From an uncultured Mycoplasmataceae bacterium (GTDB lineage: Bacteria > Bacillota_I > Bacilli_A > Mycoplasmatales > Mycoplasmoidaceae), in NCBI GenBank assembly GCA_949282725.1, contig CASDPP010000001.1:248001-312000 (forward strand): a DNA stretch of 64,000 nt, read 5' to 3'. Within the stretch, counting starts at the first letter, position 1; the number at the start of each line of letters is the position of its first letter. The translations under genes and the position numbers were made by a program. Shown in pieces: positions 1-64,000 of the stretch. Below the pieces are notes generated by a model. The model had not been told where the DNA came from. It saw only the letters and a program-made list of their open reading frames with translations, and ran no database searches.

Positions 1-632
1 CAAAATTATATGAAAATAAATTAATAAACTCTATTCAAGATATATTTTTGTTAGAAACAAAAAAAGAAATTATTATTAATAGTAACTTACAAATTAAAGA
101 AAAATCTTTTAATAAAATAATTTCAAATATAACAAACTCAAAGAAAAATTCTCTAGAACATTTAATTTTTGCCCTAGGTATTAGACATGTTGGCGAAAGA
201 ACTTCATTATTATTAAGCCAAAAATTTAACACAATAGATCAATTAATGAGTTGTTCTAAAGAACAACTTGAAACATTAAACGATATTGGCTCTGTTGTTG
301 CTAATTCTATATATGAATATTTTAAAAATGATGCAAATATTAAACTGATTAATGATTTAAAAGGTTTTGGGTTAAATATGACATATATCCCTATTTCAAA
401 CAATGTCAACCAAGATAGTGAATACTATAAAAAGAATTTTTGTATTACTGGTTCTTTTGATATTCCGCGTCAATCAATAAAGAAATTATTAATGCAAAAA
501 TTTAATGCTAATGTTACAAGCACAATAAATAATTCAACTGATTATCTTATTGTTGGTGAAAATTGTGGTTCTAAACTTGATAAAGCAAAACAATTAGGTA
601 TTAAAATTATTCAGAAAAAAATTTGGGAATAA
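1..632 (+). CDS. ligA: NAD-dependent DNA ligase, C-terminal part (5' end outside window)
   Basis: This is the C-terminal 209 residues of LigA, which seals nicks in DNA using NAD+ during replication and repair. The frame is open from the window edge, so the adenylation and OB domains lie upstream. Visible are the helix-hairpin-helix region (ALGIRHVGERT, then DIGSVVANSI) and a C-terminal BRCT domain beginning near FCITGSF with the typical TDYLIVGENCGSKLDKA segment. The stop is TAA at 630-632. The penultimate residue is a TGG-encoded Trp, a rare codon here. Identification is firm; only the length is unknown. Confidence 0.95.
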   Translation, partial: KLYENKLINSIQDIFLLETKKEIIINSNLQIKEKSFNKIISNITNSKKNSLEHLIFALGIRHVGERTSLLLSQKFNTIDQLMSCSKEQLETLNDIGSVVANSIYEYFKNDANIKLINDLKGFGLNMTYIPISNNVNQDSEYYKKNFCITGSFDIPRQSIKKLLMQKFNANVTSTINNSTDYLIVGENCGSKLDKAKQLGIKIIQKKIWE

Positions 633-737
633 TTTTTTTGTTTGTATTTTAGACATATTTTTAAAAAATATTATTTATATATAAATAATGAAAAATTTAT
701 TATTTTTTTATATTTTTTTTGTTTATAAAATTGATAT

Positions 738-1631
738 ATGGAAAGATTTGAAACAACTATTTTAAATATAGAAACTGTTAATGATACAAATAATAATATG
801 ATAAATAGCACACAAAAATTAATAAACATAAATCAAGATGCTATCTATCATTCAAAAAAACCAACATACAAAAAAGTAAAAGTTAGAAAGAACCCATTTG
901 AAAATTATTTTCCAATTTTTTATAAAAAAGAATTAAAAATTTCTCTTTATACAATGATTGCTTGATCAATATTTTTATGTTTATCGATTTTTTTATTTTC
1001 GTTTGCAACATTTAAAATTATTTCAAATGAACATATTTCAAACTGACTAATTTGTTTAACTGTTCCTCTATTATTAATAGTTATTGGTTTATTCACTAGA
1101 TACTTTATAAGTTACTTAAATTTCAAAAATGAATCTAACACAATAAATTTCAAAGATGAAAAAACATTGTCTTTTAATATTAAGAAAAAATATTTAGCTT
1201 TAAAAACAGGACACATTAACATTAATTGATTTAGTACTTTATTCTACACTTTATTAGTTATTGCATTTATTGTTAATTGTGTATGTTGCTTTTTAATATC
1301 ACACTCATTAAAAAGTGTATTTGTCTTTAGTATAAATCAAAATTTTAATAATTTTACTATAGCAACATGAATTATGGGTGTATTATTAATAATAGGAGTA
1401 ATGACACAAATTACATTATTGGTATACGGATATTTAAGATTTTCAAGAATTGAAAACTTTTATAATTTTGAAATAATTTCTAAAGAAGAAATTAATAGTG
1501 TAAAGAAAAAAAATAATATTAGAAACTCAATCATCTATTTCTTAACAATCTTTTCAGTATTCTTTTTAATATTTGTTGTATATAAAACAGTTAAAAGAAA
1601 AAAGCAAACTAATATTACTATTAAAAATTAA
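738..1631 (+). CDS. multi-pass membrane protein of unknown function
   Basis: A 297-aa protein containing four TGA-encoded Trp codons. The first roughly 70 residues are hydrophilic and rich in Asn and Lys. Four hydrophobic segments follow, near residues 75-95, 98-118, 170-195 and 210-235, and a fifth sits near residues 265-285, ending in a short basic cytosolic tail (KRKKQTNITIKN). No catalytic motif is visible. It follows ligA after about 105 bases that contain the palindrome ATTATTTATATATAAATAAT and precedes the ferredoxin gene by 30 bases. I do not recognise the family and assign no function. Confidence 0.7.
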
Positions 1632-1661
1632 TGTTATAATTAATAATATAAATTATTAAAT

Positions 1662-1832
1662 ATGGCATCTAAAGTAAATAAATCTCTTTGTATAGGTTGT
1701 GGAGCATGCACAAGCGTTTGTCCGTTAGGAGCAATTACAATTGGTCCTGATGGTTTTGCTGTTATAGATGAATCAAAATGTAATGACTGTAAAACTTGTG
1801 TAGCTGTTTGCCCTTGTGGTGCTATTAAATAA
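1662..1832 (+). CDS. 2[4Fe-4S] ferredoxin
   Basis: A 56-aa low-potential electron carrier of the clostridial ferredoxin type. Two cluster-binding motifs are complete: [12 protein letters not shown] at residues 10-21 and [12 protein letters not shown] at about 40-51, each with the CxxCxxCxxxCP spacing, and there are no extra domains. It would shuttle electrons between oxidoreductases in the cytosol. In this genome a plausible user is the activating enzyme of pyruvate formate-lyase or a radical-SAM enzyme, but no partner is adjacent. Its last 8 bases overlap the end of the convergent ffh gene. Start chosen at the only ATG in frame before the first motif. Confidence 0.93.
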
Positions 1833-3162
1833 AGTTTTTAAAAGGATTCATTCCAGATCGAATCTTCTTACCGATTTCATCCATTTTTTGTTTTGTTTTA
1901 TCATATTCATTTAAAAACTTATTAAGTTCGTCTGGTTTTCTACCTGATCCTTTAACAATTCTATTTCTTCTTGATTCAGAACGTCTTAATAGTTTTGGTT
2001 CTCTTCTTTCTTTTTTAGTCATTGAATTTAATAGAATTTGTCATACTCTAATCTTTTCTTCAATCATTTCTGTTTTTGCATCATCTATTTTTCCACTTAA
2101 TCCAGGAATCATTGAAGCAATAGATTTAATAGATCCAATTTTGGTAGTTTGTTGAATTTGAATTAATAAGTCCTCAAGGTCCATTTTTCCAGAAAGAATA
2201 CGATAAAATGTTCTTTTTACTTTAGTTTCATCCACTACTTCAGATGCTTTTTCAGCTAAAGTTAAAATATCACCTAAACCTAATATTCTATCAGCCATTC
2301 GATCTGGGTAAAATACATCTAATGATCCAATTCTTTCACCTGTACCTGTAAATTTAATAGGTAATTTCAATAAATAAGAAATTGACAATGATACACCCGC
2401 TCGTGCTTCTGAGTCTAATTTTGTAATAATTATTCCTGAAAGTGATAGAGCATTATTAAATTCATGAATAACATTATATATATCTTGACCAGCCATTGCA
2501 TCAACTACAAATAATTTTTCTGTAGGAGAAATAGATTTATTAATTGCTTTTAATTCATTCATTAATTTTTCATCTGTTTGTAGTCTGCCGGCTGTATCAA
2601 AAATTAATACATCGTGTTTATTTACTTTTGCATATTCTAGAGCTTCAATTGCAGTAATTGTAGGGTCTTGTTGACCTTTTTCAAATATATCTACATTTAT
2701 TTGTTTTGACAAATCCTTCAATTGTTCGATTGCTGCAGGACGATAAATATCTAATGCAACTAATAATGGTTTTTTATTTTTTTTTGTTTTAAAATAATTA
2801 GCTAATTTAGCTGCTGTAGTTGTCTTACCTGAACCTTGTAAACCAACTAAAAAAATCTTAAGTGGTTTTTTTGTATCATCAATAGGTTTATATTCACCAA
2901 GAATTTTAATTAATTCACTTTTAATGATAGTTAACATTACTTGTTGTGGATCTTCATTAGTTTCTATTGGTCTACCAACGGCTTCTTTTTTAATATTTTT
3001 AATAAAGTCTTTAACAACTAATAAATTAACATCTGCATTTAATAATGCGATTCTAATTTCCTTTAATAATTCTGAAATATCTTCCTCATTAATTGTGGAA
3101 TTAATTAATTTTTTTTTAATGTTTTTTGTAACAGCTGATGCTAAAATGGATTTTATTGACAT
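1825..3162 (-). CDS. ffh: signal recognition particle GTPase Ffh
   Basis: A 445-aa SRP54 homologue that binds signal sequences and the SRP RNA and docks with FtsY at the membrane. The order of domains is N-domain helices (1-90), G domain with Walker [10 protein letters not shown] (about 105), DTAGRL (about 190) and TKLD (about 245), then the methionine-rich M domain. In the M domain, one TGA Trp precedes the conserved RRESRR-like segment that contacts SRP RNA. The ATG at 3162 is used; a TTG two codons upstream is less likely. The start overlaps the end of tyrS by 10 bases, indicating co-transcription. FtsY and the SRP RNA are also in this window. Confidence 0.96.
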
Positions 3163-4394
3163 GATCAATTAACTAAATAGAAGTTTTTCTTTCCCTTTTT
3201 AATATAGCAAAACTTATCACTTATTAAACTTTCTTTTTTGATAATAAAATAAACATCGGTTATTAATTTTCCATTAAGATGAATAGAATTTTGTTCAATA
3301 AGTTTTCTTGCTGCTGATTTAGAAGGACAGGCATTTAATTGAACCAAGGCATCTAATATTGATATTTCAGATGAAATATTTATACTTGGAACATTAGATA
3401 ACATTTTATATAGTTCTTTTGGATTTAATTTATCAAAATCTTTTGTAAATAAACCAGATGAAGAATTTAAACACTTTTCAGCTTCTTGTTTTCCATGAAT
3501 ATCACAAACTACATGATATGCCAATTGTTTTTGCGCAAATTTAAGAGATTTATTAATCAAATGTTTTTCAATTATTTCTTTAATTTTTTTTATTGATAAA
3601 TATGTTAAAGAATTTAATAATTTTTCAATATCTTGATCATCTGTTTGAACTAAAAATTGATACATTTCATATGGGCTTGTGATATTTTTATCTAAATATA
3701 TTGCACCTTTTTCTGATTTACCAAATTTAGTTCCGTCTGCTTTGGTTAATAAATTTAATGTTATTCCAATAGCTTTATTTTGGTCATCTGTTTTTTTTCT
3801 AATTAATTCAATACCTGTTGTAATATTTCCTCACTGATCACTACCACCTAATTGAATATAAATATCTTTTTCTGTATAAAGCTTCAAAAAATCATAAGCT
3901 TGCATTAAAGCATATGTAAATTCAGTAAAAGAAATCCCTGTTGATAATCTTGTTTTAATTGTTTCTTTTTCTAATAAATAATTAACATTTATTTCCTTTC
4001 CAATATCTCTTAAAAATGTTAAAATATTCATACTTTTATAATGATCAAAATTATTTATAATTTTGGCATTTGTCAAATTTGCAATTTGTTTAGAAATAGA
4101 TTCTACATTTTCATTAACTATTTTAATATCAAGAGTTTTTCTTTCTGCTTTTTTACCTGACGGATCACCTATCATTCCAGTAGCTCCACCTATTAGAGCG
4201 TATGTTTTAAAGCCTGCTAATTTAAATTTGTTTAATGTAACAAGCATATAATAATTTCCTATGTGAAGTGATTTAAATGTTGGATCAAAACCTACATAAA
4301 CACCACATCCGTCGTATTTATTTATTTTTAACTTATTTTCATTAGTAATATTGTTAATAATGTTCTGAGACTTTAATTCTTCAAAGAATTTCAT
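3153..4394 (-). CDS. tyrS: tyrosyl-tRNA synthetase
   Basis: A 413-aa class I aminoacyl-tRNA synthetase that charges tRNA-Tyr. Visible are the HIGH-type motif (SLHIGNYYM, about residue 45), the tyrosine-pocket segment ending QLGGSDQW, the KMSKS-type motif as KFGKS, and a C-terminal S4-like RNA-binding domain (SKSAARKLIEQNSIHLNG). Reading through TGA at 3165-3167 as Trp extends the protein by WSCQ to a TAA at 3153, overlapping the ffh start. A perfect TATAAT lies at 4404-4409, only 9 nt upstream of the ATG, with no Shine-Dalgarno sequence, so the mRNA may be leaderless. Confidence 0.96.
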
Positions 4395-4437
4395 TTCTTA
4401 TTTATTATATATTTTAAGTAATAATAATGAGCAAAAT

Positions 4438-5145
4438 TTAGTTATCGTCTTCATCATTATTAACAAGATAATATCTAAATATTACTTCATTAATATTTAT
4501 TTCATTTGTAAAATGGTATCGTAGTTTTGCATTAGGAGCTGTGTTTTTTTTATAATAGTCAATCATTACTGAAAAAGATCCCACATCATTAAATTCATTA
4601 ATTCCTTTTTCAGTATCATCAAATGCTATTGATTCTGATCCTGATATTTTTAATTCGTTTAATGCTTTTTTAATTGGTGATTCAATAGTAAAAATTTTAG
4701 TTGAAATTGTTGAATCTGAGTCTTTATTCATTGGTTTTGTGTAATAATCAAAATATTTAATAATATTAAGTTTTTTTAGAATAAATTCACAGTTTTGTGA
4801 ATGAGAAATGGCTCCAACTAAAATGTTTTTTTGTTTTACTTCTTCAATTGCTTTAATAATCCCTTCGCATATTCAACTAGAGCATTGATTATCAGCAATT
4901 ATTTTTTTAAAAATAACACCTTTATCATCTGAAATTTTTTTTAATTCATCATTTGTTAAATCAAGTTTAAATTTATCATTAACGTATGCAACAATTTCTT
5001 GACGAGATTTATCAAAAACTTCATTTCATGTTTTTTCATTAAAATTAATTCCTCGTCAACTAAAAACAGATTTCCATGCTAAATAATGGATTTTTTCTAA
5101 CTTAACTATAACACCATCTAAATCAAAAAATACTATTTTAAGCAT
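4438..5145 (-). CDS. HAD-superfamily phosphatase, beta-phosphoglucomutase-like
   Basis: A 235-aa HAD hydrolase of subfamily IA. Motif I FFDLDGV is at residues 6-12 and contains the nucleophile Asp. Motif II is in AISHS, the Lys motif III is in KP near residue 135, and motif IV appears as IAFDDTEKGI, which matches the FEDSxxGI pattern of the PgmB/CbbY/YcjU group. A helical cap lies between motifs I and II. It could be a sugar-phosphate phosphatase or beta-phosphoglucomutase; the substrate cannot be told from sequence. It sits between ftsY and tyrS with short gaps (16 and 43 bases), probably as part of the same long operon. Confidence 0.8.
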
Positions 5146-5161
5146 ATGATATTATAACATT

Positions 5162-6187
5162 TTAGTTTGATATTTTTAATTGTGAAATTAAACCATTAAT
5201 AAAATTTTCTAAATCGAATTCTTGTAAATCATCCAATTTTTCACCAACACCAATAAACTTAACAGGAATATTTAAGCTGTCTTTGATAGCTAAAATAATA
5301 CCGCCTTTGGCGCTTGAATCTGTTTTAGTTAAAATAATTCCTGTTAAATTGGTAACTTCATTAAATTTAATTGCTTGATTAATACCTGATTGACCAGACA
5401 TTGCATCAATAACCAATAATGATTCGCACGGTTGTGATGGTTCAAAACGCTTAATGATGTTTTTGATTTTTTGTAATTCATTCATCAAATTGACTTTATT
5501 TTCAAGTCTACCTGAAGTATCACAAAAAATTAAATTAATTTTTTTATTCTTTGCTTCTGTTAATGCAGTAAAGACAACCGATGCAGGATCTTGATTTTGT
5601 TTTTGTGGTTTAAATATTTCAACACCTATTTTATTTGCTCATATTGATAATTGTTCAACTGCACCTGCTCTAAAAGTGTCTGCTGCTATTAAACCAACAT
5701 TGTAGCCTTCATTTTTATATTTATATGCCAATTTAGCAATAGATGTTGTTTTTCCAACACCATTTACCCCTGAAACTAAAATAACATTAAGTTTATTTTT
5801 TGAAATATTTAGTTCGGAATAAACTTCAGTATTTTGAATGTAATATGTAAATAATTTATCTAAAATAATTTCTTCGATTAATTTAGGGTCTTTTACATTT
5901 TGATATTTAATTTCTTCAACAATTGAATTTAAAATTTTTGCAGTACTTGATGGTCCGATATCAAAAGACAAAAGTGCTTCTTCGATACTTTCTATAATTT
6001 CTTCATTTAAAACAACGTATTTTTTACCAATGTTTCTTATCGATTCATTAAGCAAAGATGATGATTTTTTTAAACCATTATCAAATTTTTCTTGAACAAT
6101 TTTTTCATTTTCTATTCTTTTCTTCTTAATTTGACTAGTAACTGTTTTTTTAAATAATTTTTCTTTTATTTTTGAAAAAAAACCCAT
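5162..6187 (-). CDS. ftsY: signal recognition particle receptor FtsY
   Basis: A 341-aa membrane-associated GTPase that receives Ffh-ribosome complexes. A short basic N-terminus (residues 1-45, Lys-rich) stands in for the long acidic A-domain of E. coli. The NG domain follows, with Walker A GVNGVGKTT (about residue 145), DTFRAGAVEQL, DTSGRL and TKTD motifs. The protein ends soon after the GVGEKLDDLQ-FD segment, which is normal for the family. The ATG lies two bases after the stop of smc, so smc and ftsY are translationally linked, an arrangement also common in other Firmicutes. Confidence 0.96.
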
Positions 6188-6189
6188 AA

Positions 6190-9141
6190 CTATTTTTCAT
6201 CTCTAGCAAATTCTTTTTTTGCTTCATTCATTGAAATTTTAAAAATACTTGTTACACCTTTATTTTGCATTGTAGCACCATATAAAGCATCACATCTTTC
6301 CATAGTACCAGGACGATGTGTAATAACTAAGAATTGAGTTTGGTTAGAAGATTGATGGATAATATTAGCAAATCTTTCAACATTAGCAGGATCTAATGCT
6401 GATTCTGATTCATCAAGGATAATCAATGGAAAGTGTTTAATTTTTAATATTGAAAATAAAATAGACAAAGCAACAAGTGTTTTTTCTCCACCTGATAATA
6501 AATTTAAGTTAGATACTTTTTTACCTAATGGGTTAGCGATAACTTCAATACCAGATGATAAAATATCATCTGGATTAGAATATTGAATTTCACAAAATCC
6601 ACCACCAAATAAATATTTGAACACTTCTGGTAAAGATTCATTAACTTTTTTAATAGTACCATCAAAGTCTTCAATTGCTTTTTTATCTAAAGAAATTATA
6701 GTGTCTAAAATATCTTTTTTTGCTTCCTCTAATTCTTGTTTTTGTTTAACAAGTTCATCATGACGTTTTTGAATTTCTTCAAGTTCATTTAAAGCATTCA
6801 TATTTATTGGACCAATTTTTTCAATTTCGTTTGTTAATTGAATAATTATGTTTCTTGCTTCTTGATCAGTCATAGGAAGCTCTTGATTATAATTTTCAAT
6901 AGCAAATTCTGGAGTCATTTTGTATTGGAAATTTAATTTTTCAATAGCATTGTTTATTATTGTTTCACAACGAATTTTATTATTTTCTGATTTTTGAACA
7001 ACATCTCTTGCTTTATCAACTTGAAAGCGAAGTTCTGTTAATTTATTTTCTTTATCTTCAACTTCTGATTTATAAATTAATTTAGTTTGTTTGTTTGTAT
7101 TAAGATGTTCAGAAATACGATCTTTTTGTTTTATTAATTGTGCAAGTTCTTGTTGAATATCAATTTTAGTATTTTTTTGTTGTTCGTCTGAAATATTGTT
7201 TGCTTTTTTTAATGCTTCATATTCAGATTCATATTTAATTAATTGATTTTCATTTAATTCTAAAACTTGTTCATGTTTAGAAATAATCATTTTCTTCTCA
7301 TTTGTTTTAATGTTGAATTCGTTTAAGTCAGCATTAACTGTATCAAAATCTTTTCTTAATTTTGATAGTTCTTCAGATATTTGATTGTATTCGTTTTCTA
7401 ATTCTTCTCTTGTTTTTTTACTTATTTGACTAGAAAAAGCATTTTGTTTATTAAATCCACCGGTAATCGATCCACCGGCATTAATTAAATCACCATCTAA
7501 AGTAATAACACGATATAAAGAATAAGTAAAGTGCGAAAGCTTTGTTGCTGATTCTAAATTTTGTGCAATAATAACATTTCCTAATAAGAATTTAAAAATA
7601 TTTTGATATTTTTGCTGTGTTTTAATTAAATTATCTGCTGTATCAATAAAACCATTTAATGTCTTTAAAACTTCAATATATTCTGGTTTGATTGATCTAG
7701 GTTTAATTGTGTTAATTGGAAGAAATGTTGCTTTGCCTGCTTTATTTTGTTTTAAAAAATTAACTGCATCAATTGCATTATCGTTATCATCAACAATAAT
7801 GTTTGAAGCTGATTTTCCTAATGCTGCTTCAATTGCTTTACGATAAGTTTCTTCCGTTTCATAAAAATCTGAAACCAAACCCTCTATTCCAATAAGAGCT
7901 TTTTTATTATCTAATATTGTTTTTACTCCATGATCTAAATTTGAAAAATTTTCAAGTTGTTTAGTAATAAAACGAACTTGCATTTTAATTTCTGTTTGTT
8001 TTATTGTATTTTTATTGATTAAATCTTCAATTTGTGATTTTCTTGTTTTTAAAGAGTTAATCATTGAATCAAATTCACTAATTTGTTCATTTAAACGTTG
8101 AATGTTTTCTTTTGCATTATCTATTTCAAACTTATTAGTAGAAATTAATTTTTTGTAAGCTTCAATTTTCTTATTAATATCTTGTGATTCAATATCTGAT
8201 TTTAAATTTGATTCTAATGATGCTTTTTTTATTTCAATTTTATTAATTTTTTGTAATACTAAATTTAACTCATTATTATCTGACTCAATTAATTTATCTA
8301 AATTTTCTAATTTGTCTTTAGAAAATTTTAAAGACTCCATAATGCTTTTAATATTTGGTTCAAAAACAGATAAATCATTTTTTGCAGATTCATATTCATT
8401 ATTAACTTGATCCATTTTTGACTGATAATACATCAAATCTTTAACAGTAATAATTAAGTCAATTTTTTCTAGTTCTTTTTTCTTTTCTGAATAGATTTTT
8501 GCTTTTTCTGCTTGTTTAGATAATTTATTTAAATTATTAGTTAATTCTTTCAATATATCTGAAACACGGTTTAAATTTTCATTTGTTTTAGCTAAATCAT
8601 TATTTGATTCTTCTTTTTGTTTAGCATATAAACCGATTCCAGCTGCTTCTTCAAAAATTTTTCTTCTTTCTTCTGGTTTAGATTCAGCAAATCATTGTAC
8701 TGTACCTTGAGAAATAATACATAACGATCCTTTAGATAAACCGCTATCTAAAAAGATATTTTGAATATCTTTTAATCTTACTGATTCACCATTAATAAAA
8801 TATTCATTTATTCCTTTACCTCTAACTAATTTTCTTGTAACTGCTACTTCATCAGCATCATAATGTAAAACTCTTTTAGAGTTATCAAAAATTAATGTTA
8901 CTTCTGCATATTTAGCTTGTTCATGACTTGTTGAACCATGAAAAATAACATCTTCGTTTGTTTTTCCTCTAAGGGTTTTATTAGATTTTTCACCTAATAC
9001 TCATTTGATAGCATCAACGATGTTAGATTTACCTGACCCGTTAGGACCAACAACTCCTGACATATTACTATCAAAAATAAATTCAGTTTTTTGAGCAAAA
9101 GATTTAAAACCAGTTGCAATAAATTTTTTTAAAAATAACAT
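6190..9141 (-). CDS. smc: chromosome segregation SMC ATPase
   Basis: A 983-aa SMC protein, the DNA-loop-extruding ATPase of the condensin complex. Walker [10 protein letters not shown] lies near residue 35. Two long coiled coils flank a hinge (about residues 470-600, with segments KAGKATFLP and [14 protein letters not shown]). The C-terminal head has the signature [10 protein letters not shown] and Walker [13 protein letters not shown]. The protein is shorter than the roughly 1190-aa Bacillus SMC, consistent with shortened coiled coils. No ScpA or ScpB gene is in the window. Start chosen at the ATG preceding [14 protein letters not shown], the canonical beginning; the gene runs directly into ftsY. 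Confidence 0.96.
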
Positions 9142-9166
9142 ATGATTATAAATTTAGTAAAATAAA

Positions 9167-9337
9167 TTAACGTTTTTTATTAAATTTACGAGCTTCTTTT
9201 TGTTTTTCTTTCATTCTTAATCCTGGACGTAAATAATATTCATGCTTTTTAGCAACTCTTTTAGTTTCTGATGTGATTCTAGAAAATTTTCTTAATGCAT
9301 CATTAATATCACCATTTTTAACAACTATTTTTGACAT
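9167..9337 (-). CDS. rpsU: 30S ribosomal protein S21
   Basis: A 56-aa basic protein matching bS21: it starts SKIVVKNGDINDALRKFSR and ends in a Lys/Arg-rich tail. A strong AGGAGGTGA ribosome binding site lies at about 9344-9352. An in-frame GTG overlaps this site and is therefore rejected as a start; the ATG at 9337 is 14 nt from AGGAGG, rather far, but it matches the family N-terminus. A candidate -10 box on the minus strand (attata at 9376-9381) suggests its own promoter between trxB and rpsU, in addition to read-through from the upstream genes. Confidence 0.93.
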   Translation of the reverse strand: MSKIVVKNGDINDALRKFSRITSETKRVAKKHEYYLRPGLRMKEKQKEARKFNKKR

Positions 9338-9385
9338 ACTATTATTATTCACCTCCTTTTTTATAAATATATATTATTATATTAA

Positions 9386-10345
9386 TTATTTTCATTCATT
9401 ATTAATGAATTTAATTACGTTTAGTGCTGCTATTGTTCCATCTGAAATAGCAACAGATATTTGTCGATTAGTTGATTTATTAACATCGCCAGCTACAAAA
9501 ACACCTTTTTCTAAAGTTTCCATTTGATTGTTGCATTTAATGGTCTTATCTAAATTTAGCATTTTTTTATTAGTAATATAGTTTGTTTCGGGAGAAGAAC
9601 CTATATATATGTATAAATATTGAATATCAATATTTTGTTTTTTATTTGTTTTCACATTTTTAATAACTAAAGATGTAACTTTATTGTTATCACCTTTAAT
9701 TTCTTCAACAATTGTATTAGTTAGTATTTTTATGTTTTTTCTTGTTTTAACTTTATCTAATAAAGCTTTTTCACATCTAAATTCTTCTGATCGATGAATT
9801 AAAGTGACCTGTTTAGCAATTGAAGACAAATAAACTGCATTACTAACAGCTGAATTTCCTCCACCGATAATTGCTACATCCTTATTTTTAGAAAAAGAAC
9901 CATCACAAATAGCACAATATGAAACACCCTTCCCTTCATATTGTTCTTCACCTTTTACATTTAATTTATTTTCAACACATCCTGTAGCTAAAATAATAGC
10001 TTTTGCAAATCAAACATCTTGTTGATCGGTATGAACAGCAAAATAGTTATTTTTTTCTTTAGAATATGATGTTACTTTACCATAAATATATCTTGCTCCT
10101 AATTTATCAGCTTGTTCATACATCTTTAATGCTAATTCTGATCCTTCAATTTCACTAAATCCTGGATAGTTTGTAATTTTAGGGGTTTTAACTATTTTTC
10201 CACCTGGAACTTCTTTTTCAATATATGCAACATTAAAATTAGCATGTCTTAAATATATAGATGCAGTTAAACTTGCGGGCCCACCACCAATAATTATGAC
10301 ATCAAAAGTATTAGAATCAGAAGCAATATTAGTATAAATTGGCAT
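9386..10345 (-). CDS. trxB: thioredoxin reductase
   Basis: A 319-aa flavoprotein that reduces thioredoxin with NADPH. The N-terminal FAD-binding GGGPASLTASIYL motif is at about residues 20-32, the redox-active CAIC pair lies in SYCAICDG (about 138-145), a second dinucleotide-binding GGGNSAV follows for NADPH, and FVAGDV near the end closes the FAD site. Reading the TGA at 9392 as Trp adds two residues before the TAA at 9386. The gene begins three bases before the lgt stop is reached on the other side (gap 2 bases), so it is cotranscribed with lgt. This is the main thiol-disulfide system expected in glutathione-free mollicutes. Confidence 0.95.
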
Positions 10346-10347
10346 AT

Positions 10348-11439
10348 TTATTTAAGATTATAGTATAAAACTTCATGGTCTTTTCTATAAATGATATTTT
10401 TTAATTCTTTATTTTTATAATCAATTAAATTTTTTAATTTATTTTCGTATCAATTTAGTTTTGATTGATATTGTTTTTTATCTTGTTTTGCTTTTTTGAA
10501 AAGTATTTTAATTTTTGCTTTATAGTAGTTAGATAAATAAAATATTCTTATTTTTTCTTTTACAAAAAGAAAGAATTTTAAATCTCTGTGTTTTGCAAAA
10601 TATAAATGATTTAATAAAATTGAAATGATTCCAAAAACTATAAATAATGCTGATAAAACATATGTTAATTGAAAAGAATATATTTGTTCTCTTAAGGGTT
10701 CTAAACATAAACGTAATATCCCATATCAAATAAAATATGTAAAACCTAAATCACCAGATTTTAATGACTTGATGAATTCTAGACCAAAATACAAAATTAA
10801 AAAGAAAAATCCATTACATAAAGATTCGTATAAAAATAACGGTTGGTGATATTGTCCACTATCAACAATATACATTCATGGTAAATAATCATGTAATCAT
10901 CAACAAAATGAATCATTTGTTACAACAGCACCATATAGTTCTTGATTGAAATAATTTCCTCATCTTCCAATAAAATGTCCTATTAAGACCGCTGGAACAA
11001 TTGCATCAAAATAAACTGATACTGATACTTCGCGTATTACTATTGGTTGAGAAAAACGATCTCTAATGTGATATTTTGGTTTTTTTAAAATTAATGGAAA
11101 ATAAATTATTCCAAAAATGAGGGTTAAAACAACCCCACCTTCAATTGCCATTCCGCCAGTATTGAATTGTCAAAAACTTTCTCATTTAGCATCTCCAATG
11201 CAACAACTTCAAAATCTTCCACCCAAAATTGAAGTAATTATTCCAAAAACACAAAATCAATAAAAAGGATCTACTGGAACCTTATATCATTTTCATAGTT
11301 TCAAAATAACTGCCAAAATTCCAATCGCAAAACCTAAAAAGACAAAAATAGCATATCATGCTACAGATAAATTGCCAATTTTAAAAGCTATTCTACAAGA
11401 TTCATTTCAAATATTATCTGGTGCAGGAACTAAATTCAT
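10348..11439 (-). CDS. lgt: prolipoprotein diacylglyceryl transferase
   Basis: A 363-aa integral membrane enzyme that transfers diacylglycerol from phosphatidylglycerol to the lipobox cysteine of prolipoproteins. The Lgt signature HFIGRWGNYFNQELYG is present (about residues 154-169), as is the QPLFLYESL segment, and about seven hydrophobic helices can be drawn. It carries 13 or more TGA Trp codons, so it appears badly fragmented in the standard code. About 85 C-terminal residues after the last helix are basic and coiled-coil-like, beyond the usual 270-300 aa length. It lies one base from the hprK stop, a pairing also seen in other Firmicutes. Confidence 0.95.
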
Positions 11440-11440
11440 T

Positions 11441-12373
11441 TTAAACTTTTTTATTAATTTTTTTTATGTTTTTAATGTATTCGTTTGCTGAATTATAGCC
11501 TGATTCTTTTAATTTGTAATCAATTACTGCTGATTCTATTAAATCACTCATGTTTCTACCAGGAGTGATTGGCAAAACGTATTTAGGGATTTTTACACCA
11601 CAAATTTCGGTGTATTTGTTTTCTGTTCCTAATCTTTCGAAACTACCAACAGATGTATTTTCTAATTTTTGTAATTCAATTACTAAATTTATATCAGACT
11701 GTTTTTTAACTTTTTCAATTCCAAACATTCTAGAAACATCTAAAATCCCAATTCCTCTCACTTCAATGAAATTATTGCAAGTATCATTCGGCTTACCATA
11801 TAATCTATTCCCTATATTAGCAATATCTATTGCATCGTCACCAATAAAAATATGTCCTTTTTTAACAAGTTCCATTGCTACTTCAGATTTACCAACACCA
11901 GATTCTCCTGTAATTAATACGCCTAATCCGAATAAATCTATTAATGTTCCGTGGAATAAATTATATTTTGCTAACTTTTCATTAATTCATTGACCAACTC
12001 TTAAATGTAAAGAAGAAGAACTCAATGATGTTTTTAAAATTGGAGTTTTATATTTTTGTGCAACCTTTAATAAAGTCTTAATGTGTTTATCAAAACGAGT
12101 TGTAACGATAATAACAGGAGGAGATAATTTTAAAATAGCATTTATTTTTCTAATAATTTCTTTTTCTGATTTTAATGACGATAAATATTTAAATTCATTT
12201 GTACTTCACAAAATAGGTGACATTTTGTTGTTAAAATAAACCTCACCAGCTAATTCAATACCTGTTCTATTTAATACTGGAATAGAAATTACATTATTTG
12301 TATTCCCTTTATAAATAACCTCAAAGAAATTAAATTGTTTTAACAGGTCATTTACAGTAATAATATTATTCAT
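11441..12373 (-). CDS. hprK: HPr kinase/phosphorylase
   Basis: A 310-aa bifunctional enzyme that phosphorylates or dephosphorylates HPr on Ser46 and links sugar uptake to regulation. The N-terminal domain (1-130) is followed by Walker A GESGVGKSE (about residue 155), the catalytic GHIFIGDDAID region, and the HPrK signature EVRGIGILDVSRMFGIEKVK-like segment near residue 200. HPr itself is not in this window. TATAAT on the minus strand (attata at 12382-12387) lies 8 nt before the ATG with no ribosome binding site, suggesting a leaderless transcript starting inside the fhs-tilS-hprK run. Confidence 0.95.
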
Positions 12374-12388
12374 ACATTAATATTATAA

Positions 12389-13273
12389 TTACATGTACTT
12401 AATTAGTAAATAACTTGTTTTTTTATTTAAAAAAATTCCGTTTTGTAAACGATATAATCCATTTTTTTTTGAATTAATAAAATTAATTATTGAATATATC
12501 TTGTTTGTATTAATGTTTTCAATTTGTTTTTCCCTTAAGAAATTATAAATTAAATAAAATTGATGAATTTCTTTTTGAGAATTAAAAAAAGATACATCAT
12601 AATTATTTTTCGATCATAGTTGATATTTTTTATTAATAACTGTATTAAGTTCTAAATTTTTTTTATTTCGTTTATTAATTTCATTAATAAATTTTTTTAA
12701 CTCTAAATCTGATCATGAATTAATAATTTTTCTTATTTTATTTCGTTCATAAATAGGCATATCATTAGTTTCATCAATACCATATGGAACATTTTTTATT
12801 TGACAATATTTTTCTAATTCGTTTTTATATTTACTAATAAGTGGTCGATAAATATTAAAAGATTTGTATGTTGATTTTTTCCTAATTCCTCAAAATAATG
12901 ATTTTGATTTTTTTTGTTTTTGGATGTATGCTGTTTCTAAAAAATCATTGTAATTATGACCTAAAATAATTGTGTTTGTTTTTGACTTGTATTTACTAAT
13001 TATTTTTTCATAAAAATTGTATCTTATCAATCTAGCTACATTTTGAAAATTTTTGCTTTTAAATTTTAAAAAATCTTTTTTTTTAACTCTTAAAATGTGA
13101 CAAGGAATATTATGCTTTTTTGCATAAGTTAGAACAATTTTTTCATCTCTTAAAGAACTATCTCTTTTTTGATAATTAACATGTGCAATGGCTAAAATTT
13201 GTTTTTGATATTTATCTAGTAAAGCCATTGAATCAGGGCCGCCTGAAACACCTGCAATAAATTTATTTAACAT
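12389..13273 (-). CDS. tilS: tRNA(Ile)-lysidine synthetase
   Basis: A 294-aa PP-loop ATPase that attaches lysine to C34 of the tRNA-Ile(CAU), changing its decoding to AUA. The PP-loop SGGPDSM sits at residues 10-16, followed by AIAHVNYQKRDSS and a GHNYNDFLET helix. The protein is short compared with E. coli TilS (432 aa), as in other mycoplasmas, where the C-terminal tRNA-binding domains are reduced. Its ATG lies inside the end of fhs (11-base overlap), so translation is probably coupled. AUA codons are abundant in this AT-rich genome, which makes the enzyme essential. Confidence 0.92.
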
Positions 13274-14834
13274 CTTTTCTTTTTGGAAGTCCTGGCATTA
13301 AAATAACTGAATTTGCAAAAGCAACAACTATTTTTGATCCATGATAAACAGCAACATCATTAATATGAAATGTAAAAGGCTTATCAATAATATTTATTTT
13401 TGGATCATCTGTAAAACTATATTGAGTTTTAGAAATACAAACATAATAATCATTTTGGTTTTTAATATTTTTAATTTTTTCTAATGCTTTTTCAGATATT
13501 TCAACATTTTTAGCTTTGTAACACTTTGTACAAATTTTATTTATTTTAGTGATAATATCATTTTTTAATTCATAAAGTTTTTTTGGATAATTGTTTTGAT
13601 TAGATAAAATAACAACTTCCTCAGCAAGAGAAATAATTCCTTTTGTTCCATTTACAAAATTGGTACATACAACATGATGAACTTTTTCATCATTTAACAT
13701 ATTTTCAATTAATTCAATTTCTTTTTTTGTATCTGTATGAAAATGATTAATCGCAACAACAAACGGAATATTATAGTTTCTAATATTATTGATGTGGGCT
13801 AATAAATTAGAAAAACCAATTTTTAATTTTTCTAAATTTTCATTTGTTAAATCTTCAATAGGACAATTACCATTGTATTTAATTGATCTAATTGATGTAA
13901 CTAATACAATAGAATCAGGCATCTTACCAATATGATCTGAAACAATATCAATAAATTTTTCACATCCCAAATCACTACCAAAACCTGCTTCTGTAACAAC
14001 ATAATCTGAAATGTTTAATGCTGTTTTAGTTCCAATGATTGTATTACATCCAATTGACAAATTTGCAAATGGACCACCATGAATAATGGCTAAATTACCA
14101 TCTGTTGATTGTGCTAAATTAGGTTTAAATGCATTTACTAATAAACTCATAACATTATCAATAACATTTAAATCTTTTACATATAAAGGTTTATTGTCTT
14201 TTGAATATGCAATAAGCATATTTTGAATTCTTTCTTTTAAATCTTCTCAATCCTTTGATAAACAAAAAATTGTCATTAATTCACACGCTGCTGTGATCAT
14301 GAAAGATGTTTTATATTTAATATTTCTTTTTTTATCAATTGTTAATTGTATATCTCTTAATGAACGATCATTAACATCCATTACTCTTTTTCAAACAATT
14401 TTATCTTGATCAATCTTTAATGGAGAATCTCAATATATTTCATTATCAATACATGCTGCAATGTAATTATTTGCAGTAGTGATTGCATGGATATCACCAG
14501 TAAAATGTAAGTTAATATCATCTTTAGGATGAACTTGTGAAAGACCGCCTCCGTTAGCGCCACCTTTATATCCTAAAGTAGGACCGATTGATGGTTCTCT
14601 CATAGAAACAATAGAGTTAAAATTAAGTTTATTTAATGCATCTGATAATCCGATTGAAATTGTAGTTTTTCCCTCACCTGCTGGTGTTGGCGATGTTGCA
14701 GTGACTAAAATTAATTTTTTATTTTTATTTGGCGTTGATGTAATTGGATTAATTTTTGCTAAATAATTACCAAAATAAATAACATTATTTTCATCAATTT
14801 TGTACTTTGCAATAATATCTTTAATTTTTTTCAT
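13263..14834 (-). CDS. fhs: formate--tetrahydrofolate ligase
   Basis: A 523-aa ATP-dependent enzyme making 10-formyl-THF from formate and THF. Diagnostic segments are PTPAGEGKTT (ATP site, about residues 50-59), MREPSIGPTLGYKGGANGGG, NLHFTGDIHAI and the C-terminal LMPGLPKR. Length is near the family norm of about 555. It supplies formyl groups for initiator Met-tRNA and purines. In this window pyruvate formate-lyase could provide the formate. A weak AGAGAGA precedes the ATG, and the 74-base divergent region with hrcA holds AT-rich promoter-like sequence. Confidence 0.95.
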
Positions 14835-14908
14835 TCTCTCTTTTATTAAAATGTAATTATATTATAATAATATAAATAATATTTTTTAGTTATTATTTTC
14901 TAAATTTT
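14835..14908. promoter_or_regulatory. divergent promoter region fhs / hrcA
   Basis: This 74-base intergenic region separates two divergent transcription units. A TATAAT at 14863-14868 on the plus strand is a candidate -10 box for hrcA (about 40-nt leader). The overlapping ATTATAATAATATAA is symmetric enough to serve fhs in the other direction. No CIRCE inverted repeat (TTAGCACTC-N9-GAGTGCTAA) is present, so no HrcA autoregulation is visible here. Confidence 0.45.
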
Positions 14909-15928
14909 ATGGATGTTAAATTAACAGAAAGACAAAAGATGATTTTTAAAATTGTTGTTGATGAATATATTAACAACGCTCAACCTGTAGGTAGCAAAGA
15001 AATTTTACATAAGTATAAATTAAATATTTCTTCGGCAACTATAAGAAATGAAATGGCTATTTTAGAAAAATATGATTTACTAGAAAAAACTCATACATCT
15101 TCCGGAAGAATTCCATCAACTAATGGCTATAAATACTATGATAAATATATTTCTAAATCTGAATTGTCAGATGATATAAGAAAAAGATTATCTGTTATTT
15201 TTGCTAATAGAAATTTATCTATTGATACTATTATTAATGAATCTGCCGAAATAATTAGTGAAATATTAAAACTTCCTTCTGTAATAACTACTTTTAACAA
15301 AGAAGATTTATTAAAAAGGTTTGAAATGATTGAGTTAAATGAAAATGAAGCGATGATTATTCTAGTAACATCTTCTGGTACTTTAAACAAAAGCGTTATT
15401 ACATTTAAAAATAAAAAACAATTATCAGACATATCAATTTGTATAAGAATATTTAATGATCGTTTGGTTGATACTCCGTTAAATAAAATTCAAAAAAAAT
15501 TTGAAAGTATTAAAGAAATCGTTAGATCTAAAGTACATGAATATGAATATTGTTTACAAAATATCATTAATAAAATTTTTGAAATGTATAAAACAACCCC
15601 TTATACACAAAAATCAAATGTGTCAGGTACAAAATTTTTAACAGTTCAACCCGAATTTAAAGATGTTGAAAAAATTAAAAATGTATTGGATATGTTAGAA
15701 AATTCAAATATTTGAAAACACATTTCTTATAATTTTGAAAAAAGTGGCGATACAAAAATTACTTTTTCAAATGAACTAGGTGTTAAAAATGTTTCTGTTG
15801 CTTCTACTTTAATCAATATTGATAACAAGAAACATCAACTATCTGTTGTTGGACCAGAAAGAATGCGATACAAAGATGTTAAGGGTGTTTTAGATTTTAT
15901 TAAAAAAGAAATTGAAAACTACAAATAA
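14909..15928 (+). CDS. hrcA: heat-inducible transcription repressor HrcA
   Basis: A 339-aa repressor that binds CIRCE operators of chaperone genes. The N-terminal winged helix is typical: LTERQKMIFKIVVDEYI, then QPVGSKEIL, ISSATIRNEMA and the SGRIPSTNGYKYY turn at residues 62-76. The GAF-like dimer domain follows and ends with SVVGPERMRYKDV, conserved in the family. One TGA Trp lies near residue 269. No CIRCE site is visible anywhere near this gene and no chaperone gene is in the window, so its targets must lie elsewhere. The next gene starts 1 base after its stop. Confidence 0.94.
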
Positions 15929-15929
15929 T

Positions 15930-16388
15930 ATGATTTATTTTTTAAAAAAATATAAATTTAAAAAAATTTATAAACGTTGTTGTAAATTGATTTCTAATCA
16001 AAAAATTCTATCTAAAAATGAGGATATAAAATCTTTTATTCTTATTACTTATATTATTAGTAATATAAAGAACATAACACTAAATGAAATAATTCTATCT
16101 ACTCATTTTATTAAAGCAACAAAAAGTATAGAAAAAAATAAATTGTCTGATTTTCAAAAACAAATGAGTTTTTTTGTTAAAAATGTTCAATGAATTAATT
16201 TATTGAAATCTTTACAAAACCTTTTTAAATTAAATTTTTCAACCAACCCAAAAAGAAAAATAAATCATAATCAAACTATTAGTTTTTTATCATTACTTAA
16301 AAATGTTCAAAAAAATATTGTTTTTTCTTTTAGTAAAAACTCTAATGAAATATTAGTTTTTTTAAATTTTATAAATCGTTATGAATAA
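15930..16388 (+). CDS. small basic protein of unknown function
   Basis: A 152-aa, Lys/Asn/Ile-rich, predicted alpha-helical protein without signal peptide, clear membrane segment or recognisable motif. The N-terminus (IYFLKKYKFKKIYKRCCK) is strongly basic. The ATG at 15930 is chosen because it is the first ATG after the hrcA stop (TAATATG), and the gene ends overlapping the dxs ATG by 8 bases (ATGAATAA), so it is coupled to both neighbours in one transcript. I do not recognise the family. It may be a lineage-specific nucleic-acid-binding protein, but this is only suggested by charge. Confidence 0.6.
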
Positions 16389-18054
16389 ATATCCAATTTT
16401 ATCAAAGTTAAAGTCTCCTACTGAGGTTCAAAAATATTCTTTAAATAAATTAGAATCTGTTGCCACTGAAATAAGACAGAAAATTATTGAATTAGCTAAA
16501 AATAATCAAATTCATTATTCAAGTAATTTAGGTGTTGTTGAATTAACTGTTGCTTTGGCAAAGTCCTTTAATTTTGAAAAAGATAAAATAATATTTGATA
16601 TCGGGCATCAATCCTATCCATATAAAATGTTAACCAACAGATTTAATGATATTGACAAAATTAGACAATACAAACATATTTGTGGATTTCAAAATGTTTT
16701 TGAATCTAAATATGATTATTGATCAGCAGGACATGCAGGAACATCTTTAGCAGCATTAATTGGATATTCAATTAATAATAAAAATTTCTTATGCTCTGTA
16801 ATTGGAAACGGAAGTTTAGAAAACGGTGAAAGTTTTGAGGCACTAAATAACATGTATAAAAATAAAAATACAATTATCATTTTGAATGATAATGAAATGT
16901 CTATTTCCCAACCAACAACATCTATTAATTTGATTACATTAAAAAACAAAAATAAAAGTAAAGCTTTTTTTAATAGTCTTGGTTTTAATTATTTATATCT
17001 TGCAGAAGGAAATAATATTTCAAAAATAATTTCTTCACTAAATAAAGCAAAAAAAATGTGTAAAAACAAACCAGTAGTTTTACATATTAAAACTAAAAAG
17101 GGTTTTGGAGATGTAAATGCATCAAAAGATAAAATAGGTTCTTATCATGTTATTAACTTGAACTTTCCTTATAAACCTTTTGGTGAAATTGCTGCTGAAT
17201 ATTTAATTAAATTAACAAAAAAAAATAAAAACATTCATATATTAAACCCTGCCATGAATATTGGTAGTTCTTTTTTAAAATATCAATTAGTATTTCCAAA
17301 TAATTATCATGATTTTGGGATATCTGAAGAATGTGTAGTTACTACAGCTGCTGCTATGAGTTTAAACAAATTAACTCCTGTTTGTGTTTTTTATTCAACA
17401 TTCATTCAAAGAAGTGTTGATCAAATCATTCATGATGTAGGAAGAATGAATCTACCGGTATTATTTTTAATTGATAAAATAGGATTATCAAATGATGGAG
17501 ATTCACATAATGGAATATATGATATTAATTTAATCAAAGCAATACCTAATTCGACAATAACTGTACCTAGAAATTATCAACAATTACAACAATTAATTGA
17601 TTTAGGTATAAAAAATAAAAAAGGTCCTTTTTTTATTAGATATCCAAAAACACCTTACATAACTCAAATAAATACTAAACAAAATAAAATTGAATTTGGC
17701 CAATGAGAATATATGATTCATAAACCAAAAAATAAGGTTTGTATTGTTTCATACGGTCCGTATATTGAACTAATTTATAACAAAATTAAAAATTTAAATA
17801 TTGATCTAATCAATAGTGTTTTTGTTACAAAATATGACATAAATAATTTTAAAAATTTATCTAAATATAACAAAATTATCTTCTACGAAAGGGAACATGA
17901 AGGTAATTTATTATTCAATGATTTTTGTAAGTCTAAATTTAATAAAAATCAAGCAATTGATGTTTGCTATAAAGGATACATTAAACACGGTAATGAAAAA
18001 CAACTTGATATTGATTTAAAGATGGATATTGATAGTATTTTAAAAACTATTTAA
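16381..18054 (+). CDS. dxs: 1-deoxy-D-xylulose-5-phosphate synthase (divergent)
   Basis: A 557-aa thiamine-diphosphate enzyme family member, the first step of the MEP isoprenoid pathway (pyruvate + glyceraldehyde-3-P). Landmarks in order are LGVVELTVAL, DIGHQSYPYK, SAGHAGTSLAA, the ThDP/metal region IGNGSLENGESFEALNN...LNDNEMSI, then GISEECVVTTAAA, YSTFIQRSVDQIIHDVG, and GDSHNG. The metal-ligand Asp of GDG is Asn143 here, the DGH loop is replaced by EGN, and the protein is some 60 residues shorter than E. coli Dxs. The catalytic Glu (GISEE), Arg (QRS) and His (SHNG) remain. No other MEP gene is in the window. Its end overlaps nagB by 8 bases. Confidence 0.85.
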
Positions 18055-18802
18055 TAGAAAAAGCAGCATCTAAATCAACAAAAACTGTTACATCTGGGTG
18101 AAACAATAATGATGTTACTGGTCAATTTTTATCATATTTATTTTCAAATAATTTAGAAATTGCTAAAGCCTTGTTTTTACCTGTAGCTATTAAAATAATT
18201 TTTTTAGCTTTTAAAATTGTTTTGATTCCCATAGTAATTGCTGTTTTTGGGACATTATTAATTTTATTATCAAAAAATCTAGCATTAGCTTCTCTAGTTG
18301 ATTCAGTGATTTTTACAATGTGAGTTTTTTTTGTTATTGGTGTCCCTGGTTCATTAAATGCAATGTGTCCATTAACACCTAATCCTAAAATTTGAACATC
18401 TATACCACCAGCTTTTTTTATCATTTCATCATATTTTTGATAGTTAGTTAAAGATGGAAAAAAAGTATTATTTTTGTTAATATTTATTTTATTAAATAAA
18501 TTTTCATCCATAAAGTTACGATATGATTGATTAAAGTATTTATGAGATAAATCAACATATTCATCTAAATTAAATGACTTAATATTTAAATAATCTGTTT
18601 TATTTTTTTTGTGATCTTCAATCAATGCGTTATATAGAGGAATTGGACTTGATCCTGTTGCTAAGCCTAAGATTGAAAACGAATTACCTCTTATAACTTT
18701 AATAACAATTTCAGCTGCTTGTTGACCAATTTTTTCTGAATCTTTACAAATATGTAATTTTGGTACATATTTCTTTTTAAATAAAGTATTTATACTTAAC
18801 AT
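18047..18802 (-). CDS. nagB: glucosamine-6-phosphate deaminase
   Basis: A 251-aa isomerase-deaminase converting glucosamine-6-P to fructose-6-P and ammonia. The family signatures are present: LGLATGSSPIPLY near residue 45, FNLDEYVDLSHKYFNQSY near 78, and the active-site IDVQILGLGVNGHIAFNEPG near 135. There is one TGA Trp. Together with nagA upstream (18-base gap) it completes breakdown of N-acetylglucosamine-6-P to a glycolytic intermediate. A TATAAT is also present 11 nt before the ATG (attata at 18814-18819), so an internal leaderless start is possible. Confidence 0.95.
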
Positions 18803-18820
18803 AACTAATAATTATTATAC

Positions 18821-19954
18821 TTAATAAACTTTTTTTCCTAATTTATATGTTTCTTTTAAATTTAAATTTTTATCTGTGATAACAAAATCTGCTTGGTATC
18901 CTTCTTTAATTAAACCTAAATAATGATCAACTTTTAAAGATTTAGCAGAATTATATGAAGACATTTTCATAATATCTATTAATGAACATTTAGTAACTTC
19001 ATATAAATTTTTAACGTTTAAATTATATGGTAGAATTGAACCAGCAATCACATTTTGATTGTCTCTTAAAAAACACACTGTATCTTTCTTAACTACAGGT
19101 AATGATCCTAACATATAATTACCATTTTTTAAACCTTTACAAGATAAACAATCTGTTACAATAATTAATTTATCTGAACCAATTGCATCATATGTATTTT
19201 TCATAACAATTGGATCAACATGATATTTATCACAAATCATTTCTGAATATATTGGAATATTTAAAAATACCGCATTAACTATTCCTGGTTCTCTGTGATG
19301 GAATCCTGATGTTTGATTATATAAGTGAATAATTCTACTTGCACCTAATTTGTTCGCTTGAATTGCTTCTTTTGCACTACAATTAGAATGTCCAACGGAA
19401 ACAAAAGTATTTTTATTTACAATTTTTTTTATGCTGCTCATGTTTTTAGATATTTCAGGAGCAATAGCAATAACTAATTTTTCATCTTTAAATTTACTTT
19501 TCATGTATGAAATTGTTTTCATATTTACTGGAGTAATGAATTTTTCGTTATGAGCACCTTTTTTTGCTTTTGAAATATACGGTCCTTCAGCAAATCACCC
19601 TAAAACAATGTTGTTTTTATCATATTTTAAAAAATCATTAAAGTTATTAGAAATTTTAATTAAATCTTTTTGGGAACATGTCACTGTTGTGGCAATAATT
19701 GATGTTACTCCTTCAGAAGTAATACTTTTAAAATAATTATCTAAATTAGTAAAATTCTTATTTGCAATTGAATTAAAATCAAAACCATAACCACCATGTG
19801 AATGTGATTCAATATATCCCGGTAACATGTATTTTGTTGATGAACTAAGTGGTTTTTTTGTTGGTGTTATTTTTTTAAACTTAGAACCTACAATTTCTAC
19901 ATTAGCATTAATTACTTTATCTAGTAAAACAACATTAACATTTTTTATTAACAT
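18821..19954 (-). CDS. nagA: N-acetylglucosamine-6-phosphate deacetylase
   Basis: A 377-aa amidohydrolase removing acetate from GlcNAc-6-P. Metal and substrate residues are all recognisable: HSH in PGYIESHSHGGYGFDF (about residues 50-65), the Glu of FAEGPY, the His of VGHS, the HLYNQTSGFHHREPG loop and the catalytic Asp of IVTDC. The ATG at 19954 (MLIKNVNV) is preferred to upstream alternative codons because it gives the usual N-terminal beta strand. It overlaps the end of the permease gene by 20 bases and precedes nagB, forming an amino-sugar use operon. Confidence 0.94.
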
Positions 19955-21503
19955 AACTTCTATCTTTTTTAAACAATGGTAATACAAATATTATAACTGA
20001 TATAACTATTAGTACAACAACTATCATAGTGACATGAACTATAAATTTTATCATCTCATCTGATGTGTCAAAATATCTATTTCCTGAATTGTTCAACGAG
20101 TAATAAATGCCAAGAATTAAATTTGAAAAAGATTGTATAACTACCATAGCCGAACCAAATATTACAATAGAGCTTGAAATAACAGCTGGCACATAGAAAT
20201 ATTTATCATTTATTGTTTTAATCTTTTTTGTTTTTCTATTTCTTAAAGCATCAATAATTGCAAAGTCAATACATAAAAATATAAAAAGAGACGTTCAATT
20301 AGCTAATAAATCCACTAAAGAATATAATTGACAAAGCTCTTTTTGAATTCCATATCCAGCGTCTCCATATTTACTTGTATCAATAAAAGCATATGCTCCA
20401 ATAAATGAAAAAACAACAAAAGAAATAAACGTTAAGAAGAAACAATATAAACATCCTGAAAAATTATTTTTGCTTGTTATTTTGTATTTAAAAAAATGTG
20501 ATAATCAAATTTCATTTAATGAAATTAAATCACCATAAAGTTTTGAAGAAAATAAAGCAAATCCATTAATAATACCCAATATTCCAAAGGCAATCATGAT
20601 ATTAATTGTTTTATATAATCATTCACAATTTAAACTATCTAATCAATTTCTAAAGTCTTGTCCAGATACTGAACCATCACTTGAAAGCATTAAAGAAATT
20701 GATATCAATAAGTCTAGTGCTGAAACAATAATTAATCCAAATAATAAAGCCTTTGGTAATTTTACAGGTTCTTTCATTTCATTTTGAATACTAGCAGCCC
20801 CATAAAAACCATCAAAAACAAAAAATACTGAAGGAATTGATACCATTACCCCTAATAATGGGTAATATTCTTGAAACAACTTTGCTTTACCATAATCTGG
20901 TGTTGGTTGTGGGTGTGGTTGTCCGTTGTTAATACCCAAATACACATAACCAATTATTGCAGCAAAAATTATCGGAATAAATTTAACTGAAGTAATTATT
21001 CAATTTTGAATGTTTGTAGCTTTTGCTGACATACCTGAAATAAAAATAAATCATGTTGAGATTAAAAAAGAAATAATTGCTGATCAATATCATGGCATGG
21101 TTGCTATTCAAGTATTTGGAAACGTTTGTTGTATTGTTAAAACAACATAATATGGCATAACAAAATAATTAAGTGGTAAGTAAATATAAACCATAAAGTT
21201 TTTTGCTGCATCATATAAATACTTATTACAAAACTTCTTAACTCAACCAATAATTCCTTGATTGTTTTGTGGTGTTGCTGAACAAACTTCATTAAAAGTT
21301 AAACCTAAACAAATAATTCCAATAATTGCAATAATTCATGCAATTAATGATAAATAAATAGAATTTCCAGTATTTAATAATATTTCATTATTTTTTAGAA
21401 AAATACCAGCACCAATAGAACTACCAATCACTAATGTTGTTGCTGAAACAAAAGATAGTTTTTTTCTTTTTAATAGATTTTTTCTATTTCTAATATTAGA
21501 CAT
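19935..21503 (-). CDS. amino acid permease, APC superfamily
   Basis: A 522-aa transporter with about 12 to 13 hydrophobic segments and many TGA Trp codons. The N-terminal pattern LSFVSATTLVIGSSIGAGIFLKN is the unwound-helix substrate region (GSGIGAGIF-like) of the APC family. A conserved FFVFDGFYGAASIQNEMKEP segment in the middle matches the FxxFxGFE-like loop of amino-acid antiporters. The substrate cannot be assigned. It is the first gene of the permease-nagA-nagB run, overlapping nagA by 20 bases, so it may be regulated with amino-sugar catabolism. A TATAAT lies about 15 nt upstream of the start. Confidence 0.82.
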
Positions 21504-21542
21504 ATTAAGAATTATTTTATTATAATATAAATAATATATTTT

Positions 21543-22199
21543 ATGGAAACAAGAGTTCAAAAATACAAATTGTATCGTGAACAAATCATAAATGAATCTG
21601 TTTTTTTAGATTCTATTTTTAATGAATCACAAGAAATTCAAAAATATAAAAAAAGAATTAATAATATTAATGATTCAATTTTGGATAATTTGAACATAAA
21701 TTCAAATAAAATATTAAATCCTGTAATTATTAATAAAAATGATCAATTAGCAACTTGTAGAAATATCATCAAAATATCTGAAATTATATACTCTGAAAAT
21801 CTAAATAAGATTATTCAAGAAATTAATGAACTAAATAATTCTGTTTATGATGATTCAATTTTAAAAAAAGGTAAAATATCAGAAAATTGAATGAATCAAA
21901 AAAATGAGTATAAAACTTTAAAATCATTTGATAAAGTGATTAATTCCACAAAAGAAAAATGAACTAATTTTCAAACAAATTTTTATAAAAAAGATAATGT
22001 TGATTCTGATATTGATTCAGCAACAGAACTAATAAAAAAAATTGAATTGAATAGTGTTCAAAAAATAGACGAGCAAATGTTAAAAAAATATAGCAAAAAA
22101 ACTGTTAATAAAAAAATCTTTTCTATTTCATTATTTTTTGTTTGTTTTTTATACATTGTTACATGTATTATTTTTTTAATTCACTTAATAATTAATTAG
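21543..22199 (+). CDS. tail-anchored helical protein of unknown function
   Basis: A 218-aa protein, mainly charged alpha-helix with coiled-coil character and two TGA Trp codons. It ends in a basic stretch (KKYSKKTVNKK) followed by one hydrophobic segment of about 24 residues at the extreme C-terminus, the layout of a tail-anchored membrane protein with its bulk in the cytosol. No enzyme motif is visible. It is followed after 10 bases by cmk, which has its own AGAAGGAG site; the position just upstream of cmk-der resembles a small conserved gene in the same location in M. genitalium and M. pneumoniae. Function not known. Confidence 0.65.
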
Positions 22200-22209
22200 A
22201 AGGAGTAAT

Positions 22210-22863
22210 ATGAAACAAAAATTTTATCAAATTGCAATTGATGGCCCAGCAGGAAGTGGAAAAAGTACTATTGCTAAATTAATAGCAAAAAAACTTAATT
22301 TTTTATTTATTAATACCGGCGGGATGTTTAGATGCTGTGCTATAGCATTACAAAATACTAATTTAAAAGATAAAAAAGCTGTTTCTAAAGTTCTAAAATC
22401 TATTAGTATAGATTTAAAAAACGATTTACTATTTTTAAATGGCGTTGATGTAACAAAACAAGCAACAGAAAGTAAAATATCACTTTTGGCAAGTGATATT
22501 GGCAAAATACCTGAAGTAAGAATATTTTTGCTAAAAGAACAAAGAAAGATATCTCAAGGTAATAATGTTGTAATTGAAGGAAGAGATACAACAACATGTG
22601 TTTTTCCAAATGCTATTTTAAAAGTTTATATGACTGCTAGTATTAAAGAAAGAGCGCGTCGAAGATGAGAACAATTAAAAAGATCTGTTCCTTATCAACA
22701 AATATTAGATGATATTATCAAAAGAGATTATCAAGATACACATCGTAAAATAGCTCCATTAAAAGTTGCTAAAGACGCATTTATTATTGAAGAGGATGAT
22801 ATAACGGTTGATCAAGCAGCCGATAAAATCATTAATAAATTTAAAGAATTAGTCAATGTTTAG
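22210..22863 (+). CDS. cmk: cytidylate kinase
   Basis: A 217-aa nucleoside monophosphate kinase (CMP/dCMP + ATP). The P-loop [12 protein letters not shown] is at residues 12-23, followed by [10 protein letters not shown], the CMP-binding region and [13 protein letters not shown] with the conserved Arg-Asp. There is one TGA Trp after the RARRR lid. A good AGAAGGAG ribosome binding site lies 7 bases upstream of the ATG. The stop overlaps the der start by 8 bases, the conserved cmk-der pair of Firmicutes and mycoplasmas. Confidence 0.96.
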
Positions 22864-24193
22864 AGTAGCAATTGTAGGAAAACCTAATGTTGGAAAATCT
22901 ACACTTTTTAATAGATTAATACAACAAAAAAAATCTATTGTTCACGATGAACCAGGAGTTACTCGTGATAGAATTTATGGTGATGTTTTATGAAAAAATA
23001 AAACATTTCAATTAATCGATACTGGAGGATTAGAAAGTTCTAATAAACCATTTAAAGAATCAATCGAAAAACAAGTTAAATTTGCGATAGACGAATCAGA
23101 CTTAATTTTATTTGTAATTTCTGCAAAAGAACCAATTAATACAAATGATTATTATGTCGCAAAATTTTTAAAAAAAAATAAGGTTAAAAATGTTTTGTTA
23201 GTTGCAAATAAAATTGAATCTAATAATAATATTTATGAAAAAACATATTATTCGTTAGGATTTTCAAAACCAATTTTTATTTCTTCAGAACACTCAATTG
23301 GAATAGGAGATTTATTAGATGAAATTGTAGATTATGCTGATAAAAATAAACTTGACAAAACTATTAATGATGATGCTATTAAATTTTGTATTATAGGTAA
23401 ACCTAATGTCGGAAAATCAACTTTAGTTAATACTTTATTAAATGATGAAAGAGTAATTGTTTCTGATGTTCCAGGAACAACAAGAGATGCAATTGATTGT
23501 TATTTTAAATATGATAATCAAAAATATGTTGTTATAGATACTGCTGGTATAAAAAGAAAATCAAAAATTGGACTAAATGTTGATAAGTTTTCTGTTCTTC
23601 GTTCTTATGATGCAATTAAAAGAGCTGAAATTATTTTAATTTTATTAGATGGATCTATACCGTTTTCTGAACAAGATGAGGTAATAGGCGGGTTAGCTTA
23701 CAAGGCAAACATTCCTACTATTATAGTTGTCAATAAATGAGATACGATTAAAGATAAAACAAGTAAAAATCAAGAATCCATTAAAAAAGAAATTCGTAAT
23801 AAGTTTAAATTTTTAACATGAGCTCCAATTATTTTTGTTAGCGCAAAAGATAAAAAAAATATTACAAATATTTTTAAAATGATAAAAATATTAAAAAATG
23901 AATGTAAAATAAAAATAAGTAATTCATTATTAAATGACGTTTTATCAAAAGCAGAAATAATGAATCAACCTCCAGTTTTTAAAGGGAAAAGGTTTAAAAT
24001 GACATATATTACACAAACCAAAAGTCAAATACCTACATTTATTATTTTTGGAAATGATCCAAAGCATGTTCATTTTTCTTATGCAAGATATTTGGAAAAT
24101 GAAATACGTAATGCTTTTGGTATAAAAAATGTTCCTATAACTCTTTACTTTAAAGATAAAAATTCAAGATTTAAAGGAGGAATACATGGCTAA
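22856..24193 (+). CDS. der: ribosome-assembly GTPase Der (EngA)
   Basis: A 445-aa protein with two tandem GTPase domains, needed for maturation of the 50S subunit. G1 motifs GKPNVGKST occur twice (about residues 8-16 and 181-189), each with a following PGVTRD or PGTTRD switch I, DTGG or DTAG switch II and an NK(x)D-type motif. The C-terminal KH-like domain follows ([16 protein letters not shown], then FKGG). The ATG lies within the end of cmk, and the gene ends with an AGGAGG that serves the overlapping gpsA start. Reading TGA as Trp is required twice in the second half. Confidence 0.96.
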
Positions 24194-25172
24194 ATTTACT
24201 ATTGTTGGTACGGGTGCCTGAGGGACGGCTTTAGCAAATGTTTTATTAGATAATAATAATTTCGTCCAAATGTATGGAATTGATGATAAAGAATTACAAG
24301 ATTTAAAAAATCAAAAAAATACTAAATATTTTGGTAATTTGAAACTATCTCAAATACCGCTGGTAACTAATAAAATTGATGATATTATTAATTTTGCTCC
24401 TAATTATTTAATATTAGCTGTTCCTAGTGTTTATATCCAATCATCTCTTGAAAGTATCATCTATAAATTAAAAAACAAACCAATTGTTATTAATGTAGCA
24501 AAAGGATTTAACCCTAATACAAATGATCTATGATCAAAGACATTAAAAAAAATAATTAAAAAAAGAGCATCAGGATATGCCACACTAATTGGTCCTTCAT
24601 TTGCAGTAGAAGTATTTAATAGAAACTATACAGTTGTAAACGTTATTAGCACATCTAGAAAAATATCAACAAAAGTTGCTAAATCATTTACTAATAAATA
24701 TTTTAAATGTGTAACTATTAAAGATGAAATAGGCGCTGAAATAATAGGAACAATGAAAAACATTATGGCAATAGCTTTAGGCATTGCTTATGAACAACAC
24801 ATATCTATTAACACACGTGCTGCAATGTTGGCACAAGCCGTTAAAGAAATATCAATAGTTATTAACTTATATGGCGGATCAATTAATAGTTTATATAATT
24901 TTTGTGGTATTGGTGATATTTTTTTAACATGTACTGATGAAAAATCTAGAAACTTTTCATTTGGCAAATCAATAGCAAAAAATGGTTTAAAGAAAACTCT
25001 AGAAAATATGAAATCTAAAACTGTTGAAGGTTATGTTGCTACAAAAATTGCATATAAAATGTTAAAAAATAATTTAAAAAATACGCCTTTGGTTTCTGAA
25101 CTTTATAAAGTACTTTATAAGAATTATAAAGTTAATGATTTTGTTGAAAAAATAATAAAAAAAATAATTTAA
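24186..25172 (+). CDS. gpsA: glycerol-3-phosphate dehydrogenase [NAD(P)+]
   Basis: A 328-aa cytosolic enzyme reducing dihydroxyacetone phosphate to sn-glycerol-3-P for phospholipid synthesis. The Rossmann motif GTGAWGTALA is at residues 8-17 (the Trp is TGA). The catalytic KN pair is in GTMKNIMAIALG, and GIGDIFLTC plus the RN-F-GK pattern matches GpsA. The ATG is preceded by a strong AAAGGAGGAAT ribosome binding site that lies inside the end of der. Product G3P would feed PlsY, encoded at 53650-54408. Confidence 0.95.
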
Positions 25173-25187
25173 TTTAACAAAAACACC

Positions 25188-25193
25188 TATAAT
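25188..25193 (+). promoter_or_regulatory. -10 box of hup
   Basis: A perfect TATAAT lies in the short gap between gpsA and hup, followed by an approximately 25-nt leader carrying GAGGAGG. No good -35 hexamer is seen, as is usual in mycoplasma promoters. Confidence 0.6.
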
Positions 25194-25226
25194 AATAGAG
25201 TAAAAATAATCGAGGAGGAAAAAATA

Positions 25227-25520
25227 ATGGCACAAAAAGTTTTAACAAAAAACCAAATTATTAAAGAAGTTAGTGCAAAAACTAATATTCCAACTAAAGA
25301 TATTGCACGTGTATTTGAAACATTAAATACATTAGCTTTATCAGAAGTTAAGAAAAATGGGAAATTTAGACTATTAGACTTAGGAAAATTAGTACTAAAA
25401 CAAAAAAAAGCTAGAAAAATGATGAATCAATTTACTAAAAAAATGATCACTGTTCCAGCTAAAAAAGTAGTTAGATTCTCTGTTTCAAAAGCCGTTAAAG
25501 ATCAATTGGCTAAGAAATAG
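25227..25520 (+). CDS. hup: DNA-binding protein HU
   Basis: A 97-aa histone-like protein that bends and compacts DNA. It shows the HU fold: LTKNQIIKEVSAKTNIPTK helices, FRLLDLGKLVLKQ strand (normally GFG-F; divergent here), the DNA-contact arm around KKARKMMNQFTKKMITVPA, and the terminal KVVRFSVSKAVKDQL helix. The arm lacks the usual RNP with the intercalating proline, a divergence often seen in mollicute HU proteins. It has its own -10 box and a strong GAGGAGG ribosome binding site, and is followed by a terminator, so it is a single-gene unit expected to be highly expressed. Confidence 0.92.
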   Translation: MAQKVLTKNQIIKEVSAKTNIPTKDIARVFETLNTLALSEVKKNGKFRLLDLGKLVLKQKKARKMMNQFTKKMITVPAKKVVRFSVSKAVKDQLAKK

Positions 25521-25542
25521 TTTATAAAAAACTATAACAAAG

Positions 25543-25575
25543 AAAAATATGGGGCGTGATTAACCCTATATTTTT
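25543..25575. terminator. bidirectional terminator between hup and recU
   Basis: A 12-bp stem (AAAAATATGGGG with CCCTATATTTTT, one G-U pair) with a 9-base loop is followed by a T run on the plus strand and preceded by an A run, so it can stop hup and the convergent recU. The recU stop codon lies inside the 3' arm. Confidence 0.75.
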
Positions 25576-26048
25576 TTTATATAATTTATGATTCCTGGAT
25601 ATTCAATATCTAAATTTGAACAATTATCTTTTATATATTCATAGGGGATTTTGTTTTTTTGTTTGTTAATTATTCATTTTTCAATTACATCTAAATTAAC
25701 TAAGTAAAATTCATCAAAATATGAAAAATAAATAATAATAAATGTTTTTGCACCTAGTTTGTTTGCTTTTATTAAATATTTAAATTGATGAGTTAAAATT
25801 TGTCTAATATTAAAATATTTTTTGTTTGTTTCTTTTGCTTCAAACTCAATATGTTTACCTTGATAAATTCCTGAATAATCCACTAAGGATTTATCAATAA
25901 GTTTTCCTAAAATAATATTATCATTTATTTTTTTAATGATTTTTATTGGTAAATATCTTTTTTCAATAAAAGCAATATTATTGTTTTGATAAAAAATATT
26001 TGTTCTGTTAATTAATTCTTCCAAATATATTCCTCTATTTTTTATCAT
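25566..26048 (-). CDS. recU: Holliday junction resolvase RecU
   Basis: A 160-aa endonuclease resolving four-way junctions in recombinational repair, functional counterpart of RuvC and partner of RuvAB (both encoded nearby). Recognisable are the N-terminal KNRGIYLEELINRTN, the catalytic VDYSGIYQGKHIEFEAKET stretch with Asp, Glu and Lys of the PD-(D/E)xK-type site, and the following HQFKYLIKANKLGAKTFIII. It has one TGA Trp. The length matches mycoplasma RecU (about 165). It stands alone between hup and the BI-1-like gene, and its stop is inside the shared terminator. Confidence 0.92.
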
Positions 26049-26078
26049 CTATTAATAATATAGATATTATTAATATTT

Positions 26079-26807
26079 TTATCTTGTTCTTTGTAAAAAA
26101 CTTATTACGTATCAAAAAATTGTTACAAAATCAACTAACAATCTAAACCCGAACAATAGTGTAATATTAGTTTTAAGAAGTGAATTGTCGTTTAAATCTA
26201 AAAATTGACTTGTTTTAAATATAACACTTAAATCAAATACTACATAAATTAATGTAAATATAGCAAACAATGAATATGTTAATGTATTAACTCAAAAATT
26301 ATTTCAAAAAATTGTCATTAATATTGAAAATGGAATAATCATAATTAACATAACGATTGAAGAAATCATAACAAATTTACCCAAAGTAAATGTTGCTTTA
26401 ATTGACATTGTAGACCCTACAAGAAAACATATAAAAAATATTAATGCTGAAAATAAGAATGCTAAACTAATAGTTTCTAAACTATATATAGCAAAAATTA
26501 AACCAAAACCAAAACTTTCTCCTAAACAATACAAACCCATGAAAAAAACAATTTTTCATGACTTTATTCGATCAATTCTAAATTGAATGAAAATAAAAGA
26601 GATAGAAGAAATTAAAATTAAAATAACACCAACTAGTACAAGTAATGATGTGGTTGATACAGAAGTGTACTTTGAAAATAGCCAAGATCACAAATACCCC
26701 AAAAGACCAATGATTGCAAACCCAAAAGCTGCTATTAATAAGGCTTTATTAATTGTTTTAATTTGTGTTTTGTTATATGTTTTATTTTGTATAATTTGAT
26801 TTTCCAT
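26079..26807 (-). CDS. Bax inhibitor-1/YccA-like membrane protein
   Basis: A 242-aa protein with seven hydrophobic segments. After a polar N-terminus of about 25 residues, the helices match the BI-1/YccA plan: a Gly-rich third helix (GESFGFGLIFAIYSLETI), the AFLFSALIFFICFLVGSTM helix followed by the polar KATFTLGKFVMI turn, and a last helix FGFRLLVDFVTIFWYVI carrying the conserved Asp of the family's terminal YLDFINLF pattern. BI-1 proteins form pH-sensitive calcium leak channels; the bacterial role is unclear. TATAAT (attata 26816-26821) is 8 nt from the ATG, so the mRNA is likely leaderless. Family assignment rests on pattern only. Confidence 0.7.
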
Positions 26808-26820
26808 ATATATTTATTAT

Positions 26821-28011
26821 ATGACATATAGTCATTTGAATCATAAAGTAATATTTCATATTGATATAAACGCTTTTTTTGCTTCTTGTGAAATAATAAA
26901 AAATAAAAATTTAAAAGATAAAATTTTTGTTGTTGCAGGAAAAACAAAAAGATCAGTTGTCTCGTGTGCTAGTTATAAAGCTAGAGCATTAGGAATTAAT
27001 GCTGCAATGCCTATTTTTAACGCATTAAAAATATGTCCTAATTTAATTGTTGTAAAACATAATATGGAATTATATGAATCAATTTCTAATATTTTTTTTA
27101 ATTACATTAAAGAAAATATTTCAAATATTATTGAGATTGGATCAATAGATGAATGTTTTATTGATGTTACTCATTTAATAAATAAAACAAATACACCTTA
27201 TAAATTAGCACAAAAAATTCAAAATGAAATATATAAAAAATTATCCCTTAAAGTTTCAATAGGTGTTAGCTACAATAAAATTTTAGCAAAAATGGCTAGT
27301 GATTTTAAAAAGCCTATGGGTATAACTGAAATTTTTACAAAAAAAGATATTGAAGAAAAAATATGACCACAACCTATATCTAATATGTTTATGGTAGGAA
27401 AATCTACACTTAAAATATTTAATAGTTTAAATATTAATACAATAGGGGAATTTATAGAATACAAAAACCATGAATATTTAAAACAAAAAATTGGTAAACA
27501 TATTGCTTATTTGTATGAAAATTTTGTTTCAGAGGGAGATAATTTTGTTAACAATGAAAAAAATGATATAAAAAGTATTAGTGTATCAAGAACATTTTTA
27601 GAAAATACTAGTAATTTTGATGAAATTAAAACATATATTAAAAGTTTAACAAATGAGCTTCTAAGTAGAATCTCTTTTAATGAAATTATTCCTGGAACTA
27701 TTGTTTTACAAATTAAAACAATTAATGGAAAATTACATTCAAAAAACGAAAAAATAACTACAAATAATTTTAGTATTGAAATGTTTATATATTTATTTAC
27801 AAAACTATATGAAAGATCATTTAAAAATATCTTGATAAAAAATTTATCTTTAGGATTTTCAAATTTAAAATATTTTAATAAAAATAATGAAAATTTATTT
27901 TCTAAGAAAATAAATGTCAAAGACGATATTAATAGTATTAAAAATAAAATTAATAAAGAATTTAAATATGATGTATTAGTGCTTGGCACCAAATTAAAAA
28001 TTAAAGATTAA
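26821..28011 (+). CDS. dinB: DNA polymerase IV (Y family)
   Basis: A 396-aa translesion polymerase. The palm carries the metal site FHIDINAFFASCE (residues 12-24) and SIDECFIDV (about 107-115); SCASYKARALGINAAMP is the conserved fingers motif. The thumb has SIGVSYNKILAKMASDFKKP with a helix-hairpin-helix after it, and a little-finger domain follows. It has one TGA Trp. No clamp-binding motif is obvious at the C-terminus. The ATG abuts the divergent promoter of the BI-1-like gene, and the 3' end overlaps the dCMP deaminase gene by 11 bases. Confidence 0.94.
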
Positions 28012-28483
28012 TATTAATATTTTTATTTGATGTTTTATATTGTCTAAATTTCACTTTTGCAGCACTAAATAATTTTTTTGAAACTTTTACTTCGTTAGTA
28101 TCAGCATATTTATCTGATTCATAAATTACTTCTTTTATACCTGATTGAATTATTAATTTTGCACATTCATTGCATGGAAAAAGTGTAACATATAATTTGC
28201 ATCCTTTTAAAGATATTCCAGAAAAGTTTAATATTGCATTAACTTCAGAATGTACAACATAGTAATATTTGTTTTCTAATGGATCTTTATTATCTCTATT
28301 TCATGGAAATTCATCATCACTACATCCAATAGGAAACCCATTATAACCTAAAGAAGCAATTTTGTTGTCTTCTGTTGCGATACAACAACCCACTTGTGTT
28401 CCGGGATCTTTTGATCTCATAGCACTAAGTTTTGCTACTCCCATAAAATATTCATCTCAAGTTAAATAATCTGATCTTTTCAT
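28001..28483 (-). CDS. dCMP deaminase
   Basis: A 160-aa zinc deaminase of the ComEB/dCMP deaminase type that makes dUMP from dCMP, feeding thymidylate synthesis. The start is typical ([30 protein letters not shown]). The zinc site is seen as HSEVNAIL (His and catalytic Glu, about residue 87) and PCNECAKLI (two Cys, about 115). It contains two TGA Trp codons, one of them near the start. It lies 8 bases after ruvB in the same direction and overlaps the convergent dinB end. A TATAAT 7 nt upstream of the ATG overlaps the ruvB stop. Confidence 0.93.
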
Positions 28484-28491
28484 ATAAAATA

Positions 28492-29409
28492 TTATATATT
28501 TTTTAGAAAAAGTTTCCCTTTTTTAGTTAACATTCTCCCTTTATTTGTTTTATTAATATAATTATTTGATATTAAAAATGGTTCAATTTTTGTTTCTATT
28601 GTAAATTCATCTAAACCAATTAATTGTGAAATTGTTCTTATCCCCATTTCTTTTTCAGAATTATTTAAAGCTAATAAGTATTGCATATCAAAACGATTTA
28701 TTCCATCTGAGATAATATCAATATTTTTTAATACTTCTCTAATTGTAATATTTGGATTAACTATTTTAAAATCATAAACTCTTCGAACAATTTTATTTGC
28801 TATTCTTGGTATACCTTTTGTATTATCAGCAATTAGTTTTATTTCATTATTTGATAAATGTAAATTCATTTTTCTTAAATAATCACAAACTATTTCAATT
28901 ATTTCTTGTTTTGAATATTGATCAAAAAAAATATTTATTCCGAATCGATCTTCCAATGAGGTTGGCAATTTTCCTAAGTTTGTTGTGGCGCCTATCAATG
29001 TAAAGTGTGGAATTTTTAATTTAGTAATTCTTGAATTTAATTCTTTACCTAATTGAATGTTGATTGTAAAATCTTCCATTATGGAATATAGCATTTCAAT
29101 TATTTGTGGATTTATTGCGTGAATCTCATCAATAAATAATACATCACCTTCATTTAAAGTTAAAGCAATATTTATAATATCTATATTTTTTTGCAATGAA
29201 TTACCTTGTATTATTTTTATTTTTGAATTTAATTCATTAGCAATAATAAAAGCTAAAGTTGTTTTTCCTGTGCCTGCTAAACCGTAAAATAAACAATGAT
29301 CTAATGTTTTTCCGGTTTTTTTAACTGATTCTAAATAAATTTTTAAATTATTTTTTATCTTTTCTTTGCCTTTAAATTCTTCTAATTTAATGGGTCTTAA
29401 AGTATCCAT
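28492..29409 (-). CDS. ruvB: Holliday junction helicase RuvB
   Basis: A 305-aa AAA+ motor that drives branch migration with RuvA. It begins near LRPIKLEEFKGKEKIKNNL, with Walker A YGLAGTGKTTLA (about residue 42), Walker B VLFIDEIHA (about 90), sensor GATTNLG and the arginine-finger segment LEDRFGI. The C-terminal winged helix includes the MGIRTISQLIG segment. It is slightly shorter than the usual 330 aa, missing the N-terminal extension. Its ATG overlaps the end of ruvA by 23 bases. No TGA codons occur in the gene, consistent with the absence of Trp. Confidence 0.95.
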   Translation of the reverse strand: MDTLRPIKLEEFKGKEKIKNNLKIYLESVKKTGKTLDHCLFYGLAGTGKTTLAFIIANELNSKIKIIQGNSLQKNIDIINIALTLNEGDVLFIDEIHAINPQIIEMLYSIMEDFTINIQLGKELNSRITKLKIPHFTLIGATTNLGKLPTSLEDRFGINIFFDQYSKQEIIEIVCDYLRKMNLHLSNNEIKLIADNTKGIPRIANKIVRRVYDFKIVNPNITIREVLKNIDIISDGINRFDMQYLLALNNSEKEMGIRTISQLIGLDEFTIETKIEPFLISNNYINKTNKGRMLTKKGKLFLKNI

Positions 29410-30007
29410 TTTTTTCTATTATTTTGTTATTTGATTTCATTATTTCTTTAATTGCTAATGATATTAAATTTGATAAATCAGTATTTTTATTCTTCTTAAA
29501 AAAATTAATATTATTTTTAATTACACTTATTTGATTTGAATCATAACCTAATGTTTTTAAAGCCTCAATTAAATCGTTGTAAATTTGTGTTTCAATCCCA
29601 TTATCTTTTTGAGTAATTTTGATGTTGTCAATTAAAGTTTTAGCTATTTTTTCATTGATGTTTTCTAATTCACACAATCCTTCAATATTTTTCTCAACTA
29701 ATAGTTGATTTAATATTTCAATATTATTAATTAAAATACCATTGGCTGTTTTTGGTCCGATTCCTGGTATTGCAAGGAGCTTAATAAATAATTCCTTTTC
29801 TTCTAAAAATCTAAAACCATACATTTCTTCATATAGTTTATTTTTATTATTTATATTGATGTTTTTATATATAAAAACTTTAGCTATTTCATTACTTAAA
29901 TAATATGAATTATTTGCCACATATATTAAATAGCCTATTGAGTGCGATTCTAATATTATGTAGTTTTTACCTACATATGTAATTTTCCCTATGATATAAG
30001 AAATCAT
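29387..30007 (-). CDS. ruvA: Holliday junction-binding protein RuvA
   Basis: A 206-aa protein that tetramerises on four-way junctions and loads RuvB. The N-terminal OB fold starts ISYIIGKITYVGKNYIILE; two helix-hairpin-helix motifs follow (AIPGIGPKTANGIL and ELENINEKIAKTLI), then a flexible linker and a C-terminal helix (NDLIEALKTLGYDSNQI) that contacts RuvB. The start ATG overlaps by one base the stop of the small upstream gene (TAATG), so the two are translationally coupled. Confidence 0.93.
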   Translation of the reverse strand: MISYIIGKITYVGKNYIILESHSIGYLIYVANNSYYLSNEIAKVFIYKNININNKNKLYEEMYGFRFLEEKELFIKLLAIPGIGPKTANGILINNIEILNQLLVEKNIEGLCELENINEKIAKTLIDNIKITQKDNGIETQIYNDLIEALKTLGYDSNQISVIKNNINFFKKNKNTDLSNLISLAIKEIMKSNNKIIEKNGYFKTH

Positions 30008-30186
30008 TAGTTATATGTCAATTTCTTTTCTTTTAATTCTTGAATCTTATCGATTTGTTTTTTCAAGTATATTATTTGATCAGTATGTTTTTCTAAAATT
30101 TTTTGAACTCGTGAAAATAAGTGATAAACACAATTTTCAAAATATTCTAAAAACTCTTCTGTTGTTTCTTTTTTAATGTCTTTCAT
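30007..30186 (-). CDS. 59-aa helical protein of unknown function
   Basis: A short gene between pheT and ruvA encoding a 59-aa charged, alpha-helical protein (MKDIKKETTEEFLEYF... ends QELKEKKLTYN). The C-terminal half has heptad spacing suggestive of a coiled coil. It has a good GAAAGGATT ribosome binding site 6-12 bases before the ATG and ends in TAATG, coupling it to ruvA. Those two signals make it a likely real gene although it is short and has no recognised domain. A role tied to RuvA is a guess from coupling only. Confidence 0.65.
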   Translation of the reverse strand: MKDIKKETTEEFLEYFENCVYHLFSRVQKILEKHTDQIIYLKKQIDKIQELKEKKLTYN

Positions 30187-30227
30187 AATAATCCTTTCTA
30201 TAAATAGAATAGTAAAGAAATATTATT

Positions 30228-32579
30228 TTATTGTTTTGTTCTTAATTTACAATGATAAACATCAAAAATTTTATATATTTTTTCTAAATGTGAATTAATT
30301 TCATCATTAGTATATACATGATCATTTATTAAATAAATTCTTATTGTATATGAAACTGTTGATTCGTTTATTTTATAAAAATCAATTCACTCAATTTTAG
30401 AGATTGTTTTATTTTTTGATAATTCATTATTTAGTTCTTTTAGATGTAATTGACTAAAATCACAAGTAAATGATATATCTTTTTTAATTATTGGAAAATA
30501 ATTTATTGGTTTAACTTGTGTTTTTTCTTTTGAATAATTATTAATAACTTGTTCTAAATTAATTGAGCAACAATAAATATTTTTTCCAGTTAAATCCTGT
30601 TTATTTAAAATTCGATCTTTTATTCTTCCAATATAACCTATTAATTGTCCATTTCATTGAATTGATAATTGTTCGTTTGAATAAAAAATATTTTCATGAT
30701 TATTTAGCAAATAATCAAATTTTGTATTTAATAAGCAAGCTATTTCATCACATATTGATCTTAAACCATTTATGTTATAAACTAATTTTGATTTATTTAA
30801 AATATCTAGATTAATATCTTTTTCACATATAAATGTCAAGTTTGTAAATTTTCTGTTGTCAGCATAAATTTTTTGAATGTTGTATATTGGTTGAAGTTCG
30901 TTTTTATAAGAAGCATTCAAAGAATAAACAGACAACAATGGTTTAATTAAAGATTTAATAAAAAATTCTCGATTTTTATTAGTTGAATTAATTATTTGAT
31001 AAGTGTCTTTAATATTAAAAATATTAAATTCTTCTAAGCTTGTAGATTCTGTTAAATTGTATGTATGAACTTCATTAAAATAATTATTTTTAAGAATAGA
31101 TTGAATTTCATCAATAAAATTTTGTTTATTATTGCTATTGCAAAATAATAAATTATTATCTATTGGGATTTCTTTAATATTTTTTAATTTTATAGCTTTA
31201 ATTAACTCTTCATAAATATCATATTTATTTTCTATATCAAGACGATATGATGGAACTATAATTTTATTTTCGGAAATATTAAAACCATAAAATTTTAAAG
31301 TTTCAATATCTTTTTTATCAAATGACTTAATAAAGCTTTGTATTTCAGAAATATCTATTGTTATTTCTTTTTCCTTAGAAATATCAAATTCGTAATCTAA
31401 AACTTCTGCTTTAGGATATTTTTTCAATAATAAACTAATAACTTGATTAAATGATCAATTGCTTATTGGTTTAGAAAAACTTATTGCTGCATTTGAATTA
31501 ATTTGATAATAAGTATTAGTTTTGGCAACATTAATATGATTGAAGTTTATAAATTCTACTAAAACATTTTTTGTTGAATTGTTAACTTTATGTTTATCAG
31601 ATCCTAATATTCCACCTAGTGATAAAACTTTTTCATCATTTGAAACAATAATATGACCATCATTTAATTTATACGTTTTACCATTCATTCCAATAAAGTC
31701 TTTTTCACCTTTTGATAAAGAAATTTTTATATTTTTATTTTCAATAAAATCAAAATCATATAAAGCACAATAACAATTAGTAAATAATGATAAAATGTTA
31801 ATTTGATCTAGTAAACTATTAACTGGTTTAATATTATTAGCATATAAAATACCTTTTGTAAATCAATCTGATTCTTGAATTTTTTGATTTTTTAATAATA
31901 TAAACGCATGACCTGAAGCAAGTGTTTTATCTAACTTAATATTTAATTGAACTTTTGAATTAGTTGTAATTTCTTGTGTTTTGTTAATATTAAAATCTAA
32001 TTCAAAATATCCAGCAATTTCTTGTGCAATTGAATAAGCGGAATTTAAATCATTTCTATTACTTGGAATAGATAATTCATAAATTGTATCATCTAAATTT
32101 AAATATTTTAAAGGTTCTTTATCACCTAATATAGCAGAATCATCTAATAAAATAATAGATTTATTTGATTCAAACTTTGATAATAAATATTCGTTATTAG
32201 TTAATTCGTTGTAAGCACAAATCATTCCATTACTTGGAATATCACGAATAACTCTATTTTTAATTTCTAATCCACTTGGAAGCTTAGCGCCTTCTAAAGC
32301 AACAATTACTTTTCGATTAATTTCTACATTTGTTGCCCCACAAACTATATCAGAAGTAGTTGAATCATCTAATTGAACTTTACATATATTTAGTTTATCT
32401 GCATTAGGATGTTTTTTAATTTCTAATATTTTACCAACAGTAAGGTTGTTTATTGGTTGTGGTTTAATAATAGAATCTACTTCTATACCAGAATTAACAA
32501 AAGCTTCAGATAATGCTTCATCATCTAAGTTATCTATTTGTTTCAATAACATTTTAATTAAATTTTTGCTTATATACAT
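30228..32579 (-). CDS. pheT: phenylalanyl-tRNA synthetase beta subunit
   Basis: A 783-aa subunit of the heterotetrameric PheRS. In order: an EMAP-like tRNA-binding domain ([23 protein letters not shown], residues about 45-70; IVCGATNV), the B3/B4 editing region, the B5 domain (about 400-470), a degenerate class II-like core, and the C-terminal FDX-ACB domain ([14 protein letters not shown]...). Four TGA codons are read as Trp. The ATG overlaps the end of pheS by 10 bases. The C-terminal half has diverged, as is usual for mycoplasma PheT. Confidence 0.95.
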
Positions 32580-33613
32580 TGTTGATCCTCTTTTTTAAAT
32601 TGATTTAAAAATTTAAAATTATTACTATATAAATCCCTGATATCTGAAATTCCATATTTAATCATTGCAATTCTTTCAATTCCAATCCCTGCAGCAAAAC
32701 CTGTTGTGATTTTTTTAATGTTTGCTTCTTTTAAAACATTTTGATGAATCATTCCTGCTCCCATAATTTCAATTCATCCAGTATTTTTGCAAACCTTACA
32801 ATTACCGTTACCATGACAATATGGACATGATATATCTACTTCAAATGATGGTTCGGTAAAAGGAAAATATGATAATCTAAATCTCAAATTGATTGAATCA
32901 TCAAAAATTTCTTTTAGGATTTCATGCAAAAATCATTTTAAGTTTTCTACACTTAACCCTTGTTTAATTCAAACAATATCAGCCTGCATAAATTGATGAG
33001 AATGAGTTGGATCATCATCATCTTTACGATAAACATTACCTAAATTAAGAATTCGAATATCATCTGATTTATTTTCATGAATAAATCTTGCTGTTCCTGA
33101 AGTGCAATGAGTTCTTAACAACTTAGTTTCTGATAAATAAAATGAGTCAGCTAAATTTCTTGCTGGATGATTTTTTCCAATATTTAATCAATCGAAATTT
33201 TCTTCAACAGAAACTATTTCATCACTATCTAATATTGTAAAGTTGTATTTTTTAAAAAAATTACGAATTTGTCTAGCAACTATAGAAAGCGGGTGAGAAT
33301 TACCTTTTGTTAATTTTGTTGTGTTTAATAAAATGTTATAGTCTACAACATGTGCAGAATTTTCTTTTTCAATTTTAAGTGTTGTTAATCGATCAGAAGT
33401 AATTTCATCAACTTTTTTTTTAAAAATATTGATAAAAATACCAATCTCTTTTTTTTGTTCGTGAGTTGATTCTTTTAGTTTAGATAAAAAAGGATCAATA
33501 TTTTTTTTAATAAAAATATTTTTTTGCTCGATTACTTTTTTTTCGTTATCAATAGTTTTGATTTTTTCTTTATATTCATTAACTATTTGATCAATATCGA
33601 TTCCTGCAATCAT
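32570..33613 (-). CDS. pheS: phenylalanyl-tRNA synthetase alpha subunit
   Basis: A 347-aa catalytic subunit of PheRS, class II. The N-terminal coiled coil (1-90) is followed by motif 2 ([12 protein letters not shown]... [16 protein letters not shown]) and motif 3 ([18 protein letters not shown]). Between [11 protein letters not shown] and [12 protein letters not shown] lies a four-cysteine insert, [13 protein letters not shown], a probable zinc ribbon also found in several Firmicute PheS proteins. Five TGA codons encode Trp. Upstream is a 123-base AT-rich region shared with divergent rny; no T-box leader is seen. Confidence 0.95.
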
Positions 33614-33736
33614 TTTATTATTTATAAAATATATTATATAATTATAAGTGGTTAATAAATAATTAATTTACTAACTGATACTAAAAAATTAATCGCCTGG
33701 TCGCGAAATAAAAAAAGGCCAAAATAAATACAAAAT

Positions 33737-35005
33737 ATGTTACAAAATTTTAATATTGACAAAAATATGGTCATCATATTTTCCATTATATTTTTATCTT
33801 CAATAGTAATATTAGGGTTTATATTACTAATTGTTTTTGTTAATAAGAAAAAACATAAAATAATTCATTATAAAGAAGATATCAATTATAAAAAGGAATT
33901 TTTAAATGATAAAACCACTATTTCTTTTGATCACAAAACACAAAAAGAATTGAATGCTTATAAAAATGAAAGAATTAAACAAATTAACGAAGAAGTTAAT
34001 GAATACAAAAATAAAATTATAGAAAAAATTTTAATTGATTCTTTTGAAGGAATAACGGTTGATTTAGTAAATACTTCTACTACCGAAAGAGTAAAATTAT
34101 CAGATGAAAGTCAAAAAGCTTACATCATTGGTAAAAAAGGAAATAACAAAAAAATCTTTGAGCAATTAACTGGAGCAGAAATAATTGTTGAAAAAGATAA
34201 AGAAGTAATTATTTCTTGTTTTAATCCTATTAAAAAACAAATTGCTATAAATGCTATTAATCGATTAAAAGAAAAAATTATTGATCCTGTAAGAATTGAA
34301 AAAGTTGTTGCTGATGAAAAAAGAAAAGTCGAAGAAAATATTATAAAAATTGGAAAAGATGTTACAGAAAACACAATGAATATAATTGATTTAAATTCAG
34401 AATTATATGAGCTAATTGGTAAATTAAATTATCGACATTCATTTTCACAAAATGTTTTAAAACATTCTTGTGAGGTGGGTCTTATTTGTGAAAGACTAGC
34501 AAAAACTTTTAAACTTGATCCTTTAATTGCAAAAAAATGTGGTTTTTTACATGACATTGGTAAAGTAACAGATTTTGATAATCAAAGCAACCACATTGAA
34601 GAAGGACTAAAAATTGCTAAAAAATATAATTTAGAAAAAGAAGTTCAAGAATCTATAGCTTCACATCATGAAGTTGATACACTACCAAATGTTTATGCTT
34701 GATTTGTAAAAATTGCTGATACCATTTCAGCATCAAGAATGGGTGCTAGACATATGGTCAAAAACAATTTACATAATCGAGTAAGAGAGATTGAAAATAT
34801 TTGCAAACAAAACAAAGATATTCAAGAAGCTCATGTTTATCGTGGCGGAAAAACTTTACATGTATATGTAAAACCTAATTTTCATTCAAAGCAATATTTA
34901 AACAATTTAGCTTTTGATTTAAAGAAAAAAATTCAACGAAATAGTGAATGTGCTCACTTAAATGTTGAAATTAGTGTTTTTGAAATTAACCGAGTAAATG
35001 TTTAA
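33737..35005 (+). CDS. rny: ribonuclease Y
   Basis: A 422-aa membrane-anchored endoribonuclease that starts bulk mRNA decay. One transmembrane helix lies near residues 12-35, then a Lys/Glu-rich coiled coil, a KH RNA-binding domain (AYIIGKKGNNKKIFEQLTGAEIIV, about 130-153), and an HD hydrolase domain with RHSFSQNVLKHS, GFLHDIGK and ASHHEVD. The final region EAHVYRGGKTLHVYVKP matches RNase Y. The coiled coil is shorter than in B. subtilis (520 aa). It stands head to tail against the Cof-type HAD gene in a block conserved with M. genitalium. Confidence 0.95.
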
Positions 35006-35009
35006 AAAA

Positions 35010-35897
35010 TTAAATATGAAAAATCTTTTTTAAGGTTTTACCAACACCACTTTCATTATTAGTAAATTCAGTCAAATACTTAGCTGATAATTTACAAGTT
35101 GTTGAACCATTTTTCATAGCAAAAGAAAATAGTGCAGAACGTAACATTTCAGCATCATTATCTCCATCTCCAAAAGTAATACATTTTTCAAGTGGAATAC
35201 CATAATATGCTGAAATATATTTTAATGCCATACCTTTTGATGAAAAAATTGAATTAATTTCAATAATTGTTTCGTTAGATGGTAAAGATCATGATCTAAT
35301 CATTAAAGTATTACTTAATGATTTTATTTCATACGTAATATCATCAATGTTTTGTGAGTTATTAACTTGAATTAAAATTGAATGAATATCACTTTTAATA
35401 TTTGATCAATCGGGTTTAATAAATTTTACTTCTTTTTCAGAATTAATATGAAAGTGATCAAATAATGTGTATTTATCTCTTGTTGAAAATATCTTATTGG
35501 AAACAAATACCCCTTCATTATTTTCGATAATAATGTTATTAATTGAACTTCTAATTTTTTTATTTTTAAAAATGTTTTTTGCTAATTCATAAGAAAAAGA
35601 TAAATTTAGCGGTTGATATTTAGAATTAGATGGATTAGAAATAAAAGAACCATTATAGTTTACCAAAAACGAATTAAGACCTAATTGATTATAGTAAGCA
35701 ATTGATGCTCTTCTAGGTCTTCCTGTAGCAATTACTACAACATGACCTAAAGATACAATTTTTCTAATTGTTTTTACTGTTAATGAATCAATTTTTTCTT
35801 TGGAATTTAATAACGTACCATCTAAATCAAGCATAATTAAATATCTTGATTTGTTCAAAGTATTAATATCTAATGTTAAGTGATTTTTATTTTGCAT
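35010..35897 (-). CDS. Cof-type HAD phosphatase
   Basis: A 295-aa HAD hydrolase of subfamily IIB. Motif I is LIMLDLDGTLLNS (residues 20-32), motif II the Thr in VVVIATGRPRRAS, and the C-terminal signature SKGMALKYISAYYGI followed by CITFGDGDNDAEML is characteristic of Cof/YbhA sugar-phosphate or nucleotide phosphatases. Two TGA Trp codons are present. The substrate is unknown. It overlaps the end of trpS by 11 bases and is cotranscribed with it; the same pair occurs in M. genitalium. Confidence 0.9.
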
Positions 35898-36900
35898 AAT
35901 GATATTTTAATCCTAATTTATTTTCTATTTCTAACATTTTTTTGCTTGCTTCAAGATTAATTTGAGTTGTTTGTTTTTTAATAATTTTTTCATATTTAGA
36001 GAAATTTTTTTGTATTTGGTTGTATTTCTTTTGAAATGAAACCAAAAATTCTTTTAATTTATTAGCAACAGCTATTTTAAAATCTTTGTAATTATATGAA
36101 CTAAATTTTTTACAAACATTAGAAATTTTTGTATTAGTTAAAGAACAATAAATAACTAATAAATTACTAATACCTGGTTGATTTTTTGGGTCATAATTTA
36201 CATTATTTAACAAATCTGTTTTAGCTTTCATGATTTTGTCATATGCAACTTGTGGGTCATCTAATAAAAAAATAGTGCCTTTTTCATTAGTGTTAGACTT
36301 TGACATTTTAATTAATGGATTTTGTAAATCCATAATTTTAGCATTTGTTTCATTAATAATAGGTTCAGGAATAATAAAAATTTTTCCATATTTATTATTC
36401 ATTCGATTAGCAATGTTTCTAGTTAATTCAACATGTTGTTTTTGGTCTTTTCCAACAATGATTCCTTGAGCATCATATAATAAAATATCTGCCGCCATTA
36501 AAGTGGGGTAAGTAAATAATCCTGTGGGAATAAATTCAGTTTTATTAGCATTAGTTATTTTTGATGATTTATCCTTATATTGTGTCATTCTATTTAATTC
36601 GCCCATAGTTGTATGACATAATAAAATATGCCCTAAAGTACCAACACAAGTAATGTTTGATTGAATGAATAAATGTGTTTTTGATAAATCTATCCCACTA
36701 GCTAAGTATGTTATGATAACATTTTTAATGTTATCAGATATTTTTTTATGATCAAAAATATTTGTTAAAGAATGTAAATCTGCAACAAATAAATAAATGT
36801 TTGCATTATCTTGTGCAAATACACTAGGCATAATAGCGCCTATATAGTTCCCAAGAGTAATTTTATTTGTGGGCTGAATACCACTAACTATTTTTTTCAT
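35887..36900 (-). CDS. trpS: tryptophanyl-tRNA synthetase (contains no Trp)
   Basis: A 337-aa class I synthetase that charges tRNA-Trp, here including the species reading UGA. Landmarks are SGIQPTNKITLGNYIGA (HIGH-type TLGN), MGELNRMTQYKDKS, GKDQKQHVELTRNIA and KMSKSN. Not one Trp codon, TGA or TGG, occurs in the gene. The start at 36900 is preferred over an ATG at 36906: the TATAAT (attata 36911-36916) predicts transcription starting near 36904, so the upstream ATG would be outside the mRNA. No ribosome binding site is present. Confidence 0.95.
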   Translation of the reverse strand: MKKIVSGIQPTNKITLGNYIGAIMPSVFAQDNANIYLFVADLHSLTNIFDHKKISDNIKNVIITYLASGIDLSKTHLFIQSNITCVGTLGHILLCHTTMGELNRMTQYKDKSSKITNANKTEFIPTGLFTYPTLMAADILLYDAQGIIVGKDQKQHVELTRNIANRMNNKYGKIFIIPEPIINETNAKIMDLQNPLIKMSKSNTNEKGTIFLLDDPQVAYDKIMKAKTDLLNNVNYDPKNQPGISNLLVIYCSLTNTKISNVCKKFSSYNYKDFKIAVANKLKEFLVSFQKKYNQIQKNFSKYEKIIKKQTTQINLEASKKMLEIENKLGLKYHYAK

Positions 36901-36910
36901 AAACATTTTT

Positions 36911-36922
36911 ATTATATATAAT
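36911..36922. promoter_or_regulatory. overlapping divergent -10 boxes trpS / spx
   Basis: ATTATA at 36911-36916 (minus-strand TATAAT for trpS) and TATAAT at 36917-36922 (plus strand for spx) abut each other in a 26-32-base gap. Both are 10 nt from their start codons, implying very short or absent leaders and mutually exclusive polymerase binding. Confidence 0.55.
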
Positions 36923-36932
36923 AAATAATCAT

Positions 36933-37379
36933 ATGATTAAGGTTTATATAAGCCCTGGTTGTTTAGGTTGCAGACAAGTTGTTAAATTTTTTGAAAAACA
37001 TAATATCAAATATATTAAGAAAGATTTTACAAAAACTAAATTAACAAAAAAAGAAGTTTTTGACATATTATCATTAACTTCTAATGGCTTTAATGATATC
37101 TTATCTTCTAGAAGTATCGAATATAAAAAAAGAAAAAATAAATTATCAGACTTAAAAATTAATGAAATGATTGATTTAATTATTAAATATCCACAAATTA
37201 TGTCTCGGCCAATTTGTATTCAGTATTTAAATAACGAACCTTTTAGAGCATTAATAGGATATGATGCAGATGATATTGAAATCTTTTTAAGAAAAGATAA
37301 AGAAAAAATTGTTAAAAAACCTAAAGATTGTGGATTTACAAACAAATGTGGAAATATTTGTGGGATTGTTAATAAATAA
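36933..37379 (+). CDS. spx: Spx/ArsC-family regulator
   Basis: A 148-aa protein with thioredoxin-like ArsC fold. The redox CxxC switch of Spx is present as GCLGC at residues 9-13, followed by the family pattern FFEKHNIKYIKKDF and MSRPICIQ (cis-Pro loop, RPI). Spx proteins bind the RNA polymerase alpha C-terminal domain and activate thiol-stress genes such as trxB. Four further Cys in the C-terminal tail (DCGFTNKCGNICG) could bind a metal, which is not standard in Spx. It is followed 2 bases later by NAD kinase, as in M. genitalium. Confidence 0.85.
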   Translation: MIKVYISPGCLGCRQVVKFFEKHNIKYIKKDFTKTKLTKKEVFDILSLTSNGFNDILSSRSIEYKKRKNKLSDLKINEMIDLIIKYPQIMSRPICIQYLNNEPFRALIGYDADDIEIFLRKDKEKIVKKPKDCGFTNKCGNICGIVNK

Positions 37380-37381
37380 CT

Positions 37382-38152
37382 ATGAGTAAAAAATATAAAA
37401 TTATTTGTTTTAACAAATGTGATAGTAAAATTATTAATGATTTTAAATCATATTTAAAAAAAAATAAATTTAGTGAGTCTAATAATAATCCTGATTATCT
37501 TTTTATTTTTGGTGGAGATGGGACATTTATTAAAACATTACAAAATTACTACAATAAAAAAGTTAAAGTTGTTTTAATTAATTATGGTAATGTTGGATTT
37601 TATGCTTTTTTTTCAAGAAATAATTTGCCAACAATCAAAGATATTTTAAATGAAAAAAATTTTATAAACCCTAGCATTATTGAAGTTGCACAAAACAAAC
37701 AAAAATATTATGCTATTAATGAATTTATCCTAAATTCATTGCATGTCTTAAAATCTGATATATATTTAAATGATAATATATACCAATCATTTAAAGGAAC
37801 TGGTATTTTAATTACAACACCAACAGGATCTACTGGGTATTGTCGTTCTGCCAAAGGTGCTGTAATCGAACCTTCTTTAGATGCGTATGAATTAGTCGAA
37901 TTAAATAGTATTAATCATTCTAATTTTAAAACATTAAATGCTCCATTAATTCTTTCTTCTAAAACACAAATTAATTTAAAAAATATAAATAGTGAAAATG
38001 ATATTTTTGGTATTGCAGATGGAATAATTAAATTTAAAACTAATCAAATTAATAATTTAACAATAAAATTAATAAAATCAAATATCAAGATTTTTTATAA
38101 TAAAAATATTAAGAGTTATTTAGATAAAATTAAAGAAACATTTATTAAATAG
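37382..38152 (+). CDS. nadK: NAD kinase
   Basis: A 256-aa enzyme making NADP+ from NAD+. It shows the GGDGT motif (FIFGGDGTFIKT, about residues 43-54), the NE/D pair (AINEFIL) and the glycine-rich TTPTGSTGYCRSA segment. No TGA codon occurs. It sits in a tight spx-nadK-EIIB-like run. NADP+ made here would serve thioredoxin reductase, and NAD supply comes from the nicotinate phosphoribosyltransferase at 52590-53666. Confidence 0.95.
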   Translation: MSKKYKIICFNKCDSKIINDFKSYLKKNKFSESNNNPDYLFIFGGDGTFIKTLQNYYNKKVKVVLINYGNVGFYAFFSRNNLPTIKDILNEKNFINPSIIEVAQNKQKYYAINEFILNSLHVLKSDIYLNDNIYQSFKGTGILITTPTGSTGYCRSAKGAVIEPSLDAYELVELNSINHSNFKTLNAPLILSSKTQINLKNINSENDIFGIADGIIKFKTNQINNLTIKLIKSNIKIFYNKNIKSYLDKIKETFIK

Positions 38153-38153
38153 T

Positions 38154-38507
38154 ATGAAAAAAACAACTTTCTTAAACGTTATTACATTTGGATTATTTTA
38201 TTTATATTCAAAAAATAAATCTAAAAAAAAATATGTTAATTCATCTGATAAATTGTATACTTCAGATAAACCACTAATTTCAGTAAGTGATTTTGTTAAT
38301 GATTTGGGTGGAAAAGATAACATTCTAGATTCTAGTGCTACAATTTCATCTTTATTAGTTATTTTAAAAGATATTAATAAAATAAAAATTGATCTGAAAT
38401 CAATTACAAAAAAATACCAAGCGAAAGGTTTTGTGATTAGTGGTAAAAATAAAATCAGATTTTTGTTTGGTGATAATTCAAAAGCTATTTGTCAAAAAAT
38501 GAAATAA
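38154..38507 (+). CDS. PTS EIIB-like domain protein lacking the phospho-cysteine
   Basis: A 117-aa protein. Residues 1-20 are hydrophobic and basic (likely membrane-associated); residues 40-115 match the glucose-type EIIB fold: SDFVNDLGGKDNI, then LLVILKD, YQAKGFVISG and RFLFGDNSKAICQKM. The family's CxTRLR phosphorylation motif is replaced by TISSLL, so the phosphorylatable Cys aligns with Thr63 and both Arg are missing. It therefore cannot carry phosphate in the usual way. The gene lies in the same place in M. genitalium (next to NAD kinase), suggesting a conserved, non-transport role, possibly regulatory. Confidence 0.75.
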   Translation: MKKTTFLNVITFGLFYLYSKNKSKKKYVNSSDKLYTSDKPLISVSDFVNDLGGKDNILDSSATISSLLVILKDINKIKIDLKSITKKYQAKGFVISGKNKIRFLFGDNSKAICQKMK

Positions 38508-38984
38508 TTATTTTTTTATTTTTTTGATAGCTTTATCTATTGAATCGACACATTGTGTTTCATTAAATATTGCACTATTAATGTAATCATCGTTTTGTTT
38601 TTTTATGATAGTTTTGTTTTTTACAACACTAACCATTGTTTTTTCTTCAATTCCAAATTTTTTTAGTAATTCAATTGCATTAGATAATCTGTTTTTTTTT
38701 AAAATTGTGCATAAATAATTTGTTGCAAAAGCTAAACCCATTTGATAACTTGTATGCAAATCTTGATTGGTTTGATCAAAAATAATATGTTTAGATCTAA
38801 TAACTTTTTTTGTTTCAAATCAAAACATGTGATTTTTTAAATTTGTTTTTGGTGCTTTAGATTTATCTAAATCTAAAAAACTAAACCAATCAATGTTTGT
38901 TTGTTGATTTAGTTTAGTTTGATTAAGTTTCAAATCTTTTTTATTTTTTTTGCTAGTAGAAATGAAACCTTTAGATTTATCCAT
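38508..38984 (-). CDS. protein of unknown function, 158 aa
   Basis: A hydrophilic 158-aa protein: a Lys/Asn/Gln-rich N-terminus of about 35 residues (likely disordered), then a mixed region with two TGA Trp codons and Phe/Trp clusters (DWFSFLDLDKSK, HMFWFETKK), and a helical C-terminal half. No membrane segment or known motif is visible. Its stop is adjacent to the convergent EIIB-like stop, and its ATG is two bases from the stop of the four-helix membrane protein, with which it is probably co-expressed. Function not recognised. Confidence 0.6.
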
Positions 38985-38986
38985 GA

Positions 38987-39514
38987 CTATTTTTTAGTAA
39001 TAGATTTTTTAACAAATGATTTAATTTGAGTTCCTCAGAAAAAATCTAATTGTTTTCAAATAATGAATAGACCAAACAATGAAATTAATGCTATCATTTG
39101 TCATCCACCTACTGTAATTTCTGAACCTTTTGTAACTCAAGACATGCTGCTTTTTGTAACTAATCCAATGATTAATCCGTATAAGTTAGCAAAGAATAAG
39201 TAAAAGTTATGAGAATATACATAAGTTTTTTTAGATTTCAAGTCAAACACTCTATTTAACAACACTTGAACAAATATTAAACATCAAAATAATGCTGATA
39301 ATACAATAGTAACTATACTTAAAGCTTTTAGCTTGTTATCATCAGTTCAAAATCCTGATCCATTCTTTGTTGAGTATCATAAAGTATAAATCAAAATAAA
39401 TAAAACTATTCCTCAAGCATATGTTGTTCACACTATTGTTGTAAAAATTTTGTTAAGTTTTGTTTTTAATGTTGGTTGATAATTTATTTTATTTGTAGTT
39501 CCTGTTCCTGCCAT
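38987..39514 (-). CDS. four-helix membrane protein, Trp-rich, unknown function
   Basis: A 175-aa protein with four predicted transmembrane helices (about residues 22-47, 62-85, 100-120 and 140-160) and about nine Trp codons, all TGA; in the standard code it is broken into fragments too short to notice. The N-terminus is polar (AGTGTTNKINYQPTLK) and the C-terminus basic. TATAAT (attata 39525-39530) lies 10 nt upstream of the ATG, with no ribosome binding site. It is followed by the 158-aa gene. I do not recognise the family. Confidence 0.65.
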
Positions 39515-39544
39515 ATATATAAATATTATAGTAATGTTTTAAAT

Positions 39545-42151
39545 TTATTTCTCAGTAATTTTTCTTACCGGTTTACCGTAATGAGCTTCTTTAAATAATT
39601 GTTTGAAATCTTTAATAGAAGGGTATCTAGGGTTAGCCGCTGTACATTGATCATCAAATGCTTCTTCAGCCATTTGATCTAAAATATCTTCAAATTCTTG
39701 ATCTTTAACTCCATATGCTTGAGTTGAAGGTCATAATTCAATTGCTTTAAATAATTCTTGAACTTTAGCAATTAATTTAGTAATTTTTTCAGATTGATTT
39801 TTTCCTTTAATTCCTAATGCATCAGCAATTTCACAATATCTATCACGTACGTTGTGAGTTTCATATTGAGATCAATACATTTGTTTTTCTTTAACACCCT
39901 TTTCAGAGTTATAAGCAATAACATATGGTAAATAAATTGCGTTTGCTGCACCGTGTGCTACACCAAAGTGTCCACCGATTTTATGACTTAATGAATGAAC
40001 TACTCCTAAAAACGCATTAGCGAATGCAATACCAGCAATTGTTGCTGCATGTGCCATAGCTTCTCTTGCTTCTTTATCTTTGTTTCCGTTTTTGTAACAT
40101 CTTTCTAAATATTTAAAGATTAATTTAATTCCTTCTAATGAATAAGGTCTAGTAAATTCTGTTGCTAATACTGAAACATATGATTCAAAACAGTGAGATA
40201 AAGCATCAGCACCTGTAATAGCTGTCATACGAGGAGGTAAACTCATCATAAATTGAGCATCAACAATTGCAGTATTTGGTGTTAATGAATAATCAGCTAA
40301 TGAATATTTAACATGTGTTTTGTCATCAGTAATAATTGCAAATGGAGTAACTTCTGAACCTGTCCCTGAAGTAGTAGGAATACAAACTAATTTACATTTA
40401 GATCCTACTTTTGGGAATTTAACAATTCTTTTTCTAATATCAGCAAATCTTAATGCTAAGTCTTGGAATCTTAGATCTGGATATTCATTATATATTCACA
40501 TCAATTTTGCAGCATCTAATGATGAACCACCACCGATAGCTATAATTGCTTGTGGATTAAATTGGTTTAATTGTTTAACTGCTCTTAATGTTGTAGATAA
40601 TGTTGGGTTAGGTTCAACACCACTAAATACATCAATACTAATTCCTAAATTTTCTAATATTTTTGTTAATTTAGCACCAATCATTGATCATATAAATGAG
40701 TCTGTTACAACAAAAACTCTTTTAACTCCATCATCTTTTAAATCCTTTAGAGCTTCTGGTAAGCATCCATATTTGTAATAAATTTTACTTGGTAATTGTA
40801 ATCAAAGCATATTTTCTCTCCTTTTTGCAACTTGTTTTTTATTTAATAAATGTTGTGGACCAATATTTTCACTAAAAATGTTACCACCTCATGTACCACA
40901 ACCTAATGTTAAAGATGGTTCAATAGCAAAGTTGTACATATCTCCAACACCACCTAAACATGAAGGTGAGTTAACAATACATCTTGCTGTTTTTGCACTA
41001 TTTCTGAATTTAGCAACTTTTTCAGGATGTTTTCATTCATCCACAAAGATTGATGATGTGTGTCCTGGTCCTAATAAAAGTAATTCAGATTGAATTTTTA
41101 ATGCATCATCAAAATCTTTTGCTACATATAATGAAACAAATGTAGATAATTTTTCGTGTGCTAATGGTTCATCATAAGATGTTGATTTAGCTTCAACAAC
41201 TAAAATTTTCGCATTTTCTGGAACCTTAATTCCAAAAAGTTTTCCTAAAACTTGAGGGTTTTGTCCAACCATTGCAGGGTTTAATAAACCATAAGCTCCT
41301 TCTTTAAACATTTTTTTACCGATTTTCTTTGCTTGTACTTGATCTGTTATGACATGAGCATATTGTTTTTTAAATTCTTCAATAACTTTTTTGTAATTAC
41401 TTTTTAAAACAATTACAGAGTTTTCTGTAGGACATAATACACCATTATCAAAAGTATTAGATTGAATTATAGAAGCAACAGCCATTGGAACATTTGCTGA
41501 ATCATCAATAATAGCAGGACAGTTTCCGGCACCTACACCGATAGCTGGTGTTCCTGATGAATAAGCAGCTTTAACTAAACCACCACCACCTGTTGCTAAA
41601 ATGATATCTGTTTCTTTCATTAATGTTGTAGTATCTTCTAATGTTGAGTTTTGTGGTAATCAAGCAATGATTCCTTTTGGAGCACCAGCTTTAACAGCTG
41701 CTTCCAAGATAATTCTTGCAGCTTCTGTTGTACATTTATATGCTCTTGGGTGAGGAGAAATTACGATACCATTTCTAGTTTTTAATGCTAATAAACATTT
41801 AAAAATTGCAGTTGAAGTTGGGTTTGTTGTTGGAATAATAGCACCAATAACACCCATTGGTTCATAAATTCATTCTGCACCTGCAGCTTGGTCTTCTTTA
41901 TAAACACCAACAGTTTTCATATCTTTATATTTGTTGTAGATAAATTCACTAGCCACATGGTTTTTTAAAATTTTATCTTCAACAATTCCCATTTTTGTAT
42001 CTTCTACAGCTAATTTTGCTAATGGGATACGAGCATTATTTGCCGCTCAAGCAGCTTCATAAAAAATCTTATCAACTTGTTTTTGTGTAAAAGTTCCAAA
42101 GATCTTTTGAGCTTCTCTTACTTTTTGAATTATTTCTTTAACTTTTGACAT
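39545..42151 (-). CDS. adhE: bifunctional acetaldehyde-CoA/alcohol dehydrogenase
   Basis: An 868-aa two-domain enzyme reducing acetyl-CoA to acetaldehyde and then ethanol, oxidising two NADH. The N-terminal ALDH domain (1-440) has PTTNPTSTAIFK, the NAD-site GAGNCPAII and the catalytic Cys in NTFDNGVLCPTENSV. The C-terminal iron-ADH domain (from about 460) has GGGSSLDAAK, TTSGTGSEVTPF and the iron ligands in ALSHCFESY, VHSLSHKIGGHFGVAHG. Full length and intact. It pairs metabolically with pyruvate formate-lyase at 54482-56934. The ATG is only 8 nt from a TATAAT, so the mRNA may be leaderless. Confidence 0.97.
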
Positions 42152-42159
42152 ACATTTTT

Positions 42160-42165
42160 ATTATA
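42160..42165 (-). promoter_or_regulatory. -10 box of adhE
   Basis: ATTATA on the plus strand is TATAAT on the minus strand, 8 nt before the adhE ATG and downstream of the rpsB terminator. Transcription would begin at or within 1-2 nt of the start codon. No ribosome binding site is present. Confidence 0.6.
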
Positions 42166-42173
42166 CTCTATAA

Positions 42174-42213
42174 AATAAAAAAAGTAATAATAACAAGTTG
42201 AGTTATTATTACT
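42174..42213 (-). terminator. rpsB terminator
   Basis: A perfect 12-bp stem, AGTAATAATAAC with GTTATTATTACT (42183-42194 and 42102+ i.e. 42202-42213 after loop AAGTTGA at 42195-42201), is followed on the minus strand by a T7 run. It lies about 30 bases after the rpsB stop and isolates rpsB from adhE. Confidence 0.75.
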
Positions 42214-42243
42214 AATTCATTAGAAATTACCTTACAATATTTA

Positions 42244-43311
42244 TTAAGCTTCTGAATCAGTTTGATTTGAAAATCTTGTAAATTTCTTGTGAGTAATTAC
42301 TGATTGATCTAAACGTTTTTTAGCTGGTTCTGGTAATATAATTTGGTCATCTGGTTTTCCTACTATTTCAAGTGGTAATCCTTGAGCTTCACTAATCGCA
42401 TCACTTAATATTTTTAACAATAGATATTGAGTTTTAATTGATGTAGTGTTTGCAGGAATAATAAAATCAATTAAATCTGGGTTTGCGTTTACATTTGCTA
42501 TTGCAATCACCGGAATTTTCATTTTTCTTGCTTCATTAACAGCATTTTTTTCAGCAACAGGATCAGTTACAATAACCACTTGAGGTAAACCTCTCATGTT
42601 TTTAATACCACCAATGAAATATTCTAGCTTTTTAATTTCATTTCTAATGCTTATTTGTTCATTCTTAGAATATTTTTTAATTTCTCCTGTTTGTTCTAAT
42701 TCGGTGTAACGATTTAATTTGTTAATTGACCTTTGAACGGTTTTAAAGTTTGTAAATGTTCCTCCTAATCATCTTTGAGTAACATAAAATACTTTATTTT
42801 TTGCAGCTATTTCTTTAATAACTGTTTTAACAACTTCGTATTTTGTTCCTACGAATAAAATTTTTCCACCTTCTTGAACAATGTCTTTTAAGAAACTATA
42901 AGCACGGTATAAAAATACTAATGATTTTAAGACATCAATTGTTTGTGTTTGACTATTAGTATGTGTTTGGTAAATGAATGATTTCATTTTTGGATTTCAT
43001 CATTTACGTTGCATTCCGTTTTGTAATCCTGATTCAATTAATTTTGATGCTGATACTAATTTTTTAATACCAAACTCTTTATTCGCTTCAAAAAAAGCGT
43101 CAACTTTTTTTTCAATCATTTGAGACGAAAAACCCTTTGGTCTTGGTTCTGTTTTTGGCTCGTAATGAGTGTTATTCATTGATAAATTTGCTTCAACTTT
43201 TAAATCAACAGCTTCACTTTTTTGTGAATTATTTTCAATTGTTTTACTGCTTGATTTAGCTTTTACAGTTTTCTTTTCAGAAACTGATTTATCTTTAATC
43301 TTTTTTTCCAT
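42244..43311 (-). CDS. rpsB: 30S ribosomal protein S2 with N-terminal extension
   Basis: A 355-aa S2 protein. The family core starts about residue 85 (LVSASKLIESGLQNG, WWNPKMKSFIY, IDVLKSLVFLYRAYSF), continues through GGKILFVGTKYEV, RWLGGTFTNFKTV, GGIKNMRGLPQVVIV and the IPVIAIANVNANPDLIDFIIPAN segment. The first roughly 80 residues are an added Lys/Ser/Glu-rich, probably disordered tail. An AGAAAGGA site at the right distance from the ATG at 43311 supports the extended start. The usual HFGH motif is replaced by LQNG. A TACAAT/TATAAT-rich stretch at about 43325-43345 is the likely promoter. Confidence 0.94.
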
Positions 43312-43377
43312 TTTTTCCTTTCTATATAATAGTATTGTATCACAAGAATTAAATTAAATATATAATATTTTATATTT

Positions 43378-46101
43378 ATGCCTAATTTTTCAACAAATAA
43401 TATTCGAAAAATTTGAATTGATTTTTTCAAAGAAAAGAATCACTATTTTGTTGAATCAAAATCATTAATTCCTAATAATGATCCATCTTTATTATGAATA
43501 AATTCTGGTATAGCAACGTTAAAAAGATATTTTTCTGGGGAACTAACTCCACCATCTAAAAGACTAGTTAATTCTCAAAAAGCAATTAGAACTAATGATA
43601 TAGAAAATGTTGGAGTAACATCACGTCATCATACTTTTTTTGAAATGTTAGGAAATTTCTCGATTGGTGATTATTTCAAAAAAGAAGCAATTTCAATGGC
43701 TTATGAATTATTAACTAAACGTTTTAATATTGATTCATCAAAACTCTATATTACTGTTTTTAAAGATGATCATGAAACATTTCAATATTGGATTGATATA
43801 GGAATAAAAAAAGATCATATTTTTCTTTGTGATAAAGATCGTAATTTTTGAGATATTGGTGAAGGACCTTGTGGGCCGTGCACAGAGATTTTTTATGATC
43901 GGGGAAGTAAATATGATCCAAAAAATCAAGGAATTAATTTGATTAAAAATGATGTTGAAAATGACAGATATATTGAAATATGAAATATAGTTTTTAGTCA
44001 ATTTAATAATGATGGTAAAAACAATTATACAGAACTATTACGAAAAAACATTGATACAGGAGCAGGACTAGAAAGATTAGCTTGTGTTTTACAAAACGTT
44101 CCAACAAATTATGATACTGATATTTTCCAATACATAATTAGTAAAATTAGCACTGAAAAAGATAAATATGATTCAAATGCTTATTTTACAGATATTGATA
44201 GACAAAAAGAAATTAATCGTTTGTATTCTGTAATAGTAGATCACATGCGAACATGCGTCTTTGCTTTAGCTGACGGCTGTAATTTTTCAAGTAAAGAAAG
44301 AGGATATGTTATTAGAAAATTATTTAGAAGAGCTATGGCTTGTTCTACTAGATTAAACATTCAACACACGTTTATTAGAAATAGTGTGAATGCAATAGTT
44401 GAATCTATGTCAGAATTTTATCCATATTTAATACAAAATAAGGAAACTATTATTAACTTATTAAATCAAGAAGCAAAATTATTTGAAAAAACATTTAATA
44501 ATGGTTTTAAATTATTCAATGAAAATTTAAAAAATAATACAATTAATGCAAAAAATATTTTTAAACTTGTTGATACTTATGGTTTTCCATATGAATTTCT
44601 ATACGATTTAATTAAGCAATACAAATTAAAAATTGACTTCGAAGAATTAGACAAACTTTTCAAAAAACATCAAGACATTAGCAGAAGCAATAAACAAGTA
44701 TCAGGCTTTAAATCACAAAACCCTAATTTATTGAGTTTTACAGATCATTCAGAGTTTGTTGAAGATCAACCAATTTTAAAAGGCTCTAAAATAATTGCAA
44801 TTTTTGAAAATAATTTTGATAGAACAACAAAATCAAGTGAAAGAGAGTTATATTTAGTTTTTGATAAAACTAATTTTTATGCATTAAGTGGTGGACAATC
44901 ATCTGATTTTGGTGTTGTTAAAATTAATGACAAAAAGTTTAAAGTTCTTAAAGTAATTAAAGGTCCTAATGGACAACATTTACACTTGGTAGAAAACTAT
45001 AAGAATTTTTTATTTGATTTAAACAATAAATATGAAATTGTTTTAGAGATTGATCAACAACATCGAACATTAACAACAATAAATCACACTTCCGAACATT
45101 TATTACATCAAGCTTTATGTGAAGTCGTTGATAAAAATATCAAACAAGAAGGTGCATCTAAGACTGAAAAAAAACTAACATTTGATTTTTCATTACCTTA
45201 TAAACTGGATGAAAAACAATTATTGAATGTTGAAAAAAAAGTAAATGAATATATTCAATCTGGAATAAATAGAGAAATTATTTTTACATCCCTAGATGAA
45301 GCAAAAAAAATAGGTGCAAAAGCTTATTTTGATGAAATATATTCAAAAATAAAAGGCAAATTAAGAATGATTAAATATGGCGATATTAGTTGTGAACTAT
45401 GTGGTGGAACACATGTAAAAAATTTAAAGGATATCCAACAATTCATGATTATTAAATTCATGACAATTAAACAAAATGTTTATCGTATTGAAGCTATTAG
45501 TTCTAATAAATTAGTTAATGAATTTCTAAAAGAACAAGTTAATTTAATTGCTGATAAAATTAGCACAATTAAAAATAAAATTCAAACATTAAATTTACCA
45601 GAAGTTCAACAAATTCAAAAAATTATCCAAACATTAAGTTTTGATCAAACAATACTAAATTATCGAAACTTGTTAAAAGAATTATCAACAATTGAAAATT
45701 TATACAATGTTGCTTTCCAAAAATACAATAGTGAACAATCAAAACTAAATATTGAAAACATTAAAAACAATTTAATATCAAATATTAAAAACAATGTTTC
45801 TATTACTTCCTTTACAAATCAGAATAATAAGGATTTATCATTAGCAATTAATGATTTAATTAATCAAAAAAATGATCTTCTTGTAATTTGTTTTAATTTA
45901 AACACTGAAATAAATAAAACACAATATTATGTTGGATATGGAAAGAAATATCATAACAATAATTATCCAAACGCTTCATCGATTATTAACATGCTAAACA
46001 AAAAATATAACGGTTCAGGTGGTGGAAGAGATAATTTTGCTCAAGGTGGATGTTTGAAAAAAATTTCTAAACAAGATTTGTCTGATTTATCATTTGAGTA
46101 A
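43378..46101 (+). CDS. alaS: alanyl-tRNA synthetase
   Basis: A 907-aa class II synthetase. The aminoacylation domain has motif 2 with [15 protein letters not shown] and motif 3 near [13 protein letters not shown]; the [11 protein letters not shown] segment precedes. The editing domain has the zinc site HTSEHLLH (HxxxH) and CELCGGTHV, and the C-Ala domain ends with [12 protein letters not shown]. Many TGA Trp codons are present and one TGG (FQYWIDIG). TATAAT at 43361-43366 lies 11 nt before the ATG. The tRNA-Arg gene follows 49 bases after the stop. Confidence 0.97.
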
Positions 46102-46136
46102 TACTTATATTTTTAACATAAAATGATTATCAAATA

Positions 46137-46142
46137 TATAAT
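46137..46142 (+). promoter_or_regulatory. -10 box of tRNA-Arg
   Basis: TATAAT eight bases before the first base of the mature tRNA, consistent with a very short 5' leader. Confidence 0.6.
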
Positions 46143-46150
46143 ATAAGTAT

Positions 46151-46227
46151 GCGCTCGTAGCTCAGTTGGATAGAGCACACGCCTTCTAAGCGTGTTGTCG
46201 GGAGTTCGAATCTCTTCGAGCGCGCCA
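46151..46227 (+). tRNA. tRNA-Arg (anticodon TCT)
   Basis: A complete 77-base tRNA with encoded CCA. Acceptor stem GCGCTCG pairs with CGAGCGC; D-arm GCTC-AGTTGGATA-GAGC; anticodon arm CACGC-CTTCTAA-GCGTG gives anticodon TCT, reading AGA, by far the most used Arg codon here; T-arm GGGAG-TTCGAAT-CTCTT has two G-T pairs. It is the only tRNA in the window, between alaS and cls. Confidence 0.97.
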
Positions 46228-46242
46228 TTTTGAAAAAAAATA

Positions 46243-46267
46243 AAATATGTCTATGACATATTTTTTA
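46243..46267 (+). terminator. terminator after tRNA-Arg
   Basis: A 9-bp stem (AAATATGTC / GACATATTT, loop TAT) followed by TTTTA, 16 bases after the tRNA and just before cls. Its presence implies that cls needs its own start signal or read-through. Confidence 0.65.
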
Positions 46268-46274
46268 CTATAAG

Positions 46275-47789
46275 ATGAATAAATTTAAGATATTAATTTA
46301 TAGTTTAATTTCATTGATCTTCATTATTGCTTCTTCTTTAATGATTCTTTTATTAGTTAAAGAGTGAAATAATCCAAAAGTATTTTGAAGTGTCTTTACA
46401 ATTAATTGAATAATAACTATTAGCTTTTCAATATTTATTTTAAATTCTAAAAGAAAACCAGCAGTTAAATCTTGTTGGCTTGCTGTTATTGTGATATTTC
46501 AAATTCTTGGAGTTTTATTTTTTACTATCTTTGGTTTGACACCATTTAAATTAAAAAATGAAAAAGATAAAAATAACCAAGTTAAAATAATTCAAAAATA
46601 CATCAAACAAGATCAAGCTAAAAAATATTTTGAACATCAAAAAATTAATGCATTAGATTTTTTATCTGTAAAAAATGATATTGTTTTTATTAGAGATAAT
46701 ACTCTTTTATATAAAGAAACAATTCAATTATTATCAAATGCTAAAAAAACTATTCATATTCAAACATACATATTAAGAAAAGGATTGTTTTTTAATTCTA
46801 TTTATGATGTTTTAGTAAAAAAAATACAAGAAGGTGTAAAAGTAAAAATAATATATGATTGAGTTGGTTCATTTTTAATGTTTCCAAAAAGAAAAATGCG
46901 AAAATTAAAAAAATTGGGAGCTGAAATAGCTATTTTTAATCCAAAGGGGATAAATATGTTTAAAGGGGCAACAAATTTTAGAAGTCACAAAAAACTTATT
47001 ATTGTTGATAATAAAATCGGAATTTATGGTAGTTCTAATATAGCTGATGATTATCTTTCTATTAATCCTGCTACAAATTTTTGAAGAGATATAAATTTCA
47101 TAATTAAAGGAGAGCTTGTTAATTCACTAAATGCATCTTTTTTTATTGACTGATACAATTACACAAACAAACAAAGACATGATGTTAATAAAAAAGAATT
47201 AACTAGAATTCTTTCTAAACATAATACAAAAAACATTTTACCTTGTCAATTAATTCAATCTTCACCAGATAGTCAACAAAAAAATATTGAAAATAAAATA
47301 TTAGAATTAATTTTTAAAGCAAAAAATAAAATTAAAATTATTACTCCTTATTTATTTTTGACTGATGCAATTACTCAATCGCTTTTAACAGCTAGCGAAA
47401 GAGGTGTTAAAATAGAAATCTTATTACCAGGTAAAAAAGATAATAAAAACTTTATTCTTGATTTGAATCGTCAAACATGTTTTCAATTATCTGATTCAAG
47501 AAATATTCATATTTATGAATACAATGGTTTTGTTCATTCAAAATTATTTTTAATTGATGATGATTTAGTTTATACAGGAACATTTAATTTAGATAACCGA
47601 TCGATGTGAATTAATTTTGAAAACTCAATTTTAATTTTTTCTAAAAACTTAAATAAAGAATTAACAATGTATTTTAACGAACAATTAAAAAACTCTATAT
47701 TTATTGATAAGGAATTTTTAAGAAAAAGATCAACACTTTTGGTAAAAACTAAATTATTATTTTTAAACTTATTTTATCCGTTATTGTAA
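46275..47789 (+). CDS. cls: cardiolipin synthase
   Basis: A 504-aa phospholipase-D-family membrane enzyme that condenses two phosphatidylglycerols to cardiolipin. Three hydrophobic segments occupy the first about 95 residues; two HKD motifs follow: HKKLIIVDN near residue 238 with GSSNIADDY, and HSKLFLIDDD near 421 with TGTFNLDNRS. The start ATG follows the tRNA terminator by 8 bases without a ribosome binding site. The substrate PG derives from the GpsA/PlsY route encoded elsewhere in the window. A basic amphipathic C-terminus ends LLFLNLFYPLL. Confidence 0.93.
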
Positions 47790-47795
47790 TTAGTG

Positions 47796-47801
47796 TATAA
47801 T
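47796..47801 (+). promoter_or_regulatory. -10 box of rnpB
   Basis: TATAAT six bases upstream of the predicted 5' end of RNase P RNA, overlapping the region just after the cls stop. Confidence 0.65.
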
Positions 47802-47807
47802 TTCTTT

Positions 47808-48138
47808 ACAAGTATCTGATTGCTGCATGTAAATGTAGAGGAAAGTCCGTACTTGCACTAGCTGTGATGCTAGTAGTGTTTATGCTAGATCTAATAAATC
47901 TAGGCAGTTATGAAAATAGCTGACGACATTATTGAAACCTTTTATTAGGTTAAAAATAATATAAAGTGCCACAGAGACGAGTTTGTTAGTAATAACAAAG
48001 TGAAACGCGGTAAACTCCATAAGCAAGAAACTCAAATTTGGTAGAGGAATAAATAAAAGATAAACGAATCTTTAATTTAACTTATTTTATATAAGTAGAT
48101 AAATAATCAGACACGACAGAATACGGCTTATCGCTTGT
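47808..48138 (+). ncRNA. rnpB: RNase P RNA (M1), Bacillus-like type
   Basis: About 331 bases forming the catalytic RNA that trims tRNA 5' ends. The universally conserved GAGGAAAGTCC is at 47839-47849 and the matching 3' element ACAGAA at 48116-48121. The terminal ACAAG at 47808-47812 pairs with CTTGT at 48134-48138 to form P1, which sets the boundaries. The internal CACAGAGACGAG and GAAACGCGGTAAACTCC segments are also typical. A strong terminator follows immediately. The protein subunit gene (rnpA) is not in this window. Confidence 0.93.
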
Positions 48139-48143
48139 TAAAA

Positions 48144-48170
48144 AAAGAAGGATGCATCCTTCTTTTTTTT
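48144..48170. terminator. shared terminator of rnpB and SRP RNA
   Basis: AAAGAAGGAT-GC-ATCCTTCTTT is a near-perfect palindrome flanked by A and T runs, so it works on both strands: for rnpB from the left and for the convergent SRP RNA from the right. Confidence 0.8.
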
Positions 48171-48181
48171 TAATTAAAAAA

Positions 48182-48259
48182 GTCACCACACACGCAAATT
48201 ATTGCTTAGTGATGCTTTGTTTCCAACCTGACACGATTCGCAATCTACGTTGTGATGAC
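48182..48259 (-). ncRNA. ffs: signal recognition particle RNA (4.5S-like)
   Basis: A compact 78-base RNA on the minus strand. Ends GTCATCACA and TGTGGTGAC pair (one G-U) as the closing stem; ATTGC and GCAAT form an inner stem; the apical part contains GTGTCAGG, a GGAA loop and AAAGCATCAC, matching the conserved domain IV (GTCAGG...GGAA...AGCA) bound by the Ffh M domain. The apical stem is TT-GGAA-AC rather than the common CC-GGAA-GG. A TATAAT lies 6 bases upstream and a T-run plus shared terminator lies downstream. Ffh and FtsY are encoded at 1825-3162 and 5162-6187. Confidence 0.85.
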
Positions 48260-48265
48260 AATAAT

Positions 48266-48271
48266 ATTATA
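48266..48271 (-). promoter_or_regulatory. -10 box of SRP RNA
   Basis: ATTATA on the plus strand is a minus-strand TATAAT, with six bases to the predicted first G of the SRP RNA. Confidence 0.6.
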
Positions 48272-48315
48272 AATAATCATAACGAATATAAAATAAATAT
48301 TTATAATATTTATGT

Positions 48316-49296
48316 ATGTTTGATAATAAAATTTATGTCATTGGTTTATCAAATGCAAAAAAAATAACAGAAAGCATTTGTAAGTCTTTAAAAATTAAAC
48401 CAATTAATGCCACAATTTCTAAATTTGCTGATGGTGAAATTATGGTTCGTCCAGAATCATCAGTAAGAAATAGATCAATTACAATTGTTCAATCAATTAG
48501 TAAACCAGTAAATGAAAATTTAATGGAATTATTAATTGCTATTGATGCTGTAAAAAGAGCATCAGCAAAAGATATTAATGTTGTTATTACTTATTATGCC
48601 TATGCAAGACAAGATAGAAAAACAAATGGTCGTGAACCTATCACAAGTAAATTAATTGCAAGATTATTAGAAACTGCAGGAGCAACTAGAGTTACTGTGG
48701 TAGATATTCATAGTGATCAAACACAAGGTTTCTTTGAAATCCCTTTTGATAATATTAAATCTAGTAAAATGTTAGTTACTGAAGCAATTAAAAAAATCAA
48801 TAAGAAAAATTTAGTTGTTGTTTCTCCCGACTATGGTGGAATTAAAAGATCAAGAAATATTGCTAACTTCTTACAAACCAGTTTAGCTATTTTAGATAAA
48901 AGAAGACCACGTCCAAATGAAGCCGAAATTATGAATGTATTAGGTGATGTTGAAGGCAAAGATTGTTTGATTGTTGATGACATGGTTGATACAGGTGGGA
49001 CAATTGTTGCTGCTGCAAAATTATTAAAAGCTAAAAAAGCTAAAACTGTTACTTTTGTAGCAACTCATGCTATTTTAAGTGACCCAGCTACAAAAAATTT
49101 AACTGAAGCAGTTAAAAATAATTACTTAAATAACATCTATGTTTCAAATACAGTTTCTTCTGTATATGAAAGAAAAATTCCATCATTACATATTGTTGAT
49201 ATTGGACCATATTTAGCAAATATTATTAAAATATATTATTCTGTAGGTATATCTTTATCAAAAATATATGATGCCTTCAAAATGCCAAAAAAATAA
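48316..49296 (+). CDS. prs: ribose-phosphate pyrophosphokinase
   Basis: A 326-aa PRPP synthetase, donor for nucleotide and NAD salvage. Visible are the KFADGEIMVRPESSVR segment, YYAYARQDRKTNGREPITSKL (ATP loop), VVDIHSDQTQGFF (metal-binding) and the PRPP-binding VDDMVDTGGTI at about residues 218-228. No TGA occurs. The start at 48316 is chosen over an out-of-frame ATG at 48312; the TATAAT at 48302-48307 is 8 nt upstream, so transcription would begin next to the ATG without a leader. Its end overlaps rnmV by 29 bases. Confidence 0.96.
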   Translation: MFDNKIYVIGLSNAKKITESICKSLKIKPINATISKFADGEIMVRPESSVRNRSITIVQSISKPVNENLMELLIAIDAVKRASAKDINVVITYYAYARQDRKTNGREPITSKLIARLLETAGATRVTVVDIHSDQTQGFFEIPFDNIKSSKMLVTEAIKKINKKNLVVVSPDYGGIKRSRNIANFLQTSLAILDKRRPRPNEAEIMNVLGDVEGKDCLIVDDMVDTGGTIVAAAKLLKAKKAKTVTFVATHAILSDPATKNLTEAVKNNYLNNIYVSNTVSSVYERKIPSLHIVDIGPYLANIIKIYYSVGISLSKIYDAFKMPKK

Positions 49297-49810
49297 AATT
49301 AAAGATATTATTGTAGTAGAAGGTAAATCTGATACACAAAAATTAAAATCTTTATTTGATGTAAGAACTATTGAAACTAATGGCTCTTGTATTGATAAAA
49401 AAACAATTGATTATATAAAAAAAGTATCAGAAAAAAATTCAATTATTTTGTTTCTTGATCCTGACTATCAAGGAGAAAGAATAAGAAAAATTTTACAAAA
49501 GCATCTTATTAAATATAAACAAGCTTTTTTAAAAAAAACAAACAAAAAACAATCTAAAAAGTATGGTGTTGCTGAGGCTTCTAAAAATGAAATTATAGAT
49601 GCTTTAAAAAATGCAACTGAATTTAGTACCAAACAAACGCCTTCTATTTCTTGAAAAGACTTTATGTCTTTACAAATAAATACCAAATGTAAAAGATTAA
49701 ATATATGCAATTTATTAAACATTTCATATTGCAATAATAAACAACTTTATCAAAGAATTAATTTATTGAATTTAAGTAAAAAAGATTTAAAAAAATTATT
49801 ATCAAACTAA
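49268..49810 (+). CDS. rnmV: ribonuclease M5
   Basis: A 180-aa TOPRIM nuclease that matures 5S rRNA. The TOPRIM motifs IIVVEGKSDTQKL (about residues 14-26) and LFLDPDYQGERIRK (about 58-71) are clear, with FDVRTIETNGS between them and KYGVAEASKNEIIDAL after, all matching RNase M5. One TGA Trp lies near residue 130. Start could be 49268 or the adjacent ATG at 49271; both lie inside the end of prs. Followed 2 bases later by rarA. Confidence 0.93.
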
Positions 49811-49812
49811 TT

Positions 49813-51030
49813 ATGCTAACTGAAATATTAAGACCAAAAACTCTATCAGATGTCATTGGACAAAAACATTTAATTAATGAAAAAGATGGTTTATTAAATA
49901 GAATGGTTAAAACTAAAAAACCATTTTCAATTATTTTTTATGGTAAACCAGGAATCGGTAAAAGTTCATTAATTAACTGCTTAATTAATGATCTAGATTT
50001 ACCCTCTTTTCAATTTAATGCTTCAAATGATAACAAAGATAAATTAATTGGTATCATTAATCAAATTAGATTAAACAAACAAGGAATATTATGATTAGAA
50101 GAAATCCACCGTTTAAACAAGGATAAACAAGATATTTTATTACCACACTTAGAAAATGGTTCATTAATTGTTTTTTCAGCAACAACAGAAAATCCTTATT
50201 TTTGTATTAACCCATCAATTAGAAGTCGGTGTCATATTTTTGAATTAAAAGATTTAGATGAAAAAGATATTTATGATGGTTTAAAAAAGAAACTACCTAA
50301 AGTAAAAATAAATTTAAAAGATGATATTTTAAAATATATTATTAAAAAAGGTGGTAATGAATTAAGAACAATTATTAATTGCATTGATGCAATTAATAGT
50401 TTATATGATTCTAAAGAAGTTACTAAAAGTATTGTTGATACATTTTTAGAAAATTCAGTTGTTAATATCTCTTCATCTGGTGATGATTACTATGATACAT
50501 TATCAGCTTTTCATAAATCAATGAGAGGTTCTGATTGTGATGCTGCTATATATTATTTAGCCAAATTAATTCAATCAAAGGATCTTGTCTCTATTTCAAG
50601 AAGAATTATTGCTTGTTGCTATGAAGATGTAGGTCTTGCTAATCCACAACTTTGTGCAAGAACATATAATGCAATAAAATCCGCTGAAATGGTTGGATTT
50701 CCTGAAGCTAATCAAATTTTAGCTACAATAGTTTTAGAAATATGTTTAAGTCAAAAAAGCAATAGTGCTTATAGTGCAATTAATAGTGCAATTAATGATT
50801 TAAAAAATGGAAAAAATTATGATGTTCCTAATCATATTAAGGATCAATCATATGCATCAAGTAAATTATTAAATCGTTGTGGCTATAAATATCCACATGA
50901 CTATGATAATGCTTGAATAAAGCAAGAATATTTACCAACAAAACTAAAAGGAACTAAATATTATGTTCCTAATAAGCATTCTTTACATGAAATAAAATTG
51001 AGTGAATATTGAAAAAAAATTAAAAAGTAA
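49813..51030 (+). CDS. rarA: replication-associated recombination protein A (AAA+)
   Basis: A 405-aa MgsA/RarA/WRNIP1-family ATPase acting at stalled forks. The start LRPKTLSDVIGQKHL is typical, Walker A is YGKPGIGKSSL (about residues 43-53), and ATTENPYFCINPSIRSRC is the sensor region with the arginine finger. The Walker B position reads WLEEIHR rather than the usual FxDEIHR, an Asp-to-Glu change. The C-terminal tetramerisation part (MRGSDCDAAIYYLAKLI, CYEDVGLANP, VGFPEA) is intact. The four TGA codons give Trp. Confidence 0.93.
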
Positions 51031-51045
51031 ATAATAATATATATT

Positions 51046-52593
51046 ATGAAAGATAAAAGAAACATTTATATTTCAACTCCAATATATTATGCTTCAGGCA
51101 AACCACATTTAGGTCATGCTTATACAACTATATTAGCAGATGTAATTAAAAAATATCATGAATTAATTGGTGATAATGTTTTATTTATTACTGGAATGGA
51201 TGAACATGGTCAAAAAATAGTTGATGTTTCAAATAAAGCAAATCTAGAACCAAAAAAATTTGTTGATGAAATATCTGAAGATTTTAAAAAATTATGAAGC
51301 AGTTTGGATATTTCTTATGATATTTTTGTTAGAACTTCCGAACAAAAGCATAAAAAATATGTTCAAAATGTTTTTAGTAAATTAATTAAAGAAGATAATA
51401 TTTATCTTTCCAATTGAAAAGGATGATATTGTCCTCAATGTGAAGAAAACTATTCTAAATCTAAAATTGTTATTGATGAACATAAAAATCACAAATGTCA
51501 ATTCGGCCATTCGTTAGTATTAAAAAATGAACCGTCATATTTTTTAAAAATATCAAAATTTGCAAAATGAATTGAACAATATATTAAAACACATAAAGAA
51601 TTTATTTATCCTAAAACAAGAGAAAACGAAGTTATTAATTCATTTTTAAAAAATGAAATTAATGATTTAAGTGTTTCAAGAATTAATTTAAATTGAGGTA
51701 TTGATATTAAAGAAGATCCAAAACATACTGTTTATGTTTGAATTGATGCACTGTTAAGTTATTTAAGTTTTTTAACTGATAAACAATTTAATGATTATTG
51801 AATGGATCAAAATTCTCAAATTATTCATTTAATGTCAAAAGAAATTATTAAATTCCATTGTGTTTATTGACCTATTATTTTAAAAATGTTAGATTTTAAA
51901 ATCCCTACAAACATTATTTCACATGGATGAATTATTTCTGACAATCAAAAAATGTCTAAATCATTAGGTAATGTTATTGATCCATTAGAATACATTACAA
52001 AATATGGTTCTGATTCTTTAAGATTTTTTTTAATTAGAAATTCATATATTGAAAATGATAGCATTATAAATAATGAATTATTTATAAATATTTTTAATAA
52101 TGACTTAGCAAATAATTATGGAAATTTAATTAATCGTTCTTTAAACATTATTAAAAAATTCAGTGATGGAAAAGTTCCTGAATTAGCAAAAAATGATTTA
52201 AAGAATTCTGAAGTTGTTTCATTTTTAAATGCTTCAATTAATAAAATAATCAAATTAATTCAAGAAAACAAAACTAAAGATATTATTGATGAAGTATTAA
52301 ATATTAGTGATTATGCTAATAAATATATTGAACAAACTAAACCATGGGAATTAGCAAAACAAAATAACATTAAAGAAATTAAAACATTTGTTTTTAATTT
52401 AGCTAATTTAGTAAGAGTTTGTACTTTTTTCTTGCAACCAATTTTAACAAAGGGTACAAAAGAAGTTATAAGACAATTTAATTTTAATAAACAACAATTA
52501 AATTTTGAAAATATAAACGACTATTTAATCTTAAATGATCACAAAATTTCTAATGAATCTTATCCAATATATTTAAGAATTAAAAAAGATTAA
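51046..52593 (+). CDS. metG: methionyl-tRNA synthetase
   Basis: A 515-aa class I synthetase. The HIGH motif appears as [11 protein letters not shown] (about residues 19-29), the pocket FITGMDEHG, one CxxC of the connective knuckle ([10 protein letters not shown]), and [10 protein letters not shown] near residue 303. The anticodon-binding helical domain follows, without the C-terminal EMAP-like dimer domain. Twelve or more TGA Trp codons, plus one TGG (TKPWELAK). The last four bases overlap the stop of convergent pncB. Confidence 0.96.
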
Positions 52594-53666
52594 ATATATC
52601 TATTTAAAATTTTATCAATTTTTTTTGGATCGATAAATAATTGTCTACCAAATTTTGCTTGATGTTTATTATTTTTAATAACTAAATCACCGGTGATATT
52701 TAAATTTAATTTATTTAATGATGCACCTACTCCAAAAATATCAGCAGGAATTTTTTTATTAATAATTTGTTTAATTCTATCCAAATTAAGACTAGAAGAA
52801 ATAATTATTTTAGTATTTTTTCATCCTACTTGATCTAGTGTTTTTCTAGCTAATTTTATTAAATTATCTGATACACCATAGTTTTCTTTTTTATCTGGTA
52901 AGGAGGCATCAACTAAGTTTTTTGATGTATCGATTCTAATAGCAAATAAATCAGTAATTTTTTTTTTTAATTCAATAATTTCTTTTTTAACATTATTATG
53001 ATAATCAATTAAAGCAACTGTTTTATTTTTTCCATAAACATTTTGGTAAGCTTGTATTGTTTTAGAAAGATTACCATCAAATATCTGAATTAATGCATGT
53101 GGTATAGTTCCATTAATATTAAGAGATTTTTTATCTTTAATTAATGAAACAGAAGCATCAGTAACAAAATTTCTTATACCACCAACATATGCTGCATATC
53201 CATCATATGGTTGCAATAAATAATCATCTGATCGATCCGCCATAAAAATAATTTTATTTGATGGAACTATTTTTAATAATTGGTAACAATTATTAGCTAC
53301 TGAAGATCTTCTAGCTAAAATACCATCAATAATATTTTCTAAAAAAGCAAAGTGTTGGTATTTTCCAATGATAATTAAAATTGGTTGTTTTGCTTTAACT
53401 ATTTGTCCATCTTTAACTCCATAAACTTTTATTTGATTTAAAATGTTTTTAGGAAGTGTGTTTTTAATTAATTTAACACATTCTTCTATTCCACAAACCA
53501 TAAACGGTTCACTATTCATTGAACAAAACTGTTGTCATACAATATTATTAGGCTGAAATTTACTAACTATTTTCTTAGACTTAATAAAATAGTTTGATGA
53601 ATAAAAACTACTTTGCAATTTTTTATCGAATTTAAAATTAAAATTATTACTAAATTCTTTTTTCAT
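52590..53666 (-). CDS. pncB: nicotinate phosphoribosyltransferase
   Basis: A 358-aa enzyme joining nicotinate and PRPP to make nicotinate mononucleotide for NAD synthesis. Motifs include [24 protein letters not shown], the [21 protein letters not shown] region, [11 protein letters not shown] (the phospho-accepting His region), [15 protein letters not shown] and GVGASLN. It has three TGA Trp codons. The start ATG at 53666 lies inside the end of plsY (17-base overlap). PRPP comes from Prs and the product feeds NAD kinase, both encoded in the window. Confidence 0.92.
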
Positions 53667-54408
53667 TGTGATTAATTAAATTTTTAATATTTGATTTATG
53701 ACGATAGACAACTATTAGTCCATTAAAAAATAAAGAAATAAATGTTCCGTATATTAATCATGGACAAATAGAATACATTAAATCATAATTTAATGGTTCA
53801 TTAAATAAAATAGAATTATTAAATAAATAAAAATATGCTATTTGAGGAATAAAAATAAATAATGGTGCTATAGTCATACAAAACATTGAACCTAATGATA
53901 CATATTTTGAGCTAAAAGTAATAATTAATCAAATACAAAAAGATATTAACCCTAAATATGGACTTACCATAAACAATACACCACCAGAAGTAGACACTCC
54001 TTTACCTCCTTTATATTTAACTCTTTTTTCTTTTTGTTTTGGAAAAAATATACACGCTAATACAAACATCAAAGGAAAACAATGACCAATTACAACAAAT
54101 GTTCCGGACAAATAAACTAAACTAAATAAATTTGGATCAGGATTGATTTTATAAATTGTACAATAGTAAATGCTTCAATTAATAACAATAGCAATCATTC
54201 CTTTTATTGCATCTAAAAAAGCTACTAATAACCCTAATTTGAAACCATATTTTCTTCTAATATTAGTAGCTCCTGGATTAGTTGAGCCAGATTTAGTAAT
54301 ATCATCTTTTAAAATTCAAGCTATTAGTTGTGCAAATATTAAAGAACCTAATAGATATCCTATTATGCAAAATAATAATGTATAAGAAAAAATTATTAAA
54401 TCATTCAT
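53650..54408 (-). CDS. plsY: glycerol-3-phosphate acyltransferase PlsY
   Basis: A 252-aa membrane enzyme that transfers an acyl group from acyl-phosphate to G3P, the first step in phosphatidate synthesis. The family motifs are all present: KSGSTNPGATNIRRKYG (residues about 33-49), GHCFPLMF, and KYKGGKGVSTSGG (about 125-137). At least five hydrophobic helices. A long periplasmic-side insert near residues 190-215 is present. The ATG at 54408 is the first in frame; no ribosome binding site stands out. It is cotranscribed with pncB. Confidence 0.94.
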
Positions 54409-54430
54409 CTTTTACATAATAATTATAAAT

Positions 54431-54462
54431 AAAAAAAATAATCACTTAGTGATTATTTTTTA
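54431..54462. terminator. terminator between glycyl-radical gene and plsY
   Basis: A 9-bp perfect stem (AATAATCAC, loop TTA, GTGATTATT) with A runs on one side and T runs on the other lies 20 bases after the 54482-54760 gene, closing the pflB unit; being symmetric it could work in both directions. Confidence 0.75.
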
Positions 54463-54481
54463 AATTAAGTTTGTTATATAA

Positions 54482-54760
54482 CTAGAATCCTTTGTGGAAT
54501 GTTCTACTAATAACGTCGTCTTGTTGAGCTTTTGTAAGTTTTACAAAGTTAACAGCATATCCACTTACTCTAATAGTTAATTGAGGGTATTTTTCAGGAT
54601 GTTTTTGTGCATCTAAAAGTGTTTCTCTTGTTAAAACATTAACGTTTAAGTGGTAAGCACCTTTGTTAAAATATCCATCCATTAAATCAACTAGGTTTTT
54701 GTTTCTAGCTTCATTTGATTGAGTTGTGTTTTCTACTTTTTTGTTTGTTGTCTTTTTCAT
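54482..54760 (-). CDS. separate glycyl-radical domain of pyruvate formate-lyase (GrcA-like)
   Basis: A 92-aa protein equal to the C-terminal radical domain of PFL. After a 20-residue Lys/Asn-rich head come [46 protein letters not shown] with the radical-bearing Gly67, and DDVISRTF. It resembles E. coli YfiD/GrcA, but keeps the NLxxLMDGYF helix that belongs to full-length PFL, so it looks like a piece split from PflB rather than an added spare part. An AGAGGA ribosome binding site lies 6 bases before the ATG, and 35 bases separate it from the pflB stop. It should complete the active site of the core enzyme. Confidence 0.9.
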
Positions 54761-54795
54761 AATTTTCCTCTACATTATATTTATACTAAATTATT

Positions 54796-56934
54796 TTATT
54801 TTTTTGATTTTGATGCTCTTTTTTTTACAGTTGGTTTTTTACATTTTTGAGATGTTCTTTTTGTTATTTGATCAACATCTAATGTATCACCAGCTATTAC
54901 TACTAATTCATCATCTTTTCCTAATGCACCTGGTACAATTGAGAATGTATTTGAAATACCGTCAGCGGCATGTTTAAATGGAATTTTTGATACAGAAGAT
55001 AATGAGTTAACTGCACCTGATTTATCTCTACCACTCATTGGGTTAGCACCTGGAGCAAAAGGAATTCCTCCTTTTCTACCATCTGGTGTAGATCCTGTGT
55101 TTTTACCATAAACTACGTTTGAAGTAATAGTTAAAATACTCATTGTAATTTCACTGTTTCTGTATGTATGTAGTTTTTTTAATTCATTCATAAAGAATTT
55201 AACAATGTCTACACCTAATTCATCAACACGGTCATCATCATTACCATATTTAGGATAATCACCTGTTATTTTAAAGTCTGTTGCTATATATCTTCCATTA
55301 GGTAATTTCTTTCATACTGGCATTACTTTCGCATATTTAATAGCTGATAATGAGTCTGCTACTACTGATAAACCAGCAATACCTGTTGCAAAGAATCTAT
55401 GAACATTTAAGTCATATAATGACATTTCACCTGCTTCATAGTAATATTTATCATGCATGTAGTGAATAATGTTTAATGTATTAACATACAATGCAGCTAA
55501 TCAACGCATTACATCTTTATATCTTTCAAGAACTTCATCAAATTTTAGTGCTTTTTTAGTATCTAATTGTCCTAATTTTGGACCTAATCTCATTTCTGGG
55601 TGAAGTTCATCATAACCACCGTTAATAGCATATAATAAAGCTTTCGCTAAGTTAGCTCTTGCACCGAAAAATTGCATTTGTTTACCAATTTTCATTGGAG
55701 AAACACAACATGCAATACCATAATCATCACCATGAGTTACTCTCATTAAATCATCTGATTCATATTGCATTGAAGAATAAGCAATTGAATATTTTGCACA
55801 AAATAATTTAAAGTTTTGTGGTAAATTTTTAGATCATAAAATTGTTAAGTTAGGTTCTGGAGATGGTCCCATATTAGATAATGTATGAATAGTTCTAAAA
55901 CTATTTTTAGTTACTAATGTTCTTCCGTCAATTCCCATACCACCAATTGATTCAGTAGCTCAAATTGGATCACCAGAGAATAAGTTGTTATATTCAGGTG
56001 TTCTCATGAATTTAACAATTCTTAATTTCATGATAAACTGATCCATTAATTCTTGTGCTTCTTGTTCAGTAATAACTTTATTTTGTAAATCTCTTTCAAT
56101 ATAGATATCTAAAAATGTTGAAGTACGTCCTAATGACATTGCAGCACCGTTTTGGTCTTTAACTGCAGCTAAATATCCAAAATATGTTCATTGAATTGCT
56201 TCTCTAGCGTTTTTAGCTGGTTTAGAAATATCAAATCCATATGCTTCAGCCATTCTTTTCATTGCTTTTAAAGCATTAATTTGATCCATTGTTTCTTCTC
56301 TTAATCTAATAACATCAGAAGTCATAGTAGAAGAAAGATTGTTTCTTGCTTCAATTTTTTCGTTGATTAAATAATCGATACCATATAATGCAACTCTACG
56401 ATAATCACCAATAATTCTTCCTCTTGAATATGCATCAGGTAATCCTGTAATAATGTGACTTCTTCTTGCAAGTCTCATTTCATCTGTATATGCATCAAAT
56501 ACACCTTGATTATGTGTTTTACGATATTTAGAATAAATTTCTACTAATTTAGGATCTGATTTAAAACCATAGTTTTCTCCAGCTTGAACTGCCATTCTAA
56601 TACCACCAATTGGCATGAAAGCTCTTTTAAATGGTTTATCAGTTTGTACACCAACAATTTTTTCTAATTTTTTATCAATGTATCCTGGACCATAAGCATC
56701 AATAAATGATACTCTTTTATCCATGTCTAAAACGCCACCGTTTTCACGTTCTTTTTTAGTTAATTCCATTACTTTTTTTCATAGTGTTTTTGTTGCTTTT
56801 GTAGGACCTGTTAAGAAAGAATCATCTCCTTCATAAGGTGTGTAGTTTAATTGAATAAACTCTCTTACATCTATTTCGTTACATCAAGCACCGGGTTTAA
56901 AACCTTTTCATTGTTCAAATCAAATTTTTTTCAT
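54796..56934 (-). CDS. pflB: pyruvate formate-lyase core, lacking the glycyl-radical domain
   Basis: A 712-aa formate C-acetyltransferase core (pyruvate + CoA to acetyl-CoA + formate). It starts MKKIWFEQWKGFKPGAW as in normal PFLs and has the active-site Cys pair Cys409-Cys410 in [12 protein letters not shown]. Family similarity stops at [12 protein letters not shown] (about residue 676); the remaining 36 residues ([11 protein letters not shown]... KKRASKSKK) are unrelated and Lys-rich. The glycyl-radical segment is absent and encoded by the next gene. AGAGGAT precedes the ATG, and a -10 box with a Rex-like repeat lies upstream. The activating enzyme is not in the window. Confidence 0.95.
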
Positions 56935-56965
56935 TTTTATCCTCTTTATAATCAATAACAATATT

Positions 56966-57008
56966 ATTATATTACAAAAATGTTTTTTGTGTGTTTACAT
57001 GCACAAAA
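56966..57008 (-). promoter_or_regulatory. pflB promoter with Rex-like operator
   Basis: A minus-strand TATAAT (attata at 56966-56971) lies about 31 bases before the pflB ATG. The inverted repeat TTTTGTG-N10-CACAAAA at 56985-57008 covers the expected -35 position. Its core TTGTG-N10-CACAA equals the spacing of Rex sites (TTGTGA-N8-TCACAA), the NADH-sensing repressor that governs pfl and adhE in Firmicutes. No rex gene is in the window and the inner bases differ, so the regulator is unproven. Confidence 0.5.
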
Positions 57009-57010
57009 TA

Positions 57011-57490
57011 TTATTTAGTTTTCTTTTGATTTTTAATTGCGTTTTTGTATTCTGTTTTAGTAATAATGAATTGTTTTTTTAATTTAAGTAATTTATCAGG
57101 AGAAAAAGTAACAAGTTTTTTGTCCATATATTCTCTTTTTAGTTTTATATATTTATCTGAATTTAAGTATTTTTCTTTACCCTCTTTTACTTTAGAAATA
57201 ATTCAAAAGTTTATATAAAACGAGAAAAAAATTACTATCATTAAAATTACTAATGTTACATAAAAAATAGGTTGAGAAATAATTTGAAAATCTTTGTATC
57301 CTTCTGATATATATTGACCCGGTCATTTAATTGCAATACTAAATAAGTATGCGCAAAGAATAAATAAACCAAAAATAAAAATTAAAACACAAGAATAAAG
57401 TAAATTAAATTTACTTCTTTTCTTTAAATCGTAGTTGATAATATATCAAAAATTTTTACTTTCTTTTTTTACTTTTTTGTTTTTTTTCAT
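57011..57490 (-). CDS. small two-helix membrane protein, unknown function
   Basis: A 159-aa protein with a basic N-terminus (KKNKKVKKESKN), two transmembrane helices (about residues 30-53 and 75-97) and a basic C-terminal cytosolic half of about 60 residues. It contains three TGA Trp codons, so it is missed under the standard code. It begins one base after the proS stop and is thus in the same transcript as proS, ahead of the pflB promoter. No family recognised. Confidence 0.65.
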
Positions 57491-57491
57491 A

Positions 57492-58910
57492 TTAATATGC
57501 TCTAGCAAAATAAACTAAATGAATAGCGGGTTTATTGGTAAAAAAACATTTTTTTCCTTTGATTGTTGTTTTGATACATCTTGGTGTAATACCACCTGTT
57601 TCTTGTTTTAGTTTAATTTCATCTTGTGCATTTCCTCCTCAAGGAGCTAAAGCTATTTTTTTATTATTAATTGCTTTAACTAATTCATCTAAAGTATTAA
57701 CTTCTACTATTGAAGAATCTAAACGTTTCTTTGCTTTTGCTAATAAATTTATTTTAATTTCTTCATTCTTTCGATCAATAAATTTAGAAAAATCAAAGTT
57801 TTTTAATTCTTTTATTTCTTTACCTCCTAATCGATCAATGACAGTAATAGTTTTATTTTTAATATCATTAGGTCCAATAACAATTGATATTGGTGTTCCT
57901 AAAGTTTCTTGTTCTGAAATTTTAAATCCAAAAGATTTATCAGTATTATTAATTAATACCCGATATTTTTTTAATTCTTTTTTAATAGAATTAGCTAATT
58001 CTAGTATTTTTGGTTCTTTCGAACTATTAATAGTTAAAATTGCAACTTGAGTAGGAGCAATATCGGGTGGTAAAACTAAACCGTTATTATCTGAATGAGT
58101 CATAATAATTGCACCAATTAATCTTGTTGATACACCAGCAGACATTTGATGAACATATTCTTGTTTGTTAGATGAAGAAGTGTATTTGATATCAAATGAA
58201 TTAGCAAAATTTGTTCCTAAATAGTGGCTTGTGCCTGTTTGTAAAATTTGTCCATCAGGCATTAATGATTCAATTGTATAAGTGTTAACAGCTCCAGCAA
58301 ATCTTTCGTTTTCTGTTTTTTCTCCCAAAATAACAGGAATACATAAGTATTTTTCTACTAAATTTTTATAAACCTCTAAAATATCAGCAGTAAATTTTCT
58401 TGCTTCTTTTTCTGATGCGAATATTGCGTGTAGTTCTTGTCAAAAAAATTCAGATGTTCTTAAAAATGGTTTAGTATTTTTTTCAGCCCTAAAGCAATTA
58501 CATCATTGATTTAATTTAATAGGTAGTTCCTTATAAGAAGTTAAAATATCTTTAAAATAATTACAAAATAAAATTTCGGATGTTGGTCTTAACAAATATG
58601 ATTCTTCTAAATTTTTGTTACCAACTTTTGTTACCATAAATGCTTCAGGAGAAAAACCTTCAATATGTTGTTTTTCTCTATTAAAATCACTTAGTTTTAT
58701 TAATAATGGAAGTTGAACTTCAGAAACATTTAATTGATTAAATGAATCATTTAAAATATTTTTTATATTATTTCATATTGCTCAACCGTTTGGTTGAAAA
58801 ATCATCATACCCTTGATTGAACTATGTAAAACTAATTTAGAATTAAAAATAACTGAACTATATCAGTCTGCAAAATTATCTTCTTGTTTAACTATCTTAT
58901 TTTTGCTCAT
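57492..58910 (-). CDS. proS: prolyl-tRNA synthetase, archaeal/eukaryote-like short form
   Basis: A 472-aa class II synthetase of the short type without the bacterial editing insert. Motif 2 (YLLRPTSEILF... QWCNCFRAE) and motif 3 (GVSTRLIGAIIMTH) are present, followed by the anticodon-binding domain (LPPDIAPTQVAIL) and the type-specific zinc-like C-terminal domain ending YFARAY. About ten TGA Trp codons, so only the middle part is open in the standard code. The ATG at 58910 gives the canonical DNFADWYSSVI start. It lies 31 bases after pepP. Confidence 0.94.
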
Positions 58911-58941
58911 GAGATATTCTATATATATTATAAATAAATTA

Positions 58942-60000
58942 CTATTTAGAACAAGATTTTGTTAAAACTTCAATTTTATTTTTTTGAACTAAAATTAAAT
59001 CTTCAATTCTTACACCACCAAACCCCGATTTGTATATTCCTGGTTCTATTGTAACAATACTATTTTCTAAAATTTTACCTTGATAAATTTTATTTAAGTA
59101 TGGTTCTTCATGAATTTCTATTCCTACACCGTGTCCTAATCCATGCACAAAAAAATTAGACAATGTTGGGTTTTTATCCTTTAAAAATTGACGACATTTT
59201 TGATCAGATAATTTTCCTATAGAATTAACTTTTAATTGTTTAATAGAATATTTATTTGCCTCTAAAACAAGATTATAAAATTCTAACATTTGTTTAGATG
59301 GTTTTCCTAATCAAAATGTTCTTGTTATATCTGAACAATATCCATTGTAAATACATCCTATATCAAGTGTGATAAATTCTCCAGCTTTTAATTTCCTATC
59401 TGATGATTGATGATGAGGAATAGCTGTATTTTGCCCAAAGGCAACTATCAAATCGAAAGATGTTTTTGAAGCGCCTTTATCAAGCATATATTTAGTAATC
59501 ATTGTTTTAACTTGTTTTTCTGTCATTCCAACTTTAATAGTCTTTCTAATTCAATTTATAGCGTCACAAGCAATTTTAGCAGCTATCTTAATGTTTTTGA
59601 TTTCATCAAAAGTTTTTTGAATTCTTAAATTCATTGTTGAAATAGGAATTAATTTAGGGAATAATTTGTTTAATTGTTCATACTGACTGTATGAAACGTA
59701 ATCTTTTTCAAATAAAGTTTTATTAATGTTTAACTTTTTAATGTATTGTTTTAATGTTTCGTTTGATTCAAATAAGACAACATTTGCAAAATTAATATTT
59801 TTTTTGCAATAATCATAATCTCTATGATCAATAAAAACAAAAGATTTTGTTTTAGTAATTAAAACATAACCAAATGTTGTTTCAACTCCTGAAAATCAAA
59901 ATCTATTTATTGATGAAATAAAAATTAATGAATCTGCTTTCTCATTTAAGATTAATTTTTTTACTTTATTAAAACGAAATAAATAATCTTTTTTGTTCAT
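58942..60000 (-). CDS. pepP: Xaa-Pro aminopeptidase (M24 family)
   Basis: A 352-aa metallopeptidase releasing residues before proline. The N-terminal creatinase-like domain (1-125) is followed by the pita-bread fold with all metal ligands: Asp in TLDIGCIYNGYCSDITRTF (two Asp), His in HGLGHGVGIEIHE, Glu in VTIEPG and Glu in VRIEDL. It could equally be called a PepQ-like dipeptidase. Three TGA Trp codons. Its start shares a TAATG overlap with rpmG. Confidence 0.92.
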
Positions 60001-60161
60001 TATTTAGATTTAGTTTCTTTATGTAAGGTAACTTTTCTACAATGTTTACAAAATTTATTTAATTCTAATTTATCTGGATTTGATTTAGCATTTCTAAATG
60101 TCAAATAATTAATTTGATGACATACAGAACATTCTAATCTTACTTGTCTTTTAACAGCCAT
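60000..60161 (-). CDS. rpmG: 50S ribosomal protein L33
   Basis: A 53-aa protein with the L33 pattern: [42 protein letters not shown]. Both CxxC pairs are kept, so it is the zinc-binding form. It is the first gene of the rpmG-pepP-proS run; a minus-strand TATAAT (attata 60182-60187) is its likely -10 box. Its stop overlaps the pepP ATG by one base (TAATG). Confidence 0.93.
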
Positions 60162-60171
60162 AAATATTTTA

Positions 60172-60201
60172 TTGTTAAAATATTATACATTAATTTATAA
60201 T
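60172..60201 (+). promoter_or_regulatory. promoter of the P-ATPase leader transcript
   Basis: TTGTTA (60172-60177), an 18-base spacer and TATAAT (60196-60201) predict a start near 60208, directly upstream of GAAAGGA and the leader ORF. The region is shared back to back with the rpmG promoter. Confidence 0.55.
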
Positions 60202-60219
60202 AATTGTTGAAAGGAAAAT

Positions 60220-60297
60220 ATGGATGTTGGTGAGAAATACTATTTTTTAGTTAACAAAGAAAAATGTACATATTTTTCTTTATTATTTAACTTTTAG
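60220..60297 (+). CDS. possible 25-aa leader peptide upstream of the P-ATPase
   Basis: A short ORF (starts MDVGEKYYFLVNKEK, 25 codons, TAG at 60295) with a well-placed GAAAGGA ribosome binding site, better than that of the ATPase itself. It is in the same frame as the downstream gene, from which it is separated by only one stop and nine sense codons. A 10-bp hairpin covers codons 13-21. It may be a regulatory leader, as mgtL is for mgtA in enterobacteria, or the remnant of an N-terminal extension. Coding status unproven. Confidence 0.4.
   Translation: MDVGEKYYFLVNKEKCTYFSLLFNF
60256..60281 (+). promoter_or_regulatory. hairpin inside the leader ORF
   Basis: AAAGAAAAAT (60256-60265) and ATTTTTCTTT (60272-60281) pair perfectly over 10 bp with loop GTACAT, followed by a T-rich stretch. 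It could act as an attenuator sensitive to ribosome position on the leader ORF. Confidence 0.4.
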
Positions 60298-60302
60298 TTT
60301 TC

Positions 60303-60324
60303 TTGATACATCTACTTGTATCAA
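60303..60324 (+). promoter_or_regulatory. inverted repeat abutting the P-ATPase start codon
   Basis: TTGATACA-N6-TGTATCAA is a perfect 8-bp inverted repeat whose right arm ends one base before the ATG. As RNA it would hide the initiation region; as DNA it could be an operator. No Shine-Dalgarno sequence lies between it and the ATG. Confidence 0.5.
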
Positions 60325-62988
60325 ATGGCAAAAAAGAAAAAAATTGTTTTATCAAAAAACTATAATTCAAAACTTATAAAATTTTCTAACAAAAATGTTG
60401 GTGAAATTTTTTCTGAATTAAATTCTTCTGAAAAAGGATTAAACAAAAAAAATTTAGATAAAAACATTAACCGTTTTGGAACAAATAAAATAAAAACAGA
60501 AAAAGCAAAACACTGATATAATTTTTTGTATGATGGATTTGTTAATCCGTTTTCATTAATTTTACTTGTTATTGCTGTTTTAAATATTGGGGTTCCAGAA
60601 AATAATGGTAAATGATTCCAACCAGATATTAATTCATGAATCAGTTTTTCTGTGATTATGTCTATTGTACTAATTTCAGGAATCATAAAAATTTTTCAAG
60701 AGTATCGAAGTTCTAAATCTGCTAATAAATTAAAAGAAATGATTAAAGTAACAACTGCTATTGAAAGAGATGGTGTAAAAAAAGAAATACCTATAGATCA
60801 GGTTGTAGTAGGAGATATTGTTCACTTAGCTGCAGGAGATATGATACCTGCTGATATTAGAATAATTTATTCTAAAGACTTATTTATTAATCAATCTTCA
60901 TTAACAGGAGAATCTGAACCAATCGAAAAATTCAGTTCTAATAAAGGGCATGTGCAAAATGCTTTAGAATGTCAAAATATGTGTTTTATGGGAACAAACG
61001 TTGCTAACGGATCTGGTAAAGGAATTGTTGTTTCAACAGGACAAGATACATATTTTGGAAAAATAGCTAAATCAATTAATAGAAAAAAACCACAAACTAA
61101 TTTCGATAAAGGAATAAAATCTGTTAGTTTTATTATCATTATTTCGATGATTATTATGAGCCTATTAGTATTTATTCTAAAAGGTTTATTAGGTAATGAA
61201 ATTAATCCATGAATTAATGCTTTATTATTTTCTTTAGCTACTGCTATTGGTATTGTGCCTGAAATGTTACCAATGATTGTCACTTTAAATCTAGCCCGTG
61301 AAGCATTTCGCTTATCTAAACAAAAAACAATAGTTAAAAATATTAATTCAATTCAAAGTTTTGGGGCAATGGATGTATTATGTACTGATAAAACGGGAAC
61401 TTTAACTGAAGATAAAGTTATTTTAGAAAGACATTTAAATCTAAACAATCAAGAAGATAATCGTGTTTTAGTTTATGCTTATCTTAATAGTTACTATCAA
61501 ACAGGATTAAAAAATTTATTAGATTTAGCAATTATTAGTAAATCTGAAAGTGTTGGATTTAATGATTGATTATTTAAGTTTAACAAAATTGATGAAATTC
61601 CTTTTGATTTTAAAAGAAGAAGAATGACTGTTGTTTTGCAAGATAGTGCTAAAGAAATTCAAATAGTTACAAAAGGTGCAATTGAAGAAGTTATTTCATC
61701 ATGTACTTGTGCCGAAATAGACGGCAAAACAGTTAAATTAAATCAAGAATTAATTAATAAAATTAAAGCTAATGTTACAAAATTAAATAAAGAAGGAATG
61801 AGAGTTATTGCGATTGCAACAAACTCCGAAAGAATCACTAAGGTAAATAACTTTACTGTAGCTGATGAAAGTAATTTAAAATTAGTAGGCTATGTAGCTT
61901 TTTTAGACCCTCCAAAAGCATCTGCTGCTAAGGCTGTTAATAGTTTATTAAAAAGGGGAGTTAATATTAAAATATTAACTGGTGATAATGGATATGTTGC
62001 TAAACATATTTGTGATGCGGTTGGAGTTAAATCTAAAAAAATTCTCTTAGGAGATGATGTTGAAAACATGTCTGATGAACAATTAAAAAAACAGGTTGAA
62101 GAAGTAAATATTTTTGCTAAATTAAGTCCTGAACAAAAAGCAAGAATTGTTTTAATATTGAAATCAAACAAACATGTTGTTGGATATATGGGGGATGGAA
62201 TTAATGATGCATCTGCTATGAAAGTAGCTGATATAGGTATATCAGTTGATACAGCTGTTGATATTGCAAAAGATACTAGTGATGTTATTCTTCTTGAAAA
62301 AGATTTAACAATTTTAGATAACTGTGTTGTAGAAGGAAGAAAAACTTTTGCTAACATTATGAAATACATTAAGATTTCTGTTTCGTCAAATTTTGGAAAT
62401 ATTTTAAGTGTTTTAGTGGCAACCATGTGATTAAGATTTAACCCAATTGCTCCTACACAAATTCTTATTTTAAATATGATTAATGAATTTGGATTATTTA
62501 GCATCCCGTGGGATAGTGTGGATGATTCATACATTGAAAAACCGCAAGATTGGAAAGCAAAAGAAATCTTAAAATTTATGCTATTTATTGGTCCAATAAG
62601 TTCTATTTTTGATATTACTTTCTTTTTGATAATGTATTTTGGATTTAATTGACAAGGTCAAACAGATTTACAAATATCTTTATTTAATACATCTTGATTC
62701 TTATTAAGTGTATTAACACAAATAAGTATTTTCTATATTTTAAGAACTAAAAAAATTCCTATTTTTCAATCAAGCGCTTCAGCCCCTGTTACCTTAACTT
62801 TTTTATGTTTTTCTTTAGTTGGGTTTATTTTTGCATTAACTCCAGGATTAGAAAATATAGGATTTGTTTCTTTAGCAACCCACAGTCCAGAGATAATAGG
62901 ATATGTTTTCTGTGTTTTAGCAGGTTATTGTTTAGTTGGTCAATTAGGTAAAACTCTTTATATTAAAAAATTCAATACGTGAATTTAA
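60325..62988 (+). CDS. mgtA: P-type ATPase, magnesium-transporting type
   Basis: An 887-aa P-type ATPase closest in pattern to the MgtA/MgtB (P3B) group. In order: an N-terminal cation-ATPase region with [19 protein letters not shown], two helices, actuator domain with SSLTGESEP (about residue 194), the [11 protein letters not shown] helix (IVPE-LP, the ion-binding segment), phosphorylated Asp355 in LCTDKTGTL, the nucleotide domain with KGA, the hinge [13 protein letters not shown] (about 618), and six C-terminal helices including [17 protein letters not shown]. Mg uptake is inferred from family. The ATG at 60325 is preceded by a hairpin and leader ORF. Two TGG Trp codons cluster near 62508-62553. 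Confidence 0.9.
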
Positions 62989-63013
62989 TATAATTACATC
63001 TATAGAATATATT

Positions 63014-63760
63014 ATGATTATGAAAAAAATTAAAACAATAAACAAATTATTAAATTCATTAACGTTATTAAGTCCATTAGCAGGAGTTGGATTTAATAAC
63101 CAATATCAAAACACACAAAAAATTATTACTGAAAATAATAGTTCATTAAACAACTATTTTAGTACTAATGATAAACCAGTACAAATGGGTGATATTTGAG
63201 TAACAGTAGAAGATAGTTATTCTGGTCTGAGAATTATTACTGGTTATTCATCTGGAAGTGGGAGATTACAAATACTAGACGACGTAAAAGATATTTCTGG
63301 TAACTCTTTTGAAGATAACAATAATATTCGATTATTAGATTTATCTAATGCTACAAGTTTGACAACTATTGGAAATAGTGCTTTTGAGGGTTGTTTATAT
63401 CTATCAGGAGATTTAGTAATTCCATCTAGTGTAACAAGTATTGGAGGTAGAGCTTTTCTATTTTGTTACAAAGCAGATAATTTAATTTTTAAATCTGAAA
63501 CTCCTCCAACATTTGGAAAAAGTTGACAACCAACATTAAAAGGCAAAGTCTATGTTCCATCAAAACAAGCAAAACAAGCATTTTTAGATGCAGCAAATTT
63601 TGGTTTTACTGAAGATCAAGTAGAAATTGGTTTACCTAAAAATTCTAATGTAGGATTAGTTTTAGGTTTATTATTTGGTTTAGGTATTCCGATTATTTTA
63701 GCGGTAGGGTTTGGAGTCTGATACTTAACAAAAAAGAAAAAAAACAATAGTAAAAATTAA
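63014..63760 (+). CDS. surface protein with BspA-like leucine-rich repeats
   Basis: A 248-aa predicted surface protein. The N-terminus (KKIKTINKLLNSLTLLSPLAGVGF) looks like a signal peptide without a lipobox Cys. Residues about 80-170 carry BspA-type (LRR_5) repeats: LLDLSNATSLTTIGNSAFEGC, LVIPSSVTSIGGRAFLFC, NLIFKSETPPTF, YVPSKQAKQAF. A C-terminal hydrophobic helix (about 212-238) and a Lys-rich tail anchor it. Such proteins bind host or partner proteins. ATG at 63014 or 63020 is possible. The following terminator shows it is the end of a unit. Confidence 0.82.
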
Positions 63761-63798
63761 AAACAAAAAAATAGGGTTAAGACCCTATTTTTTTGTTT
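63761..63798. terminator. bidirectional terminator
   Basis: A perfect 17-bp stem, AAACAAAAAAATAGGGT with ACCCTATTTTTTTGTTT, loop TAAG, starts directly after the stop of the surface-protein gene. It serves both that gene and the convergent gene at the right edge, whose stop lies in the 3' arm. Confidence 0.85.
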
Positions 63799-64000
63799 TT
63801 ATATATTTTTCAAAATATTGTTCTTCAGTTAAATTTTTAGCTTTAGCTCTTTTAAGATTTAAGAATTTACGAACTAATATTATTAAACCAAACGATCCTA
63901 ATCCTAAATTTGAAATAATAACTGGCAGTCCTCCTGATAAGGCTGCTCATAAATTATCATTTAAAATATTACCTGTTACATTTAAAATACCAATAATTAT
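63785..64000 (-). CDS. membrane protein, C-terminal part (5' end outside window)
   Basis: The last 71 residues of a minus-strand gene cut by the window edge. The visible part has a polar segment (GNILNDNLWAALSGG), one transmembrane helix (LPVIISNLGLGSFGLIILV) and a basic cytosolic tail of about 30 residues (RKFLNLKRAKAKNLTEE...). This resembles the C-terminal anchor of the neighbouring surface protein in layout only. Function not recognised. Confidence 0.6.

Follow-up and report, generated by a model that had tools for sequence, protein, structure and literature searches.

The window that we analysed, a stretch of 64,000 nucleotides, comes from a Mollicute genome of 593 kb (6 contigs, ~93% complete) in which TGA encodes tryptophan. 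It carries a gene for a Mg2+-translocating P-type ATPase, identified as MgtA with 966 bits against the TIGR01524 profile (cut-off 611). Immediately upstream of mgtA is a compact leader (Table 1) containing a sigma-70-type promoter, a short upstream open reading frame (uORF) preceded by a strong Shine-Dalgarno sequence, a hairpin within the uORF, and a second hairpin that ends at the mgtA ATG. A segment at the end of the leader, here called the anti-start segment, has two alternative partners, being able to pair either with the uORF start or, via 60303-60310, with the bases abutting the mgtA ATG. Transcription is expected to start near 60208, a few bases 5' of the uORF. The promoter, the GAAAGGA element, the 25-codon frame, and the two perfect stems of 10 and 8 bp had been listed in an earlier sequence-only reading of this DNA, and all of them were exact, base for base. 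On the other side of mgtA, positions 63014-63760 encode a repeat-type surface-like protein with a VPSSVTSIGG motif, whose N-terminus resembles another gene of the genome (L243, near 17115). A perfect 20-bp stem at 63758-63801, terminator-like in appearance, comes after this gene.

Table 1. Features of the mgtA leader, with positions in the window.
Feature	Position	Strand	Basis
Sigma-70-type promoter, TTGTTA-N18-TATAAT	60172..60201	+	Sequence; TATAAT upstream of the uORF in relatives
Promoter boxes	TTGTTA 60172-60177, TATAAT 60196-60201, 18 bases between	+	Read directly
uORF Shine-Dalgarno, GAAAGGA	60209..60215	+	Duplex energy with anti-Shine-Dalgarno −9.6 kcal/mol
uORF, 25 codons, MDVGEKYYFLVNKEKCTYFSLLFNF, stop TAG	60220..60297	+	uORF in 22/23 genus loci; acidic N-termini
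uORF start segment, 5' part of the long pairing with 60294-60314	60220..60243	+	Duplex and own-versus-swapped test in the genus
10-bp hairpin within the uORF, perfect stem AAAGAAAAAT (60256-60265) / ATTTTTCTTT (60272-60281)	60256..60281	+	Sequence; seen in one fold, alternative pairing in another
Anti-start segment, two alternative partners	60294..60314	+	Duplex, own-versus-swapped and overlap tests
Predicted start-hiding hairpin, TTGATACA-N6-TGTATCAA, 8-bp perfect stem (arms 60303-60310 and 60317-60324), ends at the mgtA ATG (60325)	60303..60324	+	Sequence; local fold
mgtA, Mg2+-translocating P-type ATPase	60325..62988	+	TIGR01524; translation under table 4

Conservation of the uORF and its promoter

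We sampled mgtA loci from genomes of the same genus; L005-L026 comprise 22 loci, of which 18-19 are clearly distinct. A uORF with a strong Shine-Dalgarno sequence was found in 22 of 23 mgtA loci, the divergent locus L028 having none. Across L005-L026 the uORF had 20 to 35 codons and a Shine-Dalgarno energy of −8.6 to −15.8 kcal/mol. A comparable uORF was seen in 2 of 34 own-genome control genes with a free upstream region, and in 1/19 and 6/56 genes of further control sets. Just 5' of the uORF, 20 of 22 leaders carry an exact TATAAT (17/19 in the genus, 3/3 in other families), where chance would give 3.4%; a single leader has an exact one in its interior. Since this conserved box sits upstream of the uORF, a transcription start downstream of the uORF appears unlikely, and the uORF is expected to lie at the 5' end of the mgtA transcript, as the sequence-only reading had proposed.

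That reading also attached meaning to the frame shared by the uORF and mgtA and to the missing Shine-Dalgarno sequence of mgtA. Neither point held among the relatives or in the genome. The gap between the uORF stop and the mgtA ATG varied from 27 to 79 nt with all three frames represented, and the readthrough of ribosomes from the uORF into mgtA was therefore rejected. Although mgtA has no Shine-Dalgarno sequence in the genus, only 18% of the 322 genes of the source genome have a clear one (threshold −6). Both features of the window thus appear to be incidental, whereas the strength of the uORF Shine-Dalgarno is out of the ordinary for this genome. Given the same figure, most initiation in this genome must depend on features besides a Shine-Dalgarno sequence.

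The uORF peptides of the genus are highly divergent, including MDVGEKYY in the window, MDPWSCLF, MDPLTNSSQQDGYDS, MDISDYSSQSDEYDE, and the TTG-started MDVHLNESCSTDYNS. Residue 2 was Asp or Glu in 13 of 18 genus uORFs compared to 10% of the proteome (p = 5e-9, which, like the other p-values given here, is optimistic since the leaders and uORFs compared are related sequences). Positions 2-15 contained 2.67 acidic residues against a background of 1.19, and 0.56 basic residues against 2.80, while the two other frames of the same uORFs gave 0.28 and 0.89 acidic residues. These results suggest that an acidic N-terminus is what is kept among the peptides while sequence, length, and frame vary. The window peptide is below most relatives in acidity (Asp2, Glu5, and Glu14) and contains no proline. 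Amino-acid conservation of the uORF was modest to weak, with a pN/pS of 0.76 compared to 0.90 and 1.12 when the frame is shifted. Because the reading frame of L017 is shifted relative to that of L015 past codon 13, the tail of the uORF seems to be unconstrained as an amino-acid sequence.

Predicted competing pairings around the mgtA start

Perfect stems of at least 8 bp are frequent in this AT-rich window (141 redundant matches in 64 kb), so hairpins alone are weak evidence and comparative support was needed. The whole window leader folded better than shuffled sequences (z −2.73), the start-hiding hairpin had a local fold z of −3.42, and the mgtA starts of the genus were more structured than 318 own-genome control starts (p = 6e-6). 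We used an alignment-free test in which the duplex partners within each leader were compared with partners swapped in from other leaders. In the genus, the long pairing between the uORF (positions −5 to 48) and the segment preceding the mgtA start was stronger for own than for swapped partners (−23.3 versus −14.8 kcal/mol, p ≤ 0.0002; mean z −3.14). The same was found for the pairing of the anti-start segment with the start (−8.8 versus −5.8 kcal/mol, p ≤ 0.0002), which agrees with the hairpin that the earlier reading had placed there. The corresponding z-scores in the window were −4.3 for the whole uORF with the downstream segment and −3.9 for anti-start with start, and the duplex of 60220-60243 with 60294-60314 reached −13.7 kcal/mol (z −2.68, p = 0.023). 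Its core, UGGAUGU (60221-60227) with ACAUCUA (60308-60314), disrupts the 8-bp hairpin.

The long pairing and the start pairing shared 2 to 11 nt in every leader (8 nt in the window), and they would therefore compete. In the clade of L013, L015, L017, and L019 (alignment A4), the consensus fold pairs CAUGGA at the uORF start with UCCAUG and includes five doubly compensated pairs. UCCAU also stands opposite the AUGG of mgtA in this clade, so that two start codons would vie for one anti-start element. The Asp2 codon overlaps the AUGGA-UCCAU pairing, and the bias at residue 2 could partly be an RNA constraint. Together, these comparisons support the prediction of two mutually exclusive leader folds and of an mgtA start hidden by a stem. 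Relatives retain the uORF and both pairings, and no conserved promoter was seen other than the one 5' of the uORF; the outcomes that the sequence-only reading had named as contrary to it, loss of the uORF or stems in relatives or a transcript start beyond the leader, did not appear.

We also employed a crude masking model, in which the position of a ribosome on the uORF was masked and the energy needed to open the mgtA start (the opening cost) was computed. In the genus, the opening cost was highest when the uORF head was masked (7.75 kcal/mol). Late and early ribosomes differed (p = 0.005), while a mid-uORF ribosome made no difference relative to none (p = 0.57). In the window, a ribosome at the uORF stop lowered the cost (2.2 versus 6.4 kcal/mol). 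In another family of the same order (f5), masking of the mid-uORF raised it from 6.45 to 8.91 kcal/mol (p = 0.0004). These calculations clearly favour the switch direction proposed below in f5, while their outcome in the genus, where only a ribosome on the uORF head increased the mean cost, is ambiguous.

A predicted leader-peptide switch and its alternatives

The uORF, the position of the promoter, the acidity of the peptide, both pairings, and their overlap are supported by comparative sequence, and we think it reasonably likely that the leader is a cis-acting leader-peptide switch on mgtA translation, namely an attenuator that acts on translation, works without Rho, and follows the logic of mgtL. 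The transcript would open a few bases 5' of an efficiently initiated uORF whose nascent chain is acidic at its N-terminus. With the anti-start segment bound to the uORF start region, the mgtA start would be free; with the same segment bound to the bases at the mgtA start, it would be hidden. When Mg2+ is plentiful, ribosomes would traverse the uORF and prevent the long pairing, the start hairpin would form, and mgtA would be off. When Mg2+ is scarce, ribosomes would fail early on the acidic chain by drop-off, as in MgtL, after which the long pairing could form, exposing the mgtA start and turning mgtA on. That Mg2+ is the signal and that ribosome drop-off does the sensing are inferences, as is the direction in which the switch works, which we propose because import is needed at low Mg2+ and because of the mgtL precedent.

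Translational attenuators of the erm type, found before antibiotic-resistance genes, work by a similar arrangement, since the ribosome on the leader decides which hairpin conceals the downstream start; their stall is drug-induced, whereas the signal for the mgtA leader is likely Mg2+ and the event likely drop-off. In enterobacteria, full translation of mgtL at high Mg2+ represses mgtA, and drop-off at EPDP in low Mg2+ induces it (PMC11282234; PMC11552253). Like the window leader, mgtL has a short uORF before mgtA, an acidic N-terminus, and mutually exclusive pairings (PMC11282234, PMC11552253), and in mgtL as in our model of the genus the output of the uORF and that of mgtA are inversely linked. 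In contrast to mgtL, the window peptide has a different sequence. EPDP-type destabilising motifs are absent from the genus uORF peptides, the window included; by the mgtL-type criterion of an acidic/proline N-terminus, the window has Asp2 and Glu5 without proline. No Rho was found above the cut-off in 36 genus genomes, so the enterobacterial Rho-dependent output step cannot operate in the genus and this mechanism was rejected; the mgtA start codon would be concealed rather than a Rho site exposed. The corL leader of corA in E. coli and Salmonella is similar in that uORF translation opposes a Mg2+ transporter via alternative stems, but it serves a channel of another family, is Rho-dependent, and starts with UUG (PMC11552253).

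Regulation by translational coupling, in which ribosomes loaded at the uORF reinitiate at mgtA or open the hairpin on arrival so that the uORF helps mgtA, seems unlikely to us. The absence of a Shine-Dalgarno sequence at mgtA of the genus would suit it, as would the lower opening cost with a ribosome at the window uORF stop and, on average, the difference from an early ribosome. However, the stop-to-start gap is long and variable, the frame is not maintained, and most genes of the genome have no Shine-Dalgarno sequence anyway. Where uORFs of this kind occur in other families and phyla, mgtA comes with a Shine-Dalgarno sequence of its own. Coupling also leaves the acidic bias and the long pairing unexplained. 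We hold a regulated arrest to be unlikely to a similar or slightly greater degree: here the chain would stall at low Mg2+, and the position of the stalled ribosome rather than drop-off would set the fold. A DEY(D/Y)S-like block near codons 10-15, conserved in many relatives, is a candidate stall region, and EttA-trapped ribosomes give a toeprint with Pro3 of MgtL in the P site (PMC11282234). Yet this block is missing from the window peptide and from the MDPW/MDLW clade, and the fold model gave no consistent response to a ribosome at mid-uORF.

Direct sensing of Mg2+ by a ligand-binding riboswitch that the uORF overlaps by chance is improbable, even though the conserved pairing is extensive and RNA folds in general are stabilised by Mg2+. 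No Rfam family matched the leader at gathering score and there was no meaningful weak match; the alignments have no conserved unpaired core, and the acidity at the peptide level is confined to one frame. The M-box (RF00380) lies upstream of Mg2+ transporter genes in Firmicutes and a few f4 Mollicutes. A covariance-model search found no match to it in the window, the genus leaders, or the genus genomes, while the positive control L029 scored 134 bits; the sequence-only reading had anticipated this negative, and the M-box or any other Rfam family was rejected as the identity of the leader. A DNA operator, with the 22-bp palindrome at 60303-60324 binding a repressor and the mini-ORF incidental, is the least plausible of the alternatives and very improbable. 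There is a perfect inverted repeat near the promoter, but it occurs in one perfect copy, allowing ≤3 mismatches yields 9 matches versus 12 for a reversed control pattern, and what the relatives retain is the base pairing and the uORF rather than the palindrome sequence. The operator was rejected since the palindrome is neither enriched in the genome nor conserved.

Acidic leader peptides before mgtA and mgtE in other lineages

Two further Mollicute families and many Firmicutes also have comparable uORFs before mgtA, in Firmicutes often 3' of an M-box. A strong uORF is present in ~31 of 39 f5 mgtA leaders, with a peptide of a different sequence type (MSIPS... or an acid/Pro type, for example MTNAITPEPEPGELIK), and these leaders show an analogous long pairing (own versus swapped p ≤ 0.0002). 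Asp or Glu occupied residue 2 in 1 of 31 f5 peptides, so an acidic start is not universal. The idea that codons 3-5 of the f5 uORFs (UUCCUUCC) pair with the Shine-Dalgarno of mgtA found no support (p = 0.08). RNAalifold on a MAFFT alignment of 17 f5 sequences gave no structure because the alignment itself fails, and the own-versus-swapped duplex tests were used instead. Within family f7, about half of the mgtA leaders of genus g8 have a uORF compared to 0 of 25 in genus g14 (L165-L189, 25 genomes), where the mgtA Shine-Dalgarno is strong and uORF control of mgtA is apparently absent. The distribution is thus patchy, as only ~3 of 17 other Bacilli examined have a uORF before mgtA.

From the mgtA loci examined in other phyla we gathered 32 strong uORFs, a limited sample of sequence-level observations, and residue 2 was Asp or Glu in 25 of them (8% background, p = 1e-18). 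At the Serratia locus the peptide was MDPDPTPL..., the known MgtL type. In these phyla the head of the uORF paired with the stretch preceding the mgtA Shine-Dalgarno better than swapped partners did, and the same type of test with the control placed within genes gave no signal. An M-box was located upstream of a separate uORF in 9 of 13 loci scanned. Such tandems of an M-box and a separate acidic uORF before mgtA were seen at L042, L045, L049, L050, L057, L058, L059, L074, and L083, and several of them have a stem able to cover the mgtA Shine-Dalgarno.

A lone 'control' gene with an acidic uORF turned out to be mgtE. Five mgtE leaders encode acidic peptides (MDAGSSTGTVPGRSS, MDAGNSTGTKRGRRRR, MDAGPGSRRHRWSR, and two MDSCD types) that resemble mgtA leader peptides such as MDAGSNSGNKPKGRS. 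Acidic uORFs with a strong Shine-Dalgarno (MDAG.../MDSCD...) precede mgtE at L085 (minus strand), L294, L296, L298, L306, and L316, and uORFs like them stand before mgtA in these genomes or in related ones. No M-box was found in three MDAG-type mgtE leaders, and no MgtE above the cut-off in the genus of the window. Because similar uORFs precede two unrelated Mg2+ transporters, the peptide is probably tied to Mg2+.

We tentatively propose, as a serious possibility, that acidic leader peptides are a widespread and largely unrecognised Mg2+ sensor before the unrelated mgtA and mgtE in many bacteria, acting on translation in those that lack Rho, sometimes as a second sensor behind an M-box, and persisting in Mollicutes after loss of the M-box, with the window leader as one lineage. 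The sequence-only reading had suggested an independent invention. Its remark that the sequence is unlike enterobacterial mgtL stands, but since acidic uORFs occur before mgtA across many phyla, the window leader could belong to a wide class as one of its lineages or represent one among several convergences; as a whole, that interpretation is partly supported. If the Rho-less version in small genomes and the uORFs before mgtA and mgtE hold, ribosome stability would be a general Mg2+ gauge. In the literature searched, which included few subscription papers or preprints, the only leader peptides related to Mg2+ sensing by a nascent chain were enterobacterial mgtL and corL, both Rho-dependent, and the novelty of a Rho-free switch is accordingly provisional. 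The mgtA leaders of L078 (betaproteobacterial) and L113 (Oscillospiraceae) have the peptide core SN(A/G)DRREK in common, which suggests that gene and leader were transferred together or that the core is under strong constraint.
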